Shown: positions 1 to 64,000 of the stretch, piece by piece
How positions within the stretch are numbered: the first letter of the stretch is position 1
Layout of the letters: each line of letters begins with the position of its first letter
NCBI GenBank assembly: GCA_035461765.1
Contig: DATHUY010000160.1
Span: 62,001 to 126,000 of the forward strand
DNA length: 64,000 nt
Direction: 5' to 3'
From: Longimicrobiales bacterium
GTDB taxonomy: Bacteria; Gemmatimonadota; Gemmatimonadetes; Longimicrobiales; RSA9
Made by a program: the position numbers and the translations under genes
Notes under the pieces: generated by a model
The model's database searches: none
The model's input: only the letters and a program-made list of their open reading frames with translations
What the model was told of the DNA's origin: nothing

Positions 1-165
1 CGGAGCGATCACGCCCGCCAGCAGCAGACCGCCGGCGAGCGCACCGCCACCGATCACACCCGCGCCGATGGCGGGCACCGGAAAGCGCGTGTCGTCGGGC
101 GAGCTGCCCCCGGCGATGCCTGTGATGCTCCGCTCGGCGCGGCGGGTCGGCAGGAAACTGGTCAT
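1..165 (-). CDS. Membrane protein, N-terminal fragment (cut by window edge)
   Basis: The gene starts at an ATG at 165 that overlaps the stop codon of the GntR gene by four bases (ATGA), and it runs off the window at base 1. The 55 visible residues begin MTSFLPTRRAERS. They end in a Gly/Ala/Val/Ile-rich stretch of about 20 residues that looks like a first membrane segment. Translational coupling to a short YtrA-type GntR regulator is the usual layout for a small regulated transporter or membrane-protein operon. Too little is visible to name a family. It could be a transporter subunit or an unrelated membrane protein. Confidence 0.6.
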   Translation of the reverse strand, partial: MTSFLPTRRAERSITGIAGGSSPDDTRFPVPAIGAGVIGGGALAGGLLLAGVIAP

Positions 166-593
166 GAGGGCGGCTCCATTGAATGGTCATCACGGTCGGC
201 ACTGCGGAACTCGGCGAACGCGTCGATCAGATCCTCGAGCGAGAAGCCGAGCGCGGCTGCGTTTTCCACGGTCGCCCGGCAGAGGGCGGCGAACTGCTGA
301 TGGCGGGCCCGGTCCGATTCGGAGGCGGGGGACAGGCTGACGAATGTACCCGCACCCGCGCGCGACACCGTCACGCCGCGCCGCTCCAGCTCGGTGTATG
401 CGCGCTCGATGCTGCGCGGGCTGACATTCAGGCCGATTGCCAGCTGGCGCGGTGTGGGCAGACGCTCGCCGCTCTCCAGGCTGCCGTCGACCACCGCCAG
501 CCACAGCTCCTCTACGATAAGATGAGCCACCGGCTCGGCGCTGCCCTCGCGCAGCCGCACGGCCAGCCGTCGCAGCAGTTCGTTGGCATCCAT
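162..593 (-). CDS. GntR-family transcriptional regulator, YtrA-like
   Basis: A 143-residue DNA-binding protein. Residues 15-80 form a GntR winged helix, with the typical run GERLPTPRQLAIGLNVS followed by the recognition helix PRSIERAYTELERRG. Only about 60 residues follow the winged helix, so there is no FCD, UTRA or aminotransferase-like domain. That short helical tail is characteristic of the YtrA subfamily, whose members usually repress the operon that encodes them. The downstream membrane-protein gene overlaps the stop codon by four bases, so the two are probably co-transcribed. A 93-bp gap separates it from the end of the lasso-peptide operon. The effector is unknown. Confidence 0.85.
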   Translation of the reverse strand: MDANELLRRLAVRLREGSAEPVAHLIVEELWLAVVDGSLESGERLPTPRQLAIGLNVSPRSIERAYTELERRGVTVSRAGAGTFVSLSPASESDRARHQQFAALCRATVENAAALGFSLEDLIDAFAEFRSADRDDHSMEPPS

Positions 594-686
594 TGCACCG
601 AAGCTGCGACGACGCGCGTTGAATGTCGAGGCCTTCCGTTGTACAGACTGGTGATGACCGGCCAGGGGTGGCAGGAAAACCGCTTG

Positions 687-2063
687 TCAGCCGGAGTTGT
701 CCCTCACCCCGGCCTCGCGCGCCCAGGTGTTCAGCGAGTGCTTGAGCAGGAGGCGGTTCTGCTCCGTGTATCTCATGCGGCGGCGCGTCCGGCCGGGCAG
801 CAGCAGTTCGAGCGTAAGCCACCCCTTCCGTCGCAAGAGATCGAAGGGTCGCATCACATACAACAGGGCCAGTCTCACCGGGGAGCGTGGCGTGCCGTAA
901 ATGGCGGCCATGCGGGCAGGCGATGGAAACATGTGCACGGCCCCCGCGCGGAATCGATGTGGCCAGCTGCCGGCACGCACCACGGATTTGAAAGCAACGG
1001 GCATAGCGATGGTGCAGTTCAGTATGTAAGCGCGCGCGTTCTCGAGCAGGCGTGCTTCGTCGGCGTCGGCTGGCAGCGACTGGATCGTGTCCGGCACCTC
1101 CGCACCGAGGATCTCTCGCGTCAGCAGGAGCGTGAAGCGGACGAAGGAATGGATGCCCCAGCGTTCTGCCGTGCCGGCGAGTAAGTCCCAGTCGATCTGA
1201 CCGTCAAATTGCCGCAGCGTGACAGCAACGTCGCAGAGTTGTTTGAGCGGCGTGTGATCGAACCTGTGGTGATAGCATGCGTGCAGGCACAGGTGCAGGA
1301 TCAGGTGCTCGGGCGACAGTCCCAGCACATCGCGACCATTCACCTGGAATGGTCTTGAGCTCGCCCAGAGCTCCGCGGGCCGAATTTCGAACGGGCTCGT
1401 CGGCAGCTCGATCGTCCAGTGCACCTCGACGCCGAGTCCCCTGCCACCGGGCGGCGCCATCCTGGGCAGATGACAGTTCGTAAGACAGAAATCGTCCAGG
1501 TCCGCAACCTCTGTGGTGTCGAAGCCAGCCTCGGTTAGAGCTCGCGAGGCATCCGCAAGGCGGTCGCGCGGAACCATGACGTCGAGGTCACCCATCGCAC
1601 GCAGGGCCGGGTCGTCGTACACGGCGGCGGCCAGGTGAAGTCCCTTGAGCAGCACCACGGGTATGCCGCGTGCCGCCAGCGCGTCGACGATAACGTCCAG
1701 CTCACGAAAAATCAGCGTGCTCCACAGTGCGCCGATGCTGTAACGCTCGCGCACCACAGCCGTGACTTCAGCGGGAACGGTGCCCACCGGGAACCTGCCG
1801 ATGCGCGCATGGATCAGGGGCAGCACACCCTGCCGCGCCGCCTCATGGGCCATGGCCATCCACGTCCCATCGTCCGTCGCAGCGACTGCGTCGGCATCGG
1901 CGCCGGCGAGTAGCTGGACCAGCAACTCCGCGGCTTTGGGCGTGGCCGTTGTCTTCGTCCCGCTCAACTTCCCCTCACAGCTGTAGCGGCGCCTTTTCGT
2001 GCGGCGCGCCCGCGACCGACCAGGCCGCCATCTGATGGTGGGCGTACGACATCGAAAATCCAC
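687..2063 (-). CDS. Nucleotidyltransferase-family protein of the lasso operon (NTP_transf_5-like)
   Basis: The protein resembles the uncharacterised nucleotidyltransferase family often found in RiPP clusters. It carries LLKG at residues 138-141 and GDLDVMV at 158-164, giving the paired Asp expected of a nucleotidyltransferase fold. It is the last gene of the lasso operon, 39 bp after the exporter. From memory, a gene of this family in the pseudomycoidin lasso cluster adds sugar to the phosphate on the tail serine, so a tail-decorating role is plausible here (inference). The N-terminus is uncertain. The GTG at 2063 gives an Arg-rich, poorly coding-like first 32 residues. A TTG at 1967 just after GAGGGG is an alternative start, although it sits very close to that site. 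Confidence 0.8.
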   Translation of the reverse strand: MDFRCRTPTIRWRPGRSRARRTKRRRYSCEGKLSGTKTTATPKAAELLVQLLAGADADAVAATDDGTWMAMAHEAARQGVLPLIHARIGRFPVGTVPAEVTAVVRERYSIGALWSTLIFRELDVIVDALAARGIPVVLLKGLHLAAAVYDDPALRAMGDLDVMVPRDRLADASRALTEAGFDTTEVADLDDFCLTNCHLPRMAPPGGRGLGVEVHWTIELPTSPFEIRPAELWASSRPFQVNGRDVLGLSPEHLILHLCLHACYHHRFDHTPLKQLCDVAVTLRQFDGQIDWDLLAGTAERWGIHSFVRFTLLLTREILGAEVPDTIQSLPADADEARLLENARAYILNCTIAMPVAFKSVVRAGSWPHRFRAGAVHMFPSPARMAAIYGTPRSPVRLALLYVMRPFDLLRRKGWLTLELLLPGRTRRRMRYTEQNRLLLKHSLNTWAREAGVRDNSG

Positions 2064-2102
2064 ATCTGCAATGTGCCAATTGCGTGCCCCTCGAAACGAG
2101 GC

Positions 2103-3917
2103 TCATCGGTAATGCCTGGCTTGCGTTTCAAAGAGGGATGCGTACACGCCGGCGCGCTCGACGAGATCTTCGTGCGCGCCGGCCTCCGCAATCCGACCAT
2201 CCACCATGACGAGAATGCGGTCGGCGCGCCGGACCGTCGACAGACGATGACTGATGAATATGGCCGTCCGATCGCGCGCCAGTTCGTCGAAGCGGTCGAA
2301 CACGGCAGCTTCCGCGCGTGGGTCGAGCGCGGCGCTGGGCTCATCGAGGATGATGATCGGTGTCTGCCGCAGGAATGCGCGCGCGAGGGCGAGCTTCTGC
2401 CACTGGCCGATGCTGAGGTCAACGCCATTCTCGAACTGGCGGCCGAGCAGAGTATCATAACCATTCGGCAGCGCGCGAATGACTTCGTCCGCGCCCGTAC
2501 GTCGTGCGGCCTCGATGATCGCATCGGAATCGACGGGTACGGACACGTTACCCAGCCAAATGTTTTCTCGAGCAGTCAGATAGAACTTCGCGTAGTCCTG
2601 GAAAACGATCGCGAAGTGGCTGCGCAGGTCGTCCACGCTGATCTCGCGCAGGTCCACGCCATCCACCCGCACGGCACCCGTTGCAGGGTCGTAGAGGCGG
2701 CACAGCAGCTTGACGAGAGTCGTCTTCCCCGACCCGTTCTCCCCGACGAGTGCAACGTGCTCGCCCGGAGCGATGGTGAAGGTGACGTTCTTCAGCACAT
2801 CCTGATCGGTACCGGGATACCGGAACGTCACGTCATCGAACTCGATGCCTGTGACGAGCGGGCTCGGAAAAGGCCGCGGTTGTGCCGGATCGACGACCGT
2901 AGGCTGGAGGCCCAGGAAGCGTACGAAATCGGCAAGGAACAGGTTGTTCTCATAAAGGTTCGCCATGCCGCGGAGTACCTCACCGAAGAAGTCCTGAGCG
3001 CGCTGGAACGCACCAAAGTACATCACGACATCTCCGACGGAGATCTCGCCGGCAAGTGCCCTCTGCGCGATGAAGAACATGGCGGCGAACACAGCCGTTA
3101 CGGTGAGCGTCTGAGCCGCCAGCTCCTGCATGCGCTGACGGGTCGTGAGTTGCAGCCGTTCTCGCCTCACCTGCTGCCGCAGGCGGCGGTGTCGCGCGCG
3201 GAACTCGTCACCGAGGCCGAATACACGCATCTCCTTGGCGTAGTCGATCGAGGTCAGGAGCGTCGTGAAGTATCGTGTCACACGCTCGATCTGCGTGCGG
3301 TTACGCGTCCACCTGTACAGTCGCGCGGAGAAGCGTGTCCTGACAAACAGGCCGGGGATTGCCGCGGCGAGCAGCGCAACTGTGAGGATCCAGTGAAACG
3401 CAAGGAGAAGTCCGGTGACTGCGAGCAGCGAGAGCCCCGCCTGACCCACCTGTGTTATGGCGGCAACGACCCGCTGCGGACGCACTGGCGCTTCGGCCTG
3501 TGCGCGCAGGAGCGCGTCATGGTACTCGGTGCTCTCGTAGAACTCGAGATCTACCTCTACGGACTTGCGGTACAGGATCTCCTGGACATGATCCGACAGT
3601 CGCAGCGACTGGACCTCTGTGACGAGAGCGGACAGGCTGCGCAGTGCAGCGCCGAGAATCGCTACGCCGCCCGCGAGCACGACCAGAAACCCCAGCCGGC
3701 TCGCGCCATCTCCGGCGGTCAAACCTGCTGCGACCGTGTCGACGATTTCCTTGAGGAGATAGAGGGCGAGAAGCGGAATGGCGCTCTGGAGCACCATCAG
3801 GGCGATCTGCGCCACGAGCCAGCGACGACCGCTCTGAAGCACGAGCACCAGGCCCTGCCGCAACGGCGACAGATCCAGGTTCGCGGGAAGCCTGCGGCGG
3901 ATCGCGGGACCGATCAT
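2103..3917 (-). CDS. Lasso-peptide ABC exporter (D protein), fused permease-ATPase
   Basis: A 604-residue half-transporter with an N-terminal membrane domain of about six helices (residues 35-320) and a C-terminal ATPase. It has Walker A GENGSGKTT (392-400), the signature LSIGQWQK, Walker B IIILDEPSAALD and a following SHRLS switch. There is no N-terminal C39 peptidase domain. That fits a lasso exporter, where the separate B2 protein cleaves the leader. The start ATG overlaps the stop of the cyclase gene by four bases (3914-3917). Its expected role is export of the mature lasso peptide across the inner membrane, giving immunity as well as secretion. Confidence 0.88.
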   Translation of the reverse strand: MIGPAIRRRLPANLDLSPLRQGLVLVLQSGRRWLVAQIALMVLQSAIPLLALYLLKEIVDTVAAGLTAGDGASRLGFLVVLAGGVAILGAALRSLSALVTEVQSLRLSDHVQEILYRKSVEVDLEFYESTEYHDALLRAQAEAPVRPQRVVAAITQVGQAGLSLLAVTGLLLAFHWILTVALLAAAIPGLFVRTRFSARLYRWTRNRTQIERVTRYFTTLLTSIDYAKEMRVFGLGDEFRARHRRLRQQVRRERLQLTTRQRMQELAAQTLTVTAVFAAMFFIAQRALAGEISVGDVVMYFGAFQRAQDFFGEVLRGMANLYENNLFLADFVRFLGLQPTVVDPAQPRPFPSPLVTGIEFDDVTFRYPGTDQDVLKNVTFTIAPGEHVALVGENGSGKTTLVKLLCRLYDPATGAVRVDGVDLREISVDDLRSHFAIVFQDYAKFYLTARENIWLGNVSVPVDSDAIIEAARRTGADEVIRALPNGYDTLLGRQFENGVDLSIGQWQKLALARAFLRQTPIIILDEPSAALDPRAEAAVFDRFDELARDRTAIFISHRLSTVRRADRILVMVDGRIAEAGAHEDLVERAGVYASLFETQARHYR

Positions 3918-5863
3918 GCGTAGGTGCCCTCGAACCAGCGGATGAAACGGCCCATCGTGATTCCGCGCAGAAGAAGCAGCGGATAGGTTCTTTCATGGAC
4001 CCGTTCGAGCCGGTCCGGCCAATGGTCTACGAGACGTCGCATTTTCGGCAGGTCGAGACATTGCCGCGCGATCTGCGATGTCTCGAGCCGGTCCAGCTCC
4101 CGACCGAAATCCGCGCGAATGGACGGCAGCCACTCCGTCCAGTCAGGCCCCTGCATTCCGTAGGTAGTCCTCAGCCGTATCTGGTCCGGCAACCGGCCTG
4201 CCATGGCGCGCCGCAGCAGAGACCGGGTCACGCCGTCCTGAAGATACTCCGACCCGGGAACCGCCATACAGAATTCCACGACGCGACGATCGGCGGTGGG
4301 ATCGCGTGTCTCGATCCCGAACCACGGCCGCAGTCCGCTGTACACATCGAACACGTCTGCTCCCGCTGCGAGGACCACCAGACGGAATTCCATTTCCGAC
4401 AGGCGATGCAGATCATGGTGATGTCGGTTTGCAGCGCGCACGCGCTCCTCCACACCCATCCGGCGGGCAAACTCCGGATGGATAGCGGACAGATTGGCAT
4501 CCCAGACGGGTTGCGGCTCGACGCCGCGCAGCCGCCGGAGCGCAGTCGAAATCGCTCCCGGAATCAGCGGCATCAGCACTTCGCGGCGAAGCACGTCGCG
4601 GCGCCCGCGTCCGCTCGTGCGGGCCAGCGCGTGCGTCTCACGCCAGACACGGCGCCATTCGGCCCGAACGGCAGAATCGCGAAGGGAGCGCAGCCCATCC
4701 TGGCTGATGGTGGCATTGCCCTTATGCCCGGAGAGCATGACACGTGTCCCTGCGTCCGCCGCCTGCGCATAAATGCCGAGGAACCATGGCATGTTGGAGG
4801 GATTCCTCGGCGGTGCGCCGCTCATGCGGAAAAACATGTCGAGGTCATCGAGCGGAGATCGGCCGTCCGTGCGCCGAATGTGCAGATCGATGGCCGGATG
4901 CATGCGCGCCAGCGCCTCGACATCGGCGGATTCATCGAGAATGGCGCCTCGGCTCGCTTGGCCTGTGTATCCCGCGCGAGGTGCGGCGTGGAAAGTCGGG
5001 AGAGTTCGTCCCTGCTCCCGGAGCTGGTCCGCCGCCACGGCTGCGACGGACGCCGAATCCAGGCCTCCGCTGGCCATCATGCTTATGGTTCCGGCGCTGC
5101 GCAGTTGCGATCGCACGGCCGCATCGAACACAGCGACAAAGGCCTCGACATACTCGTGACTCGAGAGTCGGAGCATGCGGCGCGGCGCCGGCGACCAGTA
5201 TCGTTCAATGCGGATCCCCGTTCGGCTGGCCGTGAGCGTATGACCCGGTGGGAGCCGATGTATGCCGCGGAAGAAAGAACTCTCTGGTCGCTGGAGCAGC
5301 ACCAGGAAATCTGCGACCTTCTGCTCATCGAGCGCGGCAGTCACATGCGGCAGGCAGGCAAGCGCATGCGGCGTGGTCGCGAGCTCGACGCCGTGTGGCG
5401 ATTCGTGATAGAACAGCACGCGCTGGCCCATGGCATCGCGCGCACAGAACAGTTCCCGGGACCCCGCGTCCCACACGGCGAACGCATAATCGCCCACGAC
5501 ATGCCGTGGGCATTCATGCTTCCACTGCTGCCACGCCGCCAGCACGAGTGCTGCGTCGGACAGGCCGGTCGCTTCCCGCGACGAAATTCCAAGTGCGGCG
5601 GTCAGCTCGTCACGATTGTCGATCCGCGCATCGACGACCACGACGACCGCATCGCCGGCTGCTCGCTCGGGCCCCCGGTAGTGAACATCTTCCGGAGTCA
5701 CCCGCCACGGAATGCAGCCGAGCGCGACCGGCGAGGCGACGTCGTCCGGTGCCCAGTACGACGCGCCATCGCCGTACTCGCGCATGGCGCCAAGCAGAGT
5801 TTCCGGAACCGTGGCTGGCACCGGGGCGCCGTCCCATCGATACCCCGCGCAAATCGCACTCAT
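3914..5863 (-). CDS. Lasso-peptide cyclase (C protein), asparagine-synthetase-like
   Basis: A 649-residue protein built like asparagine synthetase B. The N-terminal glutaminase-like domain covers roughly residues 1-220. The C-terminal ATP-pyrophosphatase domain contains the PP-loop SGGLDS at 265-270. The nucleophilic Cys2 of true asparagine synthetases is absent (the protein starts MSAIC), so ammonia production from glutamine is not expected. In lasso biosynthesis this enzyme adenylates an Asp or Glu side chain of the core peptide and joins it to the N-terminal amine to close the ring. The gene sits between B2 (27-bp gap) and the exporter (4-bp overlap), the canonical neighbourhood. Confidence 0.92.
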   Translation of the reverse strand: MSAICAGYRWDGAPVPATVPETLLGAMREYGDGASYWAPDDVASPVALGCIPWRVTPEDVHYRGPERAAGDAVVVVVDARIDNRDELTAALGISSREATGLSDAALVLAAWQQWKHECPRHVVGDYAFAVWDAGSRELFCARDAMGQRVLFYHESPHGVELATTPHALACLPHVTAALDEQKVADFLVLLQRPESSFFRGIHRLPPGHTLTASRTGIRIERYWSPAPRRMLRLSSHEYVEAFVAVFDAAVRSQLRSAGTISMMASGGLDSASVAAVAADQLREQGRTLPTFHAAPRAGYTGQASRGAILDESADVEALARMHPAIDLHIRRTDGRSPLDDLDMFFRMSGAPPRNPSNMPWFLGIYAQAADAGTRVMLSGHKGNATISQDGLRSLRDSAVRAEWRRVWRETHALARTSGRGRRDVLRREVLMPLIPGAISTALRRLRGVEPQPVWDANLSAIHPEFARRMGVEERVRAANRHHHDLHRLSEMEFRLVVLAAGADVFDVYSGLRPWFGIETRDPTADRRVVEFCMAVPGSEYLQDGVTRSLLRRAMAGRLPDQIRLRTTYGMQGPDWTEWLPSIRADFGRELDRLETSQIARQCLDLPKMRRLVDHWPDRLERVHERTYPLLLLRGITMGRFIRWFEGTYA

Positions 5864-5890
5864 CGCGACAATCGTCCTTCCCTCGCGACG

Positions 5891-6322
5891 TCAGGCGAAA
5901 GTGGAGACGACAATATAGCGTCCCGGATCATCGCCGCCCGTCACGATGACGCTCCCGGCGCGCACCCAGGCGTGGGCATTGTACTGGTTTGCGGGATCGG
6001 TTCCGAGGTAGAGCGTGCTCTGGATTCCGCGACGGCGCAGCATCCACTGGGCCGTGACCGCCTGCGGCAGGCAGACCGGTTTCCAGGGGAGCCTGCGCGC
6101 TGAAGCGGCCACGGCCCACGCGACAAGCCGGACCGCGGCCATGCTGTCCCGAGCCTGGTGTGACGGACTTTCCGACATGTGCCGGCCGAGACGGGCGGCG
6201 ACGCGTGAGAACCGCATGACACGCAACATGATGCTCGCGGCAGTGCAGAGCGCGAGTGCTTCGGCAAGCGCGACCGCTTCAGGTCCGGTCAGACGAGGAA
6301 GTCGCCTCATCCGCTTCGCCAT
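5891..6322 (-). CDS. Lasso leader peptidase (B2), transglutaminase-like
   Basis: A 143-residue protein with the C-terminal core typical of lasso B2 proteases. Trp80 and Cys84 lie in WKPVCLPQAVTAQWMLRRRG. The catalytic His is at 117 in YNAHAWVRAG, and acidic residues follow near 131. Cys and His form the protease active site that removes the leader from the precursor. It overlaps the B1 gene by up to 44 bp in another frame. An internal ATG at 6310 would shorten this only slightly. B1 and B2 are split here, as in Gram-positive and paeninodin-type clusters, rather than fused as in McjB of microcin J25. Confidence 0.9.
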   Translation of the reverse strand: MAKRMRRLPRLTGPEAVALAEALALCTAASIMLRVMRFSRVAARLGRHMSESPSHQARDSMAAVRLVAWAVAASARRLPWKPVCLPQAVTAQWMLRRRGIQSTLYLGTDPANQYNAHAWVRAGSVIVTGGDDPGRYIVVSTFA

Positions 6323-6635
6323 GGATGCGAATGAGCTGCGCAGCGCGTAGCTCTTCGAGGAAACGGAGCACTTCGCGCCGGCAGGCGTCGGCAGCGATAT
6401 CGAACTCCTGTGTCAGCGCTTCGCACACGTCGCTCACCCTGCGAGGCCTGTCGAGCAGCGCCCAGATCCGCGACCCCACGCCCTCCAGACCGAAATACAT
6501 CCCCTGGTCGATGCTCATCATCACCACGGTTCCGTCCACCTCGACCGCCACAGGCTCGTCGCTGCGGGCGACAACGGTCTGAAGCCCGATCTCGCTGCTG
6601 GCGCTCACTATGCCTCTCTCGCTACTGGCGCTCAC
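6279..6635 (-). CDS. Lasso leader-recognition protein (B1), PqqD/RRE fold
   Basis: A 118-residue PqqD-like protein. The diagnostic stretch YFGLEGVGSRIW (residues 47-58) matches the Y-L-x-x-V-G-x-x-I-W pattern of RiPP recognition elements. The rest supplies the winged helix that binds the leader and presents it to B2. The GTG start at 6635 shares its G with the TAG stop of the kinase gene, so translation is tightly coupled. The first 24 bp are directly repeated 27 bp downstream. This gives a second in-frame GTG at 6608 and the repeated residues SASSE at 2-6 and 11-15. Confidence 0.9.
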   Translation of the reverse strand: MSASSERGIVSASSEIGLQTVVARSDEPVAVEVDGTVVMMSIDQGMYFGLEGVGSRIWALLDRPRRVSDVCEALTQEFDIAADACRREVLRFLEELRAAQLIRIHGEADEATSSSDRT

Positions 6636-6640
6636 TATGC
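6590..6640. repeat. 24-bp direct repeat over the B1 start site
   Basis: Two copies at 6590-6613 and 6617-6640 differ at one base and have a period of 27 bp (nine codons). Each copy carries the ATAGTGAGCG start context on the minus strand, so the kinase-stop/B1-start junction is duplicated in frame. Slippage or unequal exchange is the simplest origin. Confidence 0.85.
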
Positions 6641-7654
6641 GTCCGGATTCTTCTTGCTGCGTTTGCCGCCGAAGCCGCCTGCATCGCGCTCGATCAGGTC
6701 GAGCACCGCGTCGAGGTGTTCGAAGCCGCGCGGTCTGATCAGCCTCTTCACGGTCACTGTCCGAGACAGCTCTGCAGCTTTCCTGAAAATCGCCGTCGAT
6801 AATCCCATATCCGACGCGAAAGCCAGGAGATACGTCTCGTCGACGAGTGCCGAGATCGCTTCCAGCCCGCGCAGTTCCTCCACGCGCGGCTCTCCCTCAC
6901 CGAACTCGAGGAGATATACACAGGAAAGCGGAACGGGATCGGTCGGCGTCGCGGACGTGGACACGGGCACGTGATACTTACCCCGATTGCCGCCTGCGGG
7001 CTCCAGTCCGGTGCACTCGCTGTCGAGCGCCGCCATTCCCGTCGCATCCAGCTTCAAGCGCAGGGCGCCGGGCCACACGCCTGTTTGGCCAGCGCAAATC
7101 TCCGTCATCACACAGATGTCGTCCGTCACGAACGCGGCACCCCGCCGCAGCAGGGCCCCGACCAGCGTCGACTTGCCGCCTCCCGACGCCGCGGCAAATG
7201 CAACGCCGCTACCCTCGACAGCCACGCAGCTGGCATGCAGCGGCAGAATGCCTCGCTGGTGCAGGATCACGCCCAGCATTGCGCCCGTGAGGTAGAGCCG
7301 CACGTCCTCCGGCCTGGCACCAGGCTCGGCGGCTACGCGAATGCACGAGCCGCCGCTAGCCGTGTACTGCGCCACTCCGTGCACCTGGAGGCGGACTTCA
7401 CGATCCTCGATGACCGACCGGGCGCCATACATAACTCCGTCAGACCTCGCATGCATATCCGGCTCCGCGAGGATGAGGACCTCCGGCTCCTCCCCCGCCC
7501 GATGCAGCGGCCACTCCGACAGATCGATCGCCGATCGCACCCGCAGCCCATACATGCTGAAATCGCACACTCCGGCCGAAGCGGTTTGGGCCACCCCATT
7601 CGGCGCGTGGCGCTGTCGGTCGGATTCCGCACTACGCCGCGTCGGTGTTTTCAT
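6635..7654 (-). CDS. HPr-kinase-like lasso-peptide serine kinase
   Basis: A 339-residue protein that resembles the C-terminal kinase domain of HPr kinase/phosphorylase. It has LPLHAS near residue 137-142, the P-loop ASGGGKST at 156-163 and an Asp-Asp pair at 178-179 (FVTDDICVM). In paeninodin-type lasso clusters such a kinase phosphorylates the C-terminal Ser of the precursor (established for the family). The precursor here ends in Ser, which supports the same reaction. The ATG at 7654 is preferred because AGGA precedes it and because the upstream alternative at 7735 would read through a strong intercistronic hairpin. It is not expected to act on HPr. Confidence 0.88.
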   Translation of the reverse strand: MKTPTRRSAESDRQRHAPNGVAQTASAGVCDFSMYGLRVRSAIDLSEWPLHRAGEEPEVLILAEPDMHARSDGVMYGARSVIEDREVRLQVHGVAQYTASGGSCIRVAAEPGARPEDVRLYLTGAMLGVILHQRGILPLHASCVAVEGSGVAFAAASGGGKSTLVGALLRRGAAFVTDDICVMTEICAGQTGVWPGALRLKLDATGMAALDSECTGLEPAGGNRGKYHVPVSTSATPTDPVPLSCVYLLEFGEGEPRVEELRGLEAISALVDETYLLAFASDMGLSTAIFRKAAELSRTVTVKRLIRPRGFEHLDAVLDLIERDAGGFGGKRSKKNPDA

Positions 7655-7676
7655 GTCACTATCCTGATCCAGACGG

Positions 7677-7714
7677 TCAATGCCCTCCGTTCTGAGCAGC
7701 ACGGAGGGCATTGA
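7677..7714 (-). terminator. Perfect 14-bp intercistronic hairpin after the lasso precursor
   Basis: TCAATGCCCTCCGT at 7677-7690 pairs perfectly with 7701-7714 around a 10-base loop. It lies between the precursor stop (7745) and the kinase start (7654). No T-run follows on either strand, so it may act as a partial terminator or an mRNA-stabilising stem that keeps precursor mRNA in excess over the enzyme genes. This is common in RiPP operons. Confidence 0.7.
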
Positions 7715-7744
7715 TGAGAGGCCCGGTTTTTTCAAAGCCAGAAC

Positions 7745-7861
7745 TTAGCTCTGTACCGGGTACTCGCCGCCGAGTGCGTCGTTGTTGGTGCCAGCTCCCT
7801 GAGCTGTCTCGCTCACGGGCTTGCGGACCAGCACGGGTCGGACCCATGTGGCTTTGGTCAT
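7745..7861 (-). CDS. Lasso-peptide precursor, 38 residues, C-terminal Ser
   Basis: The start ATG at 7861 follows a near-perfect ribosome site (GGAGG, 5-6 bases before it). The leader carries the B1 recognition motif WVRPVL (residues 6-11), equivalent to Y-x-x-P-x-L. A Thr at 19 fits the conserved penultimate leader position. Leader cleavage after Ala20 would give the 18-residue core QGAGTNNDALGGEYPVQS. Its G-x-G-T pattern resembles paeninodin, and Asp28 would be core position 8 for ring closure. The C-terminal Ser38 is the expected site for the neighbouring kinase. A start at 7975 would only add a non-leader-like N-terminus. Gln at core position 1 is unusual; cleavage one or two residues away is possible. 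Confidence 0.88.
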   Translation of the reverse strand: MTKATWVRPVLVRKPVSETAQGAGTNNDALGGEYPVQS

Positions 7862-8504
7862 TTTTCCTCCTACGCGGGGATAAAAGGGCTGTGAGGACGC
7901 AGCACGACGCGCCTCCGACTGCGGGATGCGGTCCGTGTTACGCCCCTGGTACTCAGGTGGCAATTCTCCGGCCATAGGCCGCCGGGCACATTACCGGATG
8001 GTCAAGTCACCGCGATCGAGCTTAGAATACAGTGCTGACAACAATTCTGGGGCGATTTCGCAGCATTCCGGGCCACGTAAGTGAAACGTCTGGGGTTGCT
8101 GCAGTTGCCACGTCTGTTGCGCGTGAGCCACAAAGGAGTCGTCGTGCTGAGGAGCTGATCGCACCCTGCGCGAGCCAAGATCGTCAGTCTTACGTCCGGA
8201 CATCCGAAACGATCCGGCCATCCACCGTGTACCGGACCGCTCGACGAGTGGGTCCCTCCGATCGTCGAGATCTGAGAAACTGTCTCGTGCGTCGTGCCGC
8301 ACGCAAGCTTCGACGCGGCCGCCATGACGCGGCCTCGTGGCGCAGGTTGCCGTGGTCCAGGGGCACCGGCATCTTGTCACCCGCGCCGGGATATGCATCA
8401 GGACGCCGCGAAGGCCATTTGAAATTGCCGTCCCCGCCAACCAGGGGCGCGCGGGATCGCAGCCTCGGCGCAACGCCCTACCGCTTATCGCACGAATCGG
8501 AGTC
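7862..8504. other. Intergenic region between divergent lasso and Wzi-like genes
   Basis: About 640 bp separate the divergent lasso precursor and the Wzi-like gene. Apart from the candidate lasso promoter I see no convincing gene. Open frames here lack a ribosome site and recognisable domains, and no RNA gene is apparent. Confidence 0.5.
7935..7963 (-). promoter_or_regulatory. Candidate promoter of the lasso operon
   Basis: On the minus strand TTGCCA (7963-7958) is followed after 17 bp by TAACAC (7940-7935), about 74 bp before the precursor ATG. The -35 matches five of six consensus bases and the -10 only three, so this is a weak prediction. Confidence 0.3.
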
Positions 8505-9974
8505 ATGCGACGTCTTCTGACGACCGTCCTCGCCTGCGCCGCGCTCGCGCCGGCAGGCCACCTCCTCGCGCAGTCGCGTGCGACGCCGTTCGTTCCGGCG
8601 GACCACTGGTCCGCGTACGCGGTCGATCACCTGCATGCCCTCGGGCTGGCACCCGCCGGGACAGTCCGCGGCGAGCGCTCCCGCACGGTCGCCGAAGTTC
8701 AGGCTGTGTTCCGCAACGCGGCCGAACGTCATGATGTTGCGCGCGACTACCTGCGTCGTTTCGACGCCGAGTTCGGCAGCGACTCGCCGGGTGGCATCAT
8801 GCTGACACACGCGAGCGTCGCGGCCGGAGCCGGCACGCGCGAAGGCGATGTCGCGCACGGCACATACAGCACGTGGGGCGAGGAGAACTGGACGGGTGCC
8901 CTGGCGCGCGAGGACCGCTCGACGGCGACGGGCCGCGGTGCGCTGCTGGTCGCACTCGGCGAATACCTGGCAGCGGGCGCGGTAGCATCGGGCGGGCCGC
9001 TCCGCACGGCGGTCGACGAGTTGTACGGCGTGGCGCGGATCGGCGATGTGGCGCTCTGGGGCGGACGCCGCATGCAGGGGTACGGTCCGGGCACGAGTGG
9101 TATGGTCATGAGCGGGGGCGTTCCGGTGGATGGCGCCGGCATCCGCGTCGAGCCCTTCCGACTGCCGTGGCTGTTCCGTCACCTGGGTCCCGTGCGCGGC
9201 GACATCACGGTCGCACTGCCGGACGCGAACGGTCCGGTCGAGCGGCCGTACTTCATACTGACGCGAGGCTCCATCGAGCCGCACCCCCGTGTGGGATTCG
9301 GCGTGACCCGCGGCGGGATGATCGGCGCGGTCGACGAGCACGTGAGCGTAGGCGATGTGCTGCTGTTCCTCGCCGGCGCCCATACCGACGGCAGCGAATA
9401 CGACAATCAGGTCGCGGCCGTCGATGCGTGGTTCCGCCCACCCACGGGATCGCTGCCCCTGCTGCTCTACGTCGAGTGGGGCGCGGAGGACAGCGCGGGC
9501 AGCTGGTGGGACGTTCCCGGCATCATCGCCGGTGCAGAGCTCGCGGCGGTGCCGGGTCTGCCGTGGCTGTCGGTCGTGGCGGAGCGCACGAGTTTCGAGG
9601 GATCCAACTCCGGCAACCCCCCGTGGTACCGTCACCCGATCGGCTTCCACGACGGCTGGAGCATGCGCGGCGAGCTGCTCGGCCATCCGCTCGGCGGCCA
9701 CGGACGCGAGTGGCTCGTGCAGTCGCGGGCCAATCTCATGGACGGCCGCCTCCAGCTCATGGCGCGTGGATTCCGCCGCACGCGCCTCGCCGAAAACGTC
9801 TATGCGCCCGAGCGAGCCGGCCGCAGCACCGGCCTCGCGGCCGGCGGTGATCTTCAGCTGCGCCCGGGTCTCGCTCTCCAGGTGGCGGGCTCGACCGAGA
9901 GCGGCAGCGGCTGGCGCATGACCGTCGTCTCCGGCGCACTCCAGGTCTATCTGCCGCAGATGGGTCAGCGATGA
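8505..9974 (+). CDS. Wzi-like outer-membrane capsule-assembly protein
   Basis: A 489-residue exported protein. The first 23 residues (MRRLLTTVLACAALAP and on, ending LLAQ) form a signal peptide. The remainder alternates short beta-strand-like stretches with a final aromatic/hydrophobic strand (ALQVYLPQM), as expected for an outer-membrane barrel. The ALWGGRRMQGYGPG region and the strands after it resemble the Wzi capsule-assembly family, which binds capsular polysaccharide at the cell surface. The assignment rests on overall pattern only. The ATG at 8505 is chosen because CGGAG precedes it and the signal peptide starts there. Its role could link to the surface glycan made by the 27-40 kb operon. 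Confidence 0.55.
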   Translation: MRRLLTTVLACAALAPAGHLLAQSRATPFVPADHWSAYAVDHLHALGLAPAGTVRGERSRTVAEVQAVFRNAAERHDVARDYLRRFDAEFGSDSPGGIMLTHASVAAGAGTREGDVAHGTYSTWGEENWTGALAREDRSTATGRGALLVALGEYLAAGAVASGGPLRTAVDELYGVARIGDVALWGGRRMQGYGPGTSGMVMSGGVPVDGAGIRVEPFRLPWLFRHLGPVRGDITVALPDANGPVERPYFILTRGSIEPHPRVGFGVTRGGMIGAVDEHVSVGDVLLFLAGAHTDGSEYDNQVAAVDAWFRPPTGSLPLLLYVEWGAEDSAGSWWDVPGIIAGAELAAVPGLPWLSVVAERTSFEGSNSGNPPWYRHPIGFHDGWSMRGELLGHPLGGHGREWLVQSRANLMDGRLQLMARGFRRTRLAENVYAPERAGRSTGLAAGGDLQLRPGLALQVAGSTESGSGWRMTVVSGALQVYLPQMGQR

Positions 9975-9997
9975 GCCCGGCGAGCCGACAAGCCTGT

Positions 9998-10673
9998 TCA
10001 GGGCAACGGCCGGAAAGGCGTCATCTGCTGGCTGACGATCTGCCATTCTCCGCCCAGCTTTTCTGTCACCCATGTGATGCGACCGCGCAGAACGCTCACC
10101 GTCGCAACCTCAGGAGCGCTGCTCGAGTATGCCGGCGCGTTCCGAATGGGGTTTCCCTCTTCATCGTGTGCTTCGACCGTCAGCTGGAGCGTCTGCCCCG
10201 GCTCGGCGATGAGAACCGCCTCGGTCGGATGGACCGACAACGACTCAATCGCGGGAACTGCGGTGAGGCTCACCACCACCGCGACCGATGCCTTCCGGGT
10301 GACACCGGCGTCGGTTACAGCCACCCTGACCCTGGTCGCACCCGGGGAGAGCGCTGTCACGACGCCGCTGCTGCTGACGGTGGCTGTCGCCGGCGAGTCG
10401 CTGGAGTATGCCGGCTCGCCCCGTATCTACGGCCCTGCCGTTCCCGTCGTAGGCCTCGATCTCCAGTTGAACAAACGGGTTCGACTCGCTGAGCGAGACG
10501 AGCCAGTGGGACGGCCTGACCGTGAGCACAGCCATCGGCGCTGCCTCGGCCGGCGGCTCCGAGGTGCTGTCCCCCGTGCACCCCATGGCGAGCCCGGCGT
10601 AGAGCAACAGCTGGACGCTGCGCGAGCATCCGACCACCGACTGCCGCCCGGAGGCTCCGGGGGCCGGGTTCAA
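9998..10673 (-). pseudogene. Frameshifted Ig-like (BIG2-type) lipoprotein with an NTF2-like tail
   Basis: Two minus-strand frames join into one protein of about 225 residues. The upstream part (from 10673) has a lipoprotein signal ending LAMGC and the start of an Ig-like repeat (PMAVLTVRPSHWLVS). The frame breaks in the run of four C at 10419-10422. Removing one base there restores GEPAYSSDSPATATVSSSG, and the other frame carries on with a second Ig-like repeat. The last 30 residues (RGRITWVTEKLGGEWQIVSQ) look instead like the end strand of an NTF2/SnoaL fold, as if two genes were fused by deletion. It is either a real pseudogene or a sequencing error in the homopolymer. Confidence 0.6.
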
Positions 10674-10758
10674 GCGGGAAGGAGTCCGGCCTCAATGAGC
10701 CGCGCCGCCGCGTCGAGCAGAGCGCGGCGGGTGCGATTGCGCTGTTTCGGACGGCCCC

Positions 10759-11067
10759 TTGACGACTCCATGGGGTCGCGCGGCCTATGTCGCCGTGCAT
10801 GAGCGGATATTCGCCGGGATCTATGCAGGAAGCCGGCTGGAAGCTCAGGTGGAGCGGATCGCTTTTGCGGGGTCCGGGGTTGCGATCGCCGAGCTGTTGC
10901 TGCGGCTTACCGGCGCTCGGGGAATGCCGCCGGGCGTTGTCGCCGATGAAACCGGGACACTTCGAACGCGCCTGCTCGAGGTCTTTGAACACCAGGCCGA
11001 TGGCACCTGGGTGCTCGTGGCCTGTCACAACACGGCAGTCGCGGCGGACGGTCCGAAAGCGAGTTGA
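10759..11067 (+). pseudogene. NTF2-like (SgcJ/EcaC-type) fragment lacking its N-terminal helices
   Basis: The 102 residues from a TTG at 10759 match the C-terminal two thirds of an NTF2-like fold. They show AAYVAVHERIFAGIYAGSRL, then strands ending LLEVFEHQADGTWVLVACHN, the usual final strand pattern of this family. The N-terminal helices are missing. The same frame can be followed back only to a TGA at 10696, through weakly similar residues, and no ribosome site is seen. I read it as a remnant. The neighbouring Ig-like gene ends in an NTF2-like strand too, which suggests past rearrangement of this spot. Confidence 0.4.
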
Positions 11068-11218
11068 AGCGCCCCGGTCGTCCACGCACGGCCGCATCAC
11101 CCGATTAGCATACAATCGATCTCCGCCCTATCTTCCGGTCAGGGCGCATCCCGTCGAACCCCTGCATGTGATTCTGACGAAGTTGCGGTGCCTCTCCCCA
11201 TTTCAATCAGGAGCCATC

Positions 11219-14218
11219 ATGAAATCGTGGCGACTCTCCCTCCTCGTACTGCTGATGCTGGTGCCGGGCGACGTCTGGTCACAGCAGGCCACGCGGACCG
11301 AACCGGTCACTGCCCTGCGCGACAACGCGCCCGGCGTGCACGCATTCACGGGCGCGCGCATCGTCGTGTCACCCGGCCGTGTGCTGGACAACGCAACGCT
11401 CGTGGTGCGGAACGGCGTGATCGAGGCGGTCGGCACGGGTGTCGAAGTTCCTGCGGATGCGCGCGTGTGGTCGATGGCGGGCCGTACACTCTACGCCGGC
11501 TTCATCGACGCGCACGGGGATCTCGAGATCGATGCGGCGCCGCCGGAAGGCGAACGGGATCCCGGGCCCGTCCACTGGAACCCGCAGGTGCGCGCGGACT
11601 TCAGCGCGGCAGGCGACTTCCGCGATGATGCGGACCGTCGTTCGGCGCTGCGCTCGCAGGGATTCACGACGGCGCACGCAGTGCCGCGGCTCGGCATCTT
11701 CCGCGGCCGGACCGCGGTGGTGAGTCTGGGCGATGGGCCGGCGCGCGAGCGGGTGCTGCGTCCGGCCGTCGGGCATTCGCTGTCGCTGAGCGGAAGCAGG
11801 GAGCTCGGAGGCAGTTACCCGAACTCGCCGATGGGCGCGATTGCGCTCGTGCGGCAGACGCTGCTCGACGCGGACTGGTACATCCGTGTGTGGGACACGT
11901 ACCGTCGTGCGCCCCGCGGGCTTCAGCCGCCGGAGACGAACGCTGCGCTCGCGTCGCTCGATGGCGTGGTGCAGCGGGATGAGCCGCTGATCGTCGAGAC
12001 GCGGTCTGAAGAGGAGATCCTGCGCGCGCGTGCGATCGCCGAGGAGTTTCCGGTGACGCTGTGGCTGCGCGGGAGCGGCGAGGAATACAGGATCCTGGAT
12101 GTCCTCGCCCGGATGACCGTGCCGCTCGTGCTGCCGCTCGACTTCCCCGATGCCCCGGACGTCGAGAGTCCGGAAGAGGCGCTGGACGCGGATCTCGATG
12201 AGCTGCGGCACTGGTACCTGGCACCGGAGAACCCGGGGCGTGTAGCCGCCGCGGGCGTGCAGTTCGCGCTGACAGCGGATGCCCTCGACGACGTCGATGA
12301 CTTCCTCCCGAACCTGCGCACAGCCGTCGAGCGCGGACTGTCGCGCGATGCGGCGCTGGCGTCGCTCACCGTTACTCCCGCGCGCATGCTGGACATCGCG
12401 TCCACACACGGCACGCTCGAGGCCGGCAAGCTGGCGAACATAGTCATCACGAACGGCGACCTCTTCGATGACGACACTGAGGTCCGGGATGTGTGGGTCC
12501 AGGGCGAGCGGTACGTGATCAACCCGGATCCCGCGGTCGACCCGCGCGGCGAGTGGATCATCGCGTCGTCGGACGACGCCCGTCTGAACGGGCGTCTCAC
12601 GGTGACCGGAACACCAACCCGTCTGCGCGGCACTGTGACGCTGAACGGCCAGCCCGAAGTGACGCTGTCGGAGGTCGATGCCGGTACCGAGGCCGGCCGG
12701 CTCCACGTGGCGTTCCCCGGCCGCGCCATCGGCGAGACCGGTATCGTGCGGCTGTCCGGATCCATTTCCGGCGACGAAGCGTACGGCTGGAGCGCACTAC
12801 CGGACGGCACCAACCGGAGCTGGCGTGCGGAACGCACGGAGCGCGCGATCGTCGCGGACAACTCCAATGGCGGTGACGACAATGGCAATGGCAACGGCGC
12901 AGGCGGTCACGCGCCCGCGCTCGTGCTCGCCGATATCCGGCCTGCCGTGGCCTTCGGCCGTGAGCGGCTCCCGGAACAGCCTGAGCACGTGCTCGTCCGC
13001 AATGCGACGGTGTGGACGCAGGGCCCGCAGGGTCGGATCGACAATGCCGACCTGCTGGTGACGCGCGGCAAGGTGACGCGTGTCGGCCGCGGCCTGGATG
13101 CGCCAGCCGGCGCAACGATCGTCGATGCGACGGGCAAGCACGTGACGCCCGGGCTGATTGACGCGCACGTGCACACCAGCACGTCGGGCACGAACGAGAG
13201 CGGCTTCGCGATCGTGCCGGAAGTGCGCATGGGTGACGTCGTGACGCACAACAGCATCGACATGTATCACCAGCTCGCGGGCGGTCTGACGCTCGGGCAC
13301 GTGATGCACGGCTCCGCCAATCCGATCGGCGGACAGAATGTGTTCCTGAAGATGCGCTGGGGCGCGCTGCCCGATCAGCTGAAGCTCGAGGACGCGCCGC
13401 GCACGGTGAAGTTCGCGCTCGGCGAGAACCCGAAGCGGCGGGAGGATCGCTATCCGGACACGCGCATGGGCACGCAGCAGATCATCCGCGATCATTTCAT
13501 GGCCGCGCGTGACTACGAGCGTGCGTGGCAGCGCTGGGAATCGGACCGGAAAGGCCTGCCCCCGCGGCGCGACCTGCGCATGGAAGCGCTGGTCGACATC
13601 CTGAACGAGGACCTGCGCGTGCAGTCGCACGGTTACCGCCAGGACGAGTTCCTCGCACTCGTCCGCCTCGCCGAGGAGTTCGACTTCAGCATCCAGGCCC
13701 TCCAGCATGCGGTCGAAGCGTACAAGATCGCGCCCGAGCTCGCGGCCAGCGGTGTCGCCGCAGTCGTGTGGAGCGACTGGTCGTCGTTCAAGGTCGAGGC
13801 TTACGACGGCACGCCGTACAACGCGAAGATCCTGCTGGACGCCGGCGTGCTCACGTCGCTGCACTCCGATGACGGTCAGATCTCGAGCCGCATGAACTGG
13901 GAAGCGGGCAAGATGCTGCGCACGGGCATCGGCGAGGAGGATGCGCTGTCGCTGGTGACGAATCGGACTGCTGCCGTGTTCGGCCTCGAGAATCGTGTGG
14001 GCTCGCTGCAGCCGGGCTTCGATGCAGACTTCGTCATCTGGAATGGCCACCCGCTCTCGCAGTTCACGCGCGCCGAACAGACGTGGATCGACGGCCGCAG
14101 GTATTTCGATCTGGCCGAGGACATGGCGGAGCGCGCGCGCGTGCAACGCGAACGTGCGCAGCTCATCCAGCTCATCCTCGGCGATGACGACGACAACGAG
14201 GCGGGGGGCTCACGATGA
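11219..14218 (+). CDS. Tandem amidohydrolase (two imidazolonepropionase-like modules)
   Basis: A 999-residue exported protein with a signal peptide at residues 1-22 (ends DVWSQ). Module 1 (about 30-450) has the amidohydrolase start pattern GARIVVSPGRVLDNATLVV but HGD (AGFIDAHGDLEID) in place of the metal-binding HxH. A beta domain and a low-complexity linker GGDDNGNGNGAGG (about 550) follow. Module 2 (about 580-990) has an intact GLIDAHVHTSTSG and a later LHSDDG, so only this half should bind metal. It could hydrolyse cyclic amides or dipeptides; the substrate is unknown. AGGAG precedes the ATG at 11219. The next amidohydrolase overlaps by four bases. Confidence 0.85.
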   Translation: MKSWRLSLLVLLMLVPGDVWSQQATRTEPVTALRDNAPGVHAFTGARIVVSPGRVLDNATLVVRNGVIEAVGTGVEVPADARVWSMAGRTLYAGFIDAHGDLEIDAAPPEGERDPGPVHWNPQVRADFSAAGDFRDDADRRSALRSQGFTTAHAVPRLGIFRGRTAVVSLGDGPARERVLRPAVGHSLSLSGSRELGGSYPNSPMGAIALVRQTLLDADWYIRVWDTYRRAPRGLQPPETNAALASLDGVVQRDEPLIVETRSEEEILRARAIAEEFPVTLWLRGSGEEYRILDVLARMTVPLVLPLDFPDAPDVESPEEALDADLDELRHWYLAPENPGRVAAAGVQFALTADALDDVDDFLPNLRTAVERGLSRDAALASLTVTPARMLDIASTHGTLEAGKLANIVITNGDLFDDDTEVRDVWVQGERYVINPDPAVDPRGEWIIASSDDARLNGRLTVTGTPTRLRGTVTLNGQPEVTLSEVDAGTEAGRLHVAFPGRAIGETGIVRLSGSISGDEAYGWSALPDGTNRSWRAERTERAIVADNSNGGDDNGNGNGAGGHAPALVLADIRPAVAFGRERLPEQPEHVLVRNATVWTQGPQGRIDNADLLVTRGKVTRVGRGLDAPAGATIVDATGKHVTPGLIDAHVHTSTSGTNESGFAIVPEVRMGDVVTHNSIDMYHQLAGGLTLGHVMHGSANPIGGQNVFLKMRWGALPDQLKLEDAPRTVKFALGENPKRREDRYPDTRMGTQQIIRDHFMAARDYERAWQRWESDRKGLPPRRDLRMEALVDILNEDLRVQSHGYRQDEFLALVRLAEEFDFSIQALQHAVEAYKIAPELAASGVAAVVWSDWSSFKVEAYDGTPYNAKILLDAGVLTSLHSDDGQISSRMNWEAGKMLRTGIGEEDALSLVTNRTAAVFGLENRVGSLQPGFDADFVIWNGHPLSQFTRAEQTWIDGRRYFDLAEDMAERARVQRERAQLIQLILGDDDDNEAGGSR

Positions 14219-15624
14219 TTACCGCCACCACGAGCGAGACCATGACAATGATCAACGAACGGACCGTTACCCCGCGTGTGCGACGCCGTACGCGCACCCG
14301 AGCGGCGTTCGCGCGCATCGCCGTGACCGTGTGCACGGCGGTCGCTGGATCCGCGGTGATCGCGGCGCCCGCGGCCGCTCAGGTGCCGGCCGCGCCGCAG
14401 AGCCAGCCGGTCGCTCTGACCGGCGGCACGATCCACACGGTGACGAACGGAGTCATCCAGAACGGCACGATCGTGTTCGAGAACGGCGTGATCACTGCCG
14501 TCGGAACTGATGTCGCGGTGCCGTCGAACGCGCGCCGCGTGGATGTATCCGGGAAGCACGTATACCCGGGCCTGATCGACGCGTACAGCGCGATGGGGCT
14601 CCAGGAGATCGGTGCCGTCGACGTGACGAGCGATACGAACGAGTTGGGTGATTTCAACCCGAACGTACGCGCCGAGGTCGCCGTCAATCCGGAGAGTCGG
14701 CACATCGGGACCGCACGCTCCAATGGCGTGCTCGTGACGCTGACCACGCCGGCCGGCGGTGTCGTCTCCGGTCTGTCGGCCGCTCTGATGCTGGACGGCT
14801 GGACATGGGAAACGATGACGCTGAAGAGCGGCGCTGCGCTCAACGTCAACTGGCCGAACCCGAACGCCGGTCAGAGCGGGAACGGGCGCGGCAGCAACAA
14901 CGACGACGGCCCGGATTACGCAGAGCAGATCCGCAGCCTGCGCGACATGTTCGCGACCGCGCGTGCCTACCGTGATGCCCAGGCGTCCGGCATGTCGCAC
15001 GACACCGACTCGCGCTGGGAGGCGATGGTTCCTGTCGTGAACGGTGACATCCCCGTCGTCGTTTCCGCGAACGACATTCAGCAGATCCAGGATGCCATCG
15101 CGTGGGCGGAGTCCGAGCGCGTGCGCCTCGTGCTGCGCGGCGCGGAGGATGCCCTGTACGTCGCCGACCATCTGGCCGCGAAGCGGATTCCGGTCCTGCT
15201 CACGTCCAGCATGGATGCACCGAACCGCGACTGGGAAGGATACGACGGCAATTACGGACTGGCCGCGCGCCTGCACGAGAAGGGCGTGATGTTCGCCATC
15301 ACCGGTGGTGCGAGCGCGCCGTACACCCACCGGCTGCCGTACGAAGCGGGCGTTGCCGTAGCGTTCGGCCTGCCCGTCGATGAGGCGCTCCGCGCCGTCA
15401 CGATCTACCCCGCCCGCATCATGGGCATCGATGATCGCGTCGGCTCGCTCGAGGTCGGACGCGACGCAACACTGCTCATCACCACAGGCAATCCGCTCGA
15501 CTTCCTCGCCAGTGTCGAGCAGGCGTACGTCCAGGGTCGCGAGATCGACATGATGGACATACACCGGCAGCTCTACGAGAAGTATTCCGAGAAGGTGCGA
15601 CAGGCGAAGGCGATCAACCCCTGA
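14215..15624 (+). CDS. Amidohydrolase-family protein without the HxH metal motif
   Basis: A 469-residue exported protein whose long N-terminus contains an Ala-rich signal segment (ending AAPAAAQ near residue 60). The family start pattern VALTGGTIHTVTNGVIQNGT is followed by GLIDAYSAMG, where the usual HxH is replaced by AYS. The family's C-terminal features (VGSLEVGRDATLLITTGNPLDF) are intact. It overlaps the preceding tandem enzyme by four bases (ATGA), so the two are translationally coupled. They may work as partners, with this one as a non-catalytic or divergent subunit. Later ATGs at 14239 or 14248 are possible starts. Confidence 0.8.
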   Translation: MITATTSETMTMINERTVTPRVRRRTRTRAAFARIAVTVCTAVAGSAVIAAPAAAQVPAAPQSQPVALTGGTIHTVTNGVIQNGTIVFENGVITAVGTDVAVPSNARRVDVSGKHVYPGLIDAYSAMGLQEIGAVDVTSDTNELGDFNPNVRAEVAVNPESRHIGTARSNGVLVTLTTPAGGVVSGLSAALMLDGWTWETMTLKSGAALNVNWPNPNAGQSGNGRGSNNDDGPDYAEQIRSLRDMFATARAYRDAQASGMSHDTDSRWEAMVPVVNGDIPVVVSANDIQQIQDAIAWAESERVRLVLRGAEDALYVADHLAAKRIPVLLTSSMDAPNRDWEGYDGNYGLAARLHEKGVMFAITGGASAPYTHRLPYEAGVAVAFGLPVDEALRAVTIYPARIMGIDDRVGSLEVGRDATLLITTGNPLDFLASVEQAYVQGREIDMMDIHRQLYEKYSEKVRQAKAINP

Positions 15625-15638
15625 AGTGCACTCTGCGA

Positions 15639-15665
15639 CCGCCCGGGGTCCCGCGCCCCGGGCGG
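15639..15665 (+). terminator. Terminator-like hairpin after the amidohydrolase genes
   Basis: A 10-bp perfect GC stem (CCGCCCGGGG with CCCCGGGCGG) around a 7-base loop, 15 bp after the stop codon. No T-run follows. Confidence 0.5.
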
Positions 15666-15748
15666 CTCGCAACCCACCGGCCTAATATCCCCGCCTCCTC
15701 GCGCGTCTCTACTGAATACGGTGCGATTTCTCCTCGAACCGGACCTCG

Positions 15749-17044
15749 GTGCGGATGACTGCACGGCACGGTGTGACGCTGACGTTCCTTCTCCTCACGG
15801 CCGCGGCCGTACCCGCCTTCCCACAGGAACCCACGGGGGCGGGGCCGCTGCGCGTTTTCCTCGACTGTAACCGATGCGACTTCGATTATCTGCGGCGCGA
15901 GATACGCTTCGTCGACTACGTGCGTGAGCCGGCGGACGCACAGCTCCACGTGCTCGTCACGTCACAGCAGACCGGGTCCGGCGGCGATCGCTTCACGGTC
16001 TTCTTCATCGGACAGCGGCAGTTCGCGGGTCGTGCGGATACGCTGCTCGTGACGACACAACAGGATGCGACGGACGATGAGGAGCGCGATGCGCTGACGC
16101 GTACGCTCGCACTCGGCCTCGTCCCGTTCGCCGCTCGCACGGACCTCGCCGGCGGACTCAGCGTTGGTTACGAGGGTGACACGTCTGACGAGCGCACGAC
16201 GGAGCCGGTACACGACCCGTGGAATCTCTGGGTGTTCAACACCCGACTCGGCACTACGCTGAGTGGCGAGGAGACGGAGCGGGAGATCCGTCTCGACGGC
16301 CGCCTGTCCGCCAGCCGGACCACCGACGCCCACAAGTTCGACTTCAGCGTCTCCGGCGATTACTCGCAGGAGGAGATCAGGGCGGATGACGTGGATGAAG
16401 AGGATATCACGATCGTGCGGCGCGATTACGAGGCCGAGGCGATCTCCGTGTGGAGTCTCGGCTCACACTGGTCGGCGGGGTTGTATGCGGAGGCATCCAG
16501 CTCGAGCCGCCTGAATCAGGACCTGTCGGTCGTATTCGCGCCCGCCATCGAATACAACCTGTATCCGTACGAGGAGTCGACGCGCCGGCAGATCCTGTTC
16601 ACCTATCACGTCGGGCCGGCCTATTACGATTACGAAGAGCTCACACTGTTCGGGGTCACGGAGGAGACGCTCGTGCAGCAGACGCTCGACATCTCCGCGG
16701 CGTTCCGCCAGCCGTGGGGCGAGATCTTCGGATCGGTCGAGGGATCGAACTACTTCCACGACTTCGCGCTTCACCGCCTCGAGCTGTTCACCGGCATCGA
16801 CGTGCGGCTCTTCCGCGGCTTCAGTCTGGAAGTGGACGCCAACGTGGCACGCATCAAGGACCAGATCTATATCCGCGCGGGCCGCCTCACCCCCGAGGAG
16901 ATCCTGCTCGGGCTGCGCGAGCGCGGTACCGACTACGAGTACGAGCTCGAGCTCGGCTTCAGCTACTCGTTCGGCTCCGTGTTCAACAACGTGGTGAACC
17001 CGCGGCTGCAGCTCGGCGGCGGTGGCGGCCGCCGCTTCCGCTGA
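15749..17044 (+). CDS. Exported beta-barrel protein of unknown function
   Basis: A 431-residue protein with a signal peptide (first ~25 residues, ending AFPQ). A soluble N-terminal part contains RVFLDCNRCDFDYLRREI. The C-terminal 280 residues are rich in alternating aromatic/hydrophobic strands with acidic turns, the pattern of an outer-membrane barrel. The pair Cys-x-x-Cys in DCNRCDFD could be a disulphide or metal site. I do not recognise a named family with confidence; DUF481-like barrels are the nearest impression. It stands alone between the amidohydrolase terminator and the convergent permease gene. Confidence 0.65.
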   Translation: MRMTARHGVTLTFLLLTAAAVPAFPQEPTGAGPLRVFLDCNRCDFDYLRREIRFVDYVREPADAQLHVLVTSQQTGSGGDRFTVFFIGQRQFAGRADTLLVTTQQDATDDEERDALTRTLALGLVPFAARTDLAGGLSVGYEGDTSDERTTEPVHDPWNLWVFNTRLGTTLSGEETEREIRLDGRLSASRTTDAHKFDFSVSGDYSQEEIRADDVDEEDITIVRRDYEAEAISVWSLGSHWSAGLYAEASSSSRLNQDLSVVFAPAIEYNLYPYEESTRRQILFTYHVGPAYYDYEELTLFGVTEETLVQQTLDISAAFRQPWGEIFGSVEGSNYFHDFALHRLELFTGIDVRLFRGFSLEVDANVARIKDQIYIRAGRLTPEEILLGLRERGTDYEYELELGFSYSFGSVFNNVVNPRLQLGGGGGRRFR

Positions 17045-17062
17045 GTCGGAACGCACGCCAGC

Positions 17063-17093
17063 GCGCCGTCCCCGTGGTCACGACAGACGGCGC
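17063..17093. terminator. Possible bidirectional terminator between convergent genes
   Basis: GCGCCGTC at 17063-17070 pairs with GACGGCGC at 17086-17093 in the 67-bp gap between two convergent genes. There is no clear T-run. Confidence 0.35.
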
Positions 17094-17111
17094 CGTGAGC
17101 TGCTCCCGGGC

Positions 17112-19805
17112 TCAGTCGGCGCGCAGCACCGTGTTGGGGTCGACCCGTAACGCCCGCATCGCCGGTACGACGCTCGCCACCAGCGCCACACCCACGAGCG
17201 TCGCTGCCACGGCCCCGTAGACTGCCGGGTCGCGTGTCGACGCATCGAACATCAGCGGCTCCAGTCGCGGTGCAGCCCAGATCGCTATCGCACCGCCGAT
17301 GGCGACTCCGATGACGACGAGCCGCAGTGCCGTCGCCACAATCATACGTACGACGTGCCCGGCCGAGGCGCCCAGCGCCAGCCTGACTCCCAGCTCGCGC
17401 GTCCGCTGCGCCACGCCATATGCGATCATGCTGTAGAGGCCGATGGCAGCCAGCACCAGCGCGAGGACCCCGAATGCTACGAACATGGTAGCGCCGAAGC
17501 TCCAGGCGCGCAGGCTGGGATCGACAAGCTCGCGCAGCGGCTGGACTGTGACGTAAGCCGCGCCCGGCATCTCCGCCTGCAGCCGGCGCCGCAGGGCCTC
17601 CGCGTGGCTCACTCCCTCGACGTCGACCCGGACGAAGAGCTGCGGATACATCTCCTCACCGTACTGCGAGGCCGGTATGTAGTAGGTGTATTCCCGCTCG
17701 TCGGTGAGTGTGCGGACCCGCATGTCCTCGGCAACGCCGATCACCCGCGTGCATGGCGCGTCGGCCGCAGCTATTCGAAGGCACTGACCTATCGCGTCCT
17801 GACCCGGCCACAGCGCCCGGGCCATCCCTTCGCCGACGACTACGACGCGCTGCGTGTTCTCTCGATCGCGCTCGTCGAAAGCGCGCCCCCGGAACACCCG
17901 CGTGCCAAGCGTCCTGAAGTAGTCCGGTGTACCGGCCTGGAGGATGAAATTCCCCAGGTTGCGCACAGTATCGATCCCCGCGACCCACAGTCCGCGGCCT
18001 TCGTTGCTCCAGAACGGCACCGACGCCGCTAGCGCGGCGCTACTCACGCCCGGCATTGTCTCTGCCGCTTCCAGCATGCGCAGGTTCAGCGCGCGTCGCG
18101 CTGCGTCATCCATGCTCGTGCCGCGCGAATTTGCCGAGGCGAAGAGGATCGGATCCACATCGTATCCCAGCCGGAACTGCTGGACGTTGTGCAGGCTGCG
18201 CACGAACAGGCCGGCGCCGACGAGCAGCACCACCGACAGCGCAGCCTGCACCACCAGTAGCGCGGCGCCGGTCCGCGACCGCTGAAACCCGTCTTCGCGT
18301 CCACCAGTCTTGAGGGTGCCGGCGAGATCCGTGCGACCTGCGTGGAGCGCAGGCACAAGCCCGGTCAGGATCGCCACCAGAAGCGTGACAGCGCCCAGAT
18401 ACAGCAGCGTCCGACCGTCCGTAATGGCGCCCGCCGGAAAGTCCGGAGGAAGGAACAGCGCCCGGAGCCCGGCTCCGCCCCAGTGGGCGATCAGCAGCCC
18501 GGCAGCGCCACCAAGAACAGCCAGCACCAGACTCTCGCTGAACAGCTGCCGCAGCAGCCGCCCGCGCGATACGCCCAGTGCGAGGCGCATGGCAATCTCG
18601 CGCCGGCGGCTTACCGCACGCGAAAGCAGCAGGTTGGCGACGTTCGCGCAGGCGACCAGCAGGACGATGAGGGCGACACCACTGATCCAGGCAGCAACCC
18701 GTGAGTCACGCCCCGCCTGCGGACCGCGCTCGAGCTGCACCGGACCGAGTGTCCCGCGCGGACGCACATCCTCCACCGCACCCCAGCCCGGCGACGCTGC
18801 AAAGGCCTGACGCCAGCTGTGACGGAACGCCTGCGTCAGATCCGCCTCGGCCTCCTCCACACTGATGCCCGGCCTCCGCCGGACGATCATCTCCAGCCAG
18901 CTCCAGTTGTAGTTCGTGTGATACGTGGTGCCACGGAACGCGTGCGCGTGCGCGGTCAACGGAACCCACGCCGCCGGTACGCCCTGGTCACTCATGCCGA
19001 CAAAGCCTTCCGGCGCCACACCGATGATCGTGCCGAGCAGCCGATCCACCTGCAGACTCCGCCCGATGACGTCCGGACTGCCACCGAACTGCGTCTGCCA
19101 GTAGTCGTAGCCGAGCACGACCACCGGCGATCCCACAGGCACACTGTCCTCGGCTGCCGAGAAGAACCGCCCGAGCACCGGACGGGCCGCGAAGAAGTCG
19201 AAGAAGCTCGCCGTCGCCATCGTGACCGGCACTTCGCGCAGACCTTCACCCGAGCCCACCCCATGGCGCCGCGTCTGGAACGCCGCAATGTCACTGAACG
19301 ACGTCGTCTGTTCCAGCACATCGAGGTACCGCCGGACCTGGAAGTTCCGGTTGACATCCTCCTCGCCGCGATCGATGCCGTGCAGGTAGACTCGATGCAC
19401 AGACCCCTGATCGATCAGCGCCGGCGGCGCGCGGAACAGCAGCCGATCGACGATGCCGAACATCGTCGCATTCGCTCCAATCCCGAGACCGAGCGTAAGC
19501 ACGACTCCAATCGTGAACGCCTTCCGCGTTCGCAGACCCCGCAGTGCATAGCGAATGTCCTGCAGCACCGTCTCGAGAAGCACCACCCCCCGCGCATCGC
19601 GCGCCTCGTCCCTGATCCGCTCCACGCCGCCGAACTCGAGCCGCGCCTGTCGCGACGCCTCCGCCCGTGACATACCCTCCCCCACGAGCTTCTCCGTGTG
19701 GCGATCGATATGGTAACGAAGCTCGTCATCCAGCTCCGCCTCCATCTCCTCGCGGCGCAGCAGCGCGCGCATGCGGTAGCGCACCTCGCTCAGCAGTCGG
19801 CTCAT
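17112..19805 (-). CDS. ADOP-type ABC transporter permease (MacB/FtsX-like)
   Basis: An 897-residue inner-membrane protein. The N-terminal 80 residues form the soluble ADOP signature (ELDDELRYHIDRHTEKLVGE, then SRQARLEFGG). A first membrane helix lies at about 98-118 (FTIGVVLTLGLGIGANATMF), then a MacB-like periplasmic domain. Two FtsX domains near residues 380-500 and 770-890 each have three or four helices. The GIGANATMFG motif is typical of this family. No ATPase partner is encoded beside it. The PadR gene 21 bp upstream is the standard partner and probably controls it. The substrate is unknown. Confidence 0.9.
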   Translation of the reverse strand: MSRLLSEVRYRMRALLRREEMEAELDDELRYHIDRHTEKLVGEGMSRAEASRQARLEFGGVERIRDEARDARGVVLLETVLQDIRYALRGLRTRKAFTIGVVLTLGLGIGANATMFGIVDRLLFRAPPALIDQGSVHRVYLHGIDRGEEDVNRNFQVRRYLDVLEQTTSFSDIAAFQTRRHGVGSGEGLREVPVTMATASFFDFFAARPVLGRFFSAAEDSVPVGSPVVVLGYDYWQTQFGGSPDVIGRSLQVDRLLGTIIGVAPEGFVGMSDQGVPAAWVPLTAHAHAFRGTTYHTNYNWSWLEMIVRRRPGISVEEAEADLTQAFRHSWRQAFAASPGWGAVEDVRPRGTLGPVQLERGPQAGRDSRVAAWISGVALIVLLVACANVANLLLSRAVSRRREIAMRLALGVSRGRLLRQLFSESLVLAVLGGAAGLLIAHWGGAGLRALFLPPDFPAGAITDGRTLLYLGAVTLLVAILTGLVPALHAGRTDLAGTLKTGGREDGFQRSRTGAALLVVQAALSVVLLVGAGLFVRSLHNVQQFRLGYDVDPILFASANSRGTSMDDAARRALNLRMLEAAETMPGVSSAALAASVPFWSNEGRGLWVAGIDTVRNLGNFILQAGTPDYFRTLGTRVFRGRAFDERDRENTQRVVVVGEGMARALWPGQDAIGQCLRIAAADAPCTRVIGVAEDMRVRTLTDEREYTYYIPASQYGEEMYPQLFVRVDVEGVSHAEALRRRLQAEMPGAAYVTVQPLRELVDPSLRAWSFGATMFVAFGVLALVLAAIGLYSMIAYGVAQRTRELGVRLALGASAGHVVRMIVATALRLVVIGVAIGGAIAIWAAPRLEPLMFDASTRDPAVYGAVAATLVGVALVASVVPAMRALRVDPNTVLRAD

Positions 19806-19826
19806 CGGCGCTCTCCCCTGAAGCGG

Positions 19827-20156
19827 TCAGTTCATGTCGAGGACGAGGTCCACCGCCGCCGTCAGCCTGCGCCACGCCTCCACATCGGACGCGAGCTGCC
19901 TCCGGCCCGCGCGCGTCAGCTCGTAGAACTTCGCCCGCCGGTTGTTCTCCGATTCGCCCCACTCCGCACGGACCCAACCGCGGCGCTCCAACCGATGCAG
20001 CGCCGGGTACAGCGATCCCTGCGGAATCGTCAGTGTCGCCCGCGACACCTGGTGCAGCCGCTCCGATATCGCCCAGCCGTGCATCCGCTGGAGCGAGAGC
20101 GTACGCAGAATGAGCAGGTCGAGTGTGCCCTGCGGCAGGTCGAGTCGTTCGGTCAT
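19827..20156 (-). CDS. PadR-family transcriptional regulator
   Basis: A 109-residue winged-helix repressor. It has the family opening LPQGTLDLLILRTLSLQRMHGWAI and the wing/recognition region IPQGSLYPALHRLERRGWV, then a helix for dimerisation. GGAG precedes the ATG. It is followed after 21 bp by the ADOP permease in the same operon, the usual pairing. A near-perfect 18-bp inverted repeat straddles its predicted promoter, which points to autorepression. Inducers of such PadR proteins are generally small hydrophobic or phenolic compounds, but none can be inferred here. Confidence 0.92.
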   Translation of the reverse strand: MTERLDLPQGTLDLLILRTLSLQRMHGWAISERLHQVSRATLTIPQGSLYPALHRLERRGWVRAEWGESENNRRAKFYELTRAGRRQLASDVEAWRRLTAAVDLVLDMN

Positions 20157-20170
20157 GACGGCTCCGGTGG

Positions 20171-20228
20171 TCCCTTTTCGCTTCTACAGGAGCAAGGATA
20201 CCGGCCTTCATGTAGAAGTGCAAAGGGA
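20171..20228 (-). promoter_or_regulatory. Promoter and probable operator of the padR-permease operon
   Basis: An 18-bp inverted repeat with 16 matches occupies 20171-20188 and 20211-20228; the inner eight bases (CTTCTACA/TGTAGAAG) are perfect. On the minus strand TTGCAC (20223-20218) and TATCCT (20200-20195), separated by exactly 17 bp, form a promoter. The -35 lies in one operator arm and the -10 lies between the arms. Binding of PadR would block polymerase. The first transcribed base would be about 30 bp before the ATG. Confidence 0.65.
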
Positions 20229-20692
20229 AAGGGACGAACCGATCGACGGGTATGATGGGTGGCGGTGCGGGCACGGCCGAATATGGTGGGGGCGACGGGA
20301 TTGTGGACGAAGGCGGCGGATGACGGGCGGCCGGGGTAGCGGTGTTGGGCGACGGCGGGGTCGGAAACGCGAATCGACCATTTGGGCGACGCGTCCAGTG
20401 ACCGTGGAGGATTGGGCGCGCTATGGGCGGCCAATCTTCCACTCACGCAGCCTCAGAGGCCACCGCTGGAAGGTTGAGTGCGCCCGGATCGGTCAACCGT
20501 CCATTGGCTACGACCGCGGGCGGCGCGTGGACGGTTGTGGGAGTTTGCAGACGCCTGGCCCCGATTCACAGCCGTCGGGTGCACGAATGCCACACCGCCC
20601 GCCGCCCGCCGCCCGCCGCCCGCCGGCCGCGGGTCCGCGGATCGTGCGATATGACCGGAGCAGTTGTGTGGCTGAAAACCGCAGGGAGCCTG
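20229..20692. other. Intergenic GC-rich stretch
   Basis: About 460 bp with no supportable gene. It contains the CCGCCCG tandem repeat at 20595-20626 and otherwise irregular GC-rich sequence. Confidence 0.5.
20595..20626. repeat. CCGCCCG tandem repeat, about 4.5 copies
   Basis: Four exact 7-bp units, CCGCCCG, run from 20595 to 20622 and are followed by a partial unit. It is a simple repeat in an intergenic region. Confidence 0.9.
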
Positions 20693-21061
20693 TCAGGGTT
20701 TGTAGATCGCGATGCCGGCCGCGAGCAGTGCGAGGAGCGGCGCGGCGACCAGCACTGTCCGGGCGCCGGCTGTGGTTCGGAGCGCGAGCGCGAGCGCAGC
20801 GGAGAGCGCCAGCCAGATCGTCAGCTTGAGCAGAATCCAGCTGGGGAGTCCGGTATGGACGACGCCAAGGCGCGCGAGCATGCCGAATCCTCCGAGCAGC
20901 ACGAGGAACGACGCGGCGCCGTGCGTGAGTGCAAGCGCGCGGCGGCGCGGAAAGTCGGAGTGCGTGCCGCCCCTCAGCCGGTGCATGAACGGGAGAGCCA
21001 GAGTGATGAGCAGCACGAAGATGCCGAGAAAGTGGGTCAGCTTGTAGACTTCGTAAGGCAT
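20693..21061 (-). CDS. Small four-helix membrane protein (SirB-like impression)
   Basis: A 122-residue protein with four predicted membrane helices at about residues 10-25, 45-62, 73-93 and 100-119. It opens YKLTHFLGIFVLLITLALPF and later has SWILLKLTIWLALSA; the His near the start of helix 1 and the KL-x-x-W motif are notable. It resembles small SirB/CopD-like integral membrane proteins, but I would not assign a function. It is a single gene transcribed away from the S9 peptidase, with a TATCTTCC motif about 45 bp upstream on its own strand. Confidence 0.7.
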   Translation of the reverse strand: MPYEVYKLTHFLGIFVLLITLALPFMHRLRGGTHSDFPRRRALALTHGAASFLVLLGGFGMLARLGVVHTGLPSWILLKLTIWLALSAALALALRTTAGARTVLVAAPLLALLAAGIAIYKP

Positions 21062-21359
21062 TCGTCAGTTCCCTGTTCACATTCCGCGCGGTCCGGTGTC
21101 CGGGAAGATACGTCTCCGGCCGGGGTCTGCCACCCGCCGTAACGTCGGTGACCCATCCGGACGACATGCGCGCAACCATGCGGTTCATCCCGATCGGTGA
21201 CCGGCTCGTTCCGCAACGGTCGGTTCGCTGCGGCGTCGATTATGCATCGCGATTCCGTTGCACCTTCGCCCACAGCGGCGAGCTCATCTGATACGCTCCG
21301 CGGCCGTCGATCCAGTGCAGCGCTGAATCACCCGCAGACTCCAGCACCAGGAGTTCGAG

Positions 21360-23804
21360 ATGAACGCTCTCCTCCGAAACCGGTTTGTCGTCCTCACCGC
21401 ACTGCTGACCGCGGTGGCTCCCGCGGCGGCGCAGGACGTCTCCTCCTACCGCGTGCCGCCGCCGCCGATTCCGCAGATCCTCGATGCGCAGCAGACACCG
21501 TGGACGAGCATCGCGCCGGGCGGCACGACCATGGTTCTGGTGGGGCGTCCGGGCCTGCCGGACATTGCGGAGCTCGCCGAGCCGGAGCTGCGGCTGGCGG
21601 GGACGCGCATCAACCCGCGCACGAACGGTCCGAGCCGGAGCTCGTTCGGCCGCTCGCTCACGTTCCAGGACCTCGAGAGCGGCGCCAGCCGGGAGGTGAC
21701 TCTGCCGGCCGACGCACGGATCGGCTCATGGCAATGGTCGCCCGACGCGTCGTACCTCGCCTTTACCAACACCGTCGCCAGCGGCGTCGAGCTCTGGGTA
21801 GCCGACGCCCGCACGGCGGAGGCGCGCCGGCTGCTGGGCCCCGAGCTGAATGCCACGCTCGGCGCGCCGTACGAGTGGGCGCCGGACGGTCGCTCGCTCC
21901 TGGTGAAGCGGGTCACACAGGGCCGGGGCGCACCGCCGGCAGCGCCAGCGGTGCCGGCCGGACCCGTCATCCAGGAAACCGTCGGCAACGCTGCCCCGGT
22001 GCGCACGTACCAGGACCTGCTCACGAACGCGGCCGACGAAGCCCTGTTCGACTACTACTTCACCTCCCAGCTGGTGCGGGTGCCCGCGGTCGGCGGAGCA
22101 CCGACGCCGGTGGGCGAACCCGGCATCATCGCCGGATTCACACCCTCGCCGAATAGCGAGTACCTGCTCGTAACGACAATAAAGCGCCCGTACAGTTACC
22201 TCGCTCCCATGTTCGCCTTCGGCACGGAGACGTTCGTCATGGATGCGAGCGGACGTCGTGTGCACACGGTCATCGACCGGTCGGAAGTAACGATGTCGCC
22301 GATCGGTCGCGACATGGTGAGTCCGGGCCCGCGCTCGGTCAGCTGGCGGGCAGACGCGCCAGCGACGCTGGTGTGGGTCGAAGCCATGGACAGCGGCAAC
22401 GCCCGCGCAGAGGCGGCGGTCCGGGACCGCGTGCTGACGCTCGAGTCGCCGTTCAGCGGTGCTCCGCGAACGCTGATCGACCTGCCGCAGCGAGCCGCAG
22501 GGATCCGCTGGGGGCGACCCGACCTCGCACTCGTGCAGACCCGCTGGAGCACGGACGCGCGCACGCGCACATACGTGGTGAATCCGTCGCAGCCGGGCGA
22601 GGCCCGTCTTCTCTGGGATCTCTCGTCGGAAGACCGCTACAATGATCCCGGTGACCCCGTGACGAAGCTGAACGATCGGGGATTCTCCGTGCTGCGCTTC
22701 TCGCCCGACGGTCGGCACATCTACCTGACGGGACAAGGCGCGAGCACGCGCGGGGATTACCCGTTCCTCGCCAGGCTCGACCTCGCCTCCGGCAATACGG
22801 AACGGCTGTGGCAGGCCGAGGACCCGTATTACGAGGTGGTCGCAGCTGTGCTGGACGACGAGGCACGACGGTATGTCACACGACGCGAGACGATCACCGA
22901 GCCGCCGAACTTCTTCCTGCACGACCGGTCGAGCGGCGCGGCTCGAGCGCTCACCGACTTCCCGGATCCGGCGCCGCAGCTCGCCGGCGTGCAGCGTGAG
23001 CTAATCACGTACCCGCGCGAAGACGGCGTGACGCTCTCGGCGACACTGTTCACGCCGCCCGGATACGACGCGCAGCGCGATGGTCCGCTGCCGATGCTGG
23101 TGTGGGCATATCCGCGCGAGTTCCGCGATGCCGACGCGGCAAGCCAGGTGCAGGATTCGCCCAACCGGTTCAGCCGGCCCGGCGGCAGCTCGCACCTGTT
23201 CCTGCTGACGCAGGGATACGCGATCCTCGACGGCCCGGCCATGCCGATCATCGGCGAGGGGGAAGAGGAGCCGAATGACACGTATGTCCAGCAGCTCGTC
23301 AGCAGCGCTGAGGCCGCCGTCGACAAGGTGGTGCAGCTGGGCGTGGCGGATCGGGATCGTATTGGTGTCGGCGGCCACAGTTACGGCGCATTCATGACGG
23401 CCAACCTGCTGGCGCACTCCGACGTGTTCCGTGCCGGCATCGCGCGCAGCGGAGCATACAACCGCACGCTGACGCCGTTCGGTTTCCAGGCCGAACCGCG
23501 GTCGTACTGGGAGGCGACGAACGTCTACTACGCCATGAGCCCATTCAACTTCGCGAACCGCATCAACGAGCCGATCCTGCTCATCCATGGCGAAGCCGAC
23601 AACAACTCGGGCACGTTCCCCATTCAGAGCGAGCGCATGTACCAGGCGTTGAAGGGTCATGGTGCCACAGTGCGCTACGTCGTGTTGCCCCACGAGAGCC
23701 ACGGCTACGCTGCGCGCGAGTCGGTACTGCACACGCTGGCCGAGATGGTCGACTGGATGGATCGACACGTCAAGAACGCGCCCGCACGCACCGCGCGACG
23801 CTAG
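21360..23804 (+). CDS. Exported S9-family (prolyl oligopeptidase-type) peptidase
   Basis: An 814-residue protein with a signal peptide (1-24, ending APAAAQ). An N-terminal beta-propeller region follows (about 40-540, with repeats such as SWQWSPDASYLAF and EWAPDGRSLLVKR). The C-terminal alpha/beta hydrolase covers about 550-814. The catalytic triad is visible: Ser674 in GGHSYGAF, Asp747 in IHGEADNN and His781 in HESHGY. The family cleaves short peptides, often after Pro or Glu; the plant glutamyl-endopeptidase-like branch looks closest. CAGGAG lies a few bases before the ATG. It is followed by a strong hairpin and appears monocistronic. Confidence 0.9.
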   Translation: MNALLRNRFVVLTALLTAVAPAAAQDVSSYRVPPPPIPQILDAQQTPWTSIAPGGTTMVLVGRPGLPDIAELAEPELRLAGTRINPRTNGPSRSSFGRSLTFQDLESGASREVTLPADARIGSWQWSPDASYLAFTNTVASGVELWVADARTAEARRLLGPELNATLGAPYEWAPDGRSLLVKRVTQGRGAPPAAPAVPAGPVIQETVGNAAPVRTYQDLLTNAADEALFDYYFTSQLVRVPAVGGAPTPVGEPGIIAGFTPSPNSEYLLVTTIKRPYSYLAPMFAFGTETFVMDASGRRVHTVIDRSEVTMSPIGRDMVSPGPRSVSWRADAPATLVWVEAMDSGNARAEAAVRDRVLTLESPFSGAPRTLIDLPQRAAGIRWGRPDLALVQTRWSTDARTRTYVVNPSQPGEARLLWDLSSEDRYNDPGDPVTKLNDRGFSVLRFSPDGRHIYLTGQGASTRGDYPFLARLDLASGNTERLWQAEDPYYEVVAAVLDDEARRYVTRRETITEPPNFFLHDRSSGAARALTDFPDPAPQLAGVQRELITYPREDGVTLSATLFTPPGYDAQRDGPLPMLVWAYPREFRDADAASQVQDSPNRFSRPGGSSHLFLLTQGYAILDGPAMPIIGEGEEEPNDTYVQQLVSSAEAAVDKVVQLGVADRDRIGVGGHSYGAFMTANLLAHSDVFRAGIARSGAYNRTLTPFGFQAEPRSYWEATNVYYAMSPFNFANRINEPILLIHGEADNNSGTFPIQSERMYQALKGHGATVRYVVLPHESHGYAARESVLHTLAEMVDWMDRHVKNAPARTARR

Positions 23805-23817
23805 AGGCTCGACTGCG

Positions 23818-23850
23818 ACAGCGCTGCACGCGATCAACGTGCAGCGCTGT
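23818..23850 (+). terminator. Perfect 13-bp hairpin after the S9 peptidase
   Basis: ACAGCGCTGCACG at 23818-23830 pairs exactly with 23838-23850 across a 7-base loop, 13 bp after the stop codon. There is no pronounced T-run. Confidence 0.6.
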
Positions 23851-23886
23851 GTCGTGCCCCCGTCCGGCCAACGGGGATACCCGTCT

Positions 23887-23916
23887 TTGACACCGATGAA
23901 ACGCGCGTCCTAGATT
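23887..23916 (+). promoter_or_regulatory. Sigma-70-like promoter of the BTAD/TPR regulator
   Basis: A perfect -35 TTGACA (23887-23892), an 18-bp spacer and TAGATT (23911-23916). Transcription would begin about 29 bp before the ATG at 23952. Confidence 0.55.
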
Positions 23917-23951
23917 CAGTCCACGCGCATCACGCCCCCACGACCGATACA

Positions 23952-26177
23952 ATGATCACCTTCCGCATCCTCGGCACGCTCGATCTGAGAGATCGCGCGG
24001 GACGCCCGCTGGCGTCACCGCTGGTTGGATCGAAGCGCCTGGCGCTGCTGGCCGTGCTCGCGTTGCACGACGGCAGGGGTGTGCGCCGTGACACGCTGCT
24101 GGGCTGGTTCTGGCCCGAGCTCGAGCAGGACCGGGCGCGCAACTCGCTCAGCAACATGGTGCACCAGATCCGACGAGCGCTGGGCAGTGGGACGGTGGTG
24201 GGTCAGGGCGATGAGGTCCGGCTCGGGGAGAACGCAGTCTGGTGTGATGCGACAGCTTTCCAGACGGCACTCGCGGCGAATGAACTGGCCGATGCGCTGG
24301 AGCTTTACCGTGGCGACCTGCTGGCGGGCGTGTTCGTGCAGGGCGCATCGGCGGAATTCGAGCACTGGCTCGACACGGAGCGCTTCCGGCTGCGGCAGCA
24401 GGCAGCCTACGCCGCATCGGCACTCGCGATCAGCTCGGAACGTCAGGCGAGGCTGGCCGATGCGGTGAAGTGGGCTCGGCGTGCCGCCGCCCTCGACCCG
24501 TTCGACGAGCCGGCTGTGCGCCGGCTCATTCTCCTGCTGGACCGAGCGGGCGATCGCGCGGGCGCACTTCGGGCATATGAGGAGTTGTCTGCGCGGTTGG
24601 CGCAGGAGTTCGACGCAGAGCCGTCAGCAGAAACTCGCGCGGCCATCGACGAAGTCCGGGCACGAAACGAGGTGACTGGTCTCGCACGGTCTGCGAGGAC
24701 CATCGCAACGCCCGACGTACCCGACACGTCAATGCGGAACCGCGCTGAGGAGGCCCCCTCCGCACATTCCATTGCCGTACTACCGTTCGAGAATCTGAGC
24801 GGGTCACCGATGGCTGAGCCGTTCGCCCTCGGGCTGCATGATGATCTGCTCACCGAGCTTTCGCGGATTTCCGCACTCCGCGTAATTGCCCGGACGTCCG
24901 TCATGCGGTACAGAGATGCGCGCGAGCCGCTGCCTGATATCGCGCGGGAACTGGGCGTCGGCACGATCATCGAGGGCGCGGTGCAGAGCGCCGGTGACCG
25001 CCTGCGCCTGAACATACAGATGATCGATGCACGGACCGGTGCTCATCGCTGGGCGGAACGCTACGACCGCGAGCTCAGTACGGGCGGGATCTTCGCGTTG
25101 CAGACGGAGCTGGCCGGACGGATCGCGAGCGCATTGAAAGCGGAGCTGACGCCGGCGGAACGCGCACACGCCGTCCGGGAGAGAGCGACCGGCAGCCTGG
25201 ACGCGTACCGGCTGTATGCGCAGGGTCGGGCGTACCTCGACCAGCGCACCGAGGCAGGTATGAGGAGGGCGCTGGACTGTTTCGAGCGAGCGGTGGATCT
25301 GGATCCGTCATATGCACTGGCGTGGACCGGTCTGGCCGACGCTCTGTCTCTGCTTCATGACTACGGCTATGAGGAACCCGACCGGGTGCTGCCGCAGGCG
25401 GAGCAGGCGGTACGCCGTGCACTGGCACTCGCGCCTGACATGGCGGAGGCGCACGCGTCGCTCGGCGAGTTCCACGTGTCGCGCCGCGACGGAGCGTCCG
25501 CAATCCGCGCGCTGCGCAGAGCGACCGAGTTGAGGTCGAGCTATGCCGAGGCCCATAACTGGCTCGGCTGGATGTCGCAGGTGATGGGTGACCGTGAGCA
25601 GGCACTCGCCAGCGCGGAATGGGCCGTGGGTCTGGATCCGCTCTCACCGGAGGTGACAAGCAATGTGGCGCTGTCCCTCATCACGAACGGGAGACCGGCC
25701 GAGGCACTGGTCGTGGCGCGGCGGACACACGATCTGCAGCCGGATTGGACGACGGGGCGTTTCTTCGAGGGGCTCGCCCTTTACGAAATCGGCAGCTTCG
25801 CCGAAGCGGTCCGGGTACTGGACGGCCTCGTCGTCGAATGGGCGGGCTCCGGACCGACGCTGACGCTTGCGCTGGCGCACGCGGCCGCTGGCGATCACGG
25901 GACCGCGCACCGTCTCAGTGACGAGTTCGCGAGGGGTGAAGATCCGTACGCGGCCGGGCTGGTCCAGCTCGCCCTCGGACGGCGGAGAGAGGCCGAGTCG
26001 TACTTGCGCAGGGTCACCTGCTGGGACTACTGGCCGGCGCTGTCGCTGCACCACCTCTATACGGACGTGTTCGCGGTGATCCGCGAGGATCCGCTGCACG
26101 ACTGGATGTTGCATGAGGTGGAGCAGTGGTGGCAGCGAGACCCGATTGCGCCGATCGAGGGGGCAACACCTGAATGA
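23952..26177 (+). CDS. SARP/BTAD-type regulator fused to TolB-N-like and TPR regions
   Basis: A 741-residue protein with four parts. Residues 1-95 are an OmpR-type winged helix (MITFRILGTLDLRD, then WPELEQDRARNSLSNMVHQI). Residues 100-235 are a BTAD helical repeat domain. Residues 265-400 match the TolB-N/FlgO-like domain seen in adenylate-cyclase-type regulators (SIAVLPFENLSGSP). The rest is TPR repeats. No membrane helix is evident, unlike the paralogue at 60379-62724, so it is probably cytoplasmic. It should activate transcription, with the TPR part as an interaction surface. Its targets are unknown. The preceding peptidase ends in a hairpin, so it has its own promoter. Confidence 0.85.
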   Translation: MITFRILGTLDLRDRAGRPLASPLVGSKRLALLAVLALHDGRGVRRDTLLGWFWPELEQDRARNSLSNMVHQIRRALGSGTVVGQGDEVRLGENAVWCDATAFQTALAANELADALELYRGDLLAGVFVQGASAEFEHWLDTERFRLRQQAAYAASALAISSERQARLADAVKWARRAAALDPFDEPAVRRLILLLDRAGDRAGALRAYEELSARLAQEFDAEPSAETRAAIDEVRARNEVTGLARSARTIATPDVPDTSMRNRAEEAPSAHSIAVLPFENLSGSPMAEPFALGLHDDLLTELSRISALRVIARTSVMRYRDAREPLPDIARELGVGTIIEGAVQSAGDRLRLNIQMIDARTGAHRWAERYDRELSTGGIFALQTELAGRIASALKAELTPAERAHAVRERATGSLDAYRLYAQGRAYLDQRTEAGMRRALDCFERAVDLDPSYALAWTGLADALSLLHDYGYEEPDRVLPQAEQAVRRALALAPDMAEAHASLGEFHVSRRDGASAIRALRRATELRSSYAEAHNWLGWMSQVMGDREQALASAEWAVGLDPLSPEVTSNVALSLITNGRPAEALVVARRTHDLQPDWTTGRFFEGLALYEIGSFAEAVRVLDGLVVEWAGSGPTLTLALAHAAAGDHGTAHRLSDEFARGEDPYAAGLVQLALGRRREAESYLRRVTCWDYWPALSLHHLYTDVFAVIREDPLHDWMLHEVEQWWQRDPIAPIEGATPE

Positions 26178-27004
26178 TGCGACGCGGTTCTGAAGGCTTC
26201 TTCCCGGTCTGCTGCTGATCCTGCTCGCTCTGCAGTCGCTCGGCACAACGCTCGGCGCCGAACTGGACAACGCCGATGCGCCCGCCCACTTCGTATCCGG
26301 TCTGATGGTGCGGGACTATGCAGCCGACGGATGCGGCAGCTCAGCGCTGCAGTTCGCGCGTGACTACTACGCGCACTATCCCAAGATTGCGATCGGCAAC
26401 TGGCCGCCCCTCTTCTACATGGTCGAAGGCGCGTGGCTGCTCGTCACCCCGGTGCACGCCGCTTCGGTACGGGTGCTTCTCTCGCTGATTACTGTCGGCC
26501 TCGCATGGGCGGTGTTCCTCGCGCTGCGGCGGGACCTTGACTTCGCCCACTCCGCTTTCGGCGCGATGCTGCTGCTCGCGATGCACCCGATCGCGAGCTT
26601 TGACGGCACCATCATGCGAGAACGTGGTCGCACTGGCCGTCGCCGTCTCGGCCAGGCGTGGGCCCGCTTCATGGACCGGCCCGGCCTGAGTGCCGGTTGC
26701 TGGCGCTCGCCACGTGGGCGGGGCGGGATTATCGGCTGCGTGCCGATGACGACGCAGGCGCGCTCGCGCTGTTCTAACCGCGGACGCGGTGCCGCACCGC
26801 CAGCAGCTGGACCGGATCATCGCGGCTGATCCGGTGCGATTCCGACTGCTCCGGGAGATCACGCTCCGGCGTGGCGGCGATGTTGTTCCCGGCGAAGTAC
26901 TCGCCGTTTACACGGTGACATCGACCGCCGCGCACCGGCCGAGCGTGCGCCAGGTGCCTGGCTACCAGGGAATTGAATCGCTGGTAGGCGCGATGCCGAA
27001 TTAG
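26174..27004 (+). pseudogene. Decayed membrane glycosyltransferase (GT39/ArnT-like)
   Basis: The ATG at 26174 overlaps the stop of the BTAD gene and opens MMRRGSEGFFP, but that frame stops at once. A second frame continues with membrane-type sequence (LLLILLALQSLG, then LDNADAPAHFVSGLM). It goes on through PKIAIGNWPPLFYMVEGAWL and two hydrophobic helices, and breaks again near 26620. A third frame from about 26780 encodes a plausible C-terminus (FRLLREITLRRGGD) and stops at 27004. The family normally has 450-600 residues; under 280 remain, so an internal deletion accompanies the frameshifts. Its stop overlaps that of the convergent glycan operon. Confidence 0.7.
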
Positions 27005-27963
27005 ACGTCTACGACATTTTCTGGTTCACGCACCCCAGGGGCGCGCAGGCCGTGGAGAATGCCGCGCACCGTGCTTCCCAGCATCGTTGCCTCCTCCCGC
27101 AGTGCCGCGGCACGGCTGACGTCCCGCGGCCGAACTACCTGCGCGACACGGAGGACGAACCACCTTGCCGCCAGCGGCACCGCATGAACGTCCCGCTGAC
27201 GCAGCCACAGGCCGAAGCAGGCGCCCATACCGAAGCCGTACATCGGTCGACGGACGAGACGCTCATGCTTCGACTGCCGTTCGTGCAGCACCAGCGAAGC
27301 CGGTTCGAAGCGGACCCGCGCGCCGGCGCGCAGCAGCCGGTAGAAAAGGTCCATATCGACGCCGCCTTGTGCCGGCGAGCCCGGACCGAGCCGCTCGTCG
27401 CAGCCGCCGATCGCCAGGTATGCCGCGCGGAGCACGGCGAAGTTGTTGCCGCTGCCGACGTGCCACGGCGGCGCCCGGCCGATCCATTCGCGGGCCGCGG
27501 TATTCGACCGGGTCGCGACGGGCAGCGTGCGATCTCCCTCGGCCGGCGCCGGCAGCACTCGCCCGGTGACCATGTCGTAACGCCCGCTCGCTGCCAGCCC
27601 CGCGATCACTGACAGCCACTGCCCGTCCGGCAGACAGTCGTCGTCCGTCACCGCGATCCAGTCAGAGACCGCCGCTCGGACACCGGCGTTCTGCGCGGCG
27701 CCAAGCCCCAGTGGCGGCTGGCGCAGGTAGTGGATCGGCGGCGAATCGTGCGGCACGGCGTCGATCACGGCGGAGACTGGCGCGTGTTCGCCCTGGTCGA
27801 CGATCACGATCTCCGCGGGCTGCGTTGCGCCACGGCGCAAGGCCGCGAGACAGCGCTCGAGCGAGGCCGGCCGGTCTCGCGTGCACACGACAATGCTGAT
27901 CGGGGCCGCAGGTCCCGACGTTGTCGTTCCCGGCGCGGCCGGAATGTCGTCAGACGCCTTCAT
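27001..27963 (-). CDS. GT2 glycosyltransferase (last gene of the glycan operon)
   Basis: A 320-residue GT-A enzyme. It has the opening strand ISIVVCTRDRPASLERCL, the metal/nucleotide-sugar site VTDDDCLP, and an acceptor-side GSGNNFAVLRAAYLAIGG followed by an acidic DMDLF. Helices in the C-terminal 100 residues may touch the membrane. The ATG at 27963 is chosen because it overlaps the preceding gene by only 14 bp and starts just before the fold; an earlier start adds an unrelated Arg-rich segment. It is the terminal gene of a run of overlapping glycosyltransferases. The sugar specificity cannot be read from sequence. Confidence 0.85.
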   Translation of the reverse strand: MKASDDIPAAPGTTTSGPAAPISIVVCTRDRPASLERCLAALRRGATQPAEIVIVDQGEHAPVSAVIDAVPHDSPPIHYLRQPPLGLGAAQNAGVRAAVSDWIAVTDDDCLPDGQWLSVIAGLAASGRYDMVTGRVLPAPAEGDRTLPVATRSNTAAREWIGRAPPWHVGSGNNFAVLRAAYLAIGGCDERLGPGSPAQGGVDMDLFYRLLRAGARVRFEPASLVLHERQSKHERLVRRPMYGFGMGACFGLWLRQRDVHAVPLAARWFVLRVAQVVRPRDVSRAAALREEATMLGSTVRGILHGLRAPGVREPENVVDV

Positions 27964-28855
27964 GCCCGCGACGCCGCAGCAGTCGTTTGACGCGACTGGC
28001 CAGCCCCAGCGCCGCGCGCGGCCCCTCCATCCACCGCCCGAGCGCGTGGACGTACCGGTCGTCCTCCGGCGTGCGTGCGCTGCCGGACAACTGCCAGAAC
28101 GCCGCCCACACATAGAACTTGAAGCCGACCAGCACGCCCGCCCGCATCAGACCGGGGACGCCGTCGCGCCATGCGCGACCGACGATCAAGTGGCGATAGG
28201 TCGCCTCCCCCAGAGTGCCTATCATGCGGCGCGCCGTGAACACTTCGCCGCGGTCGATCATCGACTGCGCCTGCAGCGGTGCGTAGCGGACCACGCGGTC
28301 GATGACTTCCGGAACAGTGCGACTGCGCTCGTGCACCATAACGAGTTCATCCCGAGCGGGGATGTGGTACACGTACGGCTCCGGCACCTGCGGCAGCGCA
28401 TTCGGGATCTCTGGCCACGCTACCGCGGAGCGGCGGTACATGCGAAGCTGCGGCTCATACCGCTGGAGCGGGCTGCTCGGTGCGTGCCCGAAGTCATAGT
28501 TCATGCGCGGTACCACGACGGCATGCACGTCGGCAATGCCGGCAACTTCCCTGAGCGCGTCCGCGAGCCCGGGTGTGATGCGCTCGTCCGGATCGAGCAC
28601 GAGGATCCAGTCGTGGCGCGCATGCGCAGCGATCTCGTTACGGACGATTTCGACGATCGGCACTGGCGCCCGTCGAACCACCTGCGCGCCGTGGCGCGCC
28701 GCGAGCTCCGCCGACCCGTCCGAACTCTCGAGGTCCATGACGATTACGTCGTCCGACCACGCCACGGACTCGAGGCAGGGGCCCAGCCGATCGGCCTCGT
28801 TGCGGCATGCGATGCAGACGGAGATGCTTGCCGCGGCGGGTTCTGCGGTCGTCAT
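27950..28855 (-). CDS. GT2 glycosyltransferase, WaaE/KdtX-like
   Basis: A 301-residue protein. Its pattern (SVCIACRNEADRLGPCLESV, then VIVMDLESSDGSAELA and LVLDPDERITPGLAD) matches the WaaE/KdtX-like branch of GT2, which often transfers glucose or heptose in lipopolysaccharide cores. The DPDE motif supplies the metal-binding acidic pair. A C-terminal segment (LMRAGVLVGFKFYVWAAFWQ) is likely membrane-associated. It overlaps both neighbours (4 bp upstream, 14 bp downstream), so translation is coupled along the operon. Confidence 0.88.
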   Translation of the reverse strand: MTTAEPAAASISVCIACRNEADRLGPCLESVAWSDDVIVMDLESSDGSAELAARHGAQVVRRAPVPIVEIVRNEIAAHARHDWILVLDPDERITPGLADALREVAGIADVHAVVVPRMNYDFGHAPSSPLQRYEPQLRMYRRSAVAWPEIPNALPQVPEPYVYHIPARDELVMVHERSRTVPEVIDRVVRYAPLQAQSMIDRGEVFTARRMIGTLGEATYRHLIVGRAWRDGVPGLMRAGVLVGFKFYVWAAFWQLSGSARTPEDDRYVHALGRWMEGPRAALGLASRVKRLLRRRGHEGV

Positions 28856-29874
28856 GTGCCTTGCGCTCCCGGGCCTCTACCGAGGGTGCTCAGTACTGCC
28901 CGGCCAAGTCCTGCGGCGGCACCGATGACAACACTCGACGCGGCGCCGCCCAGCACGACCGGAGACCGGTTGCACGTCAGGGCCTCACGGAACTGTGCCC
29001 GCGCGCCGGTGACATCTCCGCTGCGGAGCAGGCGCAGCGAACGACGCACTGCGGCGGCGGCGGTGTTGCGCAGCGCCTGCCGGGTGATCTCGTCGACACG
29101 ATCCCGGGGCAGCAACGCCCGGTTCATCTCGATGACGCGCCGCAGGTACTGCACGTTCTCGCCCGTTCGCAACATCCGCCCGCTCAGCGAGCGCTTGTGA
29201 ACCCGGTAGAGCGCGAGCGGCTCCGGCTCGTACCACACGGCGTAATGGGCCCCGATCCGCACCCACATCTCCCAGTCCTCACAATAGGTTATCGCATGGG
29301 CGAAGCCGCCGAGATGCTCATACGTCGACCTGCGCACGACCATGGCAGGCGTTTGCAGACGCTGCCCAGAAGCGATCCTTGCGAGCCAGTCCGGAATGAC
29401 GCCGGCCACAGCCTGCTCGAGGGGCGCGAGCCGGATCGGGTTTCCGTCCTCATCCATGACAGCATACCTGCAGAATGCTGCACCGATGTCCGGTTTGCTC
29501 GCGAATGCTGCCTCCAGCCGCGCGTAGAATCCGGGCCGGACGCAATCATCGCCGTGCAGAAGGTGCACGAGGTGACCGCGCGCCCGTTGCAGACAGGTAT
29601 CGAAGTTCTTCGTGTTGCCGACGTTCTCCCGCTGCCGGTAGAAGGAGACACGGCCGCCGCCGACCTTTTCCACCACCGCCCGCGGATCATCGCGGCTGGA
29701 GTGGTCATCGACGACTTCGATCTGCATCACGTCGGGGCCGGGGTCCTGGGAGAGGACACTCTCGAGCGTCGCCCGCAGATAGCCCGCGCAGTTGTAGGTC
29801 GGGATCATCACCGACCAGAGCGGACGACGTTCGCCGTGCGGAACCGATGGGATGGAAATCGTCGGGCCGGTCAT
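28852..29874 (-). CDS. GT2 glycosyltransferase
   Basis: A 340-residue GT-A enzyme. It opens WSVMIPTYNCAGYLRATLES and has the acidic motif LLHGDDCVRPGF for nucleotide-sugar and metal. The acceptor region contains ITYCEDWEMWVRI, and a helical C-terminus follows. The ATG at 29874 forms an ATGA overlap with the stop of the previous gene, whereas the longer frame upstream lies inside that gene. Substrate unknown. Confidence 0.88.
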   Translation of the reverse strand: MTGPTISIPSVPHGERRPLWSVMIPTYNCAGYLRATLESVLSQDPGPDVMQIEVVDDHSSRDDPRAVVEKVGGGRVSFYRQRENVGNTKNFDTCLQRARGHLVHLLHGDDCVRPGFYARLEAAFASKPDIGAAFCRYAVMDEDGNPIRLAPLEQAVAGVIPDWLARIASGQRLQTPAMVVRRSTYEHLGGFAHAITYCEDWEMWVRIGAHYAVWYEPEPLALYRVHKRSLSGRMLRTGENVQYLRRVIEMNRALLPRDRVDEITRQALRNTAAAAVRRSLRLLRSGDVTGARAQFREALTCNRSPVVLGGAASSVVIGAAAGLGRAVLSTLGRGPGAQGT

Positions 29875-30899
29875 GGTGCTGCTACCGACGACGGTGTTCC
29901 ATGCGGAGCGGCTGAACGGCCAGCCTGCTCGGCTGCCCGGTACGCCTGCTCCAGGCGCAGGCGTACCGCTGACCACTGGTCAGCGTTACCCACCTGATCG
30001 GCCACCCCGCGCCAGAAACAGTATTCGCGAAGCTGCCCATACACGGCCTTCCACAACCAGCGAAACCGGATGCGCTCGGCTCCCCCCAGGATGAGGATGC
30101 CCAGGCGCGTGAGAACTGCACCGACCCACGGCGCTCTGAACGCCAGGTACCGGGGCAGGTGAGCGGGTCGGAACAGGCGTGTAGAAGGAAGGAGGTGCGG
30201 GTGAACGTCCACCAGGATGACCGATGCTCGCCCGCCGCTTCGAACCCGCCGGAGGGAGGCGGCCAGGTCGGTGGTCTCCAGATGGGTGGCCGCCGCGTCC
30301 GGGGCATATACGAGGGCAACCCCGCTCTTCGAGAGCCGAACTCCAAGCTCGTAGTCTTCGAGAGAGCCGACCAGCCTGGGATCGAATCCAACCACGCGCG
30401 AGAAGGTAGCCGCTGGCAACGAGAGATTGCCGCTGAGCACATGGCGGCGCTCGGGGTCAGCCATGTGCTCGTACGTACGGTGCCAGAACCTGTACAGCGC
30501 GGCCGCCAGGTAGCTCTGGTCCTCCCGCCAGCCGGGGAAGCATGGGCCCATGACGGCGCAATCTTCGCTCGTGAGATGCTCCCGCACGTGGGCCTGTACG
30601 AGGCCGGGCGATGGGATGACATCGTCGTCCAGGAAGAGGAGAAGTGCTCCCCGGGCGGCCTCGGCCCCTCGGTTCCGCGCCGCGGCCGCGCCGCTGGCCG
30701 GCTGCGTGATCACGCGCAGGTCGAAGGGAACCTCGATTCTGGCGAGCGCCGCCTCCGTACCGTCACTGCACCCGTCCGCGACGACGATCACCTCCATGCG
30801 ATCCACGGCAAAGGTCTGCGCCGCGAGGGCTTCGAGGCATTGCCGCAGACACGACAGCCGGTCGTGCGTCGGGACGACGACCGATATGTCCGGCTTCAC
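29871..30899 (-). CDS. GT2 glycosyltransferase
   Basis: A 342-residue enzyme starting at a GTG at 30899 that overlaps the previous stop as GTGA. It opens ISVVVPTHDRLSCLRQCLEA, has LLLFLDDDVIPSPGLVQAH as the metal site, and carries GSLEDYELGVRL in the acceptor half. A C-terminal hydrophobic stretch (PRYLAFRAPWVGAVLTRLGI) suggests membrane contact. In the same frame an unlikely 180-residue Arg/Pro-rich extension lies upstream within the neighbouring gene and is not part of this protein. Confidence 0.87.
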   Translation of the reverse strand: MKPDISVVVPTHDRLSCLRQCLEALAAQTFAVDRMEVIVVADGCSDGTEAALARIEVPFDLRVITQPASGAAAARNRGAEAARGALLLFLDDDVIPSPGLVQAHVREHLTSEDCAVMGPCFPGWREDQSYLAAALYRFWHRTYEHMADPERRHVLSGNLSLPAATFSRVVGFDPRLVGSLEDYELGVRLSKSGVALVYAPDAAATHLETTDLAASLRRVRSGGRASVILVDVHPHLLPSTRLFRPAHLPRYLAFRAPWVGAVLTRLGILILGGAERIRFRWLWKAVYGQLREYCFWRGVADQVGNADQWSAVRLRLEQAYRAAEQAGRSAAPHGTPSSVAAP

Positions 30900-31840
30900 G
30901 GCGTCCTGTTCTCCTTCGGGAACCAGGCCGCCTGGAGCTGGCCGCGTGCCCTGCTGGCGCGAGCAAGATTCATGATCCACACTTCGGGCGGGGCGAAGGG
31001 ACGGCGGAGCCGAAACCCCAGCTCGTGCCGCACGATCCGGGCTAGAAGGCGGTATGGCCGGTTGCGAGGGAGGTTCCCGCCCTTTTCCGGTGACTGTGCG
31101 ATGTAGTGTCCCGACCCGATCATCCAGCGGCGGACAAAACCCACGCTCTGGCTGCTGCTGGGCACCCAGTGCCGCACCCGCGGTTCCGGCGTCCACCAGC
31201 CAGTGTGGCCCGCGGCCAGCATCCGGCGGATCACCTCGGTCTCCTCGCCCACGGAATACTCTCCGTGCCGCACACCCAGCGCGGGGTCGAACGGAAAGCG
31301 GAGCAGCGCTTCCCGCCGCATCGCCATGTTCCCGCCGTAAGGGCCGCTGTCCACCCGATCGAGGGTCAGCTCGACGGGCGCGTCGCCCATCGTCTGCCGG
31401 CCGTAGACGGGCCCGATCTGGTCCAGAACCCGCGGAATCCATGCGGGAGGATCACCTTCGAACCATGGCTCGATCGGTCCGCCGAACACCGAGGAATCAG
31501 GCCAGCGTCGGAACGCGGCGGCGTAGGCCGCCAGCCAGTTCCTGTCGACGAAGACATCATCGTCCGTCCAGAGGATGAACTCGCCCCTGGCCTCCGTCAG
31601 CGCACGGTTGCGCGCGTGAGAGAGTCCGGGCGACAGCTCGAGCAGACGGCGGACAGGCAGCCGACCTCGAAAGGATGAGACGACCTCGTCCGTCGCATCC
31701 GTACAGAGGTTGTTGACCACGAGGAGCTCCCAGGTGACGTCGGGGGGCACCACCAGGTGCGTCATCTGCTCGAGCGATTCGGCGAGGAGGGCACAGCGAT
31801 TCCAGGTGCTTACAGCCACGGTGAGATGCAGGGACGGCAT
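30896..31840 (-). CDS. GT2 glycosyltransferase
   Basis: A 314-residue enzyme with LTVAVSTWNRCALLAESLEQ at the start and FILWTDDDVFVDRNWL as the metal-binding site. A long acceptor region contains GPYGGNMAMRREAL and VGEETEVIRRML. The ATG at 31840 lies 7 bp after the previous gene; an upstream extension in frame would overlap that gene and looks non-coding. The order of domains and the length match succinoglycan-type GT2 enzymes, but specificity is unknown. Confidence 0.86.
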   Translation of the reverse strand: MPSLHLTVAVSTWNRCALLAESLEQMTHLVVPPDVTWELLVVNNLCTDATDEVVSSFRGRLPVRRLLELSPGLSHARNRALTEARGEFILWTDDDVFVDRNWLAAYAAAFRRWPDSSVFGGPIEPWFEGDPPAWIPRVLDQIGPVYGRQTMGDAPVELTLDRVDSGPYGGNMAMRREALLRFPFDPALGVRHGEYSVGEETEVIRRMLAAGHTGWWTPEPRVRHWVPSSSQSVGFVRRWMIGSGHYIAQSPEKGGNLPRNRPYRLLARIVRHELGFRLRRPFAPPEVWIMNLARASRARGQLQAAWFPKENRTP

Positions 31841-31847
31841 CGAAGAA

Positions 31848-32918
31848 TCAGCTCCGCGCACGCCCGGCGACGTGATCCAGCATCCTGCGTGAAGCGGTGG
31901 ACGCCGCCCGCCCCACATCTCGCAGGAGCAGCGTGGGACGCCGTTGAAGCACACGCAGAGCGAGCCGCGTCGGCGCATCCCACGGAGCGAGCAGCCTCCC
32001 CGCGCCGTGGCAGAACCGCGGCGATCGCAGCGTCGCCCAGGCTGACGTCCCGGAGCGCCGACGCAGATGGCGGGCGACACGGATCAACACGGGGAGAGCG
32101 AACGGATGACGGCGCCTCGACAGCAGCCGCGCCTCCCCCGCTGTGCACCCGTACAGCGCCGGCGCGTGCTCTGCGAAACGCTCCATCACCGCTTTGCGCA
32201 TCCTTCCCTGCCGTTCAGACATCACGGTAGTGCTCCGCTCGTGAACCCTGTATCGCAGCACGGATTCCTCGACGTTCGCGAGCTGGTACCGAACTGCCAG
32301 CCGCAACCAGAGATCGTAGTCCTCCACATTGACCGCACCGACGTGTCGGTAGTTTCCCACCGCGAGAACTGCGGAGCGCCGGAAGAGTACGGACGGTTGT
32401 GCGAGACCCGGGCCGTTCAGCATGTCGGTGACGATGGCATGATCTTCCAGGGCGAAGCGAATCCCCGGCAGCATCCGCCCAGCCGCATCCACCACAGTCA
32501 GCTGCCCTCCCACGGCCGCCACCGCCGGATTCGCGGCCAGGAAGTTCAGCTGCAGTTCCAGGCGATTCGGGGCGTTGATATCGTCCGCGTCTATCCACGC
32601 ACACAGCTCGGTCGGCGCTTCCAGCACCAGTTGCGCCCGGGCATCTCCCAGGGACGCCGGTCGATCCGTGACAATCTTTCCAGGCAGCCGTTCCGGAATC
32701 CACCGGTTCAGCTCCTCCACGGTGCCATCGACGGAGCCATTGTCCCATGCCAGGATCTGCCATCCTCGACAGGTTTGCGCCTCGATGGACGCCAGCGTCT
32801 CACGGAGGTATGGCATCCCATCGCGTACAGCCAGCAGCCAGGTGACAGGAGCTTTCGACCCCGACGGCCCATGTCGCGGCGCCGCTTCGGAGATCGATCT
32901 GCCGTCAGCGGCCGACAT
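31848..32918 (-). CDS. GT2 glycosyltransferase
   Basis: A 356-residue GT-A protein. It opens TWLLAVRDGMPYLRETLASI, has CAWIDADDINAPNRLELQ as the acidic metal site, and carries NVEDYDLWLRLA in the acceptor half. The C-terminal 120 residues are Arg-rich and helical, perhaps lying on the inner membrane. It overlaps the preceding GT14-like gene by 14 bp. The short N-terminal extension before the fold (residues 1-22) is Ser/Ala/Arg-rich. Confidence 0.87.
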   Translation of the reverse strand: MSAADGRSISEAAPRHGPSGSKAPVTWLLAVRDGMPYLRETLASIEAQTCRGWQILAWDNGSVDGTVEELNRWIPERLPGKIVTDRPASLGDARAQLVLEAPTELCAWIDADDINAPNRLELQLNFLAANPAVAAVGGQLTVVDAAGRMLPGIRFALEDHAIVTDMLNGPGLAQPSVLFRRSAVLAVGNYRHVGAVNVEDYDLWLRLAVRYQLANVEESVLRYRVHERSTTVMSERQGRMRKAVMERFAEHAPALYGCTAGEARLLSRRRHPFALPVLIRVARHLRRRSGTSAWATLRSPRFCHGAGRLLAPWDAPTRLALRVLQRRPTLLLRDVGRAASTASRRMLDHVAGRARS

Positions 32919-33414
32919 CGCCTGGAGCCGGTGCTTCGTTCAGAAGCTGCGCATCGATCTGTGCCATCAGTTTCGCCGACTTCTGCGGGTCGAATTTCCG
33001 CGCCAGCAGGCAGTGGGAATCACGAAGCCTGCAGAAATCTCGCTCATCCAGAATGGACGGGTAGCCACGCTCGCCACCGTACGGGCCGGTCCAGGCGATG
33101 TATCGCAGGTTGAAGGTGTCCTCAGGAATCCGGCTCTGGTCCGTCTTTTCACCCTCCGGTGTCGATCCACTCCACTCCCTGTACAGCTGATAGTTGGCCG
33201 CTCTCGATGCCAGGAGAGAGTTCATGACTGTCTGGAAGAACATCTCGTCAGGACATTCCGTGAAGCGGTAGAAACGCACGAAATCCGGATTCTCCTCCAC
33301 GAAACTCAGTGTATACTCCACACAGTCGTGCGTCCGGCTCCACCACTGGGACCCTCCGTACGGCTCCAACTCGGCCGGCTGCTCGTGAGCAAGGACGAGA
33401 TAGGCGATGCTCAA
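32905..33414 (-). pseudogene. Core-2/I-branching (GT14-like) enzyme with an internal in-frame deletion
   Basis: The 169-residue product starts as a GT14 enzyme should (MSIAYLVLAHEQPAEL). It then jumps straight to the C-terminal half of the family (YGGSQWWSRTHDCVEYTL, then CPDEMFFQTVMNS and LRYIAWTGPYGG). Roughly 120-170 residues of a family that normally has about 300 are missing, yet the frame is open and keeps its overlaps with both neighbours (4 bp and 14 bp). The missing part would carry most of the donor-binding half, so activity is doubtful. It is marked here as a broken gene; it may still be translated. Confidence 0.7.
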
Positions 33415-34412
33415 GTCACGCGAACGGCAAGAGTTCTCAGTGACCGACGGACTCTCCGTCGGAGTCGATCGAAAGCGCCGATCGCCCGATATGTCCTCCG
33501 ATACCTGAATGGCCGCAGCTCGCGGTTCACGGCTGCGAGAAGCCTGCGATCGCGGATACCCTCTTCATCGAGATAGGCGTCCAGCCAGCGGAGAAACTTT
33601 TCGTACGAACGGTTGGTGCCACGCACGCGGTATTCGCCCGACGTTATCGCTGCCCGGGTCGTCGAGTCGGCGTGCTGGCGATACAGGTCATAGGTCCCGC
33701 TGTGGACATAGACTTTCCGCTTCAGGCAGATTTTGAAGAAGAGCACAAACTCTTCGTACATCGTCCGGAAATCCTCCTGAAAGCATCCCAGTTCCTCGAT
33801 GTCTCTGCGACGGATGAGCACCCCGCACGTCGAGGGTGCCATGGCCCTCCCATCGAGAAATCGGACCGCCAGCTCCGGGGGCTCGATCAGCGAATCGGGA
33901 GCTACGCCGAGGGTACGAACCCAGTCATGTGCATCATCCTCCGGTCGCCCGCTCCAGCTATGCCAGGCCCGTGTGGCACCGTACACCATGGCTGCCTCCG
34001 GATAATCGTCGAGTAACCGCACCTGCTTCTCGAGCTTGAGCGGCAGGTAGACGTCGTCCGCATCGAGGAAGGCCACGTATTCTCCGCGGGCACTCGCGAG
34101 GCCCAGGTTACGGGACGCGCTCATCCCGCGATTCGCATGCGATGGATGCTCCAGATAACGGACCCTGTCCGGGTATCGCGCTGCATAGTGCCGTGCGGTG
34201 TCCGAGCTCCGATCGCTCGATCCGTCATCGACCAGGAGCAGTTCCCAGCGTTTGCAGGACTGTGAGAAAACGCTGGCGATCGCTTCCTCGATGAACGCTT
34301 CTCCATTGAGGAAGATGGTGATGATCGAGACGAGCGGCAGTTCGTCTCCCACCTGCGGTCGCTGCTCGGATGGACGGCTCCCGGGACGAGTGCTAGAAGT
34401 CCGGCCCAGCAT
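33411..34412 (-). CDS. GT2 glycosyltransferase
   Basis: A 333-residue enzyme. It opens LVSIITIFLNGEAFIEEAIA, and the nucleotide-sugar site is VAFLDADDVYLPLKLE. Acceptor-side residues include FRTMYEEFVLFFKICL. A strongly basic C-terminus (RRVRRSLRTL) may bind the membrane surface. It overlaps the Wzt gene by 20 bp and the GT14-like gene by 4 bp. Placed directly after the ABC exporter, it may act on the exported chain before transport. Confidence 0.88.
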   Translation of the reverse strand: MLGRTSSTRPGSRPSEQRPQVGDELPLVSIITIFLNGEAFIEEAIASVFSQSCKRWELLLVDDGSSDRSSDTARHYAARYPDRVRYLEHPSHANRGMSASRNLGLASARGEYVAFLDADDVYLPLKLEKQVRLLDDYPEAAMVYGATRAWHSWSGRPEDDAHDWVRTLGVAPDSLIEPPELAVRFLDGRAMAPSTCGVLIRRRDIEELGCFQEDFRTMYEEFVLFFKICLKRKVYVHSGTYDLYRQHADSTTRAAITSGEYRVRGTNRSYEKFLRWLDAYLDEEGIRDRRLLAAVNRELRPFRYRRTYRAIGAFDRLRRRVRRSLRTLAVRVT

Positions 34413-35733
34413 TCGACGCCGCGGAGTTGTAGTTCACGGATTCGTCGGGCCACTGCTCCCTGCCGGCGGTGCTTACATCGAAGCGGCAGGATACAAACCC
34501 GTTCTGCCTGGGAGTGATTCCCGCCCCCTCCTGCTGAACGCCGACGACATCCATCTCGAACGCCTCGTCGATCGCGTCGGCCGGCGTGCCGAGTGCATCG
34601 CTTGCCCACAGGCCGACCTGATATCGTCCCGGGTTGAGATGGACCGCATCGACCTCGAAGACCACGGAATTCCGGCCAGGCTGGAGCCGTACCGGCTTGT
34701 CGAGCGAGATCGCGTCGGCATTCAGAAGGATGAGGCCGCCGAGCGTGCGGATGTTGAATGCGAGGGATTCGATGGTCCGCGGCCCGGTGGAATCCACCAG
34801 CAGCCGCAAGATGAGGGGACCTCCGGTCCGCGGGAACGAGCCGACCTCCGGATCCATTCCGCTGTACCAGGCGGCGATGAACCGGACCGCGCCGTGCCCC
34901 ATCCGCCGCGCGCCCGCCAGGTCGATCCAGGTTTCGGGGCCCGCACTGCCGACGTCCCGGGACAGGTACCGCGAAACTACGGCCGCCGTGCGTCCCTGCG
35001 TGGTCATCCGACCATTGTCCAGCAGCACACAGCGCGAGCAGAGCCGCTGGACCGCGTCCATGTTGTGGCTCACGAAGAGAACGGTGCGCCCCTGCCGCGC
35101 CACATCCCCCATTTTGCCGAGGCACTTCTTCTGGAACGCAGCGTCGCCGACCGCCAGCACCTCGTCGACGATCAGGATCTCCGGCTCCAGGTGTGCCGCG
35201 ACGGCGAAGGCGAGCCGCAGGTACATGCCGCTGGAGTAGTGCTTGACCGGTGTGTCGATGAAACGCTCCACCTCCGCGAACGCCACGATCTCGTCGAACT
35301 TGCCCGCGACTTCATGACGGTGCATGCCGAGGATCGCGCCATTGAGGAACGTGTTCTCGCGACCCGTCAGCTCCGGGTGGAAGCCGGTCCCCACTTCCAG
35401 CAGGCTGCCGACCCGCCCGCGGATCTCGATGCGCCCTTCTGTCGGTTCCGTGATGCGCGACAGGATCTTGAGCAGCGTGCTCTTCCCCGCGCCGTTGCCT
35501 CCGATGATCCCGACGACCTCGCCGGGCTCGACATCGAACGACACGTCGCGCAGCGCCCAGAACGTCTCCGAACGCGGCCGTTCCCGGAAGCTGCGCAGCG
35601 GCGAGAACATCATCGTGCCGGCCCGCCGGGTCGACGTCGCGAGTGCATCCCGCAGGGTCGGGAACGACGTCTGCGCCGTGGCGAGCCGGAACCGTTTGCC
35701 CACACCCTGCACCCGAACCGCCGCCGTGCTCAT
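34393..35733 (-). CDS. wzt: ABC transporter ATPase for polysaccharide export (Wzt-like) with C-terminal carbohydrate-binding domain
   Basis: A 446-residue ATPase. It has Walker A GGNGAGKST (78-86), the signature YSSGM (166-170) typical of polysaccharide exporters, and Walker B ILIVDEVLAVGD (186-197). Residues from about 260 to the end form an extra beta-sandwich like the Wzt C-terminal domain, which in O-antigen exporters reads the chain-terminating modification. The membrane partner ends 3 bp upstream. Together they should flip the lipid-linked glycan built by the operon. The extra domain suggests the exported chain carries a defined cap. Confidence 0.92.
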   Translation of the reverse strand: MSTAAVRVQGVGKRFRLATAQTSFPTLRDALATSTRRAGTMMFSPLRSFRERPRSETFWALRDVSFDVEPGEVVGIIGGNGAGKSTLLKILSRITEPTEGRIEIRGRVGSLLEVGTGFHPELTGRENTFLNGAILGMHRHEVAGKFDEIVAFAEVERFIDTPVKHYSSGMYLRLAFAVAAHLEPEILIVDEVLAVGDAAFQKKCLGKMGDVARQGRTVLFVSHNMDAVQRLCSRCVLLDNGRMTTQGRTAAVVSRYLSRDVGSAGPETWIDLAGARRMGHGAVRFIAAWYSGMDPEVGSFPRTGGPLILRLLVDSTGPRTIESLAFNIRTLGGLILLNADAISLDKPVRLQPGRNSVVFEVDAVHLNPGRYQVGLWASDALGTPADAIDEAFEMDVVGVQQEGAGITPRQNGFVSCRFDVSTAGREQWPDESVNYNSAASNAGPDF

Positions 35734-35736
35734 TGC

Positions 35737-36675
35737 CTACACCCGATCCGCAAAGCTGCGCTCCATTCGCCGGAAATAGAACACACCACCCACGAGGATG
35801 GCGACGGCGGCGAGAGCGGACACGGCGAGCATCGGGCCCGGTGCCGAATGCGTACCCAGCAGCGTCCAGCGGAACCCTTCCACCACGCCGGCCATGGGGT
35901 TCAACCCGTACAGCGTGCGCCACGGCTCGGGGAGCATGCTGCTCGGGTACGCGACAGGCGTCGCGAGCAGCCACAGCTGAACGGTGAACGGGACGACGTA
36001 CGCCACGTCGCGGTACTGCACGTTGAGCGCCGCGAACCAGAGACCGACGCCGAGCGCTGTGACGAGCGCGAGCAGAAGCAGAGGGACGACCCATACGATC
36101 TGCGCGGTCGGCGCGATTCCGTAGAACGCCATCATGCCGAGCAGGACGCAGAACGCGATGAGGAAGTCGATTCCTCCGGCAAGCACCGCGGCGATGGGGA
36201 TGGCGAGGCGGGGAAAGTAGACCTTCTTCACGAGGTTCTGGTTCGCCACGAGGCTGCCGGCGGACTGCATGAGCCCGTGCGCAAAGAAGGCCCACGGCAC
36301 GAGCGCCGCAAAGCTGAAGATGGGGTATGGCAGTCCGTCGGAGGGGACACCGGCGAGCCGCCCGAAGAACAGGCTGAACACGACCATGGTGAAGAACGGC
36401 TGGATGATTGCCCAGGACGCGCCGAGCACCGTCTGCTTGTAGCGGACTTTGATGTCGCGCCATATCAGGAAGAAGAGCAGTTCCCGGTAGCGCCACAATT
36501 CGGCGAGGTCGGGCATGGCCAGGCCGGATTGCGGCTCGATGACGAGTGGCTCGGCGGACGTTGCCGCAGGAAGCCCCGCCTCGGGCGGCGCCCCCGCGGT
36601 GGACGGTTCCGGTTCCACGTCGGCCATCCCTGCGTCCGGCAGGCGCGGCAATGCTTCCACCCGGCGTGCGCTCAC
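35737..36675 (-). CDS. wzm: ABC-2-type permease for polysaccharide export (Wzm-like)
   Basis: A 312-residue membrane protein. A soluble Pro/Ala-rich N-terminus precedes the ABC-2 core, which starts LWRYRELLFFLIWRDIKVRY, the family signature. Six helices follow, with LVKKVYFPRLAIPIAAVLAG and LNPMAGVVEGFRW in the usual places. The GTG at 36675 overlaps the stop of the GT4 gene as GTGA, a join used elsewhere in this operon. A longer frame reaching 36714 would overlap that gene further. It pairs with the Wzt-like ATPase. Confidence 0.92.
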   Translation of the reverse strand: MSARRVEALPRLPDAGMADVEPEPSTAGAPPEAGLPAATSAEPLVIEPQSGLAMPDLAELWRYRELLFFLIWRDIKVRYKQTVLGASWAIIQPFFTMVVFSLFFGRLAGVPSDGLPYPIFSFAALVPWAFFAHGLMQSAGSLVANQNLVKKVYFPRLAIPIAAVLAGGIDFLIAFCVLLGMMAFYGIAPTAQIVWVVPLLLLALVTALGVGLWFAALNVQYRDVAYVVPFTVQLWLLATPVAYPSSMLPEPWRTLYGLNPMAGVVEGFRWTLLGTHSAPGPMLAVSALAAVAILVGGVFYFRRMERSFADRV

Positions 36676-37925
36676 GGCGCACCTGCGGTGGCTGCTCCGA
36701 ACGCGCGGTCGCACAGTCGCTCGTAGAGATCCTCGTAGGCAGCGGCGCAGCTTTCCCAGCCGAACGTTCGCTCGACGTGCGCACGGCCAGCCCGGGCCAG
36801 GCGGGTGCGCAGCCCCGGATCACGGATCACGGCGGCGGCCGCAGCGATCAGACCGCTGGCGTCCGCCGCGATCAGCGCGTGTTCGCCGTGCACTACACGC
36901 AGCCCTTCCACGGCGCGGGGGGTTGCGACGACGGCTTTGCCAGCCGCCATTGCCTCGAGAACCTTCACACGCATGCCGCCTCCGGTGCGTAGCGGCGCAA
37001 CGAAGAGCGCGGCTCGCTCGAGGTAGGGCCATACGTCCGGCACCCGGCCGGTGATCGTGAGCTCCGGCCTGGCGGCTCGCCGCATCGATTCGGGCGCACC
37101 ATCGCCCACGAGCAGCAGCCTGAGTTGCGGAAATTCCACCTGCAGCCGGGGGAGAATTTCCTCCATGAGCCAGTGGGCGGCGTCGCAGTTCGGCGCGTGC
37201 ACGAAGTTCCCCACGAAGAGCAGCGCGGGTGGTGTGTGGCCGAGCGGATCCGCCGGGACCGGGGGCACGTGCACGCCGAGGGGAATGGTCGTCGCGTCGG
37301 CGGTCGGGCTCAGCGCAAGAACGGCGCGTCGGTCCACGTCAGTGAAGACGACGGTGGCATCGACACTCTCGGCCAGCCGCCGCTCGTAGCGCTCCCAGAG
37401 CCATGCGCTCAGCGCCCAGACAGGCCTGGCGGCAATCTGTGCGTTCCGCTGCCGATCCAGCGCCGCCAGCGCGCCCAGCTCGTGGAACGTCAGCACGCGT
37501 CGCGGGCCGTGCTCCGCCGCCGCATCGAGATACTGCCCCATCGCGCTGAACTCCGCCTGCAGGACATGAGGGCGCCACACTGCGATGGTGTGCCGGACCC
37601 AGCTGTGAAACGCTGCGTTCCACCGCGCCGCCACCCACAGCGGCTTGCCCGCGGCCATGCCCGGCAGTGCGGCCAGTGCCCGGGGCAGCGGCCGTACCGA
37701 CGAATGGCTGACGCCCGGGCGCCGCTGCTCGTGCACAAGCGAGCACGCCGCGATGACATCGGGACCCGGCGCGGGCTCATCATCCGTGCGCAGGAAACCC
37801 AGCGCCACGTCGTTCCGGCGTGCCAGCGCCAGCACGAGTCTGGCGATGCTGCGGCCACCGCCATGTGTGGCGTCGAGTCGCGGCGGGAACGGCGCGAGCA
37901 GCAGCACGCGGCGTGGCTCAGCCAA
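36672..37925 (-). CDS. GT4 glycosyltransferase (GT-B fold)
   Basis: A 417-residue GT-B enzyme. The N-terminal half opens RRVLLLAPFPPRLDATHGGG. The C-terminal half has LLFVGNFVHAPNCDAAHWL, then the GT4 nucleotide-sugar region VAPLRTGGGMRVKVLEAMAA and GKAVVATPRAVEGL, with the catalytic Glu in the KVLEAM motif. The start is a TTG at 37925, preceded by GTGGA and overlapping the previous gene by 8 bp; a GTG at 37907 is the alternative. It probably acts early in the pathway, just before the exporter genes. Confidence 0.85.
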   Translation of the reverse strand: MAEPRRVLLLAPFPPRLDATHGGGRSIARLVLALARRNDVALGFLRTDDEPAPGPDVIAACSLVHEQRRPGVSHSSVRPLPRALAALPGMAAGKPLWVAARWNAAFHSWVRHTIAVWRPHVLQAEFSAMGQYLDAAAEHGPRRVLTFHELGALAALDRQRNAQIAARPVWALSAWLWERYERRLAESVDATVVFTDVDRRAVLALSPTADATTIPLGVHVPPVPADPLGHTPPALLFVGNFVHAPNCDAAHWLMEEILPRLQVEFPQLRLLLVGDGAPESMRRAARPELTITGRVPDVWPYLERAALFVAPLRTGGGMRVKVLEAMAAGKAVVATPRAVEGLRVVHGEHALIAADASGLIAAAAAVIRDPGLRTRLARAGRAHVERTFGWESCAAAYEDLYERLCDRAFGAATAGAP

Positions 37926-39357
37926 GAAGGTCCACCGTGGCTGTCGCGGCAATGCGCCTGGCGATTTCGAGGAACGGCCGGTCAGCGCCCGCCGCCAGCC
38001 GCGACTCATTGCCTGCATGGTGCAGCCAGCACGCGTGCCGGCACAGCTCAGCGAGCTCGGCCGACAGCTCGATGGAGTCCGCGATTCGCGCCCGCAGCGG
38101 GGCCAGCAACCCCGCGAGGTCGCCGTCGAAACAGGCCTGCCATGCGGCGACACGGTCGCGATACCCATGGACCGCTGCAGCCGCATCCACCGCGCAGTAC
38201 TCGAAGTCGGCCAGCGGCCAGCTGCGGGCAGTCGCGGATTCCCAGTCGATGATGCCGAACCCGCCGTCGGCCAGCCGGACGTTGTGCATCGTCGTGTCGT
38301 TATGCGCGGCGACCCACGGGAACGGGGTGCCAAGCACGCGGGCGCCGCGTTCGGCGAGCCAGTTTGGATACGCTTTCGGGATCCCGCCCTCCGCAGCGAG
38401 CGCGCGCGCAGGCGCGAGCAGATCACGCTCCATGTCGGCGGCCGAGAACGGCGCTCGGCAAGCCGTGTCGTGGTGCCATGCGGCAAGCCACGCGGTCAGC
38501 TGCTCGAGCAGCGGCGCCAGCCGCGACTGCTTCGACCGGAGCCGCCGCCATGCCGCCTCGCCTGCCACCCATGTCATGACCGTCGCCGTACGCTCACCAA
38601 GTTTCCGGCAGTGGATCAGCTCCGGTACGCGTGCACCGGCCGCGCGGGCGCTCGCGCCCAGCCGGACGAGCGCCTCGGCGTCCGGCGCCTTGTTGCCGGT
38701 CATGACCCTTGCGACGCGCCGGTCGCCCCCCAGTGGATCGGTGAAGACGACCACCACGGTATCGTCTTGCTCACGCCAGCCGGGCAGCGACACGACACCG
38801 GCCGGCGGCAGGTCTCCGGTGTCTGCAAGCCAGTCGTACGGTGGAAGACCGCCCATCGGCCACGCGGCCATGCCGACCCTGGGCCAGACTTCAGCGACTC
38901 CCGCGCGCAGGGACGCGGATTGCGCGAGCAGCCGTGCCCCCCGGCGTGGCGCGGGGAAAACGGGAAGCACGTCGATCGCCAGTGCGAGTGTCCGACCGTC
39001 CAGCGGCACCAGCGCGCGCTCCATCCCCCGAGCGACCAGATGCGCCGTCGGCGGGCCGACCTGCCACCCCGCACGGCGCAGCCGGTCTGCCGTCCGACCG
39101 CGCCAGCCACGGGGCGGCACGACATACAGCAGGGGTTCGGACGCGGCGCGGCCGGCGGCGTGTGCACTTGCCTCGAGCCACCCCGCGCGTGCGAGGTCCG
39201 CGCGCCCTGGCGTCAGCAGCACGACGCCCTCCTCGAAGGGGCCGGCCCCCGGGCGCATGATCGCGAGCGTGGCGGGCAGCGCGCGCGGCGCGCCGCGCGG
39301 CGCCGGCACCTGGCGCACGCCGGTCAGCGGTCGTTCAGCCAGAGGGCCCGTCGCCAT
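37918..39357 (-). CDS. APH-like sugar or small-molecule kinase in the glycan operon
   Basis: A 479-residue protein. The C-terminal 250 residues match the aminoglycoside-phosphotransferase/choline-kinase fold. The catalytic loop is WVAAHNDTTMHNVRLADGG and the metal site is FGIIDWES (the DFG equivalent). The N-terminal 200 residues are less familiar and hold no visible motif. In glycan loci such kinases can phosphorylate a sugar or lipid acceptor, so it is unlikely to be a resistance gene here. It overlaps the upstream GT2 gene by 34 bp if the ATG at 39357 is used; a GTG at 39318 would remove the overlap. Confidence 0.75.
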   Translation of the reverse strand: MATGPLAERPLTGVRQVPAPRGAPRALPATLAIMRPGAGPFEEGVVLLTPGRADLARAGWLEASAHAAGRAASEPLLYVVPPRGWRGRTADRLRRAGWQVGPPTAHLVARGMERALVPLDGRTLALAIDVLPVFPAPRRGARLLAQSASLRAGVAEVWPRVGMAAWPMGGLPPYDWLADTGDLPPAGVVSLPGWREQDDTVVVVFTDPLGGDRRVARVMTGNKAPDAEALVRLGASARAAGARVPELIHCRKLGERTATVMTWVAGEAAWRRLRSKQSRLAPLLEQLTAWLAAWHHDTACRAPFSAADMERDLLAPARALAAEGGIPKAYPNWLAERGARVLGTPFPWVAAHNDTTMHNVRLADGGFGIIDWESATARSWPLADFEYCAVDAAAAVHGYRDRVAAWQACFDGDLAGLLAPLRARIADSIELSAELAELCRHACWLHHAGNESRLAAGADRPFLEIARRIAATATVDLLG

Positions 39358-40241
39358 CCGTTGACATCCTCGCGGAGCCGCTCCTGCTGCGCTGCTTCCC
39401 GCGCCACCGCCAGTTCAGCGGCGTCACGAACGAGGCGGCCCGCGAGCTTGGCCCGCATGATGAGCAGCCAGGCCTGCCGCCGCGGTCCGCGGTAGTAGCG
39501 ACGGTAGTAGCGCAGCGTGCTGCGCTGGTGCTCGACCACCATGGCTTCGCGCACCTGCGACGTGGTCGCCGCGCCGAGATGCACCACTCCCGCGTCCGGC
39601 ACGTAATGAATGTCGTACCCCGCGCGACGCAGGCGACGACACAGGTCGACTTCCTCGTAGTACATGAAGAACGCTTCGTCGAACCCCCCAACGGCCTCGA
39701 ACGGTTCGCGCCGGATCCCCATCACCGCCCCCAGCACCCACGGCACCGGCGCGGCTGTCTCCGGTGGCGAGAAGCAGAGCATGCGTTCTCGCGCGGCTGA
39801 CAGCCTTCCGAGCAGCGGCGCGACAGGTTTGTTCTCCACGAGCCATGCCCACGTGCCCGGGAAGGGAAAGCAGGACGGCTGGAGCGAGCCGTCCCCGTTG
39901 CGCAGTCGCGGACCGACCAGCGCCACTTCAGGGTGGGCGTCGAGGTATTGTTCAATCGTGCGCAGCGCTCCGTCATCCAGCCGTGTATCGCTGTTGAGCA
40001 CCAGCACGTATTGCGCGGCGCACGCGCGAATTCCCTGATTCGCCGCGCTGCCATAGCCAGCATTGGCGGCATTGGCAAGCAGCCGCACGTCGGGAAACTC
40101 CGTTCGTACCATGGCTGCGCTACCATCCGTCGACGCGTTGTCGACGACGATGGTTTCCGTCCCTGCCGGCACTGTGGCCAGGCATGCCCGCAACACGTCG
40201 CTCGTGTTGTAGTTCACCACCACCACCGCCGCGCGCGTCAT
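39324..40241 (-). CDS. GT2 glycosyltransferase, rhamnosyltransferase-like (first gene of the glycan operon)
   Basis: A 305-residue enzyme of the WbbL/rhamnosyltransferase-like branch. It has AAVVVVNYNTSDVLRACL, then NAANAGYGSAANQGIRAC, the acidic site VLNSDTRLDDGALR, and PWVLGAVMGIRREPFEAVGG with FFMYYEEVDLCRRL in the acceptor half. The ATG at 40241 directly precedes the first strand; a start at 40325 would add an unlikely Cys/Arg-rich segment. It heads a 13-kb run of overlapping genes and is a good candidate for an initiating or early rhamnosyl step. Confidence 0.87.
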   Translation of the reverse strand: MTRAAVVVVNYNTSDVLRACLATVPAGTETIVVDNASTDGSAAMVRTEFPDVRLLANAANAGYGSAANQGIRACAAQYVLVLNSDTRLDDGALRTIEQYLDAHPEVALVGPRLRNGDGSLQPSCFPFPGTWAWLVENKPVAPLLGRLSAARERMLCFSPPETAAPVPWVLGAVMGIRREPFEAVGGFDEAFFMYYEEVDLCRRLRRAGYDIHYVPDAGVVHLGAATTSQVREAMVVEHQRSTLRYYRRYYRGPRRQAWLLIMRAKLAGRLVRDAAELAVAREAAQQERLREDVNGWRRALWLNDR

Positions 40242-41155
40242 GTTCCGCGCGAGGCAGGGCTGGCGCCGATGACCACGACGTGGTGGCGCTCCAGCGTCAA
40301 AACACTGCTTGCAAGCATAGTTCAACCAGGCTGCGGAGAGACTGCTGCTCTCTCGTTGCTGAATTCATCCGCCCAGATCCCGTATTCGGCAGATTCGCCA
40401 GCATCAGCCTGCCCACCGCGCTTCGAACTGGCGCAACCCCGCCAGCCGGAAGTCGAAGTCTACTCGCCACACTCTGTCAGCAGCACCCCGTCGACGCGGC
40501 CATGCCGCGTCACATCGCGCGGCGTGGAGCAAGCGAACGTACGTGCACCAGCCGCAGATCCGGATCGCTACATCAGAGTCGACATCCCGCCATCGCCGGA
40601 GGTACTGCGTCCCTCGAAACCACCCCTGATTCCACGGGCGAGTTTCCGGCGGCGCTCGCCTCCCTGGACACCCACGCGGACAGGTCCGTACAGTCCGATC
40701 CCCGCACCGCCACGACTGAAATGTGGGGTCCGTAGTTTGTATTGGACGCGTGTGCCGCTGTGGGTGTGGTCATGCAGTGAAACCGCCCTGGATCTCAGCC
40801 TCGACGTGGAAAGCCCTGCTTCGTCGAAGGGCGGAAACGTCCCCGATTTGACCTGCGCCCGGAAACGGGCCAAAGGGATCGTGCGGCAGGGTTTAGCCCG
40901 TTTGACAGTCCGGGCCCATGCTGCTCCTATAGCGTAACTTTAGAACTCCTGAATGGGAAGGGGCGGCGTCAACTGTCACCATGGCGAACCCGCATCGAAA
41001 GTGACTTTGCGGTCCGCCCTGGCGGAGTGCGACCGGTGGATTCGAACCGACGCGCGCGAAGCCAGCGGAGCGAACCGCCGCCATCTCGGTGACCGTGCGG
41101 CCATGGCCGCGGCTCCGGCAGAGCGGCGCGCTACGTCCGCTTCATGTGCCGACGG
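40242..41155. other. Intergenic region before the glycan operon and after the kinase operon
   Basis: About 910 bp without a supportable gene. An 8-bp inverted repeat (AAACGGGC at 40863, GCCCGTTT at 40896) encloses 25 bases. A TTCGAA-containing stretch near 41037 resembles a tRNA T-loop only superficially. The promoter of the glycan operon must lie near 40250-40350, but I see no clear -10/-35 pair. Confidence 0.5.
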
Positions 41156-44098
41156 TCACTCGACGCTCGCTCGAACCGGAAGAAACCGCTCCACGACCTC
41201 GAGGAATCTTTCGAGGTCGATCGGCTTCGTCAGGTAATCACGTGCGCCCGCCGCGCGCAGCAGCGTGTGGGCGCCGTCCGTTGCGTCGGCGCTGATGATC
41301 ACGACCGGGATGTCTGCTGTGGACGGATCGGCATGCAACCGATCCAGCACTTCGTTGCCTGGCATGTCCGGCAGATGCAGATCGAGCAGGATCAGGTCAG
41401 GCTTCTTCTCCCGCGCCAGCTGGATCCCGGCCTCGCCCTTCAGTGCCGAAATCGCTTTCCACCCCGGCTTCAATTCCAGCACGGCCTCGACCAGGCTCAG
41501 GTTCGTGAGGTTGTCCTCGATGTAGAGAATGGTACCGGTAGAGCCGCTGTCACCGGAGCCCGAGCCGCCGGCGCCGCGAAGTTCGCGCGCCCCCGCCACC
41601 GGGTCGGAGACAGAGGTCAGGTCGAGACGGAACGTGCTGCCCTCCGTTCCGGTTTGCTCCAGAAGCAGCCGTCCACCCATCGCCTCGGCGAGCCGCCGCG
41701 ACAGGGCCAGACCGAGCCCCGCCCCTTCGGTTTCGGTCTGCTCGGCGCCGAGTCGCGCGAAGGGCGTGAAGAGCTGGTCCAGACGCTCTTCACGTATGCC
41801 GCGCCCATGATCCGACACCCGCACGATGACACTGGAGTCGGCTCTTTCCGCGCGGATCCGCACCTGCCCGCCGGCGCGATTGTACTTGATTGCATTGGAC
41901 AGGAGGTTGATCAGCACCTGCGACAGCCGCTGACGGTCGGCCAGCGCGAATACCTTCGGGCCGACCGCCTCCTCGACCTGGATCTCGTTGCCGGCGTCGT
42001 TCGCGAGCGGGCGGACGAGATCGATGGCCTCGTGAATGACTTCCGTAACCGCGACCGGCTCCAGTGAGAGCGCCAGTCGCCCGGACTCGATGCGCGACAG
42101 GTCGAGGACTTCGTTGATCAGAGCGAGCAGGTGCTTGCCACCCTTGAGGATATAGCCCAGATGCTTCCTCTGGTCGGGCGGGACCTCCTTTCGCTCCAGC
42201 AGCTGAGCGAAGCCCAGGATGGCGTTCATCGGTGTTCGCAGCTCGTGGCTCATCCGGGAAAGAAACTCGGACTTCGCACGGTTCGCCCGCTCGGCCTCCT
42301 CCTTCGCGGCCTCGAGCGCGTTCTCCACCGCCTTGCGGTCCGTAATATCGACGCTGAAGCCCACGAGCCGCTCGACTCCGCCCGCCTCGTCGAGGATTGG
42401 AACGATCCGGCGGAGCAGATGCGACGTGGAGCCATCGGCACGCGGGACTTCCTGCTCGAACTGGTTCGCCGAGAGTGTCCGGATCGCCTCGTCAATGCTC
42501 CTCTGGCGGGCTTCGCTCACCTCGCGGGGTAGACCCCGGGCCTCTCCGTACTCCGCCTGCGTCTTTCCGATCACCCATTTTCGAACTTCCGGGTCGCGTA
42601 CGGCGCACGCGCTGGCGTATTCGAAACGCCCCAGCGGGTCGAAGACGACGATCCCTGCATCCAGACTGTCCAGGATATCCTCGAAGTACGCCTTCTGGCG
42701 CTCTATCTCCTCCTCTGCGAGGCACCGGTCGGTGATGTCGCGTGCGTTGGAGACGGCACCGGCATCTCCGGAGTCGGTACGGAGCGTCCTCGTGATATTC
42801 TCGAAGACCCGCCAGCCGCCATCGCCGTGCCGGATACGGAACTCGGTGCGAAAGATCTCGCCAGGATGGCTGAACACCTCGTTCAGCGTCTCATGGACCT
42901 TGCCGATGTCGTCCGGATGGATCACACGGTCCGGCGTGCTGCCGAGCATGTCTGCCGCCCGATAGCCGAGGATCCGCTCGACCGACGGGCTCACGTATTG
43001 AATCGACCCCTGCCGGTCGAGGATCATGACGTAGTCGCTGGAGTTCTCGATCAGTGCGCGAAAGTGCTCCTCGCTGCGGCGCAATGCCAGATTGCTGCGG
43101 TGCAGCGCGCCGGCCGTGCCGATGGTGAGCAGCACGGAAAGTACGATCGTGGCGAGCGTGAACAGTGCGAGTGCGACCGTCGCACCATACCGACCCGTGC
43201 CCATTCCGAGGTTGATGAGGACACCCACCACTAGCGGGACCACCAGCAGAGCGGGCAGGAGGCGACGCGTGAGCGCACCTCCGGCGCTGTCACTGACGAA
43301 CAGCACCATGAGACCGTCGTCCGGCCGCGCCGCGACGAGAGCGAAGCAGGCTGCGAGAAAGAAGAGCGCTGTATTCAGCGCCATCGGAAGCTGCAACTGG
43401 AACGTGATGAAATCAGCCGCGCTGTAGAGGTACCCGATCACCACCAGCAGAGCGATCAGCGCGACCGGCAGGACCAACCAGTGTGCCGGCCGCCAGCCGC
43501 GGCCGGCGCGCCACTGCCGGGACAGCAGCGCCAGCCCCAGAAGCAGGAAGTTCAGCGCGGTGTTTTCCGCCATCCAGTCTGGCGGCTCGACGCTCAGGAC
43601 CTGCGCCGTGAAGAGCCACTCGTCGACGCTGACATGCCACGCTCCGAAGGAGCGCATGAGAACCAGGCCGCCGCACACGGCGATGACGGTACCGGCGGAC
43701 GCTGACCAGAGCCGCACCAGCGGGCGGGAGCCGTGCCAGGGATCGAGAAGCAGCACCGTGCCGGTTAGCACGAAGAGGAGCGCCGCGAGGGGGTTCATCA
43801 CCACATCCACGGGCCCGATCGCCTGCAGGAACCTGAGATCCAGCTGCCACCCGACCAGGACCAGGAGCCCACCGAGGAGGATTGCCGCAGCGGCCAGGCG
43901 GGAGGTCAGCTGAAGCGCGCGGATGAGTCTCGTCTCCCGGCCGGATGGGTTGCCCGGCGACACGGGCTGGTGCCGGCTGTGGATCGGATGTGGGACATGG
44001 TCGATCAGACGGTCCGCCAACGTAGGGGCTGGGCGGGGATCGGGGCCGCGCTCCGAGCCTGCGGCTGCGCCAGGATCCTCGACATCGCTGTTTGTCAT
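41156..44098 (-). CDS. Hybrid sensor histidine kinase: membrane domain, two PAS, HisKA, HATPase, receiver
   Basis: A 980-residue membrane sensor. Eight or so helices span residues 65-330. PAS 1 (340-460) has ILDRQGSIQYVSPSVERILG; PAS 2 (465-590) follows. HisKA has the phospho-acceptor His618 in FLSRMSHELRTPMN. The HATPase domain has N735 (NLLSNAIKYN), GRGI and GLGLALS. The C-terminal receiver (856-975) has the phospho-acceptor Asp906 in LILLDLHLPDMPGNE and KP at 958. The membrane region has no large periplasmic loop, so it may sense a membrane-soluble or redox signal. It lies 33 bp after the second kinase gene and is probably co-transcribed with it; the output regulator is not encoded nearby. 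Confidence 0.93.
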   Translation of the reverse strand: MTNSDVEDPGAAAGSERGPDPRPAPTLADRLIDHVPHPIHSRHQPVSPGNPSGRETRLIRALQLTSRLAAAAILLGGLLVLVGWQLDLRFLQAIGPVDVVMNPLAALLFVLTGTVLLLDPWHGSRPLVRLWSASAGTVIAVCGGLVLMRSFGAWHVSVDEWLFTAQVLSVEPPDWMAENTALNFLLLGLALLSRQWRAGRGWRPAHWLVLPVALIALLVVIGYLYSAADFITFQLQLPMALNTALFFLAACFALVAARPDDGLMVLFVSDSAGGALTRRLLPALLVVPLVVGVLINLGMGTGRYGATVALALFTLATIVLSVLLTIGTAGALHRSNLALRRSEEHFRALIENSSDYVMILDRQGSIQYVSPSVERILGYRAADMLGSTPDRVIHPDDIGKVHETLNEVFSHPGEIFRTEFRIRHGDGGWRVFENITRTLRTDSGDAGAVSNARDITDRCLAEEEIERQKAYFEDILDSLDAGIVVFDPLGRFEYASACAVRDPEVRKWVIGKTQAEYGEARGLPREVSEARQRSIDEAIRTLSANQFEQEVPRADGSTSHLLRRIVPILDEAGGVERLVGFSVDITDRKAVENALEAAKEEAERANRAKSEFLSRMSHELRTPMNAILGFAQLLERKEVPPDQRKHLGYILKGGKHLLALINEVLDLSRIESGRLALSLEPVAVTEVIHEAIDLVRPLANDAGNEIQVEEAVGPKVFALADRQRLSQVLINLLSNAIKYNRAGGQVRIRAERADSSVIVRVSDHGRGIREERLDQLFTPFARLGAEQTETEGAGLGLALSRRLAEAMGGRLLLEQTGTEGSTFRLDLTSVSDPVAGARELRGAGGSGSGDSGSTGTILYIEDNLTNLSLVEAVLELKPGWKAISALKGEAGIQLAREKKPDLILLDLHLPDMPGNEVLDRLHADPSTADIPVVIISADATDGAHTLLRAAGARDYLTKPIDLERFLEVVERFLPVRASVE

Positions 44099-44131
44099 CG
44101 CCGTCTGCCTCCGGACCTGGTGAATGCCCGA

Positions 44132-45832
44132 TCAGACCGCCTGTGTGACGGCCTCGATCGGGGCCCGGGCAACGGCCGGGTCCGGTACGGTCGGGATCGT
44201 GAAGTGAAACGTCGTCCCGAGACCCGGTTCGCTTTCCACCCAGATCCTTCCGCCGTGTCCCTCCACGATTCCCTGCGCGATGGAGAGGCCCAGGCCGATA
44301 CCCCGTTGATCATCCGGCGACGCCTGCCAGAAGGTGCCGAATATGTGCGGCAGCTGGTCGGCCGGAATGCCGCGGCCGGTGTCGGCGACCGCGAACCGGA
44401 CTTCATCCGATCCGGCCGCGCACCGGATGAGGATTCGTCCGCCGCTGTCGGTGAACTTCACCGCGTTCCCCACCAGATTGGAGATCACCTGAAGGAGGCG
44501 CTTTGCATCGGCCATCGCCAGCGGCAGCCCTTCCTCGAGCTCGGTCTCCAGCACAATGTCACGCGCAGCCGCCAGGGGACCGAGCATGGAGGCCGCCTCC
44601 GCCACCAGCTCCGGGACTCGTTCGGGGCACCGATCCAGTGCCGGCTGTCCGCGGTCGAGGCGCGACACATCCAGCAGGTTCTGAATCAGCTCGTTCATGC
44701 GGCCCGTCGCCCTGCGGACCCGCTCCAGGTGCTGGCGTTGCGGCTCAGCAACCTCTTCCAGCAGCAGGTCGGCCGCCATTCCGATCGTGCTCAGCGGGTT
44801 ACGCAGGTCATGAGCGACCACCGCGAGCACGCGGTCGCGGGCGCGCGTGGCGCGTACCGCCTCGTCATACAGCCGCGCGTTGTCCTGCGCGCCGGCGGCC
44901 CGGCGCATCAGCTCTTCGGCGAGAGCCAGGTCGTCGGCGCCAAAGCACCGTCCCGATTCTGACAGTGCGAGCGTGAAACAACCCGTTACCCGGCCTGACA
45001 CCACGAGCGGCACCATGATCAGCGAGCGGGGATTCAACCATTGCAGGGCTTCGCGCTCCACATCGTCAGCTTCTGCGCTGAGCTGTCCCGGTTCTACCTC
45101 GTGGAGCAGCATGGATTGCCCGGACTCCAGTGCCTCGACAGCCGGATGACCGTGTGGCAGGGCCCCGCCCCAGAGCGGAGCCCGCTCGGTGAGCAGCGCT
45201 TCGCTGTCGCTCCGCACGTGCGCCACGCCTACACGCTGGCGGCCGTCGGCACCGTCGTCCACCTCGAGGACGCAGTAGTCGGCCAGGCGCGGAACCGCGA
45301 GGCGCGGCAGCAGGGCGAGCGTCGTCTGCACGTCGAGCGAAGCGCCCAGAACACGGCTGGCGTCGGACAGAAACTCGGCCCGGCGCTCCTGCGCCTCCGC
45401 CCGCTGCCTCGCATCCTGCTGCTGCCGGTGGAGGACGCGCGTAGTAAGGAGATTGCGGATGCGCAATGCGACTTCCATCGCGTCCAGCGGCTTGGTAAGG
45501 AAATCGGTCGCCCCCTGGCCGAGAGCCCGGAGCCGGGACTCCGGGTTGACGTCCGCCGTCAGTACGAGGATAGGGAGGAAGTCGTCCGCTGCTTTCATCT
45601 CCGCCAGGCGCTCCATCACCTCGAACCCGTTCAGATGCGGCATGTGAAGGTCGAGGAGCACCAGATCGGGAGCAAAGCTCTGGAACAGCGCCACCGCCCG
45701 CTGCGGGTCGCGGCTGCTGGTCACACGATGATAGCCTTCATCCTCCAGCAGAGAGGTGAGCAGCTCGACGTTCGCCTCGTCATCATCAACGACGAGGATC
45801 CGACAGTCCGTGAGCAGGTGCGTGGTCGACAT
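44132..45832 (-). CDS. Receiver-GAF-histidine kinase
   Basis: A 566-residue soluble kinase with its receiver first. Asp61 is the phospho-acceptor in LVLLDLHMPHLNGFEV, with a KP pair at 114-115. A GAF domain covers about 160-320. HisKA has His341 in VVAHDLRNPLSTIG, and an HATPase domain (about 430-545) has NLVGNAVKF, DTGRGIP and GIGLGLSIAQG. The N-terminal receiver lets it accept phosphate from another kinase, most simply from the hybrid kinase encoded just downstream. That would make a two-kinase relay. GGAGG precedes the ATG within about 10 bp. Confidence 0.93.
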   Translation of the reverse strand: MSTTHLLTDCRILVVDDDEANVELLTSLLEDEGYHRVTSSRDPQRAVALFQSFAPDLVLLDLHMPHLNGFEVMERLAEMKAADDFLPILVLTADVNPESRLRALGQGATDFLTKPLDAMEVALRIRNLLTTRVLHRQQQDARQRAEAQERRAEFLSDASRVLGASLDVQTTLALLPRLAVPRLADYCVLEVDDGADGRQRVGVAHVRSDSEALLTERAPLWGGALPHGHPAVEALESGQSMLLHEVEPGQLSAEADDVEREALQWLNPRSLIMVPLVVSGRVTGCFTLALSESGRCFGADDLALAEELMRRAAGAQDNARLYDEAVRATRARDRVLAVVAHDLRNPLSTIGMAADLLLEEVAEPQRQHLERVRRATGRMNELIQNLLDVSRLDRGQPALDRCPERVPELVAEAASMLGPLAAARDIVLETELEEGLPLAMADAKRLLQVISNLVGNAVKFTDSGGRILIRCAAGSDEVRFAVADTGRGIPADQLPHIFGTFWQASPDDQRGIGLGLSIAQGIVEGHGGRIWVESEPGLGTTFHFTIPTVPDPAVARAPIEAVTQAV

Positions 45833-46270
45833 TATGCCTCCCTTCTGCGAGCAGCTCAGCCACCGTAGGACGAATCACTGACTGACTTCGATCGAGTTGT
45901 CGGGTATCCCGGCACGCTGTCCTCACTCCGGCGTGCGATCGCCATGCGCCAACGGGTCCGCGCCGCCGTGAGGACGTTGGTGGATGTGCCGAGAATGGCG
46001 CGCCCAACAGGCGGAACCGCCCTCCGGATCGGCCGTACGGTGCTCTGTAAGTGTCGCGAAGGGGGCTGGTCAGGGGTCCTGAGGCCTGGCGCAGTTCGGA
46101 GCGCGACTCTTCGACAGTCAGAGCGCGTGGGAGCATGCTTCAGATCCGGAGGCAATCGGCCGGCCGGAAACGCTTCTCTTCCAAGATAGGGCACGCCCAC
46201 CGCGTTGCAAGAGCCTTGCGACAGGATTCGCGCCACGCTGACGATGCGTCAGCGCGCCTGCGCTCACTCT
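45833..46270. other. Intergenic region upstream of the histidine kinase operon
   Basis: About 440 bp with the candidate promoter but no supportable gene or RNA. Confidence 0.5.
46183..46210 (-). promoter_or_regulatory. Candidate promoter for the histidine kinase operon
   Basis: On the minus strand TTGCAA (46210-46205), a 16-bp spacer and TATCTT (46188-46183). The start codon is about 350 bp downstream, so a long leader is implied. Confidence 0.3.
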
Positions 46271-53001: not shown

Positions 53002-55152
53002 TCACTGGTATCGCGCAATCCGCCAGCGTAGTGAGGTACCAAATTCGTCCGTCGCGATCCGGAATACCGCGACGCGCGTATCGCTCAGCAGGTACGAATA
53101 CCCGGAGTTGCCGCCTTCCCTCGACACGCGCGCCGGTCCCGCCGCAGGCGTGACTTCCGCGTCCGGATTCCACGCCGCCGCCGGATTCATGGAACGCGCC
53201 GTGCCGACCGCGTCCCGGAACGAATGTACCTGAAGCGCCGGGTTGGTGGTCAGATCATCGACGGCGTGCGCCAGTGTCCACATGAGCACGGCATCCTCCG
53301 GCTCCCACTCCGGATCGACGTCGCGCATCCGCGCGGACAGTCCGGGCAACCGTCCTCTGAGAGACTCCGGACCTGGCGCGCCCGCACCTGCGCTGCCGCC
53401 GGGACCATGCCACCACTCCTCGCAGCACGCCGTGAACCCGTACCAGCCGTCCACACCGCCGCGTGCCACCTCGCGCAGCGCTGACTCGTAACTCTCTCCG
53501 CGCTGCATCCGCCGCACCACCAGATCTCGCAGGAAGGACGCGCTGTTCCGATAGCCGTTCGGCAGGAGGCCCGGATGCAGGATGGAGTGCGCGTACGCGT
53601 TGTTCTCACCGCGTGCGTCATGATTCGAGAGCAGCCCGATCTGCATGCGCCGGCGCAGGACCTCCTGTGCCATCAGGGTAGCCACACCCTCGAGTCCCCA
53701 GATCGTACCACCCAAACCACGCTCGCCGATCTGATCCCACGCATAAATGAAGGACCAGACGTGCGCCATCTCGTGGTTGAAGAGGTCCTGGATGTAGTCC
53801 CAGGGCAGGTTCCCGTAGTCGACGTGGCACACACCCAGGACTATCCAGCCCACCGATCGGGCGACGCTAACGTCCTCCGCCTCCATCGCGAATCCGGCAA
53901 AGCAGGAGCGCCCAACCAGAATCAGCAGCTGACCCGATGCGGTGCTCGTCACGGCCGCCCTGTTGCTGAACACCTCCTGGTAGAACGGTACAGTTTCTCG
54001 CAGGAAAGCAGGCATGATGGAGTCGAAGACCTGGAGAAAACCGTTCACGGTGTCGGCGCCGAGGTCGTCCTGGAAAGCCAGTACGTAACCGCCGTCGTAG
54101 ACGCGGTGCACCACGGCCTCCATCTCCCACGCCGGCGCGGGCGACACGGTAAACACCTCTCCCATGGTCCAGGGGGCAGACCTCAGGTGGGGCGGAGCGT
54201 GCTCATTCCGGACGGCCGAGCCCTCAGGTATCCGCACAATGTCTCCGCCATGCCCAGCCTCGGACGAGGCGAATCCGCCGGGTGCGCCGGTTGCGCCATC
54301 GGGCGTGATCACGAACGACACCCACTCCAGCGACCCTCCTGCTTCGTGCTGGGTCCGCGCCCGCTCGACCAGCGTGGGATCGTAGTACGCCAGGGCGTGA
54401 CGTGTGCCCGCAGGCAGTATGAGGCATCCCAGCTCCTCGTCGGTGATCGTCCGTGCCTCCCCCAGCTCGAGCGTGAGCACCGTGCCGTGAGCGCGATAGC
54501 GGGCGAGTGACGCCAGCACCGCCGCCCCGGGTACCCGGATGGTGTCCGTGCTGACGCCGCACGACTCTGTCGACGAAAGGTCCGGGAAGAGCAGCCTCAC
54601 GCTGGCGCTGTCACGCTCCAGGATCGTCGCTGCTGCGCCCGCCAGTGTGATCGGGCCAAGGTCATCATCCAGGCGGTACCCGCGCAGGACCACCTCTGAC
54701 TCCTCTTCCAGCAGGTCGCTGCCGACGATCTGCATGATCACAGGACCGTGTGGCTGTACCTGTACCGTCATGGTCGCCGCTCCGCCGAACGCACTGATGA
54801 CCAGGTCGATCTTGCCGGGTCCCGTCGCATGCAGCCGAGCGACGGCCAGAGAGTCGGCGTCCAGCACGCCCACATCGTGCAGCCACCGATGCTCCGCGGT
54901 GACCCTGATATCCGGTCGGCTAGTGCTTCTGCCCCCGCGCGCGGCGGTGATGCCACCGCTCTGGTGCAGGCCGTCGAACGTGACGACCGCCGGAGTGATC
55001 ATGAGCGGGAGCGAGTCGCCCGGATCGGCAGGACCATCGCCGCAGGCGAGGATGAGCAGGAGCAGCGGCAGGACGGCGTCCGCGCCTCCTGGATGGGCCG
55101 TCACGCCCGGACTGGGTGACATTGCTGCGCCTGCGCTGCTGACGGAGTCCAT
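53002..55152 (-). CDS. Lipoprotein with a zinc-metallopeptidase-like HExxH motif
   Basis: A long exported protein, about 716 residues if started at 55152, with the lipobox-like LLLLILACGDG. The N-terminal 250 residues are beta-rich (Ig-like, with VRLLFPDLSST). The C-terminal half has FNHEMAHVWSF (HEMAH, positions 53762-53776 on the minus strand) and a downstream WGLEGVATLMA. Together these give the HExxH plus Glu pattern of gluzincin peptidases. No propeptide is obvious. Start sites at 55251, 55209, 55152 and 55122 are all possible. It precedes the sigma/kinase pair on the opposite strand. Confidence 0.7.
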   Translation of the reverse strand: MDSVSSAGAAMSPSPGVTAHPGGADAVLPLLLLILACGDGPADPGDSLPLMITPAVVTFDGLHQSGGITAARGGRSTSRPDIRVTAEHRWLHDVGVLDADSLAVARLHATGPGKIDLVISAFGGAATMTVQVQPHGPVIMQIVGSDLLEEESEVVLRGYRLDDDLGPITLAGAAATILERDSASVRLLFPDLSSTESCGVSTDTIRVPGAAVLASLARYRAHGTVLTLELGEARTITDEELGCLILPAGTRHALAYYDPTLVERARTQHEAGGSLEWVSFVITPDGATGAPGGFASSEAGHGGDIVRIPEGSAVRNEHAPPHLRSAPWTMGEVFTVSPAPAWEMEAVVHRVYDGGYVLAFQDDLGADTVNGFLQVFDSIMPAFLRETVPFYQEVFSNRAAVTSTASGQLLILVGRSCFAGFAMEAEDVSVARSVGWIVLGVCHVDYGNLPWDYIQDLFNHEMAHVWSFIYAWDQIGERGLGGTIWGLEGVATLMAQEVLRRRMQIGLLSNHDARGENNAYAHSILHPGLLPNGYRNSASFLRDLVVRRMQRGESYESALREVARGGVDGWYGFTACCEEWWHGPGGSAGAGAPGPESLRGRLPGLSARMRDVDPEWEPEDAVLMWTLAHAVDDLTTNPALQVHSFRDAVGTARSMNPAAAWNPDAEVTPAAGPARVSREGGNSGYSYLLSDTRVAVFRIATDEFGTSLRWRIARYQ

Positions 55153-55421
55153 GATCAGGACCCCGCCCCGGCCGTGAGTGTCCTCGTTTCCTCGGGGTCC
55201 CACCTTCATCTGCCGACTCCGTCGTTCCGGGTGGAGAGTGCCCTCACTCATACCTGCGTGGAAGCGACGTGGGACCCGCAACATGGCGTCGGCTGAGCGC
55301 TGGCAGTGCCCGTCCATTACCGCCACCGCCCGCGGCTGGCCGTGCGGGTCCGCTCGACCGCGGGCGGATGACTACACGGGCTGGACACACCGGCCTGCAC
55401 CGCCTAACGTGTGGAACCCGC
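55153..55421. other. Divergent intergenic region
   Basis: 270 bp between the metallopeptidase-like gene and the sigma factor gene. No confident promoter was found. Confidence 0.4.
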
Positions 55422-56018
55422 ATGACCAGGCCAATGGAAGCACCTCTACTGCGCAAAGATGTCTCCGCCGCCCTTCGCACCGTCGACCCTGCCGGCGGCA
55501 CGCCGCTCGACGCGCTGGTGGAGCTGCTGTATGACGAGCTCAGGGAGATGGCGCGCCGGCAGCTCGCCCACGAGGCCGCGGGACACACGCTGCAGCCCAC
55601 GGCGCTGCTGCACGAAGCGTATCTCAAGCTGGGCCACTCGCCACAGATCGCGTTGCACGAGCGCGCCTACTTCTTTGCGGCCGCCGCACGCGCCATGCGC
55701 CAGGTTCTCATCGAGCACGCGCGACGCCGCAACAGCCATAAGCGCGGCAGCGGCGCGGTGCCGGTGAGCCTCGATGCGAGCGGCCTCGCCGTCGACGCAA
55801 CAGCAGTCGAGTTGCTCGATCTCGACCGGGCCCTCGAGGAGCTCGCGGCTCACCGCGCTCGCGCCGCACAGGTGGTCGAGTGCCGCTACTTCGGTGGTCT
55901 CACGACAGAGGAGACCGCCCTGGTGCTGGGAGTTTCAGCGCGCACCGTCAAGTCGGACTGGGCGCTGGCGCGCGCCTGGCTCTACGATCGCCTCGGAACG
56001 GGGTCCGGCGACGCCTGA
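55422..56018 (+). CDS. ECF-type sigma factor (ECF_sigma family)
   Basis: A 198-residue sigma factor. Region 2 has LVELLYDELREMARRQL and HTLQPTALLHEAYLKLGH, typical of the ECF_sigma branch. Region 4 has VVECRYFGGLTTEETALVLG and the recognition helix VSARTVKSDWALARAWLY. No anti-sigma factor is adjacent; instead a PknB-type kinase starts 92 bp downstream on the same strand, a layout that suggests regulation by phosphorylation. GGAA precedes the ATG at 55422; 55434 is an alternative start. Confidence 0.9.
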   Translation: MTRPMEAPLLRKDVSAALRTVDPAGGTPLDALVELLYDELREMARRQLAHEAAGHTLQPTALLHEAYLKLGHSPQIALHERAYFFAAAARAMRQVLIEHARRRNSHKRGSGAVPVSLDASGLAVDATAVELLDLDRALEELAAHRARAAQVVECRYFGGLTTEETALVLGVSARTVKSDWALARAWLYDRLGTGSGDA

Positions 56019-56110
56019 CGGCGGGGCGCTGCCTCGCCGCCTCCCGTTTTACGCATCCATATGTATGACACTGCTACCGCCCCTGCCGCGATCCCGCACC
56101 GGAGTGGTTC

Positions 56111-59100
56111 ATGGACGCAGCGGAACGCTGGAAACTGGTCTCCGAGACATTCGACAGGACGTTCGAGCTCGACGCGCCCGCTCGCGCCGCAGTGCTGGCC
56201 GCCACGCTCGGCTCGTTACCGGATGTCCGGCGCCAGGTGGAGCGGCTGCTGACTGCGCACGATGCCGCCGGCGATTTTCTCGGTGACCTGGACCGTGATC
56301 GCGCCGCGGCACTGATCGCCGCAACGCCGGACGACCCGCCGCCGGCTGCGATTGGCCGTTACCGTATCGTGCGGGCGCTCGGCGAGGGCGGCATGGGCGT
56401 CGTTTACCTGGCGCATGACCCCGAGCTGGACCGACCGATTGCCCTCAAGCTCCTGCGCTCCGGCCGCGCGGGCGCGGCCGCCCGTGCCCGGCTCCTGCAG
56501 GAGGCACGCGCCGCGTCCGCACTCGATCATCCGAACGTGGCAGCAATCTACGAGATCAGTACGGCATCGGATGGACGCGACTTCATCGCGATGGCGTTCT
56601 GCGAAGGCCAGTCGCTAGCGGAACGGCTGGCCTCGGGTCCGCTGCCGCCGGGCGAGGCGGCGCACATCGCGCTGCAGGTCGCCGACGCGCTCGCGGCCGC
56701 GCACGCGCTCGGCATCGTACACCGCGATGTAAAGCCGGACAACGTCATCGTCGCGCCGGATGGCCGCGTCCGCCTGATGGACTTCGGCGTCGCTGTCATC
56801 GCCAGAAACGCGGGTGCCGCGCTTCCGGCGGGCACGCCCGGCTACGTGAGCCCGGAGCAGCTGGACGGCCGCCTCGCCGGACCGCCCAGTGACGTGTGGT
56901 CGTTCGGGGTGCTTCTGCACGACCTGCTGTCAGGTGCCCGCAGGTCCGCCAGTGCCCCGCGCCTGTCCGGTCGGCTCGCCGCGCTCGCCGATCGGTGTCT
57001 GGCCGAGGATCCGGACGACCGCCCCTCGGCAGCCGAGGCCGCCACCACGCTCCGCGGCTTTCTCCGATGGAGAGAACTGCAGCGTCCGCTGATCGGCGTC
57101 TCCGCACTGCTCGCTGTGTTGTTCGCTCTGGTGGTGGGCGGCGGACTCCTGCGCGGGCCAGGCGCTGGAACCGGCGCCGATGCCCCAATGGTCATCCTGC
57201 CGCTGGTCGCCGCGGGCGCCGACGATCAACTCGCCCGTGACGCCACGCTGCTCCTGAGCGACGCACTCGCCGCCCTGACACCGGTGACGGTCGCCGATCC
57301 GCTGCTCGCCATGCGGGACGAACAGCTGCAGCAAGGCACAGACGAGGATCGCATCGCGAGTGCGCAGCGCGCCGGCTTCGGCACCGTCGTCCTCGCCCGA
57401 TTCTCCAGATCGGACTCGCTGGTGCGAGGAACGATATCCGTTCACGATGCGCGCGACCGACGGGTGATTGCCAGCGGCAGCGTGCTTGCGCTACCCGATC
57501 CATCAGCCCTCGCGGATTCGCTTGCACTCGCCCTGCTTCGCAGCCGCTGGCTCGAATCGCGCGAGCCCGCCCTCGCCGCCGCTGCGCGCGGCACATCCTC
57601 CATCGTTGCACTCAGGGCATTCGTGGAGGGGGAACGCGCAATTGCAGGAGCCCGCTTCCGACTGGCTCCGGAACTGTTCGCCCGCGCCATCGCAGCGGAC
57701 TCCGGGTTCGGGCTCGCATACTGGCGCTACTGGTTCTCCCGCAGTTATCACGGCAGTCCTGTCGATTCTCAGGTGATAGCCGCGGTACTCGCTCACCGTG
57801 CGGCCTTCCCCGAGCCCGACCGCCTGCTGGTCCAGGCACGGCTCGGCACGGACGCGCGCGCGCGGCTGGAGCAGCTGCGCACCGTGACCACCCGACATCC
57901 AGCGTACTGGCCGGGCTGGTTCGAGCTGGGCGACCACCTCACCCACCACGGCGCGTTCCTGGGTGTTCAGCTGGACGAAGCCCGTAATGCCCTGCGCCGC
58001 GTCACTGAGCTCAACCCCGGGTTCGTGCCCGCCTGGGAGCATCGTCTGTGGACCGCGGTGCTGGAGCGCGACACGGCGGAGAGTGGAGCCGCGCTCGCCC
58101 GGCTCGAGAAGCTGCGTCTCGACACGCTCGCCCGCCGCGAGTGGGACCTGCGCCCGGTCGACTACTATCGCTACCTGGTCCAGCTGGCGCGCACGGGCGG
58201 CGAGCCGAGCGCCGAGGAGGCCGAAATCGGTGCGGACGTTCTCTCCGGGACCGCCGGTGCCGCGGATCCTGACCGCACGACGGCGAGCATGCTGAGCTTC
58301 GGCTTCCCGCGCGCTCAGCTCGACCTCTCCCAACGCGTTCTCGCGCGCAACCCGGCCGCGCGCATCGCAACGGCGCACACCTGGGGCAGCGCTCTGGCCT
58401 GGGCGGGGCGTGGTGGCTGGGATTCGGCGTTTGCGGCGGTGCGCCAGTACGCCCGCACGACATCGCATTCGCACGGCCCGCTCCGCTCCTTCGGGCTGGC
58501 CGTCACCGGTGCATGGCTGGGCGAGGTGCACCCGGACAGTGCACGTCTGCTCGCGACCCACGCCGCGCGCTCCGCACATGCACAGACCGCGAGCGGTCAT
58601 GCGGAGCTCGCCTGGCTGCGTGGTGTGCTGGCGTGCCGCGACGGCGACGCCACGGCGCTCCAGAACCAGCAGGCAGTGCTCGCGCGCAACTCTGCGCCCT
58701 CCGCGCACACCCTGGCAGCTTCGCTCGCGGCGTTCGCCACGGCGCTCGACGGCAATCCCGCTGCCGCTGCCGACGCGCTTGCGCGACTCGAGGTGGCGAA
58801 CGCCGCCGCGCGCTGGCAGTTTGCGCACGGCAGCGCGCATCCATTCGCGATCGGCCTCCATCGCCTCGCCGCCGGGAGCGCGCTGCTCGCCACGGGCGAC
58901 TCCGCGACCGCCGCCTCGCTGCTGCTCCTCCACGAGACGGACCTGCCGGTGACGTTGCAGCCGCTTCCGGCAGTGAACATGATGCTGAGCCCCTACAGCC
59001 TCGAGCTGCTCGCCGGCATCGAGGAGGGGCGGGGGCAGGCGGCCAGAGCACGCCGCCACCGCCAGGCGGTGCGCGAGCGCGCCGACCTCAAGGGCAGTGT

Positions 59101-59134
59101 TACCGTCCCGCGGGCCTGGTGCGGACCACTCTGA
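56111..59134 (+). CDS. Serine/threonine protein kinase (PknB-type) with membrane helix and TPR-like tail
   Basis: A 1007-residue kinase. The N-terminal 80 residues are an unassigned helical region. The kinase domain (83-318) has the Gly-rich loop LGEGGMGVVYLA (90-101), Lys113 in ALKLL, HRDVKPDN (204-211), DFG at 224-226 and SPEQL at 247-251, so all catalytic residues are present. One membrane helix at about 327-347 separates it from a 650-residue helical TPR-like tail facing the periplasm. It probably senses through the tail and phosphorylates the sigma factor encoded just upstream (inferred from position). This pairing is common in Gemmatimonadota and Acidobacteria. Confidence 0.9.
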   Translation: MDAAERWKLVSETFDRTFELDAPARAAVLAATLGSLPDVRRQVERLLTAHDAAGDFLGDLDRDRAAALIAATPDDPPPAAIGRYRIVRALGEGGMGVVYLAHDPELDRPIALKLLRSGRAGAAARARLLQEARAASALDHPNVAAIYEISTASDGRDFIAMAFCEGQSLAERLASGPLPPGEAAHIALQVADALAAAHALGIVHRDVKPDNVIVAPDGRVRLMDFGVAVIARNAGAALPAGTPGYVSPEQLDGRLAGPPSDVWSFGVLLHDLLSGARRSASAPRLSGRLAALADRCLAEDPDDRPSAAEAATTLRGFLRWRELQRPLIGVSALLAVLFALVVGGGLLRGPGAGTGADAPMVILPLVAAGADDQLARDATLLLSDALAALTPVTVADPLLAMRDEQLQQGTDEDRIASAQRAGFGTVVLARFSRSDSLVRGTISVHDARDRRVIASGSVLALPDPSALADSLALALLRSRWLESREPALAAAARGTSSIVALRAFVEGERAIAGARFRLAPELFARAIAADSGFGLAYWRYWFSRSYHGSPVDSQVIAAVLAHRAAFPEPDRLLVQARLGTDARARLEQLRTVTTRHPAYWPGWFELGDHLTHHGAFLGVQLDEARNALRRVTELNPGFVPAWEHRLWTAVLERDTAESGAALARLEKLRLDTLARREWDLRPVDYYRYLVQLARTGGEPSAEEAEIGADVLSGTAGAADPDRTTASMLSFGFPRAQLDLSQRVLARNPAARIATAHTWGSALAWAGRGGWDSAFAAVRQYARTTSHSHGPLRSFGLAVTGAWLGEVHPDSARLLATHAARSAHAQTASGHAELAWLRGVLACRDGDATALQNQQAVLARNSAPSAHTLAASLAAFATALDGNPAAAADALARLEVANAAARWQFAHGSAHPFAIGLHRLAAGSALLATGDSATAASLLLLHETDLPVTLQPLPAVNMMLSPYSLELLAGIEEGRGQAARARRHRQAVRERADLKGSVTVPRAWCGPL

Positions 59135-59236
59135 GCTTCCCCTTTTTGCCGTGACCTGCGCAGGAGTGAACGACGGCGCTCGCAAACGCGGGCTGCGTTC
59201 CCCTTCGCCGCACGCGCGGCAGAAAAGGAGAGTCTC

Positions 59237-59938
59237 ATGTCCACTCTGCGCTCACTGTTCACCGCCGGCGTCGCCGCAACGCTGCTGGCCGGCTGCTCCG
59301 AGGCCCCGTCACCGACTGAGCCGGCCGAGGCGACCGCCGCCCAGCAGAACCTCCGAATGGAGGTGGGCGGGCCCTTCACCGGCCCGCCGTTCTACTCGCT
59401 GATCCAGCCAGGCTGGTTCCCCATGACGGACGACTGGGCCGTGGTGGCGTGGATCCGCGAAACGGACTGCGTTCCGGACGACTTCAACATCCTCGCGCTG
59501 GTGGACCTGACCATCGCGTTCCCGCCAGCTGTGCCCTTCCCGGCACCGCGACCAATCTTCTGCCCCCTCACCATTGCCGGGCACGAGATCTGGAACACGG
59601 ACCCGCCGGATCCGTCTGTCGGTCCTCTGAACATCACCGCACACGGCAAGGGTGCCGTGCCGATCTGGTTCGTGAGCACGACGGAGGTGGCCGTCGCGAT
59701 GTCCGACGGCGTTCTCACAATCAGCGAACTCTCCGCGATGAGCTCGCTGCTGGTGGGACATGCCCACAGCTTCACCCTCACGCAGCAGACCGGCGTCGCC
59801 CGCGGCCGGCCCGGAGAGGGCAAGATCAACATCGTTGCTCAGGGGACGCTCGAGGATGGACGCACGTTCTTCTTCCAGACTGCGGAGGGTCCGCCGAAGA
59901 AGCCGGAGATCGCTCACACGCGGGTCGAGTTCCGCTGA
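59237..59938 (+). CDS. Lipoprotein of unknown function
   Basis: A 233-residue lipoprotein with the signal ending LLAGCSEAPSP (lipobox Cys19). The mature part has LRMEVGGPFTGPPFYSLIQP, two Cys (ETDCVPDD, PIFCPLTI) and beta-strands near the C-terminus (EGKINIVAQGTLEDG, TFFFQTAEG). I do not recognise it. A strong hairpin terminator follows. AAAGGAG lies before the ATG. Confidence 0.7.
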   Translation: MSTLRSLFTAGVAATLLAGCSEAPSPTEPAEATAAQQNLRMEVGGPFTGPPFYSLIQPGWFPMTDDWAVVAWIRETDCVPDDFNILALVDLTIAFPPAVPFPAPRPIFCPLTIAGHEIWNTDPPDPSVGPLNITAHGKGAVPIWFVSTTEVAVAMSDGVLTISELSAMSSLLVGHAHSFTLTQQTGVARGRPGEGKINIVAQGTLEDGRTFFFQTAEGPPKKPEIAHTRVEFR

Positions 59939-59944
59939 TGGCTC

Positions 59945-59976
59945 GGGGCCCGGCCTCCTCCCGGAGGTCGGGCCCC
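59945..59976 (+). terminator. GC-rich terminator hairpin
   Basis: A 14-bp stem (one G-T pair) with loop TCCC, 7 bp after the stop codon, then CGTTTGACTCTT. Confidence 0.7.
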
Positions 59977-60378
59977 CGTTTGACTCTTCTCGCGAGCATG
60001 GCTGCGCACAGCGTCAGCCACGCAAGCGTCCGTGTCCACGCGAAGCGCGCCCTGCAATGACGCGGGATCGCGATCCAGTCCTCTCTGAACGCGCACCACG
60101 TCCGCTGCGCTCTTGCGAGTATCCACTCCATGCCGTGGTGCCGGGCAAGAACGCACGCCCGCTCGCTGCGAGCGGTTGCGGTGACCTGCCCGGGAGGACC
60201 AGTTCGACCTTCCGCAGTCCGTCCCTGAAGCACGCGATGAGTCGACGGCGGCCGGCCTCATTGCGGGCCAGCCGCTGAAAGGTCCTGACCCGCAATATTC
60301 TTGGAAATGACGCCGTAGTGCAGCATCATCACAGTATCGTCCGGCCTCGCCGGCCCCGAGTACAAGTTGCGAGCCTCG
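59977..60378. other. Intergenic region before the second BTAD/TPR regulator
   Basis: About 400 bp without a supportable gene. AATATTCTT at 60293-60301 could be part of a promoter, but no matching -35 is evident. Confidence 0.45.
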
Positions 60379-62724
60379 ATGTATCGACTTCGCATATTCG
60401 GCGGCGCAGCACTTCTGCGTGACGGAGCCCCGCTCGACAGCGTGGGCGCCCAGCGCAAGATAATAGCGTTGCTGGCTCTGCTCGCTCACGCCGGACGACA
60501 CGGCATCAGCCGCGATCGGATCGCAGCGCATCTGTGGTCGGAGAGCGACATGGAGCGAGCACGCGGCGCGCTGAAGCAGTCGCTTCATGTTCTGCGTCGG
60601 CAGCTCGGCTCGCCGGATGTCGTGCTCGGCACGTCGGAGCTCCGGCTGAATCCTGAACTGCTCGAGTCCGATGTCGAGGCGTTCGTCACGGCGATCGAAC
60701 GTGGCGATCATCAGCGTGCGATCGAGTATTACGGCGGCCCGTTCCTCGACGGCTTCCATCTTCCCGGTGCACCGGAGTTCGAGCAGTGGGCAGGCGAGCA
60801 GCGCGCTGTGCTGGCGCGGCAGCACGCTCATGCGCTCGAGGCCCTGGCAAACGCTGCCCGGCAGCGCGGCGCATTCGAGGACGCGGCTGCATTGTGGCGA
60901 CGGCTGCAATCCCATGATCCGTTCAACGCCCGCGCTGCCGTCGGCCTGATGGAAGCGCTGGACGCGACTGGCGAACGCGCGGCAGCACTGCGCGCGGGGC
61001 AGGCCTTCGATACGCTCGTGCGCGAGGAACTGGGAACCAGTGCGGATGCTGCCGTGATTTCGCTCATGCAGCGGCTGCGCGTGCAGCCAGCTACACCGGC
61101 CGCCCTTCCCTCACGTGCGGACGAGGCCGCCGCTCCGGCGCCCGATCCTTCCGATCGCCGGCCCGTGGCTGGAAACGGAGATCGGGAACGCGACGATGCC
61201 CCGACGGCACTGCCTGGAGTGCTGCCGGCTGGCAGAAATGGATCGCTGCGCCCGATTGCGGCCGTGACACTGTTGCTGGCACTGCTAGCAATCGGATGGT
61301 GGCAGCTGGCACGCCTTGGAAACGCTGACGCCGAGGTGCCACGCGATGATGCATCCATCGCCGTCATCCCGTTCGTCAACACAACCGACAACGCTGTCGA
61401 CGGACACTTTGCGGACGGACTGACGGACGAGTTGATCACCAGGCTCGGCAGAGTCGAAGGCATGCGCGTGTCCGCGCGCACATCGACCTTCGCCCTCAGA
61501 GGCAGGGGCCTGAGCGCGCGTGCGTTTGCAGACACGCTCGGCGTTGCTGCCGTGATCGAAGGCACGGTGCGCCGGCAGGACGATCGCCTCAAGATCACGG
61601 CGCAGCTCGTCGATCCGGACAACAACAGCGTGCTGTGGTCCGAGTCGTACGATCGGCAGACGCAGGACATGATCGCGGTGCAGGAGGAGATCGCGCTCGC
61701 CATCGTGCATGCGCTGCGAGATCGGCTGCCGACTCAGCCAGCCGGGTCCGCACGGGTAACGGTACCGGGAGTGGACGCGGAAGCATACGACCTGTACCTG
61801 CGCGGTCGTTACAACTGGGACCTGCCGACACGCGATCGGCTGGAGCGGGCCGCACGGTTCCATCAGGGAGCGGTGGAGCGGGATCCATCATTCGCAGCAG
61901 CGTATGCAGCATTGGCAGAGACCTACGTCAACCTCGCGATCTATGGCTATATGCCGGCCGGCGAGGCCCTGGCGCGCGCCAATGTCAGCGCCGAGCAGGC
62001 CCTGTCACTGGATTCCGCACTCGTCGAAGCGGTCGTTGCGCGCGCCTATGTGCGCCTGTCGGAACAGAATTTCGGCGGCGCCGAAGCGGATCTGCGCCGC
62101 GCGTTATCGATAAACCCCAATTACCCATGGGCGCACCATTTCCTTTCGCTCTACCTGATGATGGAGGGACGTCCGCAGGAGGCGACGCGCTATAACCAGC
62201 AGGCCCTCGTCCTGGATCCGCTGTCGCTGCCCGCCAATGCGACGCGCGGAATCATCCTTGTACAGCGCGGCGATCTCGCGGCGGCTGAGCGGGAGCTTCG
62301 CCGCGCGCTGCAGATGCGCTCCGATTTCACACTCACGCTGTACTATCTGGGTGTGGTTCAGGCAGCCCGCGGCGAGCAGAATTCCGCACTGGCAACGTTG
62401 CAGAGGGCCGACCGCCAGGCGCCGGATTATCCCGGCGTGCCCGGCGCCCTTGCCCACGTGCTCCGGCGGCTCGGCCGGACTGCGGAAGCGGACTCGATCA
62501 TCACAGCGCTCGAGCAGCGGGCCGGGACGGAGTCACGCGCGCGCATGAATCTGGCCTTCGCGCTCGGAGCGTCCGGCCGCACCGACGACGCAATCGCCCT
62601 CCTGGCTATCCTTCGGTGGGATGTTCCGGCCCTCATCGGGCTGCGGACCGACCCGCTCCTCGGTGATCTGCGCTCCGACCCGCGCTACTATGAGCTTCTC
62701 CGGACGATTGGCGCGCAACGGTAA
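60379..62724 (+). CDS. SARP/BTAD-type regulator with membrane helix, TolB-N-like and TPR regions
   Basis: A 781-residue protein built like the one at 23952-26177. It has a winged helix (1-90, MYRLRIFGGAALL, then RARGALKQSLHVLRRQLG) and BTAD (95-235). A predicted membrane helix at about 290-312 (PIAAVTLLLALLAIGWWQLA) is followed by a TolB-N/FlgO-like domain (SIAVIPFVNTTDNAVDGHFA, 320-440) and TPR repeats to the end. The helix would put the DNA-binding part in the cytoplasm and the TPR part outside it, a one-component sensor design. The ATG at 60379 is preferred over the TTG at 60367. Confidence 0.85.
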   Translation: MYRLRIFGGAALLRDGAPLDSVGAQRKIIALLALLAHAGRHGISRDRIAAHLWSESDMERARGALKQSLHVLRRQLGSPDVVLGTSELRLNPELLESDVEAFVTAIERGDHQRAIEYYGGPFLDGFHLPGAPEFEQWAGEQRAVLARQHAHALEALANAARQRGAFEDAAALWRRLQSHDPFNARAAVGLMEALDATGERAAALRAGQAFDTLVREELGTSADAAVISLMQRLRVQPATPAALPSRADEAAAPAPDPSDRRPVAGNGDRERDDAPTALPGVLPAGRNGSLRPIAAVTLLLALLAIGWWQLARLGNADAEVPRDDASIAVIPFVNTTDNAVDGHFADGLTDELITRLGRVEGMRVSARTSTFALRGRGLSARAFADTLGVAAVIEGTVRRQDDRLKITAQLVDPDNNSVLWSESYDRQTQDMIAVQEEIALAIVHALRDRLPTQPAGSARVTVPGVDAEAYDLYLRGRYNWDLPTRDRLERAARFHQGAVERDPSFAAAYAALAETYVNLAIYGYMPAGEALARANVSAEQALSLDSALVEAVVARAYVRLSEQNFGGAEADLRRALSINPNYPWAHHFLSLYLMMEGRPQEATRYNQQALVLDPLSLPANATRGIILVQRGDLAAAERELRRALQMRSDFTLTLYYLGVVQAARGEQNSALATLQRADRQAPDYPGVPGALAHVLRRLGRTAEADSIITALEQRAGTESRARMNLAFALGASGRTDDAIALLAILRWDVPALIGLRTDPLLGDLRSDPRYYELLRTIGAQR

Positions 62725-62847
62725 TTCCGGCGTGACCCGGACCTGACCGCGGCCTGACCCGCCTGGATCATCATTCCTCCACGTTTGAACCACGGATGGC
62801 GCCGGGCGACCGCCCGGTCGACCGTCCGGCAATCTGCGGAGGTATCC

Positions 62848-63375
62848 ATGATCCGGACACGCCATGCCCTTGTACTCGCCTCGGCGCTCCTGGTCGGCGC
62901 ATGCGACGAGCCGACGGCCACGCAACTCCATCAGCACGAGGTCGACGCAGTGATGACGTCACACGACGCCCGCACGTCGGACCTGCTGATGATGGTGCGC
63001 CGGGAGACGGCGCGCTTCCACTCCACGGAGCAGGCGCGGGCGGCCGGCTATGTGCCGACCGCACACTGCGTCGCGTCACCACTCGGCGGCATGGGGCAGC
63101 ACTGGGCGAACCCGCAGCTCATCGACCCCGTATTCGATCCGGCACGCCCCGAGGTGATGTTGTACGAGCCCCGCCTGAATGGCGAGCCCAGACTCGTCGC
63201 CATCGAGTACATCGTTCTCAACGTCGGCCAGGCGCATCCGCATTTCGACGGTCGCCCGTTCGACGTCGGCGGCACGCCGACGCCCGTACCGCACTGGTCG
63301 CTGCACGTGTGGCTGTACCGGGACAATCCCAATGGCATCTTCACGCCGTTCAACCCCACTGTATCCTGCAGCTGA
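62848..63375 (+). CDS. Lipoprotein of unknown function
   Basis: A 175-residue lipoprotein. GGAGGTATCC precedes the ATG at 62848, and the signal ends LLVGACDEP (lipobox). The mature part has TSDLLMMVRRETARFHS, then GYVPTAHCVASPLGGMG and HPHFDGRPFDVGG with the ending FTPFNPTVSCS. Conserved-looking His and two Cys suggest a small-molecule or haem site, but I cannot name the family. It is probably monocistronic; a hairpin follows. Confidence 0.7.
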   Translation: MIRTRHALVLASALLVGACDEPTATQLHQHEVDAVMTSHDARTSDLLMMVRRETARFHSTEQARAAGYVPTAHCVASPLGGMGQHWANPQLIDPVFDPARPEVMLYEPRLNGEPRLVAIEYIVLNVGQAHPHFDGRPFDVGGTPTPVPHWSLHVWLYRDNPNGIFTPFNPTVSCS

Positions 63376-63387
63376 CCTGAGGTCAGT

Positions 63388-63413
63388 TGACGGGCCGGTC
63401 CGCCGGCCCGTCA
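63388..63413 (+). terminator. Terminator-like hairpin after the lipoprotein gene
   Basis: TGACGGGCCGG (63388-63398) pairs perfectly with 63403-63413 around a four-base loop, 12 bp after the stop codon. A smaller palindrome, CTGACC-TGA-GGTCAG, overlaps the stop codon at 63372-63386. No T-run. Confidence 0.5.
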
Positions 63414-63574
63414 CACCCCCTTCGAGGCCTCCAGCGAGGCGCACCGAGCGTTTCATTCACCCGATACGAACGCAGGACCAATCCTGGAAACGACTGGCGC
63501 GCGGACTACGTCACGCCTGGAACCTCGCTACGAACAGATACGTATGACCGCAGCGCATCGCTGGCTGCACTGGT

Positions 63575-64000
63575 TCAGCGGATTTGCGACAGACGCGCGC
63601 GGACTTCGTTGAGCCAGCCGATCCCGACGACCGTCTCGACGCCGTGACCGCCTGCTGCCGCGATCATGACGAACCGGCCGTCTGGCGCAACATCGTAATT
63701 GCGGTGCGGCATCGGCATGTCACTGTCGAACGAGTCCGTAAAGAGGGTTCTCCGATCAGCGACGGACAGGGAAGGCTTCGTCACGATCGTCGCGGCCAGC
63801 ATGCGCCGGTCTCCGCGGTAGTGGAGACGCCGGCCGTCGCGCGACCAGACAGGTTCGGTACCGCCGCCCTCTGAAACCTGCACAGCCACACCCGGCCCGG
63901 GAAAAGGCCGAACGAATACCTCATTGCGGCCCGTTGCATTGGCCGTGTAGGCAAGCCAGCGGCCGTCCGGGGAGAGCGACGGCATATAGGCATCGAAGCG
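63575..64000 (-). CDS. WD40-like (PD40) beta-propeller protein, C-terminal part (cut by window edge)
   Basis: The last 141 residues of a protein that enters from the right edge. The TolB/WD40-like repeat signature is clear (MPSLSPDGRWLAYTANATGR, then PVWSRDGRRLHYRGDRRM and YDVAPDGRFVMIAA). The ending (VVGIGWLNEVRARL) is typical of the C-terminus of Ser/Thr kinases with a propeller tail in this phylum, which is a guess as to the missing part. The stop is at 63575. Confidence 0.75.
   Translation of the reverse strand, partial: RFDAYMPSLSPDGRWLAYTANATGRNEVFVRPFPGPGVAVQVSEGGGTEPVWSRDGRRLHYRGDRRMLAATIVTKPSLSVADRRTLFTDSFDSDMPMPHRNYDVAPDGRFVMIAAAGGHGVETVVGIGWLNEVRARLSQIR

Follow-up and report, generated by a model that had tools for sequence, protein, structure and literature searches.

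A compact lasso-peptide operon with a precursor kinase and a nucleotidyltransferase in a Longimicrobiales genome, and its predicted tail-decorated product

Results

Examination of the window, a 64,000-nucleotide stretch of contig DATHUY010000160.1, revealed seven co-directional genes on the minus strand that make up a compact lasso-peptide operon, running from A (7861) to N (687) as defined by the ORF list together with Pfam and NCBIfam matches (Table 1). All seven frames are open in the places and on the strand given by the original prediction. The reading frames of B1 and K overlap by 1 base, those of B2 and B1 by 44 bases and those of D and C by 4 bases, and the intergenic gap between A and K measures 90 bases. 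In view of the open frames, the overlaps, the family matches and the related loci, we reject a chance run of seven genes as not credible. A hairpin 3' of the precursor stop codon folds with a z-score of -3.06 in one run and -3.71 in another, and a downstream fold with z < -2 is found at 35 of 75 precursors. We infer that this A-K stem-loop probably acts as an mRNA stabiliser or attenuator.

Table 1. Features of the operon in the window. Gene coordinates count the stop codons.
Feature	Coordinates	Strand	Basis and remarks
Gene A, lasso precursor	7745..7861	-	38 aa + stop; GGAGGA ribosome-binding site shortly upstream of ATG
Stem-loop, 14 bp, in A-K gap	7677..7714	-	Folding z-scores
Gene K, HPr-kinase-like precursor kinase	6635..7654	-	Weak HPrK match, motifs, fold, tree
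Gene B1, PqqD-like leader-binding (RRE) protein	6279..6635	-	Pfam/NCBIfam; TbiB1 match
Gene B2, transglutaminase-like leader peptidase	5891..6322	-	NF033537, 99.6 bits
Gene C, asparagine-synthetase-like lasso cyclase	3914..5863	-	SGGLDS motif; Pfam/NCBIfam; tree
Gene D, ABC exporter (permease + ATPase)	2103..3917	-	Pfam/NCBIfam
Gene N, NTP_transf_5 (PF14907) nucleotidyltransferase-like enzyme	687..2063	-	185.4 bits; catalytic acids; fold

The B1, B2 and C trio that defines a lasso-peptide cluster is present in full, as judged by family matches. B1 matches Pfam PqqD at 69.2 bits (cut-off 23.4), the NCBIfam 'exception' model lasso_PqqD_Bac at 75.1 (under its cut-off of 80) and, among solved structures, TbiB1 (PDB 5v1u/5v1v; 1.3e-13). 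B2 scores 99.6 bits with the NCBIfam model lasso_biosyn_B2, above the equivalog cut-off of 33. The translation of C displays the SGGLDS motif and matches Pfam Asn_synthase (102.2; cut-off 21) and the NCBIfam 'exception' model lass_lactam_cya (372.3, under its cut-off of 525); its identity to any other row of the cyclase tree is at most 38%. D matches Pfam ABC_tran (109.9; cut-off 25). Together with the motifs, these matches uphold the predicted gene assignments and a cluster of the paeninodin type.

To place the operon among its relatives, the best 80 of at least 429 relatives found in a genome scan were kept. Locus L072 was dropped from the counts, being letter for letter L022 (QHTT01000126.1, Gemmatimonadetes bacterium), and four chance ORFs (at L022, L026, L080 and L089) were removed by eye from the precursors at kinase-positive loci, which reduced these from 69 to 65 rows. 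The kinase and the nucleotidyltransferase occur together at 43 of the 94 related lasso loci listed. Since the pairing is common, the operon belongs to a known kind, the paeninodin/pseudomycoidin/Bsf type.

L022 also bears on the origin of the DNA: it comes from a genome of the same class and is a Gemmatimonadetes record, in agreement with the Gemmatimonadota-like genome that had been predicted. The genome that harbors the operon carries a second lasso cluster, in which a kinase was not detected. In all four family genomes examined (G006, G187, G051 and G284), the genes that flank the operon on the left, GntR and Band_7, sit together. Relatives of the window cyclase at E <= 1e-40 are absent from G006, G051 and G284, and G187 has one on another contig; an empty site for the operon was sought in the four genomes and none was established. 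The operon appears to have been acquired horizontally. Because relatives of the right-flank (Wzi-like) gene sit on other contigs, we only infer that insertion took place at this spot.

Precursor A comprises the leader MTKATWVRPVLVRKPVSETA and the predicted core QGAGTNNDALGGEYPVQS. It matches no model in Pfam or NCBIfam, and it is assigned by its position, the ribosome-binding site, the W..P.L motif and Thr(-2) of the leader and the acidic residue 8 of the core, and further by the C-terminal Ser, similar short ORFs at related loci and the hairpin past the stop. As predicted, the translation ends in Ser. The core contains a single Ser (Ser18) and a single Thr (Thr5), and residue 3 is Ala. It is absent from the loci examined, in keeping with the expectation of a new peptide sequence.

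The best-supported register predicts a Gln1-Asp8 ring and a 10-residue tail ending at Ser18, with a calculated lasso mass (18-residue core minus water) of 1758.781 Da. Gln at the N-terminus could instead be converted to pyroglutamate, which is a point against a Gln1 ring. The leader and core have Trp(-15), Pro(-12), Thr(-2) and Asp8, the aromatic lying two residues closer than the published spacing of 17 (PMC10368454). The spacing of 15 is seen in 25 of 75 rows, window included, and the spacing of 17 in 41 of 75. Counted from Trp, Thr and Asp lie 13 and 22 residues downstream in the window precursor; the same spacing recurs in six other precursors (two Pseudomonas loci, L067 and L073), and two Gemmatimonadota precursors (L023, L024) have Thr at 13 and an acid at 23 past the aromatic. 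The register is partly built in, because the scan limited core starts to 15-17 residues past the aromatic and gave preference to 8- or 9-residue rings and to Thr at -2; in several rows (e.g. L059, L063) the core start that it assigned may be off by 1-2 residues.

K matches Pfam Hpr_kinase_C with an E-value of 4.6e-6 and 26.7 bits, under the cut-off of 33.3. Its predicted model matches PEPCK and HPrK folds in a fold search, and comparison with solved structures returned one weak HPrK row (E 0.084). The active-site residues are His140, the GKS at 160-162 and Asp178/179. In an alignment of the window with a chosen set of 31 of the 67 listed stretches, the His, G160-K161-S162 and the first Asp are conserved in 32/32 sequences and the second Asp in 31/32. 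At the first Gly of the P-loop, which is Gly in 30/32 aligned kinases, K has Ala155. By spacing this residue corresponds to G163 of BsfK, whose G163A exchange lowered solubility and activity (PMC10368454). K is divergent: no other row of the kinase tree exceeds 36% identity to it, and its branch is long (1.37). An HPrK-like kinase with His, GKS and DD is thus paired with a Ser-ending precursor, as in the paeninodin type.

Precursors at K-positive loci end in Ser in 46/65 cases, window included (48 of 69 if the chance ORFs are retained), compared with Ser at 48/642 interior tail positions. Where K was not found, 7/10 precursors likewise end in Ser, some of these loci being short or cut by contig ends, and for this reason a C-terminal Ser does not, within this sample, distinguish loci with K from those where none was found. 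The kinase tree, which was built without the named PadeK, PsmK and BsfK and whose rows are non-independent, places K in a supported set of 43 rows (98/97) with 33 labelled C_Ser (window included), 1 C_Thr, 9 unknown and 0 'other'. The remaining 44 rows hold 9 C_Ser, 1 C_Thr, 20 unknown and all 14 'other'. Since all 33 other labelled rows in the branch of K come from loci with Ser- or Thr-ending precursors, Ser18 is the likely site of K. For Ser18, the prediction that the kinase phosphorylates the C-terminal Ser agrees with the tree branch. As a general rule for kinase clusters it is refuted by BsfK, which acts on Ser3, and by the 19/65 K-locus precursors that lack a C-terminal Ser. The site prediction is firmer than one from the family name alone, owing to Ala3 in the core and the tree branch of K.

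N matches Pfam NTP_transf_5 at 185.4 bits (cut-off 31.2) and has the motif residues Lys140-Gly141, Asp159, Asp161 and Glu213. When the window was aligned with 36 of the 46 N loci (ten near-copies were dropped by eye), Asp159 and Asp161 were each conserved in 37/37 sequences, as was Glu/Asp at 213; the operon thus has an NTP_transf_5 gene with intact active-site acids, as would be expected of the pseudomycoidin type. Comparison of N with solved structures gave nothing at E <= 1. The predicted model most resembles nucleotidyltransferases, with FKRP lower in the list of the fold search; as both are listed, the search does not set a sugar donor apart from a nucleotide donor. The first 31 residues of the model are of low confidence, so the true start of N is possibly later. 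K is present at 43/46 loci with N and at 36/48 loci without N (Fisher p 0.022; rows not independent), an enrichment expected if N acts on the product of K.

Discussion

Direct observation covers the gene set, the active-site residues that K and N retain and the placements in the trees. From these we propose that the product of the operon is quite probably a single tail-decorated lasso peptide, in which Ser18 would be phosphorylated and then capped via N. The chemical steps and their order are modeled on characterised relatives. A would be translated from its own strong ribosome-binding site, and B1 would bind the leader via Trp(-15), Pro(-12) and Leu(-10) and then present the precursor. K would phosphorylate the tail-end Ser18, B2 would cleave behind Ala(-1), beside Thr(-2), and C would activate Asp8 with ATP and link it to the Gln1 amine around the threaded tail. 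N would cap the new phosphate with a sugar, phospho-sugar or nucleotide, and D would export the finished product.

Other readings of the precursor and of the operon must be weighed against this pathway. Cleavage after Gln21 would place Ala at -2 and give a 17-residue core with a 7-residue Gly1-Asp7 ring. Ala(-2) precursors have been predicted in the literature (Kretsch 2023, cited in PMC10368454) and account for 13/25 rows with a spacing of 15, among them L048, L049, L051, L068, L084 and L085. These six, however, have the aromatic at -15 and an acid available at 8 or 9, and the spacing of the Ala(-2) relatives, applied to the window precursor, leads back to Thr(-2) and Asp8. A 7-residue ring is the sole option in 2/65 rows, although the scan favoured 8 and 9. 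We consider the shorter core improbable.

Even with the Gln1-Asp8 register, K could phosphorylate a residue of the ring region (here Thr5) or the leader, with N capping there. The bsf gene set equals that of the window and BsfK phosphorylates core Ser3 (PMC10368454), and the K-locus precursors that do not end in Ser indicate that K need not always have such a residue. In the preferred register, however, we find neither the Ser/Thr at core 3 nor the Ile(-2) of the Bsf type, these positions being Ala and Thr, and K lies inside a branch whose labelled rows all have Ser/Thr-ending precursors, in a tree from which BsfK is absent. Such a variant is quite unlikely here. We give an equally small chance to a silent or decayed operon with intact frames but inactive K or N, from which a plain lasso peptide or nothing would be made. 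The long branch of K and Ala155 would fit such decay, and Bsf, the closest cluster by gene content, is silent in heterologous hosts, its lasso peptide being undetectable in several of them (PMC10368454). Against decay, all seven frames are open, K keeps His140, GKS and DD, N keeps its three acids and the SGGLDS motif is present in C.

The chemistry of the cap in the preferred, Ser18-based pathway is less certain. Of the possible glycosylation predicted from gene N, the nucleotidyltransferase in the operon stands; the support for sugar transfer is one cellular result in E. coli, in which, according to two reviews, PsmN puts one or two hexoses on phospho-Ser (PMC9266682, PMC8498205), and the predicted fold of N is nearest to nucleotidyltransferases. 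Tentatively, and with a rather low probability, N may be a nucleotidyltransferase-fold phosphotransferase rather than an ordinary sugar transferase, the peptide phosphate attacking an activated donor so that the lasso tail would carry a cap linked through phosphate or pyrophosphate. FKRP transfers phospho-sugar from CDP-ribitol, and MenT and ANT enzymes transfer a nucleotide; by analogy the cap may be a nucleotide (as with MenT and ANT) or a phospho-sugar (as with FKRP). If this were true, the kinase and N would together form a module, widespread among phyla, that caps the tail in two steps, and the hexoses attached by PsmN in E. coli would represent one of its outcomes.

With this operon, the Gemmatimonadota gain a lasso peptide that is probably phospho-capped. 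Its core recurs in none of the loci examined, and its kinase is divergent. The examined part of the literature that pairs 'lasso peptide' with the phylum name describes no Gemmatimonadota lasso cluster; we do not claim absence from print. The benefit of lasso tail decoration is not yet clear according to the available parts of reviews (including PMC9266682), and the comparative set sharpens two questions, namely which kinases target a Ser at the C-terminus and which reaction is catalysed by the conserved nucleotidyltransferase.

The operon can be compared with several known systems. Paeninodin, in which PadeK is linked to the C-terminal Ser of a class II precursor, comes from the pade cluster of Paenibacillus dendritiformis, which shares the HPrK-like kinase, B1, B2, C, a class II precursor and the C-terminal Ser (PMC9266682). 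The window, likened to PadeK and PadeA by published description, differs in its Trp in the leader motif and its N gene, none being mentioned for pade in the available part of that source. The psm cluster of Bacillus pseudomycoides likewise has a kinase and a nucleotidyltransferase, the likeness to PsmN again being by description (PMC9266682, PMC8498205); in Firmicutes such as this, an N of this sort has been found between B2 and D, with fusion to B2 in several cases (PMC8498205), whereas in the operon of the window N is the last gene. The bsf cluster of the Gram-negative Bradymonas sediminis contains all seven gene types (A, K, B1, B2, C, D and N), but Bsf has a C-terminal Asp, phosphorylated Ser3, Ile(-2) and Tyr(-17) (PMC10368454), where the window has a C-terminal Ser, Ala3, Thr(-2) and Trp(-15). 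Among the related loci, those of Sphingomonas (L051), Croceibacterium (L049) and Pseudomonas (L073) have Trp/Tyr(-15), an acid at 8 or 9 and a short Ser-ending tail. L049 and L051 have Ala(-2) where the window has Thr(-2); all three carry the kinase and N, and their kinases and cyclases share the supported tree sets of the window.

Organization of the operon

The original prediction of a seven-gene lasso peptide operon at 687-7861 was borne out by the ORF positions and by family scans, which revealed seven consecutive ORFs on the minus strand in the order A, K, B1, B2, C, D, N. B1 also resembles TbiB1, a protein of solved structure, in sequence. GntR and Band_7 genes lie to the left of N, and a Wzi-like gene and two amidohydrolases lie on the plus strand to the right of A. 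Eight of the nine nearest flanking genes scanned could be assigned to a family, and none of these eight is prolyl-oligopeptidase-like, the kind to which known lasso isopeptidases belong; the ninth, at 15749, had no family match. Elsewhere in the window, several translations between 27950 and 40241 look like sugar transferases, and G+C is locally lower (0.64-0.65) near 30-36 kb; from reading the translations, this stretch is perhaps a surface-polysaccharide island.

Genes and features of the lasso peptide operon
Feature	Position	Strand	Length and junctions	Family scan
A	begins 7861	-	38 aa; 90-base gap separates A from K	no family-model match (Pfam, NCBIfam)
Stem-loop	7677-7714		strong, 14 bp; 3' of A stop, between A and K	
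K	3' of the 90-base gap	-	B1 overlaps K by one base	HPr-kinase-like (weak score, below cut-off)
B1		-		PqqD/lasso chaperone
B2	after B1	-	44-base overlap with B1; 27-base gap before C	lasso B2 protein (score above cut-off)
C		-		lasso cyclase/Asn synthetase
D	after C	-	four-base overlap with C; 39-base gap before N	ABC exporter
N	ends 687	-	seventh, final gene	NTP_transf_5

Against shuffles, the 90 bases past the precursor stop folded better than z = -2 for 35 of 75 precursors, 23 of which also passed -3 (mean -2.06), so a downstream stem-loop seems to be a feature of the whole class. Among expression strategies, the review PMC7549694 names hairpin removal (astexin-1) and an exchange of the capA-capB gap.

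The precursor and its core register

Precursors were sought in 95 related loci and the window; a short ORF was required to have a ribosome-binding site, an aromatic..Pro motif and, at core position 7-9, an acid. The core start was picked 15, 16 or 17 residues past the aromatic residue, and starts yielding Thr(-2) or an 8- or 9-residue ring were preferred. As the scan itself chose the start and favoured these features, register agreement among the relatives is partly built in; the spacing in the 75 kept rows was 17 in 41, 16 in 9 and 15 in 25, the last including the window. Free of this choice, the window has Thr at 13 and Asp at 22 residues past Trp. Thr at 13 recurs in 15 of the 74 other rows, six of which also have an acid at 22 (four in locus L067 and two in L073); an L073 example reads YQAPSLVRLDLAETE before the predicted cut and AGGPGITD after it, compared with WVRPVLVRKPVSETA and QGAGTNND in the window. 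Two Gemmatimonadota loci, L023 and L024, have Thr at 13 and an acid at 23. A spacing of 17 would leave the window without an acid at core 7-9. The preferred register begins with Gln1, which is unusual among characterised lasso peptides and occurs in 9 of 65 rows, window counted, under the automatic register.

Under the same register, six loci (L048, L049, L051, L068, L084 and L085) have Trp-type leaders with Ala replacing Thr at -2 and V, L, A, A, N and D, respectively, as core residue 1. Locus L026, whose kinase falls on the window's side of the kinase tree, has at 7622-7813 a possible Trp-type precursor with the ending GPS, on the other strand from C, K, B1 and B2.

The earlier interpretation of the cluster was supported overall, with two corrections, and the operon quite probably directs one lasso peptide with a decorated tail; our confidence in this whole reading was slightly lowered to allow for the scan having in part produced its own support for the register.

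The kinase and its probable phosphorylation site

K matches BsfK (residue list from PMC10368454) by spacing at His140, Gly158, Gly160, Lys161, Ser162, Asp178 and Asp179; the position of BsfK G163, Gly in 30 of 32 aligned kinases, is Ala155 in K. The confident K model (pLDDT 87.6) matches PEP carboxykinase and HPr kinase structures.

Two sites are on record for lasso kinases: the C-terminal Ser in paeninodin and its relatives and in pseudomycoidin, according to PMC9266682, and core Ser3 for BsfK (PMC10368454). Among 65 kept precursors from K-positive loci, including the window's, the last residue is Ser in 46 and Thr in 3, compared with Ser at 48 of 642 interior tail positions. However, a Ser ending is also seen in 7 of 10 precursors whose loci have no detected K, so comparing the two kinds of locus proves nothing alone. 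The kinase tree is the stronger evidence on the site. It comprises 87 rows, kin to one another, in which any Ser-ending precursor labels its locus Ser; of the supported 43-row set with the window's K, 33 rows are labelled Ser (window counted), one is labelled Thr, 9 carry no label and none has another ending, and in the remaining 44 rows the label is Ser in 9, Thr in one and other in 14, with 20 rows unlabelled. Certain precursors of the other class have one residue after a near-terminal Ser (GSL, SSL, GSI). Whereas Bsf is phosphorylated at Ser3, the window's core has Ala at position 3 and a single Ser, and with K in a branch whose labelled rows are all Ser or Thr, Ser18 is the likely phosphorylation site. 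The expectation that a kinase cluster modifies a C-terminal Ser fits the window, whose precursor ends in Ser18, but does not extend to BsfK.

Two loci from bins titled Akkermansia muciniphila (L050) and Klebsiella pneumoniae (L069) hold lasso clusters with an Acidovorax and an Acidobacteria row as kinase neighbours; these bins may be mislabelled or mixed.

Distribution and origin

The 94 related loci, among the matches listed, comprise 15 from Gemmatimonadota, drawn by similarity to the window's cyclase, and 79 others, for which nine lasso cyclases served as queries, beginning with the window's. In this similarity-drawn sample, whose counts are not natural frequencies, K occurs in 79, N in 46, both in 43, and K, N, B1 and B2 together in 41. 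The loci span Pseudomonadota, Cyanobacteriota, Chloroflexota, Acidobacteriota, Myxococcota and others, and show the lasso gene set with K and N to be widespread. PMC7533575 likewise places an HPr kinase and an uncharacterised nucleotidyltransferase with lasso clusters of rumen bacteria.

The window's genome is from Gemmatimonadota, as originally proposed, because locus L022, from a genome marked as of the same class, is identical to a public Gemmatimonadetes record. Among the matches listed, 14 of 298 Gemmatimonadota genomes, the window's own counted, have a cyclase match at E <= 1e-40, and the sole other genome of its genus has none at that threshold. A quick tree built from 98 cyclases, again among the matches listed, puts the window's cyclase inside a starred set of 38, of which 31 are from Pseudomonadota; this cyclase has at most 38% identity to any other row. 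The second cyclase of this genome, on a long branch (L021), pairs with a Gemmatimonadota row, L033 (97, starred). We infer that horizontal acquisition of the operon would be the simplest reading; the tree behind it has long branches, and the family genomes examined showed no clean empty site. K, D and N have G+C of 0.63-0.65 and the window, in 4-kb steps, mostly 0.65-0.70; composition says little on origin because further low stretches occur near 30-36 kb.

This second lasso cluster of the window's own genome (L021, locus positions 5827-8550, from contig C111) holds B1, B2, C and a precursor, MEKKPYTPPTITEHGDAVKETK followed by GFGGEYWEIMSAKNTSDVKVDW, and lies near a response regulator and a histidine kinase, as read from translations. 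By tblastn, neither K nor N was found within 18 kb. With a peptide that has Trp as its last residue, the L021 cluster contrasts naturally with that of the window. L023 and L024 carry K and N, B1/B2 divergent from C, and, following the precursor, a long ORF that includes a second B1-like domain; their precursors end in Ile or Val, not Ser.

The nucleotidyltransferase and comparison with known clusters

When the window's N was aligned with 36 of the 46 relatives found, Lys140, Gly141, Tyr149, Asp159 and Asp161 proved invariant, and residue 213 was Glu or Asp throughout. We take Asp159, Asp161 and Glu/Asp213 to be the acidic triad typical of polymerase-beta-type nucleotidyltransferases. A Foldseek search with the N model (pLDDT 82.9) returned nothing at E <= 0.001, the best hit being ANT(2'')-Ia at 1.2e-3. 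A second look at the list gave MenT1 (Z 15.6, rmsd 2.7, 180 aligned) and ANT(2'')-Ia (Z 13.5, rmsd 3.4, 177 aligned), and since the model matches these, the modelled fold is that of nucleotide-transferring enzymes. FKRP scored lower (Z 9.4, rmsd 3.6, 145 aligned); by its title, the matched structure was solved with CDP-ribitol and a sugar acceptor. The FKRP reaction is phospho-sugar transfer, for which it offers a possible precedent in N.

Of the 46 loci with N, 43 have K, as do 36 of the 48 that lack N (Fisher p 0.022); as the rows are related, this fits only weakly with N acting after K. The three N loci lacking K are L068 and two with the cyclase at a contig end, L043 and L084.

In one experiment, described in PMC9266682 and PMC8498205, PsmN in E. 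coli put one or two hexoses on phosphorylated pseudomycoidin, a result also compatible with nucleotidylation plus a host glycosyltransferase; the authors of PMC10368454 report no evidence on the function or timing of BsfN. The operon is one more case of an already known kind of cluster with a new core sequence, and its most interesting part is the chemistry of N.

Follow-up and report, generated by a model that had tools for sequence, protein, structure and literature searches.

An open reading frame of 38 codons in the window (the whole 64,000-nucleotide stretch of DNA analysed here) is probably the precursor gene, A, of a cysteine-free (class II type) lasso peptide produced by an operon of the order A-K-B1-B2-C-D-N, with a predicted ring between Gln1 and Asp8 of the core and a predicted phosphorylation. 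The operon lies on the minus strand and is compact, with neighbouring genes overlapping or close.

The precursor gene and its operon

The features of the operon are as follows.

7866..7871, minus: Shine-Dalgarno sequence aggagg of A (taggaggaaaa-ATG before the 38-residue start)
7745..7861, minus: precursor gene A, 38 residues plus stop, encoding MTKATWVRPVLVRKPVSETAQGAGTNNDALGGEYPVQS
7802..7861, minus: leader, residues 1-20, with WxxPxL at 6-11 and, in the predicted register, Thr19 at -2 and Ala20 at -1
7778..7801, minus: rule-based prediction of the macrolactam ring Gln21-Asp28 (QGAGTNND, core residues 1-8)
7748..7777, minus: predicted tail ALGGEYPVQS, ending in Ser38
7677..7714, minus: perfect 13-bp inverted repeat (hairpin) between A and K
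6635..7654, minus: K, HprK-like kinase, 339 residues from the ATG at 7654
6279..6635, minus: B1, PqqD-like RiPP recognition element (RRE), start codon uncertain (PqqD E 3.7e-19)
5891..6322, minus: B2, leader peptidase, transglutaminase-like (NF033537 99.6 bits, cut-off 33)
3914..5863, minus: C, lasso macrolactam cyclase, asparagine-synthetase-like (SGGLDS at 265)
2103..3917, minus: D, ABC exporter, MsbA-like (Walker A present)
687..2063, minus: N, NTP_transf_5 nucleotidyltransferase-like (PF14907 E 1.7e-54; GDxD present)

The translation of A contains both the [Y/W]xxPx[L..] leader motif (WxxPxL at residues 6-11) and a Thr at the position predicted to be -2 (Thr19), followed by Gln21, Asp28 and a terminal Ser38. 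The original prediction of a lasso precursor here is borne out by the minus-strand frame, its Shine-Dalgarno sequence, the operon, the rarity of such frames in simulations and the match of the leader to a relative. Under a strict rule (a Trp/Tyr motif, Thr 13-15 residues further on, an acid at core position 7-9 and a size of 25-60), which was written after the frame had been seen, A is the sole passing frame in the 64-kb window; in 30 first-order Markov simulations the mean was 0.3 such frames per 64 kb, falling to 0.0 when a Shine-Dalgarno sequence was also required. Residues 1-19 are identical at 11 of 19 positions to the precursor of a related cluster from another family (E 2e-7, one comparison), and six of the 14 codons that differ over this stretch are synonymous (P9, L11, V12, V16, E18 and T19). 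The precursor has no match to any NCBIfam or Pfam model. The plus strand of 7745-7861 is likewise open, but its translation is unlike any precursor. A longer start for A, the ATG at 7975, exists but was rejected, as the relatives start at the equivalent of the 38-residue Met.

B1, B2 and C are all present with the motifs that were looked for intact, B2 keeping Cys84 and His117. The closest match to B1 in the PDB is TbiB1 (5v1u; E 1.3e-13). The cluster falls outside a strict Bacillota-type paeninodin definition, since B1 (75.1 bits to NF033536, lasso_PqqD_Bac; cut-off 80) and C (372.3 bits to the curated lass_lactam_cya model; cut-off 525) both score under the NCBIfam cut-offs. K gives partial matches to TIGR04355, TIGR04352 and PF07475, all under their curated cut-offs; it keeps the TDD motif, and its P-loop, ASGGGKST, aligns with RSGAGKST of its relative. 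The inverted repeat between A and K has a counterpart at the equivalent place in the related cluster, a 12-bp hairpin, and a stem at this position would fit a higher output of precursor than of enzymes. A near-perfect direct repeat of about 24 bases with a spacing of 27 also lies around the B1 start (6590-6640) and repeats SASSE in the N-terminus of B1.

Cut site, ring and a census of precursors

Thr19 lies 13 residues past Trp6. A cut after Ala20 would place Thr19 at -2 and Trp6, Pro9 and Leu11 at -15, -12 and -10; in the crystallized complex of the PbaA leader with its RRE, Pro is at -12 and Leu at -10 (PMC13381572). Thr at -2 is described as near-universal in lasso leaders, with Ile as a documented exception (PMC10368454). 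In this register Asp28 is core residue 8 and the sole acid at core positions 7-9. The best core is thus predicted, from the sequence, to be a ring from Gln1 to Asp8 with a 10-residue tail that would be threaded through it. After loss of one water, QGAGTNNDALGGEYPVQS has a computed monoisotopic mass of 1758.7809, rising to 1838.7472 with one phosphate and to 2000.8000 with one phosphate and one hexose.

The frequency of such a core was judged from 69 precursors of clusters found with B2 and C, chosen by motif searches and by eye; same-contig duplicates and chance frames were removed before counting, and clusters with no recognized precursor are outside the counts. (A larger lasso dataset, that of Kretsch et al., is mentioned in PMC13381572.) The rule of Thr at -2 and an acid at 7-9 solved 62 of the 69, a number that presupposes this rule and so covers leaders with Thr at -1 unsystematically; both precursors of the related cluster are among the seven left unsolved. 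The distance from Trp/Tyr to Thr is 13 in five of the 62, 14 in 14 and 15 in 35, and odd distances make the assignments of L051, L054, L057a, L057b, L069, L091 and L109 doubtful. Gly (17) and Ala (16) are the commonest first core residues, followed by Thr (6), Ser (6), Val (4), Gln (2) and others. Gln was originally predicted to be rare as the first residue, and at two of 62 it is; the other candidate comes from a haloarchaeon (Natrarchaeobius; L085 10864-11007). The same prediction had called the eight-residue Asp ring unusual, a point we rejected: 33 of the 62 allow a ring of eight alone, against 19 for a ring of nine and three for a ring of seven, with seven precursors ambiguous, and the ring size is ordinary because this is the commonest class.

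Two other starts for the core were considered. A cut after Thr19 would give a nine-residue ring from Ala20 to Asp28 (AQGAGTNND; computed mass 1829.8180). Ala is a common first residue in the census, nine-residue rings are frequent there, and two relatives from the same order, L016 and L017, have Ala1-Asp9 as their solution; this start is nevertheless unlikely, as it requires Thr at -1 and shifts Pro9 to -11 and Leu11 to -9, which departs from the PbaA numbering. A cut after Gln21 would give the seven-residue ring GAGTNND from Gly22 to Asp28 (1630.7223), with the commonest of all first residues, and is very unlikely, given how few precursors have a seven-residue ring as their sole solution and that Thr would have to sit at -3. 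We accept the register Gln21-Asp28 because either alternative breaks both the Thr(-2) rule and the PbaA-type spacing of Pro and Leu; the original placing of the cut after Ala20, which makes Gln21 the first core residue, is supported by the same Thr and by its distance from the Trp/Pro/Leu motif. Thr at -2 does not look absolute: besides the documented Ile, four census leaders among the unsolved rows (L070, L079, L104 and L134; Sphingomonas and Granulicella) apparently have Ala(-2)-Glu(-1) in place of Thr-x, e.g. GQAE/VGTRTAGD.

Widening the census, five of 346 genomes of the order of G476 matched and yielded three new precursors, with one more from another search; a scan of the phylum with the widening profile matched nine of 390 genomes, in which the three clear precursors were all in the census already. 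With these four additions the set comprises 73 rows (38 with Trp, 34 with Tyr and one with Phe in the motif). In this set a terminal Ser is found in 32 of 38 WxxP-type precursors versus five of 34 YxxP-type precursors, counts in which related sequences are not independent.

Three further observations concern other lasso clusters. The window's own genome has a second lasso cluster (G000:C111, L027 4828-4962, minus), with a precursor solved as Gly1-Glu8. At L172 9079-9213 (plus), a cluster with D, K, B1, B2, C and N has a precursor, MTNQKKSWTAPTVNELPVDLTAVAGTSGFNSQNAGRSFKSGGQS, with no Asp or Glu in the predicted core, yet a terminal Ser. Lasso-type clusters also occur in archaeal records, namely L085 (Natrarchaeobius) and L083 10958-11071 (a MAG named Methanothrix).

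The related cluster in ES-bin-78

A search with C across 395 genomes of the phylum found one related cluster (E 1e-230; the next best C had E 1e-84), and no second close relative was found in 154 genomes of the order or 179 of the relative's family. A kinase-profile search of 59 relatives of the sister genome gave one further weak match (G404), and a precursor profile run against 394 genomes of the class picked up nothing beyond the window and a single weak match (G233), which lies within a 409-residue frame; the genome samples used in these searches overlap. Probing genome contigs with B2 by itself gave no match. The relative is the MAG Gemmatimonadaceae bacterium ES-bin-78 (G386; JACMME010000170.1), of the same class and another family, in which K, B1, B2 and C share 55-64% identity with those of the window (K 56%) and N shares 36%. 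As the sequence is a MAG assembly, misassembly is possible. Its relevant features are the following.

L049 11767-11853 and 11575-11661, minus: two tandem precursors, MKRTPWITPTLVSKPVSETLFVQDDVLS and MKRTPWITPTLVSKPVSETLFVQDAEQS, with a window-like leader and eight-residue cores
L049 7661-7726, minus: remnant of exporter D, about its last 22 codons, between C and N (tblastn E 0.002)

Both sister leaders align with that of the window through Thr19, and the cores after Leu20 are eight residues long (FVQDDVLS and FVQDAEQS). They have no acid at positions 7-9 and end nine residues past Thr19, too short for a lasso. Comparison with close homologues was the check proposed for the original core, and it gave a divided answer: the leader is shared, while the core is left unconfirmed because those of the sole close relative are too short to form a lasso ring. 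The two sister copies differ by two synonymous substitutions over the first 24 codons and by three amino-acid replacements at codons 25-27, and their final Ser is kept through a different codon, a pattern that looks like selection acting on the leader and on the terminal Ser. A profile built from the three precursors found no further copy in the sister genome at E up to 5.

In the sister cluster the frames of K, B1, B2 and C are uninterrupted and their motifs conserved. The exporter is reduced to the 22-codon remnant, so the cluster looks partly decayed or re-purposed, and no other D-like stretch was found elsewhere on the 31.8-kb contig (L049 and L175). Decay after loss of the exporter and an altered, short product are both possible. 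The short cores were considered as a new non-lasso class, which was set back, as the remnant means that decay could explain both changes. It is distinctly unlikely, though conceivable, that this two-member subfamily is plastic, with the window enzymes closing Gln1-Asp8 and the sister enzymes serving eight-residue cores in which the eighth carboxylate is the C-terminus itself; the sister product could then be a small phosphorylated ring, closed head to tail or unthreaded by the cyclase, or a short phosphopeptide if the cyclase is bypassed. The two clusters offer a natural test of the shortest core that kinase and cyclase tolerate.

The sister cluster also bears on whether the window product is a lasso at all, and not a linear peptide with one or more phosphates, or an unthreaded ring. 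The sister enzymes are intact, yet the cores that they serve lack the length for a lasso, and linear polyphosphorylated peptides from an HprK-like kinase and an RRE exist (PMC13381572). We consider such a product improbable for the window, which retains the cyclase, B2, the exporter, an acid at core position 8 and a 10-residue tail, and the lost exporter of the sister points to decay there. The window also does not fit the definition of a linear polyphosphorylated peptide cluster: C and B2 are present, and the eight proteins scanned include no signal peptidase.

Predicted pathway and comparison with known systems

For the preferred product, the Gln1-Asp8 lasso, B1 would bind the WxxPxL motif of the leader, K would probably phosphorylate Ser38 on the linear precursor and B2 would cleave after Ala20. 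C would adenylate the side chain of Asp28 and couple it to the amine of Gln21, so that the eight-residue ring encircles the tail; N may further elaborate the phosphate and D would export the product. Ser38 is the sole Ser of the predicted core and its last residue, and an HprK-like kinase gene is found in the operon; together with N, these point to a phosphorylated, perhaps further decorated, C-terminus. N-terminal Gln can cyclize spontaneously to pyroglutamate, so the enzyme would need to capture Gln1 quickly.

The role proposed for N follows its relative in pseudomycoidin (Bacillus), whose lasso cluster likewise has a kinase and a nucleotidyltransferase gene; hexose transfer by the window N is putative, and paeninodin and pseudomycoidin are the cases of C-terminal modification described in PMC8498205. 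The window shares with the paeninodin/Pba systems the WxxPxL leader, Pro at -12 and Leu at -10, Thr at -2, the split B1/B2, the HprK-like kinase, the C-terminal Ser and the NTP transferase and exporter genes. Paeninodin itself has Ala1 and a nine-residue ring. The type belongs to Bacillota, whereas the window has a Gemmatimonadota host, a predicted Gln1 and eight-residue ring, and a B1 nearest to TbiB1.

Bsf of Bradymonas resembles the window in its HprK-like kinase, B1, B2 and eight-residue ring on Asp8, and differs in having YxxPxL, Ile at -2, Gly1 and a phosphorylated core Ser3 where the window has WxxPxL, Thr at -2, Gln1 and a single, C-terminal core Ser (PMC10368454). Our literature search, with most subscription papers outside its reach, found no demonstrated Gln1 lasso. 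PMC12670498 presents metanodin as the first peptide to begin with Asn and gives its second-closest match a predicted Gln there, so that a predicted Gln1 is not new. Both share with the window a rare amide residue as the ring-forming first residue and Thr at -2; the metanodin cluster is gammaproteobacterial and has an isopeptidase gene, with no kinase mentioned in the sections consulted, while no isopeptidase is found among the window genes scanned. Should mass spectrometry confirm Gln1, it would widen the range of first residues shown to be acceptable to lasso cyclases, as Asn1 did for metanodin. Set against these systems, the cluster is fairly ordinary: its product is probably a further phosphorylated lasso peptide of an established type, whose predicted first residue, Gln, is rare.
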